DNA of 22,290 bases, taken from the IMG/VR virus record IMGVR_UViG_3300012964_000680, positions 1 to 22,290 of that record. One strand, given 5' to 3'. Of the stretch, positions 1 through 22,290 are shown in pieces. Under the pieces are notes generated by a model. That model worked only from the letters and a program-made list of their open reading frames with translations. It ran no database searches and was not told the origin of the DNA. Origin of the DNA: a virus. A program made the position numbers and the translations under genes. Position 1 is the stretch's first letter. Each line of letters opens with the position of its first letter.

Positions 1-116
1 TTGGCAGACACAACCTCGAAGGCAAGTTCATGGCTTGCGTCGCCCACATCGTAAACCCGTAGGGTGTGGGGGGCGGAGGTCGGGAGCGTTGAAGGTTCGA
101 GTCCTTCCCAGCACAC
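1..116 (+). other. tRNA-like sequence (3' part) inside the left repeat
   Basis: Bases 91-107 form a textbook T arm: GAAGG, then the loop TTCGAGT, then CCTTC. They are followed by a plausible 3' acceptor strand CCAGCAC plus a discriminator A. The first bases, TTGGCAGACACA, resemble the D loop of bacterial tRNA-Leu. Between them the spacing is wrong: ACCTC (14-18) could pair with GAGGT (76-80), but 57 nt lie between instead of a 7-nt anticodon loop. A separate anticodon-arm-like hairpin with a 7-nt loop containing CAT occurs at 22-38. No matching 5' acceptor strand lies inside the window, so the gene would be cut by the window edge. The same sequence is present inverted at the right end. Confidence 0.35.
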
Positions 117-123
117 TAGAGCC
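1..123 (+). repeat. Left copy of 123-bp terminal inverted repeat
   Basis: Bases 1-123 are identical to the reverse complement of the last 123 bases of the window. After one mismatch at position 124 the next five bases (cctaa) match again, then similarity stops. The repeat holds a tRNA-like 3' end (91-116). Three explanations are open. It could be a real terminal repeat of a linear molecule. It could be a pair of inverted tRNA-containing repeats at which the assembly broke. It could be an invertible segment boundary. It is not a classical attL/attR pair, because those would be direct repeats. Confidence 0.95.
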
Positions 124-161
124 ACCTAACAAAGCGTGCAGTTTCCAAATAGTTTATTTGT

Positions 162-191
162 AAACAACTCCCCAAGCGGAGTTGTTTTTTT
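162..191 (+). terminator. Rho-independent terminator before the first gene
   Basis: A 10-bp stem, AAACAACTCC (162-171) with GGAGTTGTTT (178-187), has a 6-nt loop and runs into a T tract ending at 191. It would stop transcripts coming from the tRNA-like repeat, or from outside the window, before the head operon. Confidence 0.85.
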
Positions 192-195
192 GTCG

Positions 196-201
196 TATAA
201 T
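196..201 (+). promoter_or_regulatory. Candidate -10 box for the head operon
   Basis: A perfect TATAAT lies directly after the terminator and 24 bases before the first start codon. No convincing -35 hexamer is seen at the usual distance. It would drive the genes from 225 to 3948. Confidence 0.45.
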
Positions 202-224
202 GGGATAATAAAAAAGAGGCCTAT

Positions 225-731
225 ATGAGTCATAGGAAAAGTGGAATAAAACCCCCATTTACAGAACGGATCGGTGTTCCGTCTGTGACAAAGGATAAGA
301 ACGGAAGCGCGATCCTTTGGTGTCCCTTCTGCAAGCCATCGCACCCGCTTCGCGCCGACAATAAATCCACATGTGGAACTGTGATGCAGATTCGGGCAGT
401 GCAGGTGGTTTACAAGGCGAAGTACGACAATAAACTCGTTTGCGTGAAATGCGGTCACGGAGGCGGAGAGATGGTTCGCTTTCAGACTTCCTTCATCCAC
501 ACCCACGACTGCTCACCCGGAGTGGCGACGTTTACAGAACCACCGAACTACTCGATGCTTGCCAAACTTTTATATAAACTACCTGTTCGCGCAAGAACTT
601 TGCTGGAGAGAACCACCGGAAAGATTGTGCCAGTTGAAGAAGTAACGGAAATAGGTGAAAAGACAGGGAAGATATTCGGATATATATTTAATCGGCCTAA
701 GAAGAAAAAACGTGAAATCGTAGAGGAATAA
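225..731 (+). CDS. Zinc-ribbon phage protein of unknown function
   Basis: This 168-residue protein starts at ATG 225 behind AGAGG (215-219). It has a C-P-F-C knuckle near residues 33-36 and a C-V-K-C knuckle near residue 75, spaced as in a zinc ribbon. A further HTHDC segment follows near residue 90. The C-terminus is strongly basic, with a run of lysines near residue 160. It sits directly upstream of the portal gene and its stop codon overlaps the portal start (TAATG). The position is where a small terminase or another packaging factor often lies, and a zinc ribbon with a basic tail would suit DNA binding. No terminase motif (Walker A) is present, so I do not assign one. The product is real by position and Shine-Dalgarno site, but its function is unknown. 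Confidence 0.75.
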   Translation: MSHRKSGIKPPFTERIGVPSVTKDKNGSAILWCPFCKPSHPLRADNKSTCGTVMQIRAVQVVYKAKYDNKLVCVKCGHGGGEMVRFQTSFIHTHDCSPGVATFTEPPNYSMLAKLLYKLPVRARTLLERTTGKIVPVEEVTEIGEKTGKIFGYIFNRPKKKKREIVEE

Positions 732-2188
732 TGCCAAATATCCCAAAACTTTCCCCGGAAAATCAATTCCCTAAAGAGGCCATTCAAGAAAGTGTTCAGG
801 TGCAACCTGAACCTGCTATGGGTTCCACTGCGGTTCCGCTGTTTATGATCGGCGTGGCGACGGTGGCGGATCAAATCACCCCCTGGGGAAGAAATACAAA
901 GATACGGGATAGGCAACTGCGCGACTTTTGGCCTACCGAATCGTACCTTGCAGGCGCGGTCGCAAATGTCTCATTCAGAAATTCTGCCTTTGATTGGGAA
1001 ATCAAGGGTGGTTCGGAAAGAGTGAATCAGGCCGTTACGGATATGCTCCAGACCGCCATCGCTGGGGATGTGATCGGATGGACAACCTTCATTCAGAGAC
1101 TATCGCAGGATTTATACACACAGGACAACGGGGCATTTGTCGAATTGATCCGAGATCCCGGCATGGATGCGAACAGTAAGTTCAGGGGTTCAATGGCTCC
1201 CGTGATTGGAATTGCGAATCTGGATTCCGGGCAATGCACCCGTACCGGAAATTCTGAATATCCGGTCATCTACATTGACAGGAATAGCAGGGAACACAAG
1301 TTGAGATGGTACGAAGTCATTCCATTTTCCGATTTTCCATCTTCTATTGAAAAGATGAACGGTGTTGGGATTTGTGCAGTCTCCCGCGCTTTACGCCTTG
1401 CCCAGATTATGCGCTCAATTGCGTTGTTCAAGGACGAGGAAGTAGGCGGAAGAAATATCAAGAAAATTCAAATAGTTGGAGGAGTGGGACACCAGCAACT
1501 TTTGGATGCGATCAAGCGCACCGAGGAACAGGCAAATAATAAGGGAAATATTCGTTACATTGAACATGCGGTACTGGCTTCACTTGATCCGGAAAAACCT
1601 GTATCCGCAACAACTGTTGATCTTGCGTCGTTGCCGGAGGGATTCAATTTCGATCAGGAAATGCAATGGTATATCGCAGGATTAGCGCTTGATTTTGGTA
1701 CGGACTATCAGGAATTTGCGCCGCTTCCCGGCGGAAACATCGGTTCTGCTTCTCAAGGAAATGTACTCAACCGTAAGACCAGCGGCAAGGGACCGCGCAC
1801 GTTTATGGACCTTGTTTCCTCAGCCTTCAAGAATTATGGGGTTCTCCCGCGTGGAACAACACAGGTATTCAACGATAAAAACTCCGAAGAGGAGACAGAG
1901 AAACAGGTCATTCGCACAAAAGCACTTGAAGAAGCTGCCATTGCTGTAAACGCAAGCATCCTGACACCCGAAGCTGCTGCGAGGGATTTAGTAAAACGTG
2001 GTATATATGATGTGTCCACCATTGCCGACATCTCTCCCGACTTTTGGAAAAATGCAGAGAATCGAACGCAAGGTGGACAACTTGTAGGCAGCCGTGGTGG
2101 AAATACAATCGCCGAGGATGCCGCCAGACAGAATACAGGCAAACCCAGACTGACCGTAGCCGATAGGTTGAGGAAATGGTTTCCATAA
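731..2188 (+). CDS. Phage portal protein
   Basis: The product has 485 residues, in the normal size range for portals of HK97-type phages. Portals form the dodecameric ring at the capsid vertex through which DNA is packaged. The central part (about residues 55-340) has portal-like features: a segment on uninfected-cell-type membrane-free folds with LRDFWPTESYLAGAV, a region rich in short amphipathic helices, and a glycine-rich GGNIGSAS stretch before the C-terminal helical region. The N-terminal 35 residues and the last 40 residues are low in structure and rich in Q, G and N. The assignment rests on overall sequence impression and on the gene order portal, head-tail protein, protease, capsid. 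The start overlaps the stop of the upstream gene (TAATG) with GAGG just before it. The gene overlaps the next one by 13 bases, which suggests translational coupling. Confidence 0.8.
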   Translation: MPNIPKLSPENQFPKEAIQESVQVQPEPAMGSTAVPLFMIGVATVADQITPWGRNTKIRDRQLRDFWPTESYLAGAVANVSFRNSAFDWEIKGGSERVNQAVTDMLQTAIAGDVIGWTTFIQRLSQDLYTQDNGAFVELIRDPGMDANSKFRGSMAPVIGIANLDSGQCTRTGNSEYPVIYIDRNSREHKLRWYEVIPFSDFPSSIEKMNGVGICAVSRALRLAQIMRSIALFKDEEVGGRNIKKIQIVGGVGHQQLLDAIKRTEEQANNKGNIRYIEHAVLASLDPEKPVSATTVDLASLPEGFNFDQEMQWYIAGLALDFGTDYQEFAPLPGGNIGSASQGNVLNRKTSGKGPRTFMDLVSSAFKNYGVLPRGTTQVFNDKNSEEETEKQVIRTKALEEAAIAVNASILTPEAAARDLVKRGIYDVSTIADISPDFWKNAENRTQGGQLVGSRGGNTIAEDAARQNTGKPRLTVADRLRKWFP

Positions 2189-2679
2189 CAGTAAAAGTAA
2201 CACTGCCAAAGACAAAGTTTGCAAATAAAAAATGGTTGGAGGAAATCGCTAAAGTTCAGCGACAAACTTCTGTTCCACGGTTGAGAAAATTATTCCAGAA
2301 AACCGTGTTTGGCTGGAGCGAAAAACCTGATTTTGGATGGACTCAGAGGAGAACTTCCGATGAAATGTCGATCAGTATGTATCCCAGCGGAGAAAATGCG
2401 GAGAAGTGGGAATTAGTAAACGCTGGTTCTCCTCCCCACATAATCAACGCAAGACAGGGCGGATTTTTACGTTTCAGACCAGGCTATCGTTCTGCTACAA
2501 TTCCAGGTTCAATTCAAAGCAGGCGTGCGTACCGTTCTGGAAAATACGGTGCATGGCGGAGAGTTTCACACCCTGGATTTGAGGCTCGCAAATTTACAGA
2601 ACTGATTGCAGAGGAATATCATAATCCTTATATCAATGACATGCAGGATGCCATAAACGAGGCGGCAAAGAACAGATGA
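2176..2679 (+). CDS. HK97 gp10-like head-tail connector protein (putative)
   Basis: This 167-residue protein resembles the gp10-like/minor capsid family. In the middle it has a conserved pattern of a glycine-proline turn followed by an HIINA-type segment and GGFLRFRPG (near residues 85-103). Toward the end comes VSHPGFEARKF (about residues 131-141). That 'hPGf.ar.F' signature is typical of proteins of the head-tail interface. The start overlaps the end of the portal gene and the stop overlaps the next start (ATGA), so it belongs to the same operon. The exact role in this phage is inferred, since no tail genes are visible here. Confidence 0.65.
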   Translation: MVSITVKVTLPKTKFANKKWLEEIAKVQRQTSVPRLRKLFQKTVFGWSEKPDFGWTQRRTSDEMSISMYPSGENAEKWELVNAGSPPHIINARQGGFLRFRPGYRSATIPGSIQSRRAYRSGKYGAWRRVSHPGFEARKFTELIAEEYHNPYINDMQDAINEAAKNR

Positions 2680-3563
2680 AAAAATACAACCGAACGATAA
2701 TCGCCATTCGGGGAGACACACAGGGAGGTTATGCAGGCGGACTTCTCAATCCTGATACACTACTTCCAGACATCGCCATAGACGATGCTGGAGAAAACAT
2801 CATCGAAGGTTGGCGGCGCTTGGAACTCCGCCCTGTTCAGCAAAAGTTGTGGGAATGGCACAAAAAATACATCAAGGAAGTTTCAAAATTATCGGAAGGT
2901 GATGACATCATATTTGTCGAAATGGGCGATCTGACTCAGGGAAATATCTTCAAGGACGACCTTGATGTGAATAACTTGAATACGCAGGTCGTCATTTCAA
3001 GATATAACACTATGCCGTGGCTGGAATTGCAAAATCTGAAATCTGCCTATTTTGTGACAGGAACAGGTGTGCATGTTTGGGGAGAGGGAAGTACCGAGCG
3101 CCTACTGACTGCTCAACTCAAGGTAATGTACCCACACATCAAGATCAAGATAAACGATCACTATATGTTGGATGTGGATGGAGTCCATCTGGATGTGGCG
3201 CACCACGGCCCCGGCCCCGGAATTCGCAACTGGACTTACGGAAACGTTCTGGAACTGTACGCAAAATCAATCATGCGGGACAGTATTGATTTACAGGAAC
3301 CCGTTCCCGACGCCATTATTCGTGCCCATAAGCACCAGTTTACCTACCGTCCAGTAATTCACCAGGTCAGAAATAAGATGTGGGAATCAAAGGTTTTCAT
3401 CACTCCGCCAATGTGCTTTATAGGAAGTCACGCCCTCAAGGTAATGAATTCTCCATCCTATATGGGCGTAGGCGTGCTGGCACTCGAAATCATCAACGGA
3501 AAAATACACGCCTGGTATCCATTCAACAACTATGTGGATTTGAGAACAAAGGAGATTGTATGA
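2676..3563 (+). CDS. Calcineurin-like metallophosphoesterase
   Basis: The product has 295 residues. The metal-binding blocks of the calcineurin-like fold appear in order: GDTQGG (residues 13-18), GDLTQGN (about 84-90), GTGVHVWG (about 128-135), VAHHGPGPG (about 174-182) and RAHKHQF (about 216-222). Two blocks deviate from the classical pattern: the first has Q where D-x-H is usual, and the last reads A-H-x-H instead of G-H-x-H. Family members hydrolyse phosphate mono- or diesters with two metal ions, and phage versions may act on nucleic acid. The substrate cannot be predicted. It sits between head genes and overlaps both neighbours by ATGA, so it is co-expressed with the capsid proteins. Confidence 0.75.
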   Translation: MKKYNRTIIAIRGDTQGGYAGGLLNPDTLLPDIAIDDAGENIIEGWRRLELRPVQQKLWEWHKKYIKEVSKLSEGDDIIFVEMGDLTQGNIFKDDLDVNNLNTQVVISRYNTMPWLELQNLKSAYFVTGTGVHVWGEGSTERLLTAQLKVMYPHIKIKINDHYMLDVDGVHLDVAHHGPGPGIRNWTYGNVLELYAKSIMRDSIDLQEPVPDAIIRAHKHQFTYRPVIHQVRNKMWESKVFITPPMCFIGSHALKVMNSPSYMGVGVLALEIINGKIHAWYPFNNYVDLRTKEIV

Positions 3564-3835
3564 AAGACGATGAGTTCATTGAGGACTTGCAAAGGCAACT
3601 GATTGATGGGTTGAACATCGAGAAACCACAGGAAAAACACGAATTTACGACATTGTGGTTTTCAAGAAATGTAAGCAATAAAAGTTACAACGCAACAAGA
3701 ATCAACCTTGAGAAAATGGTTAGTGCGGGGAAATTGAAGGTCAGGAGGCGGGTGGTTCTTACGTGGGGAAAAACGGCGGGCCGTGGAAACATGGCGGATG
3801 TATACAGTCAGATCGAGAAAGCGAAGAAAAAATGA
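3560..3835 (+). CDS. Small protein, possible winged-helix
   Basis: This 91-residue protein starts at ATG 3560 because AAAGGAG lies just before it with 5-nt spacing and the start overlaps the previous stop (ATGA). The middle part (about residues 26-68) reads like a helix-turn-helix or winged-helix core: a predicted helix WFSRNVSNKSYNATR, then INLEKMVSAGKLKVRRRVV with a beta-hairpin-like basic wing. The reading frame also runs upstream inside the phosphoesterase gene, but there it is only a shadow. DNA binding is an inference, and no known family is recognised with certainty. Confidence 0.6.
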   Translation: MKDDEFIEDLQRQLIDGLNIEKPQEKHEFTTLWFSRNVSNKSYNATRINLEKMVSAGKLKVRRRVVLTWGKTAGRGNMADVYSQIEKAKKK

Positions 3836-3948
3836 AAAAAGCGTACTTCATCATGACTTTATATTGGATTATAGGCTTTTTGATTTTCTATGCCATCAGA
3901 CTGCATGGGTCAATCTACAAAAAGATACCGATGCGTTTCGGAAAATAG
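3832..3948 (+). CDS. Small single-pass membrane protein
   Basis: This 38-residue product is essentially one hydrophobic helix (about residues 4-23, YFIMTLYWIIGFLIFYAI) followed by a basic tail. Its ATG overlaps the stop of the preceding gene (ATGA), which supports translation by coupling. Its function is unknown. It ends the first operon, and the promoter of the HNH unit lies right behind it. Confidence 0.5.
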   Translation: MKKAYFIMTLYWIIGFLIFYAIRLHGSIYKKIPMRFGK

Positions 3949-3962
3949 TGACAAAAGTCATA

Positions 3963-3990
3963 TTGCAGTTTTCGGTGAATATGGTAAACT
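3963..3990 (+). promoter_or_regulatory. Promoter of the first RNA-leader/HNH unit
   Basis: TTGCAG (3963-3968) is followed after 16 bases by TAAACT (3985-3990). The extended -10 dinucleotide TG lies at the right place (3982-3983). Transcription would start near 3997, exactly at the first base of the long helix of the leader RNA. The second HNH unit also has a TGG-TAnAnT extended -10 box followed by AATTG. Confidence 0.6.
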
Positions 3991-3996
3991 AATTGT

Positions 3997-4139
3997 GGCG
4001 GCGCTCACGGTACCCCCCTTACCGCAGAGACCGCCAACTTATTTTGGCTTCTAAATCAGGTTGATTCAGCAACCCAACATATTTGTAAGACCTACATCCT
4101 CAACTCTTGGCTGAATACCTGAGTTGAGGATGTAGTTTT
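3997..4139 (+). ncRNA. Structured RNA leader upstream of HNH gene 1 (novel candidate)
   Basis: Three parts are visible. (1) A composite helix: GGCGG (3997-4001) with CCGCC (4031-4035), then CTC (4004-4006) with GAG (4027-4029), then CGGTA (4008-4012) with TACCG (4020-4024). It is capped by a loop of six C and one T. (2) A small hairpin, GGTTG (4059-4063) with CAACC (4070-4074), whose loop reads ATTCAG. (3) A perfect 15-bp hairpin (4092-4106 with 4121-4135) followed by TTTT. Its 14-nt loop contains CTGAAT (4111-4116), the exact complement of the ATTCAG loop, so a kissing interaction is possible. I recognise no known riboswitch, ribozyme or group I intron core. It may be an attenuating leader for the HNH gene or a short RNA in its own right. 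Confidence 0.55.
4092..4139 (+). terminator. Perfect 15-bp hairpin plus TTTT directly before the HNH ribosome site
   Basis: The arms 4092-4106 and 4121-4135 are fully complementary and are followed by four T. The Shine-Dalgarno GGAG (4140-4143) follows at once. This can act as a weak intrinsic terminator or attenuator, and as a structure that hinders ribosome access. The short T tract suggests partial rather than full termination. Confidence 0.6.
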
Positions 4140-4149
4140 GGAGAATAAA

Positions 4150-4638
4150 ATGAAATACACTATAAAGAATATAGAACGGTTCTGGGCAAGGGTAGATAAA
4201 GATCGTTCGCATACTTTTTACAATGGAACACGATGTTGGGAATGGACTGGAGGAGTTGTAAAGGGTGGTTATGGAATAATTAGAACGATGTATAAAAGAC
4301 ATACAGTTCATCGCATGTCTTTTATTATTAAGTATGGGGAGATTCAAGAAGGTTTATGCGTACTTCATCATTGCGATAATCCTTCCTGTGTAAATCCAGA
4401 ACACCTTTTTCTGGGAACCAATCAAGATAATTCAGATGATATGAAACAAAAAGGTAGGCAGGCAAGGATTTCAGGAGAAAGCCACTGGAAATCGAAACTG
4501 ACTGATAAGCAAGTATGTGAAATTCGTAAACGGTACTCGCCCTGGGGAAAGGGGGGAGAAAAATCAAGCACTCTTGCAAAAGAGTTTGGAGTTTCCCCAT
4601 CACTAATAATATATATTGTAAACAATAAGCGTCGCTAA
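4150..4638 (+). CDS. HNH homing endonuclease (HNH_3 type) 1
   Basis: The protein has 162 residues from ATG 4150. That start is chosen because GGAG (4140-4143) lies 6 bases before it; an in-frame TTG 12 bases upstream would overlap the ribosome site. The N-terminal block CWEWTG and the nuclease block VLHHCDNPSCVNPEHLFLG (about residues 70-90) are the hallmark of HNH_3 free-standing homing endonucleases. The C-terminal part (about 115-160) looks like a small helix-turn-helix that would help bind the target. The gene is richer in A and T than the capsid genes. It is enclosed by its own promoter, leader and terminator, so it looks like an inserted mobile unit. A paralogue lies at 10877. Confidence 0.88.
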   Translation: MKYTIKNIERFWARVDKDRSHTFYNGTRCWEWTGGVVKGGYGIIRTMYKRHTVHRMSFIIKYGEIQEGLCVLHHCDNPSCVNPEHLFLGTNQDNSDDMKQKGRQARISGESHWKSKLTDKQVCEIRKRYSPWGKGGEKSSTLAKEFGVSPSLIIYIVNNKRR

Positions 4639-4653
4639 AATATTCTCCTTCAT

Positions 4654-4689
4654 CTAAAAAGCCTCACGGTGTACCGTGAGGCTTTTTAG
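4654..4689 (+). terminator. Strong terminator after HNH gene 1
   Basis: A nearly perfect palindrome has 17-base arms, 4654-4670 and 4673-4689. It is A-rich on the left, GC-rich in the core and ends in TTTTT. It is symmetric, so it can end transcription from both directions, and it closes off the HNH unit from the protease operon. Confidence 0.9.
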
Positions 4690-4707
4690 AATCACAATAT
4701 TTTTTAT

Positions 4708-4739
4708 TTGCAAGTGTCATTTGTCACTATTTTTATGAT
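4708..4739 (+). promoter_or_regulatory. Possible promoter of the protease-capsid operon
   Basis: TTGCAA (4708-4713) and TATGAT (4734-4739) lie just after a terminator and 30 bases before the protease start. The 20-base spacer is longer than the usual 17, so the -35 assignment is weak. Some promoter is needed here because the terminator at 4654 is strong. Confidence 0.35.
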
Positions 4740-4768
4740 AAAATGTCATGGACACAAGGAAGGTCCCG

Positions 4769-6508
4769 ATGGCTAAAGATAAAACTCGTGAAAAACGCCG
4801 CGCCGCTCGGTTGCGAAAATCCCAGGCACATAAAGTTGATCCTCTTGAAGAAGATGAGGATGACGATATTTTGCTGGAAGAAGAGGATAACGAGGACGAT
4901 GAAGATGACATCGTAGAACTTGCAGATGGAAAAGTGAGCGGGAAATCCATCATGAAGGCGATGGATGAAATTTCTCTCACGCCGATGCCTGTTTCGTTTT
5001 CAGAACTTGATGCGATGGATGCGGCTCACGAGATGGCTGAAAAAGTGGACGAGGAAACATACAACGTCCGCCGTTTGGTGGATAATATTGTCTACCATCC
5101 CATGATGTCGGCTGATGAAAAAGGCAAGGCGATTACGAAAGTGGGGGATGAGTTTCCGAAGCGTGTCTCAATGGCGATGAAGGATGCCAAGATGGAAAAG
5201 TCCGCCGATGAAGATATTGACCTTATCGAGACCCAATACATCCTCGCCAAAGATAACCGCACCATTACTCTGACTGAAAAAGTGTTTGACTGGATAGAAA
5301 AGAAAAAACTATCCTACGCGGCTGAACAGAAATTATCCGATTCCGACTTCGCCCTTGTGGTGGAGAAGGACGGCAAGAAAATCAGGAAATATCCAATTCA
5401 CGACAAGGCTCACGTCCGCAACGCGCTGGCGCGTGCCTCCCAACAGATCAAGGCAGGCGGCGAGGGCGCGGCGGATGCCAAAGCCGCCCTTCCGAAGATT
5501 CACGCTGCCGCCAAAAAGATGGGAATTGGTGTAAGTGAAAAATCAAACTCCATCATCGTTGAGAAGGATTTGAACGGCTCATGGCGTGCAGTGATGTGGC
5601 CCACCAATAATTTCAAAGACCTGGACGGGGAAATACTCTCTGAAAAAGCACATACCGAATACGTGGAGTGGGTCAATAAGAATATGGATTTAGCTCCCGT
5701 ATTTGTCACATGGCACATCCCTGGAACTGCCAGAAAGAACCAGGTTGATTTCGCCGCCTACGAACACGGGTACTTGATTATGAGTTCCCCGCTTGAACAA
5801 CATGAGGCCATTGCCCTCATGAAAGCCCAGACGATGACCGAGATTGGGATGTCGCACGGCACAATCGTTTTGGAACGCGACGCGGATGATCCGCGCGTAA
5901 TCAATAAATATCGCATGGTTGAAGTGTCGGATTTGCCTCTTGACAGGGCGGCGAATCCGTTTACTGATTTTGATGTCCTTACAAAGGAGGCTCACATGAA
6001 CACAGAAGAATATCTTGCTACGATGATTGGCCCCGAAAAAGCCAAGTTATTCGTCGAGAAAACAGCCCTCAAACAGCAATCGCTCCGCAAGGCGAACGTC
6101 GAGGAAAAGGAAGTTACCAAAGAGGAAAAAGTTCCCGAGGCGGTTCCTGACAAGGTAACGGAAAAATCCACTCCCGATGAACTGATCGGAAAGATTGTCG
6201 AACAGGTCTCGAAAGAGTTGGGAATGGATGCGTTGTCCGAACAGTTTGCACTCATCAAGCAGGAACTTGACAAAATTCCGATGTTAGAATCGCTCGTCAA
6301 GGAACTGGCGACCACCAACGAGGAAAAACTGGCGGAGATGATCCAGCCGCCCGTGCAAAAATCATACTCGTGGATGGACAAGCGCCCGTCCGCGAGCAAG
6401 GAAAATATCCTCAAAGAAAATGAGGAAGATAAGACTCTCAAGAAAGCTGTCCCGGAAATTGGTTGGCTTTCCGAAGCGACTGGAACCAATCCCGTCGTAA
6501 CTCAGTAA
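4769..6508 (+). CDS. Prohead protease with C-terminal scaffold region
   Basis: The start at 4769 is chosen over the in-frame ATG at 4748 because AAGGAAGG (4756-4763) sits 5 bases before it. The product has 579 residues. The N-terminus is very basic and is followed by a long acidic run (about residues 27-52), typical of capsid-interior delta/scaffold segments. About 189-253 matches a domain common in phage proteins (DFALVVEKDGKKIRKYPI... followed by RNALARASQ), which I recall as DUF6582. About 266-397 resembles a prohead serine protease, with a WH pair near residue 318 and a GMSHG segment near 365 that could supply His and Ser. Residues 410-579 are helical and charged, like a scaffold. It directly precedes the major capsid gene, as expected. 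A strong internal start lies at 5996. Confidence 0.75.
   Translation: MAKDKTREKRRAARLRKSQAHKVDPLEEDEDDDILLEEEDNEDDEDDIVELADGKVSGKSIMKAMDEISLTPMPVSFSELDAMDAAHEMAEKVDEETYNVRRLVDNIVYHPMMSADEKGKAITKVGDEFPKRVSMAMKDAKMEKSADEDIDLIETQYILAKDNRTITLTEKVFDWIEKKKLSYAAEQKLSDSDFALVVEKDGKKIRKYPIHDKAHVRNALARASQQIKAGGEGAADAKAALPKIHAAAKKMGIGVSEKSNSIIVEKDLNGSWRAVMWPTNNFKDLDGEILSEKAHTEYVEWVNKNMDLAPVFVTWHIPGTARKNQVDFAAYEHGYLIMSSPLEQHEAIALMKAQTMTEIGMSHGTIVLERDADDPRVINKYRMVEVSDLPLDRAANPFTDFDVLTKEAHMNTEEYLATMIGPEKAKLFVEKTALKQQSLRKANVEEKEVTKEEKVPEAVPDKVTEKSTPDELIGKIVEQVSKELGMDALSEQFALIKQELDKIPMLESLVKELATTNEEKLAEMIQPPVQKSYSWMDKRPSASKENILKENEEDKTLKKAVPEIGWLSEATGTNPVVTQ
5996..6508 (+). CDS. Nested in-frame scaffold protein (internal start)
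   Basis: Inside the protease gene, AAAGGAGG (5983-5990) lies 5 bases before an in-frame ATG at 5996. It is one of the best ribosome sites in the window. Translation from here would give a 170-residue protein rich in E and K, with heptad-like helical segments (for instance around KIVEQVSKELGMDAL and LIKQELDKIPMLESLVKEL), as in scaffold proteins. Lambda C/Nu3 and other phages make scaffold from an internal start in the protease gene in the same way. The internal start is visible in the sequence; its use is inferred. Confidence 0.65.
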   Translation: MNTEEYLATMIGPEKAKLFVEKTALKQQSLRKANVEEKEVTKEEKVPEAVPDKVTEKSTPDELIGKIVEQVSKELGMDALSEQFALIKQELDKIPMLESLVKELATTNEEKLAEMIQPPVQKSYSWMDKRPSASKENILKENEEDKTLKKAVPEIGWLSEATGTNPVVTQ

Positions 6509-6520
6509 CGGAGGTGCAAT

Positions 6521-8011
6521 ATGTTTAACAATAAACCACTCCAAATGGATGGCGCGGTTGATCCGTCGAAAGTGATGGAGGCATTCGCCAACATCCTTTT
6601 GCAAAAAACAGCAACCGGAGCCCCGTCCGGCCCGTATGTACACGGTCCTGGTGGACTGTTCGGCGTGCGCGGCTTGAGTCGTGACATCATCTCGACCCAT
6701 ACCCAGATCACTGGAAGTTTGGGTGAATCCATTCCGATTTCAGCGAGCAACGAAACCAATCCGCTGTTTCCTTACATCACAGGTTTCATTCGTTCCGACA
6801 CACAGGAAAAGGATGGAATCTGCGACGATCCCGAGGAAGCCGGTTCCTTCAAGACCTGTATTCAGACCACCGTATTTGGGCGCAAGGAATACAAAACTCG
6901 CGAATTTGAGATCAATGCCACTGGCAAGGTAATCAACCGCGGTGAATTCAACGACTTGCAGATCGTCAACTCCCCCCTGGTAAACCAGATGGGCGGCTTG
7001 ATGCAGAATGTGTTCCCAAATCTGCAAGGTGATGCGGCTCTAAAGGTTGGTCGTGAAATGCTCATCCGCATGATCGAAGTGGGCGTTTCGTTCCAACGCT
7101 GGTACTGCCCCACTGTATATACAGGCAATCCCGCCAATAGTTCGGCGGGCGGCGGGTATAAAGAATTCCCCGGCCTTGACCTGCTTATTGGAACGAATAA
7201 GATTGACGCCCTGACTGGCACAGCCTGTCCGTCCCTGTACTCCGATGTGAAATCGTTCGGGTACAAACAGGTCGATAGCAGCACTGAACCCGACATCTAT
7301 CGCACGCTTTCCACGATGATGTATATCCTCGAAAACAAGGCACGCCAGCAAAATCTTGCTCCGGTTGAGTTTGTCATCGTGATGCGTGCTCAGTTGTTCT
7401 GGGAACTCAGTCGCTTCTGGCCGCAGAAGTACAACACCGATGGCGCGACCCTGACCAACGCTGGTCTGGATATGCTGATCCTGCAAAATATTCAAATTCG
7501 TGACGCCATGCGCGCGGGACAATACCTGACCATCAACTCAAAGAATTACCGCGTCGTTCTTGATGATTGTATTGCGGAAGAAAACCAGTCTGACAATGGC
7601 GCAATCCCGATTGGTGGATTTGGTTCCGACATCTACATCCTGCCTTTGACCGCCCGCGGTGGAACGCTCCGAACTTTCTATTGGGAATACTTCGACTTCT
7701 CGACCAATGTATTGCCCCAGATGAGTGGTTTACCAACCTGGTTCTGGTCAGATGGCGGTGCTTTCCTGTGGACGATGGGCGCTCCGAAGAATTGGTGCTT
7801 GGATGTGTCTGCAAAGACCGAACCACGCCTGATCCTTCGCACTCCTCAGCTTGCAGGCCGCCTTACCGATGTTGTGTATGTTCCTCTCCAGCACACTGAC
7901 GATCCTCTGCCTTCCGGTATGTACCATGTCAATGGTGGTGTCCGCACAGGCCGTCCGTTCCCATCCCCGTTTAGTGAATATAACCTAAGCGGACCAGGTG
8001 TTGGTGCGTAA
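6521..8011 (+). CDS. Major capsid protein
   Basis: The 496-residue product starts behind GGAGGTGCAAT, a near-perfect ribosome site fitting a highly expressed gene. It follows the protease/scaffold gene by 12 bases and is followed by a very strong terminator, the usual setting of an HK97-fold major capsid gene. The N-terminal region (residues 40-75) is glycine-rich. The body has mixed beta segments and a long central helix region (IYRTLSTMMYILENKARQQN, about 255-274) that would fit the spine helix of the fold. The last 40 residues are rich in G and P. The family assignment rests on position, length and general character rather than on a single diagnostic motif. Confidence 0.75.
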   Translation: MFNNKPLQMDGAVDPSKVMEAFANILLQKTATGAPSGPYVHGPGGLFGVRGLSRDIISTHTQITGSLGESIPISASNETNPLFPYITGFIRSDTQEKDGICDDPEEAGSFKTCIQTTVFGRKEYKTREFEINATGKVINRGEFNDLQIVNSPLVNQMGGLMQNVFPNLQGDAALKVGREMLIRMIEVGVSFQRWYCPTVYTGNPANSSAGGGYKEFPGLDLLIGTNKIDALTGTACPSLYSDVKSFGYKQVDSSTEPDIYRTLSTMMYILENKARQQNLAPVEFVIVMRAQLFWELSRFWPQKYNTDGATLTNAGLDMLILQNIQIRDAMRAGQYLTINSKNYRVVLDDCIAEENQSDNGAIPIGGFGSDIYILPLTARGGTLRTFYWEYFDFSTNVLPQMSGLPTWFWSDGGAFLWTMGAPKNWCLDVSAKTEPRLILRTPQLAGRLTDVVYVPLQHTDDPLPSGMYHVNGGVRTGRPFPSPFSEYNLSGPGVGA

Positions 8012-8029
8012 CCTTCACGTTTATAAACT

Positions 8030-8059
8030 GGGAGGCTGGTTTTCCAGCCTCCCTTTTTT
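8030..8059 (+). terminator. Terminator after the major capsid gene
   Basis: A 10-bp GC-rich stem, GGGAGGCTGG (8030-8039) with CCAGCCTCCC (8044-8053), has a TTTT loop and is followed by TTTTTT. It separates capsid genes from the glycan cassette. Confidence 0.95.
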
Positions 8060-8076
8060 CTTGCAAGACTCCAGTG

Positions 8077-8082
8077 TATAAT
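8077..8082 (+). promoter_or_regulatory. -10 box upstream of the glycan cassette
   Basis: A perfect TATAAT follows the capsid terminator. A TTGCAA at 8061-8066 is only 10 bases away, too close to be the -35 element, so the -35 is unresolved. Transcription would begin around 8088-8090, within the 5' arm of the leader helix. Confidence 0.5.
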
Positions 8083-8083
8083 A

Positions 8084-8168
8084 GTCGGTGTGAGTATTGT
8101 ACGAAATAGGCCGCGTACGAAATGACAGTGCTTCCCTGTTCTCACATCGACTCTTATGCACTGGAAGC
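8084..8168 (+). ncRNA. Structured leader RNA before the sugar dehydratase gene
   Basis: GTCGGTGTGAG (8084-8094) pairs with CTCACATCGAC (8141-8151) in an 11-bp helix with one G-T pair. Inside it, GTACG (8099-8103) pairs with CGTAC (8114-8118), and GTACGAAAT occurs twice (8099-8107 and 8115-8123). The enclosed CAGTGC (8126-8131) is complementary to GCACTG (8158-8163) downstream of the helix. The overlapping GCTTCC (8130-8135) is complementary to GGAAGC (8163-8168). Either pairing gives a pseudoknot, and they may alternate. No known riboswitch consensus is recognised. Because the predicted start falls inside the first arm, the full 11-bp helix may not be present in the primary transcript. Confidence 0.4.
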
Positions 8169-8193
8169 GTAAATAAAAGAATGAGAGGAAGCA

Positions 8194-9126
8194 ATGCTTA
8201 AAGATAAATCTTTGTTTGTTACGGGTGGAGCAGGCACATTAGGCCATGCAATTGCAGAACGAAGGAAACGGGAAGGGTGGACTGGAAGGATGACCGTTTA
8301 TTCCAGTGATACACATAAACACGAAAAGATGCGGAGACTTTACCCCGACGTAAATTTTGTTCAGGGTGATATTCGCAATCCCGAAACCCTCTATAACGCA
8401 ATGGTTGGACATGATGTTGTGTTGCATCTCGCGGCGGTCAAGGTCATTCCCGCTTCCGAACAATGGAGCCTGGATACCATTGACGTAAATATCAACGGCA
8501 GTATCAACGTCTGCGTGCAGGCCATCAGCGCAGGGATCAAACACGTATTGGGAATTTCAACGGACAAAGTTTGCCACTCAGCCAATGCGTATGGCGCAAC
8601 CAAATATTTGATGGAAAAGGTGTTTCAGGAATACTCCCGAATTGATTCGGGAACGCAGTTCCACCTTGTACGTTACGGAAATGTCCTGGAATCCAATGGA
8701 TCGGTTCTGGAAGCGTGGAGGAAAGCACAGGAAGATGGAAAACCTCTAATTGTCACCGATCCAGAGATGACGCGTTTCTGGATTTCCCCCCAACAAGCCG
8801 TTGATCTGGTGATTAGTGCAGTGAAATTGGAAAGCGGACTTGTTCTCATTCCAAAGATGAAGGCGCTTTCAATTGGAAAACTTGCGGAATACACGGTGGG
8901 AGCGGGATATAAATTCGAGAAGATCCAAATTCGCCCCGGTGAAAAGATGCACGAAACCCTCCTGACCGAGGAAGAACGTTTTTACGCAACCGAGTCACAG
9001 GATTTCTTCTTCCTGAGGCCATCAACCAGCCCGAAGGTTGTTACGCCAGTGGAAAAAACATACTCCAGTGACACGGCTCCCCTCCTGACCAAAACAGAAC
9101 TTGACGAGTTGTTACGAAATGAGTGA
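8194..9126 (+). CDS. NAD-dependent sugar dehydratase/epimerase (CapD/FlaA1/PseB-like)
   Basis: The product has 310 residues and starts behind AGAGGAA. It is an extended short-chain dehydrogenase: the nucleotide-binding loop TGGAGTLG is at residues 10-17, an acidic QGDIRN block follows near 57, then HLAAVK near 79, STDK near 121 and the catalytic YGATK near 133-137. The STDK...YGATK pattern and overall length fit UDP-GlcNAc 4,6-dehydratases/5-epimerases of the FlaA1/CapD/PseB group, which make deoxy sugars for surface glycans. The exact nucleotide sugar cannot be told. It opens the glycan cassette, which suggests that the phage supplies its own sugar donor. Confidence 0.85.
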   Translation: MLKDKSLFVTGGAGTLGHAIAERRKREGWTGRMTVYSSDTHKHEKMRRLYPDVNFVQGDIRNPETLYNAMVGHDVVLHLAAVKVIPASEQWSLDTIDVNINGSINVCVQAISAGIKHVLGISTDKVCHSANAYGATKYLMEKVFQEYSRIDSGTQFHLVRYGNVLESNGSVLEAWRKAQEDGKPLIVTDPEMTRFWISPQQAVDLVISAVKLESGLVLIPKMKALSIGKLAEYTVGAGYKFEKIQIRPGEKMHETLLTEEERFYATESQDFFFLRPSTSPKVVTPVEKTYSSDTAPLLTKTELDELLRNE

Positions 9127-9445
9127 CATCATTCTTCGTGCCTCCCTTGCGGTTTTGGCATGGTACTACATATCATTTATTTTCAATAAGATTGCAAGAC
9201 GCGTTAATTGGAGCTGGTGGTATCGCAAGGTCTATCTGAATTCTCTCCATTGGAAAATAGTCCGCTGGATGAAGAAAACCAATATGAGGATTTTGAGAGG
9301 CGCAGTGTATTGCGAAAAATGCGGAAACAGAAAGCGCCTGCAAGTTCATCATATGACCTACGCAAATCTTTGGCATGAAAAAATGTCGGATTTGCAGATA
9401 GTTTGCAATTTATGTCACCGGCAAGGATCAGGAAGGATTTCATGA
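9119..9445 (+). CDS. Membrane-anchored HNH protein
   Basis: The 108-residue protein starts at ATG 9119, overlapping the end of the dehydratase gene; a TTG 18 bases upstream is an alternative. Residues 4-24 form a hydrophobic helix, followed by a basic and tryptophan-rich stretch. The C-terminal half is a classical HNH module: CEKCG (about 66-70), VHHMTY (about 77-82), a DLQIVC segment and CNLCH near 99-103, giving two zinc knuckles. An N-terminal membrane helix on an HNH protein is unusual for a homing endonuclease and may tether the nuclease to the envelope. The stop overlaps the next start (ATGA). Confidence 0.75.
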   Translation: MSDIILRASLAVLAWYYISFIFNKIARRVNWSWWYRKVYLNSLHWKIVRWMKKTNMRILRGAVYCEKCGNRKRLQVHHMTYANLWHEKMSDLQIVCNLCHRQGSGRIS

Positions 9446-10134
9446 GCGACTTACCCAGATTGTCAATCGGTCTTGTAACATATAAAAGAACGGACGAAGC
9501 TGTTCGCACCGTTCTATCTACAATCAAAAACCTGAATTACCCACGGGAACTTCGTTCCTGGTACATTGCGGACGATGGAAGCGAAAGCGGTCACGTGGAT
9601 GATGTTTTGACCGCTCTGGGGGATGAAAATATACTCGGAATGCACAATCGCCGCATCCGGCACGAAGGACAGGAAAACACCCATCATGCTGGTCTGGGAT
9701 GGAATAAATGCCTCGGAATTTGTCACCAAAACTCAGATTTTGTATTGTGGATCGAGGACGACTGGGTAATGGAAAAGCCACTCGACCTCGTTCCGTACGT
9801 GAAACTATTGCAGGAACGCGAGGATGTTGGGATTTGCAGTTTCCGAATCCTATCGGTAGGCGCGGACGTGCATACGGTTGGTTACGATGGACAGGTGTAC
9901 TTGCGTTACGAACGAACAACGCAATATGCTTTTTCTGGAAACCCCTACCTGCGCCATGCCCGTTATACAAACAAGTACGGCTGGTTTGCGGAAGATCGCA
10001 ACCCTGGATTGATGGAATTGCAACAGGACGATCAGTACCGTCTTGCGGTGGAAGGTCCGACAATCTGGAGACCCGTCAATATCTCCATGTGGGGAGCATG
10101 GTCGCATATCGGAAGTAACAAGACATGGGAATAG
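9442..10134 (+). CDS. Glycosyltransferase, GT-A fold (family 2-like)
   Basis: The product has 230 residues. ATG 9442 is chosen because AGGAAGG (9430-9436) lies 5 bases upstream; the frame extends 13 codons further back only inside the HNH gene. The N-terminus LSIGLVTYKRTDEAV with a following ADDGSES segment is the nucleotide-sugar binding start of GT-A enzymes. The WIEDDW block near residue 105 supplies the acidic metal-binding residues. It would transfer a sugar from a nucleotide donor. It is shorter than many family 2 enzymes and has no membrane helices, so it is probably cytoplasmic. The donor and acceptor are unknown. Confidence 0.8.
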   Translation: MSDLPRLSIGLVTYKRTDEAVRTVLSTIKNLNYPRELRSWYIADDGSESGHVDDVLTALGDENILGMHNRRIRHEGQENTHHAGLGWNKCLGICHQNSDFVLWIEDDWVMEKPLDLVPYVKLLQEREDVGICSFRILSVGADVHTVGYDGQVYLRYERTTQYAFSGNPYLRHARYTNKYGWFAEDRNPGLMELQQDDQYRLAVEGPTIWRPVNISMWGAWSHIGSNKTWE

Positions 10135-10733
10135 AAATGGACGCGAAGAACTGGTTTACCGAAAAGGGTGACGAAACTCTTGCTCTGGATTGGCCTCTCA
10201 ATGATAACTCTCACGTTTGGGAGATTGGGGGATACGAAGGACGCTGGGCGCAACAGATTTGGGACAAATTCCACTGCAATATCACCATCTTTGAGCCGCA
10301 GTTGTGGGCGGTGGATCGGCTGATGAAACGCTTTGGCGGTATCAGCGAAATCGACATTCGCCCGTATGGGTTATGGATCAACGATGAAGTCAGAGTAATC
10401 GAGAATTTTGGAACAGACGGAGCGACAATCGCAAATGGTACAAACGGATTGAACCCGCCTGGACTTGGTGCTTTCAAGCATTTCTATCACGAATTTCAAC
10501 ACTTCGATCAGATAGACGTTTGCCTGATGAACATCGAGGGGGCGGAGTATGAGTTGATTCCATCGTTCATTTCTTTCGGAGTGATGCAGAAAATAGATCA
10601 CTTCTGGTGTCAGTTTCACCTGAAAGACGATCCTGATTCAAATAAATCGTCCGATATTTTCAAGGCGATGGAGAAAACTCATTACGTGCTGTGGAATTGC
10701 TTTCCAACGGCAGTGGCATGGAGGAAACGATAA
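10125..10733 (+). CDS. FkbM-like SAM-dependent methyltransferase
   Basis: The product has 202 residues. The SAM-binding glycine loop is VWEIGGYEGRW (about residues 31-41), a FEP block lies near 56-58, and MNIEGAEYELI (about 140-150) matches the 'D.EGAE' motif of FkbM methyltransferases. These enzymes O-methylate sugars or other small groups, which fits a role in finishing the phage-made glycan. The start may be ATG 10125 or ATG 10137, and neither has a decisive ribosome site. The gene overlaps the glycosyltransferase by 10 bases if 10125 is used. Confidence 0.75.
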   Translation: MGIEMDAKNWFTEKGDETLALDWPLNDNSHVWEIGGYEGRWAQQIWDKFHCNITIFEPQLWAVDRLMKRFGGISEIDIRPYGLWINDEVRVIENFGTDGATIANGTNGLNPPGLGAFKHFYHEFQHFDQIDVCLMNIEGAEYELIPSFISFGVMQKIDHFWCQFHLKDDPDSNKSSDIFKAMEKTHYVLWNCFPTAVAWRKR

Positions 10734-10743
10734 TGCTCAGTCG

Positions 10744-10752
10744 TGGTATAAT
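10744..10752 (+). promoter_or_regulatory. Extended -10 promoter of the second RNA-leader/HNH unit
   Basis: TGG (10744-10746) followed by a perfect TATAAT (10747-10752) forms an extended -10 element. No good -35 is present, as is usual for this promoter class. Transcription would begin near 10759, at the 5' arm of the leader helix. Confidence 0.65.
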
Positions 10753-10756
10753 TGAA

Positions 10757-10868
10757 TTGTCGAGACTGAATAGCGCGGCTTTATGTTACAATCACTTATC
10801 ACCCGTTTTCTGTTTTGTGCTACCGCGCCAGTCTCGACAACTGAACAGGAACGGGTGCTTTGTTTTTG
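10757..10868 (+). ncRNA. Pseudoknotted RNA leader upstream of HNH gene 2 (novel candidate)
   Basis: TTGTCGAGACTG (10757-10768) pairs perfectly with CAGTCTCGACAA (10829-10840), 12 bp. Inside it, GCGCGG (10773-10778) pairs with CCGCGC (10823-10828) and stacks with no bulge on the 3' side. The 44-nt loop holds CACCCGT (10800-10806) and CTGTT (10810-10814). Just downstream of the helix, AACAG (10844-10848) and ACGGGTG (10851-10857) are their exact complements, 12 bp in all. Both helix sets can coexist as an H-type pseudoknot. The second set alone, followed by CTTTGTTTTT, would be a terminator with a large loop. The Shine-Dalgarno GGAG follows at once. No known RNA class is recognised. Confidence 0.6.
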
Positions 10869-10876
10869 GAGCAGAA

Positions 10877-11359
10877 ATGGACAGGCTGTTTTTAGACAAA
10901 AAAGATATTGAGCGTTTTTATAAAAATATATCTATAAAGAACATGGATGAATGTTGGGATTGGAAACTTAGACCTAACGAAGATGGGTATGGAAAATTTA
11001 AAGTAAAAGGGAAAACTCTCTTAGCTCACCGAGTTTCATATTTTATTAGTCATAAAACTCTTGGAGAAAATATGTTGGTTTGCCATACCTGTGATAATAC
11101 AATCTGCGTAAATCCACATCATTTATTTCTTGGAAAGCCGAAAGATAATTCTTCTGACATGGTATCTAAAAACAGACAAGCATTTGGAGACAAAAATGGA
11201 AGGTCTAAACTTTCATGGGAATTAGTGGGTACGATTAGATCATTATTTTCAAGTGGAGTTAGTCAGTCAAAATTAGCTAAAAAGTTTCATGTAAGTGATT
11301 TTGTTATATGGGGAATAGTTCACAATAAATTATGGAGGATAAACGATGGTAATAACTAA
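10877..11359 (+). CDS. HNH homing endonuclease (HNH_3 type) 2
   Basis: The 160-residue protein starts at ATG 10877, 6 bases after GGAG (10868-10871). The reading frame continues upstream only through the RNA leader, so the longer version is rejected. CWDW, a GYGKF segment, AHRVSYF, and the nuclease block LVCHTCDNTICVNPHHLFLG (about residues 67-87) align well with HNH gene 1. The C-terminal helix-turn-helix region (about 115-155) is also shared. The gene is AT-rich compared with its neighbours. It overlaps the next gene by 14 bases, so it sits in front of the sugar kinase as the first gene of that transcript. Confidence 0.88.
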   Translation: MDRLFLDKKDIERFYKNISIKNMDECWDWKLRPNEDGYGKFKVKGKTLLAHRVSYFISHKTLGENMLVCHTCDNTICVNPHHLFLGKPKDNSSDMVSKNRQAFGDKNGRSKLSWELVGTIRSLFSSGVSQSKLAKKFHVSDFVIWGIVHNKLWRINDGNN

Positions 11360-12296
11360 AACCCCACTTAGAATATCTTTAGTTGGTGGGTCTACGGACA
11401 TGCCTTCTTTCTACAAAAAACACGTTGGAGCCGTGGTCTCTTTTGCGATCAACAAATACGTCTATGTTTCTGTAAACAAAAAGTTTGACAGCAAGATACG
11501 CGTATCGTATTCCACGACGGAGAACGTGGAGCATATAGACCATCTGCAACACGATCTTGTCAGGGAAAGCCTGCGGTACTTCAAGATCAACGACGGAGTG
11601 GAGATCACTTCGGTTTCGGATATTCCCGGAGAGGGTTCCGGACTCGGTTCTTCTTCATGCTTTACAGTCGGATTGGTAAACGCACTTTCGCACGGTTCCC
11701 ATCCGTCCATTTTGGCGGAACGGGCGTTTGAGATCGAGGCTAATAAATGCCACCGTCCGGTTGGCAAACAGGATCATTTCGCAAGTGCCTATGGTGGAAT
11801 GAATTATTTTGTTTTCACAAAGAACTCCGTGGAAACTACCGCCATGTACGCATCCGAGGAGTTGAAAAAACATTCCCTGCTTTTATATACAGGCATGACT
11901 CGCAAGGCAGATTCGATATTGAAGGGACAGCGACAGGCGTTTGATGAAGGTGCAACAACCGATACAGGTCGGAAACTGGCTATTCTGGCAAAGAATTTTT
12001 ATCATGAATATCTCACTGGCATGGAAATGGATCGACTCGGTGATTACTTGACGCGCTCCTGGAATTTCAAGAAACAACTGGCAAGCGGAATAACCAATCC
12101 GCAGATTGACATTTGGATGAACGCTGCTCTTGGGATGGGTGCGCATGGCGGAAAAGTTCTCGGTGCTGGCGGTGGAGGATTTCTATACTTCATCGCCCCC
12201 CCTGAAATACACGGAAGGATTGCGGCTTCGCTCAGGTTGAAACTTGTGGATTTCAAGATAGAGACAAGAGGAAGCGAGGTAATATATAATGGCTAA
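11346..12296 (+). CDS. hddA: GHMP kinase, D-glycero-D-manno-heptose 7-phosphate kinase-like
   Basis: The product has 316 residues, normal for this family. The N-terminus TPLRISLVGGSTDMPSFY matches the start of HddA-type sugar kinases. The ATP loop PGEGSGLGSSS lies at about residues 94-104, and the C-terminal GHMP motif LGAGGGGF is near 272-279. HddA phosphorylates heptose 7-phosphate at C1 on the way to GDP-heptose; other sugar 1-kinases of the same subfamily act on fucose or related sugars. Partner enzymes (GmhA, GmhB, HddC) are not in the window, so the host or another part of the phage must supply them. The start lies just after GGAGG within the end of HNH gene 2. Confidence 0.8.
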   Translation: MVITKTPLRISLVGGSTDMPSFYKKHVGAVVSFAINKYVYVSVNKKFDSKIRVSYSTTENVEHIDHLQHDLVRESLRYFKINDGVEITSVSDIPGEGSGLGSSSCFTVGLVNALSHGSHPSILAERAFEIEANKCHRPVGKQDHFASAYGGMNYFVFTKNSVETTAMYASEELKKHSLLLYTGMTRKADSILKGQRQAFDEGATTDTGRKLAILAKNFYHEYLTGMEMDRLGDYLTRSWNFKKQLASGITNPQIDIWMNAALGMGAHGGKVLGAGGGGFLYFIAPPEIHGRIAASLRLKLVDFKIETRGSEVIYNG

Positions 12297-12756
12297 ACTA
12301 ATTCCACTAACCCAAAATCAATTCGCAATTGTAGATGACCACTGGTACGAATTTCTCATGCAGTGGAAATGGTATGCAAGGTGGAACCCGCAAACAAAGT
12401 CCTTTTACGCAGTTAGGCATGACAAAACCAATCACGATAAAACAATTTGGATGCACAGAATAATCATGAACACCCAAGACAGTGTGACTTGCGATCATAT
12501 TAACCATAATACACTAGATAATCGCGAGAGCGAGCTAAGGAATGTCAACTCTACCCAGAGCGCAATAAATCGCAGGATATTCAAAAATAATAAAATCGGC
12601 ATAAAGGGGGTTCGTAAATACGAAAATGGTTACATAGCAGAACTTAGACACAACAGGAAACTTGTTCTTCAAAAGAAATTTAAAACTTTAGGAGAAGCTA
12701 CTCAGGCTCGATCCGATGCGGAAAAAAAATATTTTGGAGAATATACAAATGGATAA
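12289..12756 (+). CDS. HNH endonuclease with AP2-like DNA-binding domain
   Basis: The product has 155 residues and starts behind GAGG within the end of the kinase gene. The N-terminal half contains the HNH core, with a WMHR segment (about residues 61-64) and CDHINHNTLDNR (about 68-79). The C-terminal part (about 100-150) has the GIKGVRKYENGYIAEL pattern of the AP2/integrase-like DNA-binding domain that is often joined to homing endonucleases. It is AT-rich. It is of a different subtype from the HNH genes at 4150 and 10877 and has no structured leader, so it is a separate invasion. It overlaps the next gene by 8 bases. Confidence 0.88.
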   Translation: MAKLIPLTQNQFAIVDDHWYEFLMQWKWYARWNPQTKSFYAVRHDKTNHDKTIWMHRIIMNTQDSVTCDHINHNTLDNRESELRNVNSTQSAINRRIFKNNKIGIKGVRKYENGYIAELRHNRKLVLQKKFKTLGEATQARSDAEKKYFGEYTNG

Positions 12757-13162
12757 GAAACCTAAATTACTGTTTTTAGACGACAGAACAAAACGCAGAG
12801 AATATGCCGAAAAAGAATATTCTAAACTTTATGACGTAACTTGTGTTTCATGTGTTCTTGAAGCATTAAGATATATGTCAAGAGAAGATTGGGATGTTAT
12901 TTCTCTTGACCACGACTTACTAGGCGTGGACTTTGAGGATGTTGATACTCCTGGTTGCGGGATGGAAATCGTGCGTTATATTGTAAAATGTGGCTGGCCT
13001 CCCCAACGGAAAATCCCCGAATTCTGGATACACTCCAGCAATCTATTTGCGGCACATTTGATGGAAGTCGCATTACTGGAGGCTAATATCCCGGCTTTCT
13101 ACAAGCCGATCATCTACAAGACTGAAAACATGAAATACGACGAAAACGGAATTCCGATATGA
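12749..13162 (+). CDS. Receiver-like protein (cyclic-phosphate processing receiver family)
   Basis: The product has 137 residues from ATG 12749, with GGAG upstream; the 11 preceding in-frame codons lie inside the HNH gene. It has a receiver-like start, KLLFLDDRTKRR, then a VISLDHDLL block (about residues 49-57) carrying the acidic pair. After that come CGMEIVRYI and a FWIHSSN segment (about 92-98). This order fits the stand-alone 'cyclic-phosphate processing receiver' family predicted to act in RNA end processing, rather than a response regulator. The function is known only from family-level prediction. It overlaps the epimerase start (ATGA). Confidence 0.65.
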   Translation: MDKKPKLLFLDDRTKRREYAEKEYSKLYDVTCVSCVLEALRYMSREDWDVISLDHDLLGVDFEDVDTPGCGMEIVRYIVKCGWPPQRKIPEFWIHSSNLFAAHLMEVALLEANIPAFYKPIIYKTENMKYDENGIPI

Positions 13163-14091
13163 AAATTCTCATTACAGGGGCGGCAGGCTTTATTGGGTCG
13201 AACAGTGTTGACTTCCTGACCAGGCGGTATCACAAGGTTCTGGCATTGGACAATTTCTCCACTGGAAAACTGGAGAACTTGAGCGAATTCAAAGGGAAGG
13301 TGGAACCGTGCGACATCACCGATCTCAAACATCTCGACCAGGTATTCGGGGATTTTCGACCTAAAGCGGTTCTACACCTTGCGGCACAATCCGCAATTAC
13401 CACATCCATTCTTGATCCGCAAAAAGACCTTTCCGTAAATGCGCTTGGGACTCTCAATGTATTGATGATGGCTAGAAAATACAATGTCAGTAAGTTCGTC
13501 TTTTCATCCACCTCCGCAGTGTACGGTGCTGGAAATCGTTTCTTTTCCTCAAAAGAAAGTGATTGTTGTATTCCCAATAACCCATACGGAATATCCAAAT
13601 TGAGTGCAGAAAACTACATCCGAACCACGTTCAAGGATCACGTTATTCTTCGCTACGCCAATGTGTACGGACAGCGGCAGCAACCAGTTGGACAGAACCA
13701 GGTAATTGCCCGTGCTTTTCGCCATTTCCTTTTTGGAGATGACTTTACAGTAAACGGCAATGGAGACCAAAAGAGAGATTTTGTTCATGTGAGCGATATT
13801 TGTAACGCCAACTTCCTTGCGTTGACTGGAAACTTCACGGGCACATTCAACATTGCTTCCGGGAAAAGTTTCTCGGTCAACACCGTCCTTTCAGAAATCG
13901 CCGAAATCTACGGAGTTTCAGCTTATCAGTGGTTGCATAATGACAATACCGATGAGCGTGGCAACGTGCATATATCTTCCAGATATACTGCAAAAAGAAT
14001 TGGCTGGAAGGCTTATATCTCGCTCAAAAACGGACTGGAATTGACAAAAACATGGTGGGATAATGTCAAGACTGATAAAGGAAACAGATGA
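13159..14091 (+). CDS. NAD-dependent nucleotide-sugar epimerase/dehydratase
   Basis: The product has 310 residues and is an extended short-chain dehydrogenase of the GalE/UDP-glucose 4-epimerase type. The NAD loop GAAGFIG is at residues 7-13, DNFSTGK near 31-37, HLAAQ near 74, SSTSAVYG at about 115-122 and the catalytic YGISK at about 143-147. The late block KRDFVHVSDI (about 205-215) is also typical. It would interconvert or dehydrate a nucleotide sugar for the glycan cassette. Its substrate cannot be read from the sequence. The start and stop both overlap neighbours (ATGA), so it is translationally coupled to the glycosyltransferase. Confidence 0.88.
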   Translation: MKILITGAAGFIGSNSVDFLTRRYHKVLALDNFSTGKLENLSEFKGKVEPCDITDLKHLDQVFGDFRPKAVLHLAAQSAITTSILDPQKDLSVNALGTLNVLMMARKYNVSKFVFSSTSAVYGAGNRFFSSKESDCCIPNNPYGISKLSAENYIRTTFKDHVILRYANVYGQRQQPVGQNQVIARAFRHFLFGDDFTVNGNGDQKRDFVHVSDICNANFLALTGNFTGTFNIASGKSFSVNTVLSEIAEIYGVSAYQWLHNDNTDERGNVHISSRYTAKRIGWKAYISLKNGLELTKTWWDNVKTDKGNR

Positions 14092-16898
14092 TAAAAGTAT
14101 TTATCAATCCAATGGCGAACGACGGAATCCTGCGCGTGATCGAGGCGCAGTATAAATACCTTCCGCAATTCGGCGTGCAAACTGTAAAGAACATTCAGGA
14201 AGCCGACGTGATCTGCAATCATGGAACCGCCTTAGATGAAATTGTCGGGATACCCTCTGTGCATGTCGGGCACGGCCTGTATTGGTCAAGGCAAAATTGG
14301 GGGGATGATTTCATGCAGGTCAACGAAATGGTCGTGGAGTCCATGCGTCACGCAGTCGCCCATACCGCTCCTTCCGAGTGGGTTGGAAATGCAATTCGCC
14401 GCGGTGGATATTTCTATCCTGAGGTTGTTTATCACGGCATAGACGCAAATGATTTCACTCCAAAAAATGAACACGAAAGTTATGTTTTGTGGAACAAAGC
14501 GCGTTCCGACTACGTGAGCGATCCAAATGATGTCATGAAGGTTTCCGGGTACGCGCCACGTCGTCAATTCATTTCCACCATCGGACGCGCCTCGGAAAAC
14601 CTGAAAATTATCGGCGCACTTCCCCATGCAAAAATGAAGGGTGTTGTCGCTGGAGCAGGTGTATATCTTGCGACCGCACGAGAGACATTTGGGATAGGCA
14701 CGTTGGAGGCTATGGCGTATGGCATTCCCGTGGCTGGCTGGGATTGGGGCGGGACGAAGGAAATTATTATCAACGGAGAAACAGGTTTTCTGGCACCTCC
14801 GGGTGATTTTCAGGCACTTTCCGAGTGCATCGAACGATGCTTTCAAGAAAGAGAACGCCTATCTTTGAACTGCATCGAGGATGTAAAGGCACGCTGGCGC
14901 TGGGAGCCCCGCATCGAACAGTATGCCAATATTTTCAAGCGCGTTCATCAAAAGTACAACGAAAAAACAAGTCCGAAAGCAAGCGTGATTGTGACCGCCT
15001 ATCATTTGGATGAATATCTTCCCGCGTGTCTCGAATCTGTTACGAACCAAACATACCCGGATTTTGAGTGTCTGGTAATCGACGACGCGGATCTCAAATC
15101 CACAAAAGAGATTGTGAGTGAGTATGCCAAAAGAGATAGCCGTATCCGTTACATTGCAACCCCGGAAAATCTTGGACTACCGGGGGCTAGAAATTTCGGT
15201 CTGTCGAATTCGTGCGGGAAATATATCCGCCATGTGGATGCTGATGATTTCCTGGCTCCCAACGCTTTGGAACTTGAGGTTGCTGCGCTCGATACGGATC
15301 AAGGGACTGCTATCGTGTACGGTCATCTCGAAACGGTTCGCTCGGATGGAAGTCGATTTCTGGAGGGAAACGGCGACGTAATCCGCAGTGGGTGGCCGGA
15401 GGATCAATTCAAGTGGCATCATCAAATGGCGCACCTGAATCAACTCCCATCCTGTGTCATGGCAAGACGCGAAGTATATGAGAGAGGCGGAGGGTATCGG
15501 GTTCGCATGAAACGCAACGAGGACGCTGAATTCTGGTGCCGCGTGACTTCTCTTGGATTTCGGGCAACCAAATTCACACAGGCCGTGACCTACTTCCACC
15601 GTGAACGTTCTGATAGCAAAGGTGCTATGGAATGGGAAAAGCAAGGTTCGGAACCGGATTGGACAGCCTGGTTTCCGTGGAGATGGGGTTCCCATGACCT
15701 GAAGACTGCAAGGGAAGTGCTGTATAAACGCGGCGACAAACCGAGAAATATTCACCTTGTCCCGTTCGGGTCACAGGGTACTCCACCCGCAGGACAGAAG
15801 TTCTGGTATGTTCACGATCATGCTTATCCAGTTGTCTCGATTATTGTGACGTGCGGACCTCATCACCGTCCATTCCTGATCGACGCGTTGGACTCCATTC
15901 AAGCCCAAACCTACCCGGATTGGGAGTGTATTGTGGTCAACGATACTGGTGAGAAGTGGGAAAAGGACATCATGGGCGCACCGTGGGCGAAGGTAGTCAA
16001 TATGGATGGAAACCGAGGTGTATCGGCAGCCAGAAACAAGGGCTATAAGCACATAAGTTCATCCAGTAAATTTGTTATCTGGATGGATGCGGATGATTTC
16101 TGGTTCCCGTGGTTTTTGGAGCGCATGATGCTGTACGCGGAAGTCAATCCCGGTGTAGTATTTTCTGATATGTTTCTCTTGGATGACAAAAATACATATA
16201 AACTTTATGCGTACCCTGATTTTCATTCAGATAGGGTTACGACAACTATTCAGTATCCAGGTTCGTCCGTGCTTGTTCCGAGAACCATCGTAGAGGCCAT
16301 GTTGGAATATCAAGGAGGTTTTTCAATAGACATTCCCGGCTTAGAAGATTGGGATTTTCAGATCGGCGTCCACCATCTTGGATTTTGTGCCCATCACATC
16401 CCCGAACCTTTGTTTGTTTATCGAATCTACACCTCCACCAAAAGGGAGGTGGATTATGCTAAAATAGGAGCAATCGAGGAGTATCTTGATAAGAAATACT
16501 CCCAGTACAGGAAAGGTACGGATAAGATAATGTGCGGTTGCCAGACAAAAAAACCGTCAGTAAAAGTCCCAAGTTCGCTTCTATCGTCATCCGGGAATTT
16601 CTCGAACACCTCAGACGTAGTTGACGCACAGAATCCGAACCAGATGGTCTCGATGGAGTATTTCGGTTCCAATAAGGCTTCCTTCTCGGTGCGTTCCCGT
16701 GTGGCTAGAAACGTAAGTTACCGATTTGGAAACAACGCCCTGCACAATATTCGTGATGTTTTTGTCGGGGATATAGACCACCTGCTTGGGATCAACGAAC
16801 AGGGGAAACAGGTATTCCGTGTGCTTAGTAATATCGCTGTTCTGGATACGAATGATCCGGCGGCGTTTTTAGGTCAACCAATATCAGCAGGTACATAA
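14088..16898 (+). CDS. Triple-domain glycosyltransferase fused to a virion-like C-terminal domain
   Basis: This is a 936-residue protein. Residues 1-290 resemble a GT-B (family 4) enzyme, with ETFGIGTLEAMAYGIPV and a GGTKEII block near 200-226. Residues 296-520 are a GT-A (family 2) domain starting SVIVTAY, with a HVDADD metal site near 382. Residues 580-800 are a second GT-A domain with YPDWECIVVND and a MDADDF site near 666. The two GT-A domains share TYPD(F/W)EC and look like a duplication. Residues 815-936 begin MCGCQ and contain MEYFGSNKASF and NVSYRFGNN, recalling short phage structural proteins. An in-frame ATG at 16530 could start that part alone but its ribosome site is poor. It may build a glycan while bound to the particle. 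Confidence 0.8.
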   Translation: MIKVFINPMANDGILRVIEAQYKYLPQFGVQTVKNIQEADVICNHGTALDEIVGIPSVHVGHGLYWSRQNWGDDFMQVNEMVVESMRHAVAHTAPSEWVGNAIRRGGYFYPEVVYHGIDANDFTPKNEHESYVLWNKARSDYVSDPNDVMKVSGYAPRRQFISTIGRASENLKIIGALPHAKMKGVVAGAGVYLATARETFGIGTLEAMAYGIPVAGWDWGGTKEIIINGETGFLAPPGDFQALSECIERCFQERERLSLNCIEDVKARWRWEPRIEQYANIFKRVHQKYNEKTSPKASVIVTAYHLDEYLPACLESVTNQTYPDFECLVIDDADLKSTKEIVSEYAKRDSRIRYIATPENLGLPGARNFGLSNSCGKYIRHVDADDFLAPNALELEVAALDTDQGTAIVYGHLETVRSDGSRFLEGNGDVIRSGWPEDQFKWHHQMAHLNQLPSCVMARREVYERGGGYRVRMKRNEDAEFWCRVTSLGFRATKFTQAVTYFHRERSDSKGAMEWEKQGSEPDWTAWFPWRWGSHDLKTAREVLYKRGDKPRNIHLVPFGSQGTPPAGQKFWYVHDHAYPVVSIIVTCGPHHRPFLIDALDSIQAQTYPDWECIVVNDTGEKWEKDIMGAPWAKVVNMDGNRGVSAARNKGYKHISSSSKFVIWMDADDFWFPWFLERMMLYAEVNPGVVFSDMFLLDDKNTYKLYAYPDFHSDRVTTTIQYPGSSVLVPRTIVEAMLEYQGGFSIDIPGLEDWDFQIGVHHLGFCAHHIPEPLFVYRIYTSTKREVDYAKIGAIEEYLDKKYSQYRKGTDKIMCGCQTKKPSVKVPSSLLSSSGNFSNTSDVVDAQNPNQMVSMEYFGSNKASFSVRSRVARNVSYRFGNNALHNIRDVFVGDIDHLLGINEQGKQVFRVLSNIAVLDTNDPAAFLGQPISAGT

Positions 16899-18097
16899 TG
16901 TCAACCATAAGGCAAGGCGTCGCTCCAGTTTACGATGTTCCGCAACAGATCAAATATGATGCAGGAGGAAGGATGCGTGTCTCCCAGATAACCACTCTGG
17001 GAGACTATCGTTGTATCGGATTCGATAAGTCTCTCCTGCTGGACAACGTGGGGACTGGCAGTGGGGCTTTTTCCAATAACAAATATACCCTGAGCGTGAC
17101 GACGGGAAAATACTTCATCCGCCAATCACACAGATACCACCCTTATTTTTCCGGGAAATCACAACTTGTTGAATGCACATTTGACAAGTTCCATAAAGAA
17201 GCGGGGATCACAAAAAGGATCGGATACTTTTCATCTTCTCAAAATGCCCCCTATACTGACAATCTTGATGGATTTTTTCTTGAAAACGATGGAAGCGATT
17301 ATTACATCAAATGTTATCGGGATGGGGTTGAGACAGTTTCGATTCCCTCGCAAGGCTGGGATGGTTTGGAAACCTTTCATGATTATGACTGGTCTTTTTT
17401 TACAGTCGTGATCTTTGAGTTTCTATGGTTGGGCGGCGCTGTTCTTAGAATATGGATAAAGGGGAAAACGGGTTTCGATGTTCTTCATACTGTCCACTAC
17501 GCGGGCACGAGTGAAAACACATTTATAAAATCCCCCCATCAACCCGTGCGTTATGAACTTCGCAGTAGTTCGGGCGGCGGTTCATTGAGATATATCTGTG
17601 CCCAGGTTGGCACAGAGGGAAGTATTGAAGAAAGCGGTTCAAGTCGTTCGGTAAAAACAGGATCAACAGCAATAACACTTGCCGCTATTGGCACAAGTTA
17701 TCCAGTCATTTCCATTCAGAAACAGAGTGCCTATCGTGATATTCCGGTGATGTTTGACCATATTTCTATTTTAGTTGCATCTGCTAATGACCGCCTTTTA
17801 TGGGAATTGCAGATAAATCCCACCTTGTCAGCGCCTTTGACGTATGGAGCTGTAAGCAATTCTGCCATAAATTTTGCGGTTGGGGATGGAATAATTACAG
17901 TTTCGGGTGCAGGGACATCAATCTGCGGTGGTTATTTAGTGCAAGGTCAGGATGTTGACCATTCTATTTTCAAGAATAATTTCTTTGCGTGGTTGGGTAG
18001 CACTCCTGCAAATGTTATGGATCAGTTTGTCTTGGTTTGCACACCCCTAACCGGAAATATTGCAACTTTCGCAACTATGGATTATAAGGAATATTAG
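16898..18097 (+). CDS. Phage virion structural protein (putative receptor or capsid decoration)
   Basis: The product has 399 residues and its start overlaps the stop of the glycosyltransferase (taATG). The N-terminal 115 residues have a GGRMRVSQITTL segment followed by a LLLDNVGTGSGAFSNNKY stretch, then FIRQSHRYHPYFSGKSQLVE and KRIGYFSSS. This is a pattern I recall from many phage virion proteins of unspecified role. The rest is beta-rich and low in charge, as expected for a surface protein with lectin-like or jelly-roll domains. No catalytic motif is visible. Its position directly after the glycosyltransferase makes it a candidate substrate for glycosylation, which is an inference. Confidence 0.65.
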   Translation: MSTIRQGVAPVYDVPQQIKYDAGGRMRVSQITTLGDYRCIGFDKSLLLDNVGTGSGAFSNNKYTLSVTTGKYFIRQSHRYHPYFSGKSQLVECTFDKFHKEAGITKRIGYFSSSQNAPYTDNLDGFFLENDGSDYYIKCYRDGVETVSIPSQGWDGLETFHDYDWSFFTVVIFEFLWLGGAVLRIWIKGKTGFDVLHTVHYAGTSENTFIKSPHQPVRYELRSSSGGGSLRYICAQVGTEGSIEESGSSRSVKTGSTAITLAAIGTSYPVISIQKQSAYRDIPVMFDHISILVASANDRLLWELQINPTLSAPLTYGAVSNSAINFAVGDGIITVSGAGTSICGGYLVQGQDVDHSIFKNNFFAWLGSTPANVMDQFVLVCTPLTGNIATFATMDYKEY

Positions 18098-18114
18098 AAA
18101 GAAAGGAGTCTCAA

Positions 18115-18312
18115 ATGTTTCTCAAAAAAGTATCAGGCGAAATCAGCAAGACAATGGTGTTCAACCTGCTCGTCCTTTTGGTGGGCGTGCTGGAACTGCT
18201 CAAGGTATCCCCCGCCCTTCCTGCCGAAGCGGTTCCGTACATCATCCTCGGCGTGGGTGTCGTGAACTTGATCCTGCGTCAGTTCTTCACCACCGAACCA
18301 ATGGCGCGATAG
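18115..18312 (+). CDS. Holin-like small membrane protein
   Basis: This 65-residue protein starts behind GGAG with 6-nt spacing. Two hydrophobic helices are visible, about residues 12-29 and 40-57, separated by a short proline-containing turn. The N-terminus is basic and the end is charged. This size and two-helix layout just before a lysin suit a class II holin. Assignment is by topology and context only. A terminator follows immediately. Confidence 0.6.
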   Translation: MFLKKVSGEISKTMVFNLLVLLVGVLELLKVSPALPAEAVPYIILGVGVVNLILRQFFTTEPMAR

Positions 18313-18315
18313 AAC

Positions 18316-18346
18316 AAAAAAACTCCCGTCAAATGGCGGGAGTTTT
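18316..18346 (+). terminator. Terminator after the holin-like gene
   Basis: AAAACTCCCG (18319-18328) pairs with CGGGAGTTTT (18337-18346) around an 8-nt loop and ends in a T-rich tract. It ends the long transcript that begins at 10759. Confidence 0.9.
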
Positions 18347-18357
18347 ATATTTTCGGG

Positions 18358-18363
18358 TAAAAT
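18358..18363 (+). promoter_or_regulatory. Possible -10 box giving a leaderless transcript
   Basis: TAAAAT lies 6 bases before the ATG at 18370, and no Shine-Dalgarno is present there. If used, transcription would begin at or next to the start codon. No -35 is recognised. Confidence 0.35.
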
Positions 18364-18369
18364 ATACCT

Positions 18370-18693
18370 ATGTTAAAAATAATTGATTTTTTTATTTTCG
18401 GGCTTGCGACATGGAGAATAGCATCCCTGTTTGTTCGTGAGGACGGTCCCTTTTTCATCTTTCGCAGGATACGTTCGTGGGCAGGCATGATACATGACGA
18501 AAACGGGGAGGTAGTTATCATCCCGGACAACTTTCTGGCTCAATTGCTCTCCTGTGTGTGGTGTACGAGTATTTGGATGGCTGTGTTCATGGTGCTGTTC
18601 GATTTATTTTTCCCGCTGATCGCCATCAAGTTTGCACTTATTTTCGCACTGAGCGCACTTGCCATTATGATTGACCGTTACGTGAAAGGATGA
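18370..18693 (+). CDS. DUF1360-like membrane protein
   Basis: The product has 107 residues. Near the N-terminus it has ATWRIASLFVREDGPF, then FRRIRSWAG and, further on, LLSCVWCTSIW, the conserved pattern of the DUF1360 family. Hydrophobic helices are seen near residues 5-20, 62-80 and 84-100. The family occurs in Firmicutes and in phages near lysis genes, but its function is unknown. It lacks a ribosome site and may be translated as a leaderless message. Its stop is one base from the lysin start. Confidence 0.75.
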   Translation: MLKIIDFFIFGLATWRIASLFVREDGPFFIFRRIRSWAGMIHDENGEVVIIPDNFLAQLLSCVWCTSIWMAVFMVLFDLFFPLIAIKFALIFALSALAIMIDRYVKG

Positions 18694-18694
18694 T

Positions 18695-20422
18695 ATGACC
18701 TCCCTCTATCCGATTATCCTGCTTGACATATACAAAGACAACGTTTTCGATGCCGCTGCGGAAAAGGCAAAAGGAATTCGTGGCGTCATCATCAAGGCCG
18801 GACAGGGCGGTTACGCCTCCCTACCCCTATCCTTTGTTGCACAATGTCAGGCGATTGGCTTGCCCTACGGTTTTTATTGGGTGATCGATTCCCGCTATGA
18901 CAGCGGGTATCATATCAATGCAATCAAACAGACCTTCCCCACGATGGATTTTGGAAAACTTGGCTTTTGGTGGGATTGTGAAAAACCAAACTGGACGATG
19001 ACCGATACCGAGTATTGGAAAACACCCTACGCGGGGAGCGGGCTGATCGAAGCGGTAACGGATAAATTCTTTCAATGGTGTTTTGAGACGGGCGGAATGT
19101 ACACAAGTCCAGGATTTGCGAAGTTGCTCAATTGGAATTCGTCTGTTTTCAAGTTGAGCGAATTTGGAAGAAAACTTGCCTTGATGCCTTTATGGGTGGC
19201 TCAATATAACAGTACAATTACGCACCCGGACTTGTTCGGGAATTGGTCTGACTGGTTACTTTGGCAATACAGGGAAGGACCCGACTTAAGTTATTTCAAC
19301 GGGGATGAAAATAAGTTTATCCAAATGTTCGGTTTGCAGGATATTCCCATCCCCCCATCCACTCAGGAAAAGACCATGATCTACGAAAAGACGTATTTCG
19401 ACGGTCTTATCAAGCGCCAGTATCAAGTTATGATGCCGCATGGTTTGACCACCTATCAGGTAACGGAAATAGAAACAAGCAAGGCTGAATTTTTTGTAAG
19501 TCCCCAGCTTGCCGCCAGAAAATACGTTCCCGACTTTCTGGATGCGTTTGACCTTGATTTTGCGTGCAACGGGGACGGCTTTCTTGGCGTAACAATCGCC
19601 GGATTTGCCGCAAGCGAGGGAAATCCGTATGGTACGGTTGCACAAGAAGCGACTGTCTACATAGGTCAGGATAACATTTTCACGAAATCACGCCCCGCTG
19701 TTTTATGGAACGCAATTTCGTATCCGAACCTGCTTGTTCAAAACGGGCAGGTTGTAAAGATCAACAAGGCACTGGATGACATCCGGGCGCGCACTGCTTT
19801 TGGCTGGAACTTGGATCAAAGCAAACTCTTTATTGTTACCGTGGACGGACAGGATTACTGGTCTCATGTCGGGTTAAATTTTCCAGATACCGCCAAAGTG
19901 CTTATTGAACTTGGATGCAGTGACGGATTTATGCTGGACGGCGGCGGATCAACTACCGAAGCGACTCGGATCAATGGAATTCCAACCGTGACCAACAAAC
20001 CCAGCGGGGAGGATTTGGTCGCAAGATACAACATGACCATGCGCCGCGTGGCGAATGTTCTGGGCGTTAGAATGAAAACGGGATCGGTATCACAACCGCC
20101 TCCCACAGGAGAAGCAAACATGAATTACAAAGTTATGGTAGGCGTCAAACCTCGAAAAACTCCGAGCATGTACGAGATCAACACAAAACCAAACCTGCTT
20201 GTGAATACCACCTTTGCAAGCACGATCTCGGAAACCGTGAACGATCCTGCCAGAGTTGACAATGGCGTAACGTTCGTTCAAATGTCTGATGGATACTGGG
20301 TTCCGCTGGTGTACAAAGGTGTTGAGTACGTCAAAGAAATCGTCACCCCCGTTCCAGCAACCAAAGGCAGGATTATCCTGACTGAACCCGATGGAGCAAC
20401 AAGGATATTCGAGGAAGTGTAA
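18695..20422 (+). CDS. Modular endolysin: GH25 lysozyme-like plus phosphodiester glycosidase (NAGPA)
   Basis: The product has 575 residues. The N-terminal part (about 1-225) is a GH25-like barrel: ILLDIYKDN at 8-16, a VIIKAGQGG segment near 29-37, YGFYWVIDS near 55, and WWDCEKPNW near 90-98 with the D-x-E acidic pair of the active site. GH25 enzymes cut the glycan chain of peptidoglycan. The middle (about 270-455) resembles the phosphodiester glycosidase/DUF2233 domain, with IVTVDGQ and the glycine-rich DGGGSTTEA block near 412-420. Such domains cleave sugar-phosphodiester links. The C-terminus (about 475-575) is small and SH3-like and probably binds the cell wall. It follows the membrane genes of the lysis region. 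Confidence 0.8.
   Translation: MTSLYPIILLDIYKDNVFDAAAEKAKGIRGVIIKAGQGGYASLPLSFVAQCQAIGLPYGFYWVIDSRYDSGYHINAIKQTFPTMDFGKLGFWWDCEKPNWTMTDTEYWKTPYAGSGLIEAVTDKFFQWCFETGGMYTSPGFAKLLNWNSSVFKLSEFGRKLALMPLWVAQYNSTITHPDLFGNWSDWLLWQYREGPDLSYFNGDENKFIQMFGLQDIPIPPSTQEKTMIYEKTYFDGLIKRQYQVMMPHGLTTYQVTEIETSKAEFFVSPQLAARKYVPDFLDAFDLDFACNGDGFLGVTIAGFAASEGNPYGTVAQEATVYIGQDNIFTKSRPAVLWNAISYPNLLVQNGQVVKINKALDDIRARTAFGWNLDQSKLFIVTVDGQDYWSHVGLNFPDTAKVLIELGCSDGFMLDGGGSTTEATRINGIPTVTNKPSGEDLVARYNMTMRRVANVLGVRMKTGSVSQPPPTGEANMNYKVMVGVKPRKTPSMYEINTKPNLLVNTTFASTISETVNDPARVDNGVTFVQMSDGYWVPLVYKGVEYVKEIVTPVPATKGRIILTEPDGATRIFEEV
20120..20422 (+). CDS. Nested wall-binding domain of the endolysin (internal start)
   Basis: Inside the lysin gene, AGGAG (20107-20111) lies 8 bases before an in-frame ATG at 20120. 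It sits exactly after the proline-rich linker that joins the glycosidase domain to the C-terminal domain. Translation from here would yield a separate 100-residue SH3-like domain. Several phage lysins are known to make such a short form, which assembles with the full-length enzyme. The site is visible; its use is inferred. Confidence 0.55.
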   Translation: MNYKVMVGVKPRKTPSMYEINTKPNLLVNTTFASTISETVNDPARVDNGVTFVQMSDGYWVPLVYKGVEYVKEIVTPVPATKGRIILTEPDGATRIFEEV

Positions 20423-20424
20423 CC

Positions 20425-21174
20425 ATGCTGGATGTTTTTGAAGTCACACAAACCCGGCATTTTTCGGAGATATTTCCTCTTCATCCCCCGCTGATTCGCG
20501 TTCTCCATTACGAGGAGAAGTACGGATTATCGACCCCTGAATGGCAGGCCAGAGAATTGGGTGGTGCCGTTCTATGGGGGGAGGATAATCATGTCGGCTT
20601 GCCTGAATACGTGTCTCTGATAGGGGATTTTGTGAGACTGACAGAACCGTTGCAATTCTATGGCTTGTCGTTGTTGCAAAAGTCTGCTGGAGACACCATG
20701 TCCCATGAACAGGTGGTACATGCTTATTCGTGGCTCATGGATGGAAACACGGCGTTCACCAACAAGTTCGGTTCCGGTACTTGTGCATTTTATCCAGACG
20801 GGCGCAATTTGGACAAAGAGGATATGCGTCAATTTCCAGTTGTGACTGGCGGAAACTATTTCGAGTTACTGGACACAACTCCCCTATTGGTTTATGGTCA
20901 GTTGTGCTGGAAGATAAAGGCTTTCAATATCAACGAACCGTTTCCCGATCCTGCCAACTGGCGCGAAGATTACAGGGTCTTTAGAGCCACAAATTCATGG
21001 GCAACCAGGATGGCCGATGGAAGTATAAAGCGGGGAGTGGATGAATTCCCTCAACTTGGAGGAAAGGACGTGCCTGTCCCCCTGTTGAGCAATTCTGGTT
21101 TCTTTTTTATCCGTTGCATTGATTCCGTCTTTGTTGATCCCTTTGAACCTTTGAAGTCGCCGTATTACGGATAG
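20425..21174 (+). CDS. Uncharacterised phage protein after the lysin
   Basis: The product has 249 residues and starts 2 bases after the lysin stop, so it is in the same operon. No signal peptide or membrane helix is seen. There are several W, F and Y residues. Single cysteines occur near residues 113 and 167, and a TNSWATRMADGSIKRGVDEFP stretch is near 190-210. A T-N-S-W segment of this kind also occurs near the Asn of papain-like cysteine peptidases, but no matching Q...C and H blocks could be placed with confidence. I do not assign a function. Confidence 0.6.
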   Translation: MLDVFEVTQTRHFSEIFPLHPPLIRVLHYEEKYGLSTPEWQARELGGAVLWGEDNHVGLPEYVSLIGDFVRLTEPLQFYGLSLLQKSAGDTMSHEQVVHAYSWLMDGNTAFTNKFGSGTCAFYPDGRNLDKEDMRQFPVVTGGNYFELLDTTPLLVYGQLCWKIKAFNINEPFPDPANWREDYRVFRATNSWATRMADGSIKRGVDEFPQLGGKDVPVPLLSNSGFFFIRCIDSVFVDPFEPLKSPYYG

Positions 21175-21185
21175 TCGAGGATACC

Positions 21186-21482
21186 ATGAATAGGCAGACC
21201 TATATGAATAATGGCGAATTAATAAACGAAATCCGATCCATCATAGAAAGCGGAAAGAAAATTTCGCCGAATATTCGGGACCGTTTGATTCTGGCGTCCA
21301 TTGTCGATCTTCATACAAAAATCGACGGAGTAATAACCCACTCCGTCGAACAGGACAAGAAGATCAGGGCAATGACGTTTGGATACAGGATTCTAGTTAT
21401 TCTTGGGGGGATTCTTACGACTGTGGCGACCACACTGGCTATTATGTTCATCACTGGAAAAGCTGAAATCGTTTTCAAATAA
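21186..21482 (+). CDS. Small protein with one C-terminal membrane helix
   Basis: The product has 98 residues. A GAGG ribosome site lies before ATG 21186. Residues 1-60 are predicted helical and charged, and one hydrophobic segment at about 69-91 (ILVILGGILTTVATTLAIMFI) ends near the C-terminus. Such tail-anchored small proteins are frequent beside lysins (holin/antiholin or spanin-like helpers), but nothing specific identifies this one. It ends the rightward operon and meets the leftward genes tail to tail, 2 bases apart. Confidence 0.6.
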   Translation: MNRQTYMNNGELINEIRSIIESGKKISPNIRDRLILASIVDLHTKIDGVITHSVEQDKKIRAMTFGYRILVILGGILTTVATTLAIMFITGKAEIVFK

Positions 21483-21484
21483 AT

Positions 21485-21736
21485 TCATTCTGTTGCTCCG
21501 CATTGATGACAATACTTATCACCCTTTCCCAAGTAAGAACCGCAGTGAGAACATTTTAATTTTATTTTAACCATTTCTGGAGGATCAGAAATCAAATCTA
21601 AGCACTTATAACTTCCGCATGTTGGACAATATAAATGCACGTCATTTTTCCATTCCTCATGAGTGTATTCAATGGTTGTGCCGCATTCATCGCATTGCGC
21701 TACAAGTTTATCTGGTTGATATAAAATTCTTGGCAT
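21485..21736 (-). CDS. Double zinc-ribbon protein
   Basis: The product has 83 residues, read leftward from ATG at 21736. That start is chosen because AAGGAG lies just upstream on the minus strand; the longer frame up to 21820 has no ribosome site and overlaps the neighbour. There are four C-x2-C knuckles: CDECG and CPTCG, then CSHCG and CHQCG, which make two zinc ribbons. Function is unknown, and nucleic-acid or protein binding is likely. It lies downstream of the membrane protein at 21792 and was probably transcribed with it. Confidence 0.7.
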   Translation of the reverse strand: MPRILYQPDKLVAQCDECGTTIEYTHEEWKNDVHLYCPTCGSYKCLDLISDPPEMVKIKLKCSHCGSYLGKGDKYCHQCGATE

Positions 21737-21791
21737 ATGCTTTCTCCTTCTAGTAATTTGGAAATGTTTTGTTGTGTGCTTTTTAATTCCC

Positions 21792-22133
21792 TCACTCAAC
21801 AACACTACACAGAAAAGCATTGCACTTCATTTGGAATGTGACTTGACCACTTAACGCTTTTGCGTATGTTTCAGGTGTTACGGAATAAGAATTGACGTTG
21901 CCGTTCACATCAATAATGAGTATGTATTGCTCTGGCGTGAAAGTTGTTACATTTGCAGGTTGACCATTAACTTGACCGACGCCAAAGCCAACACCGCTTG
22001 CTGTATAACTCATGCCAATTACTTGACCATTTTCAAAATGATAACCAGTGAATAAGTAATTTGCAAAAAATACAACAATCAGTAATAGAACAGCCGAAAG
22101 TAAAAATAAAATATATCTTTCTTTTGTATTCAT
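21792..22133 (-). CDS. Small secreted or membrane-anchored protein of unknown function
   Basis: The product has 113 residues. AAAGG lies 7 bases upstream of the ATG on the minus strand. Residues 8-27 form a strong hydrophobic helix after a short charged N-terminus, a signal anchor. The rest (about 30-113) is a predicted extracytoplasmic beta-rich domain with two cysteines near the end (KCNAFLC), which could form a disulphide. It is the first gene inside the right repeat and points away from it. It could be a superinfection-exclusion or lysogenic-conversion protein, but this is a guess from position and topology only. Confidence 0.6.
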   Translation of the reverse strand: MNTKERYILFLLSAVLLLIVVFFANYLFTGYHFENGQVIGMSYTASGVGFGVGQVNGQPANVTTFTPEQYILIIDVNGNVNSYSVTPETYAKALSGQVTFQMKCNAFLCSVVE

Positions 22134-22167
22134 TTCAAAACCTTTCTGTGTTTAATAAGAATTAGGC

Positions 22168-22290
22168 GGCTCTAGTGTGCTGGGAAGGACTCGAACCTTC
22201 AACGCTCCCGACCTCCGCCCCCCACACCCTACGGGTTTACGATGTGGGCGACGCAAGCCATGAACTTGCCTTCGAGGTTGTGTCTGCCAA
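22168..22290 (-). repeat. Right copy of 123-bp terminal inverted repeat
   Basis: This is the exact reverse complement of bases 1-123. Read inward from either end, the repeat is followed by a gene pointing inward: the zinc-ribbon gene at 225 on the left and the small membrane protein gene starting at 22133 on the right. The flanks diverge completely a few bases after the repeat. Confidence 0.95.

Follow-up and report, generated by a model that had tools for sequence, protein, structure and literature searches.

Structured leader of an HNH gene in an uncultured phage: a probable attenuator within an apparently inserted homing-endonuclease cassette

The region 3963-4150 of the viral DNA analysed here (a metagenomic IMG/VR record of 22,290 bases, hereafter the window) is probably the 5' leader of a self-contained homing-endonuclease cassette, in which a hairpin in front of the endonuclease gene (HNH1) most likely lowers output, chiefly by attenuation; this reading is held with moderate confidence. 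The cassette lies between a structural-gene operon and a protease-like gene. Its anatomy, the lack of HNH1 at this junction in relatives and the promoter architecture shared with a relative are seen directly in the sequences. What we infer for transcription, for termination and for the direction of the effect on HNH1 is that a promoter subject to an operator-like motif of the phage's own would start transcription near 3997, yielding an RNA in which a stable 5' helix is followed by a terminator-like hairpin of 15 bp that abuts the ribosome site, by the HNH gene and by a strong terminator. Through partial termination (attenuation), which would include read-through from upstream, the 15-bp hairpin would keep the endonuclease low, and it might in addition affect initiation at the neighbouring ribosome site. 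The features concerned are the following, in window coordinates.

3948-3961, plus strand: operator-like motif GTGACAAAAGTCAT, immediately following the stop codon of the preceding gene; the motif also stands before promoters in relatives
3963-3990, plus strand: promoter, with -35 TTGCAG (3963-3968), 16 nt and extended -10 TGG-TAAACT; aligned with the HNH-gene promoter of L041 / L220
3996-4036, plus strand: composite 5' helix of 14 bp, made up of 6+3+5 bp, with the loop CCCCCCT (six C and a U)
4059-4074, plus strand: small hairpin GGTTG-ATTCAG-CAACC, with the loop ATTCAG
4092-4135, plus strand: perfect 15-bp hairpin (arms 4092-4106 and 4121-4135), with the 14-nt loop TTGGCTGAATACCT holding CTGAAT; terminator-like and adjacent to the ribosome-binding site (RBS)
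4136-4139, plus strand: four-T tract behind the 15-bp stem, read from the sequence
4140-4143, plus strand: Shine-Dalgarno (SD) sequence GGAG of HNH1, read from the sequence
4150-4638, plus strand: HNH1, a 162-aa HNH_3 endonuclease gene (PF13392, 2e-11; PHROG 1872, 4e-29)
4653-4690, plus strand: 18-bp hairpin with a U tract, intrinsic terminator behind HNH1; its arm GTACCGTGAG is complementary to CTCACGGTAC at 4004-4013
4714-4744, plus strand: second operator-like motif (4714-4727) and -10 TAAAAT (4739-4744), promoter of the protease-like gene

The anatomy of the cassette is compact. HNH1 is classed as a putative homing endonuclease gene by its HNH_3 domain and its match to PHROG 1872, and it is bracketed by two long stems, the 15-bp stem ending 15 nt before its start codon and the 18-bp stem beginning 15 nt past its stop codon. 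A scan for perfect stems (12 bp or longer, loop of at most 20 nt), applied to the real window and to shuffles of it, returned just these two stems (4092-4135 and 4653-4690) in the 22,290 bases and none in the shuffles, and thus the 15-bp hairpin cannot be put down to chance. For the region 3963-4160 the predicted folding energy is -60.7 kcal/mol (z -4.45 against dinucleotide shuffles, with 0 of 200 as stable), and the 5' helix on its own (3991-4040) reaches a z of -2.79; located at the very start of the transcript, this helix may protect the mRNA. The structures named in a first-pass annotation of this DNA are each present in place, including the composite helix with its six-C loop, here counted as 6+3+5 bp, and the perfect 15-bp hairpin, and its interpretation as a structured leader with its own promoter before an HNH gene is supported. 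Its statement that the hairpin touches the ribosome site holds in that only 4 nt separate the stem from the SD, but the SD itself is not covered. The segment CTCACGGTAC of the 5' helix (4004-4013) is also perfectly complementary over 10 bp to GTACCGTGAG in the 3' terminator of HNH1 (4671-4680), with P 0.0008 for the 5' helix and 0.005 for the whole leader; this match may reflect long-range 5'-3' pairing or related palindromes at both cassette ends.

Sixteen related loci were found by their capsid protein, and a deeper alignment added two close loci, L228 and L231, together with three distant ones; no relative of this uncultured group was found among the phage records searched. HNH1 is absent between gp167 (window 2176-2679) and the protease-like gene in 13 relatives (L009, L011, L012, L014, L015, L016, L018, L019, L020, L021, L025, L228 and L231), in which short intergenic DNA or a small ORF is found instead. 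At this same position L010 carries approximately 3.3 kb of other genes, and the window has three further small genes between gp167 and the HNH1 unit. In several relatives the junction before the protease gene carries a single promoter; its palindromic motif (GTGACAAATGTCAT in L009) precedes TATAAT or a close variant by 9 to 11 nt. The HNH1 unit of the window lies between two copies of this operator-like motif, of which the second (4714-4727) shows the usual 11-nt spacing to TAAAAT and matches the single motif and promoter of the relatives, and the first (3948-3961) is part of a 19-bp inverted repeat with 4715-4733. Because the motif occurs twice in the window and once in the relatives, leader, HNH1 and terminator together have the appearance of an expression cassette that was inserted here; the G+C content of the cassette is 39%, against 46% for the window. 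Insertion of the promoter, leader, HNH1 and terminator at the protease junction, with the motif now flanking them, would be the simplest reading of these sequences. Two interrupted genes are seen in relatives: the protease-like gene of L014 (7459-9957) is interrupted by approximately 0.95 kb near residue 212 of the match, and the epimerase-like gene of L231 (8315-10345) by approximately 1.1 kb at residue 127, each a possible intron or insertion.

The extended -10 promoter that the first-pass annotation had placed before the leader (TG at 3982-3983, TAAACT at 3985-3990) was not listed by a plain consensus promoter scan (its -35 is poor), and support for it is found in a relative, record G001 (locus L041, L220). 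An AP2-type HNH gene there is preceded by GTGACGAATGTCATATTG, and the bases that follow align with the window promoter (ATTGNANTNTNCGNNGAANNTGNTAAANT-AATTG); the alignment behind the operator motif scores above all 2000 shuffles, and the distance from motif to -10 is 23 nt in both. This match makes a transcription start near 3997 likely. Scanning for exact matches to the operator motif and its flank led to this one relevant place (L220 being the same as L041), as did a scan with the whole promoter pattern, whose four other matches look like chance. Palindromic motifs near TGACAAATGTCA often follow immediately on a stop codon and precede a -10 box by 9-11 or 21-23 nt (window 3948-3961 and 4714-4727; L009 1925, 3520 and 12815; L019 8124 and 11777; L021 434; and L041), and are likely to be the operator of a regulator in this phage group.

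The likeness at L041 extends past the promoter. There the motif is followed by 23 nt, an extended -10, AATTG, a strong hairpin, six T, the SD AGGAG and the start codon of the AP2-type HNH gene. The order of motif, promoter, hairpin with T tract, SD and HNH start is therefore found twice in the phage group, before two unlike HNH genes, and the two hairpins are unrelated in sequence. Since the HNH gene of L041 overlaps the next gene, the hairpin there may serve an operon. The same unit bears on a quite unlikely alternative for the window, namely that the promoter, folded body and terminator-like end, which span approximately 143 nt, delimit a small non-coding RNA (approximately 3997-4139) with the HNH gene reached behind it by read-through. 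Such an RNA is difficult to reconcile with an SD that comes 4 nt after the stem and with the parallel unit of L041, which has a short hairpin alone and no RNA body, and searches of phages, HNH loci and related records returned no homologue of it.

The 15-bp hairpin has a predicted stability of -25.6 kcal/mol and its base lies 4 nt before the SD, adjacent to the RBS without covering it, as in the seg43(25) type. Judged as a terminator it has a strong stem and four T only, with a d'Aubenton-Carafa-type score of 13.7; on the same scale the L041 hairpin scores 23.4 and the terminator behind the capsid gene 64.4. Partial termination is plausible on this modelling, and with only four T behind the stem it may be weak. 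Pure translational control, in which the hairpin and an anti-SD stretch (4039-4055) would hide the ribosome site in the manner of I-TevI or mobE, is an unlikely explanation, albeit one with precedent in the translational hiding known for T-even homing endonucleases (PMC2988022). In transcripts ending by 4170, RNAfold indeed pairs the SD and AUG with 4039-4055 (UUCUAAA with UUUGGAG and the AUG), leaving the SD unpaired at 0.08-0.09. With more than 40 nt of coding sequence, however, the SD is approximately 0.38 open and the AUG approximately 0.72, and shuffled leaders behave similarly: the SD accessibility of approximately 0.38 is not significantly below theirs (mean 0.43 to 0.53, coding sequence included), and when the sequence upstream of the stem is shuffled, 20 to 43% of the resulting leaders shut off the SD to the same degree or more. 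Moreover, the promoter lies 100 nt upstream of the hairpin, so that read-through and promoter-made transcripts would both carry it, unlike the situation in I-TevI. The anti-SD helix at 4039-4055, considered as an element in its own right, was discarded as no better than shuffles. No claim is made here for sequestration of the ribosome site by the leader, as the predicted blocking is no stronger than with shuffled leaders.

The HNH1 leader is an orphan, with no Rfam family and no homologue in approximately 190 HNH loci or 20 related records. A search of Rfam 15, sub-threshold matches included, gave no family at the gathering threshold and only chance miRNA and sRNA matches; blastn against INPHARED phages detected no DNA homology; and comparison with the 20 related IMG/VR records matched the operator part only, two other 14-base matches being chance. 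The single-sequence covariance model (R2) recovered its own sequence and its own mirror match alone in 189 sources, and nothing in 15 records, a search run without a positive control. The nearest HNH1 proteins (up to 54% identity) have unlike leaders, and no similar structure was seen in the leaders of HNH relatives L003-L007. The earlier conclusion that no known RNA class fits is therefore correct as regards Rfam families and too strong functionally, given that RBS hairpins of phage homing endonucleases are known (PMC2988022), although the leader sequence itself is new. There is no ground for a riboswitch or ribozyme, as the leader is without Rfam match or homologue.

The first-pass annotation had further drawn attention to a complementarity between the loop ATTCAG (4064-4069) and CTGAAT in the loop of the 15-bp hairpin. 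This complementarity is present in 6 of 6 bases, for which the chance is approximately 0.002 for two random loops of these sizes; it is suggestive but weak, given the number of loop pairs that a reader may inspect. Because the leader has no homologue in the data searched from which covariation could be read, kissing of the two loops stays hypothetical. A switch in which this pairing alters the effect of the hairpin on termination or on the ribosome site is very unlikely: the complete match and a 17-nt linker would permit pairing, but the match is known from a single sequence, and no such pairing was obvious in the other leaders looked at. More doubtful still is a leader acting as an RNA switch in which kissing hairpins, possibly together with the CTCACGGTAC/GTACCGTGAG pairing, set whether the RBS-adjacent hairpin stops RNA polymerase or the ribosome.

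Strong hairpins before HNH_3 genes recur but are not the rule. In a sample of 160 HNH relatives (80 viral and 80 from bacterial and archaeal genomes), with start codons picked by a simple rule that misplaced some leaders, the leaders were slightly more stable than control starts from the same loci (mean z -0.70 versus -0.26, p 0.009), and values below z -2.5 were found in 10.5% of the relatives versus 3.1% of the control starts. A stem of 12 bp or more lay no further than 80 nt from the start in 3 of 160 relatives versus 0 of 339 controls, and local SD accessibility did not differ between relatives and controls (p 0.44).

The reading as an attenuating leader of a self-contained cassette is favoured by the bracketing of HNH1 with the only two perfect stems of at least 12 bp in 22 kb, by the leader z of -4.45, by the 13 relatives without HNH1, by the 39% G+C and by the flanking motif copies. 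It is also favoured by the same order of elements at L041, by HNH_3 leaders being somewhat more stable than controls and by the T-even precedent (PMC2988022). It is weakened by the tract of four T only, by an SD that lies outside the stem with an accessibility like that of shuffles, and by the gene overlap at L041, where the hairpin may serve a whole operon.

A candidate structured RNA family that differs from the HNH1 leader is located behind the major capsid gene, at window 8075-8200 and in 15 related phages (L009 16515, L010 11521, L011 11571, L012 11585, L013 3112, L014 11581, L015 11578, L016 6819, L017 2883, L018 5399, L019 11809, L022 3520, L025 11589, L228 7588 and L231 7577). It comprises a three-way junction with a 20-bp P1 that has a -10 hexamer in its 5' arm, a P2 hairpin with a loop often like TGGCC or TGATC, and a P3 hairpin with the invariant loop GCTTCC. 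A GGAAGC-like segment downstream can pair with the P3 loop (15 of 16 by eye, G-U pairs included), and a second such segment is the SD of the next gene in most members. P1 is paired in 96.1% of cells, with both sides changed in 16 of 18 pairs, and its covariation score is 0.834, where shuffles give 0.240 and sliding gives no more than 0.168; 14 of the 16 sequences went into the model, and the alignment was fitted to P1, favouring P1 somewhat. An Rfam search of this RNA returned no family at the gathering threshold. The next gene varies (epimerase-like or AP2-HNH), and thus the RNA is tied to its location rather than to the HNH gene; a switch between P3 loop pairing with the first GGAAGC or with the SD is possible. 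The HNH1 leader, considered as a member of this family (R1), was rejected with a best match of 1.6 bits at 3983-4057 versus 64.2 bits at 8075-8168. The leader of HNH gene 2 (window 10746-10880), which has TATAAT, a composite helix of 12 bp plus 6 bp and a loop CACCCGTT complementary to AACGGGTG before the SD (a predicted H-type pseudoknot), may belong to the same family in diverged form (a search of 301 bases gave 9 bits, E 0.04). The search uncovered a strongly covarying, pseudoknotted candidate leader family in the same phages. Another hairpin type, CCCCGCGCTGTT..AGCAGCCGGGGCATG, recurs approximately 50 nt before HNH_3 starts in unrelated contigs (L049, L052, L054, L073, L091, L129 and L205), often with a small hairpin after it, close to the SD, and no Rfam match was found in these loci.

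Several control systems of phage homing endonucleases are available for comparison. Stable hairpins are placed over the ribosome site of I-TevI, I-TevII, I-TevIII, segB and Aeh1 mobE (PMC2988022), and the window shares with I-TevI, segB and Aeh1 mobE an RNA structure at the start of the endonuclease gene (PMC2988022, PMC3014915). In those three, however, the ribosome site lies inside the stem, whereas the window stem ends at 4135 and the SD occupies 4140-4143. Likewise, only upstream transcripts form the I-TevI hairpin, whereas the window promoter lies approximately 100 nt upstream of the 15-bp stem and both arms would always be transcribed; the HNH1 leader therefore lacks both defining features of the I-TevI type, a ribosome site in the stem and a promoter giving one-armed transcripts. 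I-TevI is also subject to transcriptional autorepression through an operator resembling its homing site (PMC2988022), which the operator-like motif at the cassette promoter recalls, since it also marks the junction at which relatives lack the cassette; this parallel is only a lead because the motif also stands before other genes. T4 mobE has a weak terminator, a possible limit on the endonuclease (PMC2988022), and a weak intrinsic terminator limiting endonuclease transcripts is likewise proposed for the window, but that of mobE lies inside the coding region and that of the window before the ribosome site. The closest known case is seg43 of Aeromonas phage 25, whose very stable hairpin is predicted to lie just ahead of the ribosome site and to leave it uncovered (PMC2988022). 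The two differ in that seg43 is segD-like, whereas the window has an HNH_3 gene, its own operator and promoter and an extra 5' helix, and the effect of the hairpin is putative in both. By analogy, the best reading of the window leader is a cis-acting element that would limit endonuclease expression, with an anatomy of the seg43(25) kind. Hairpin control of homing endonucleases, known from T-even phages, would thereby be extended to an uncultured phage group, and HNH1 illustrates how a homing endonuclease gene that has a promoter and terminator of its own can form an insulated unit between structural genes.
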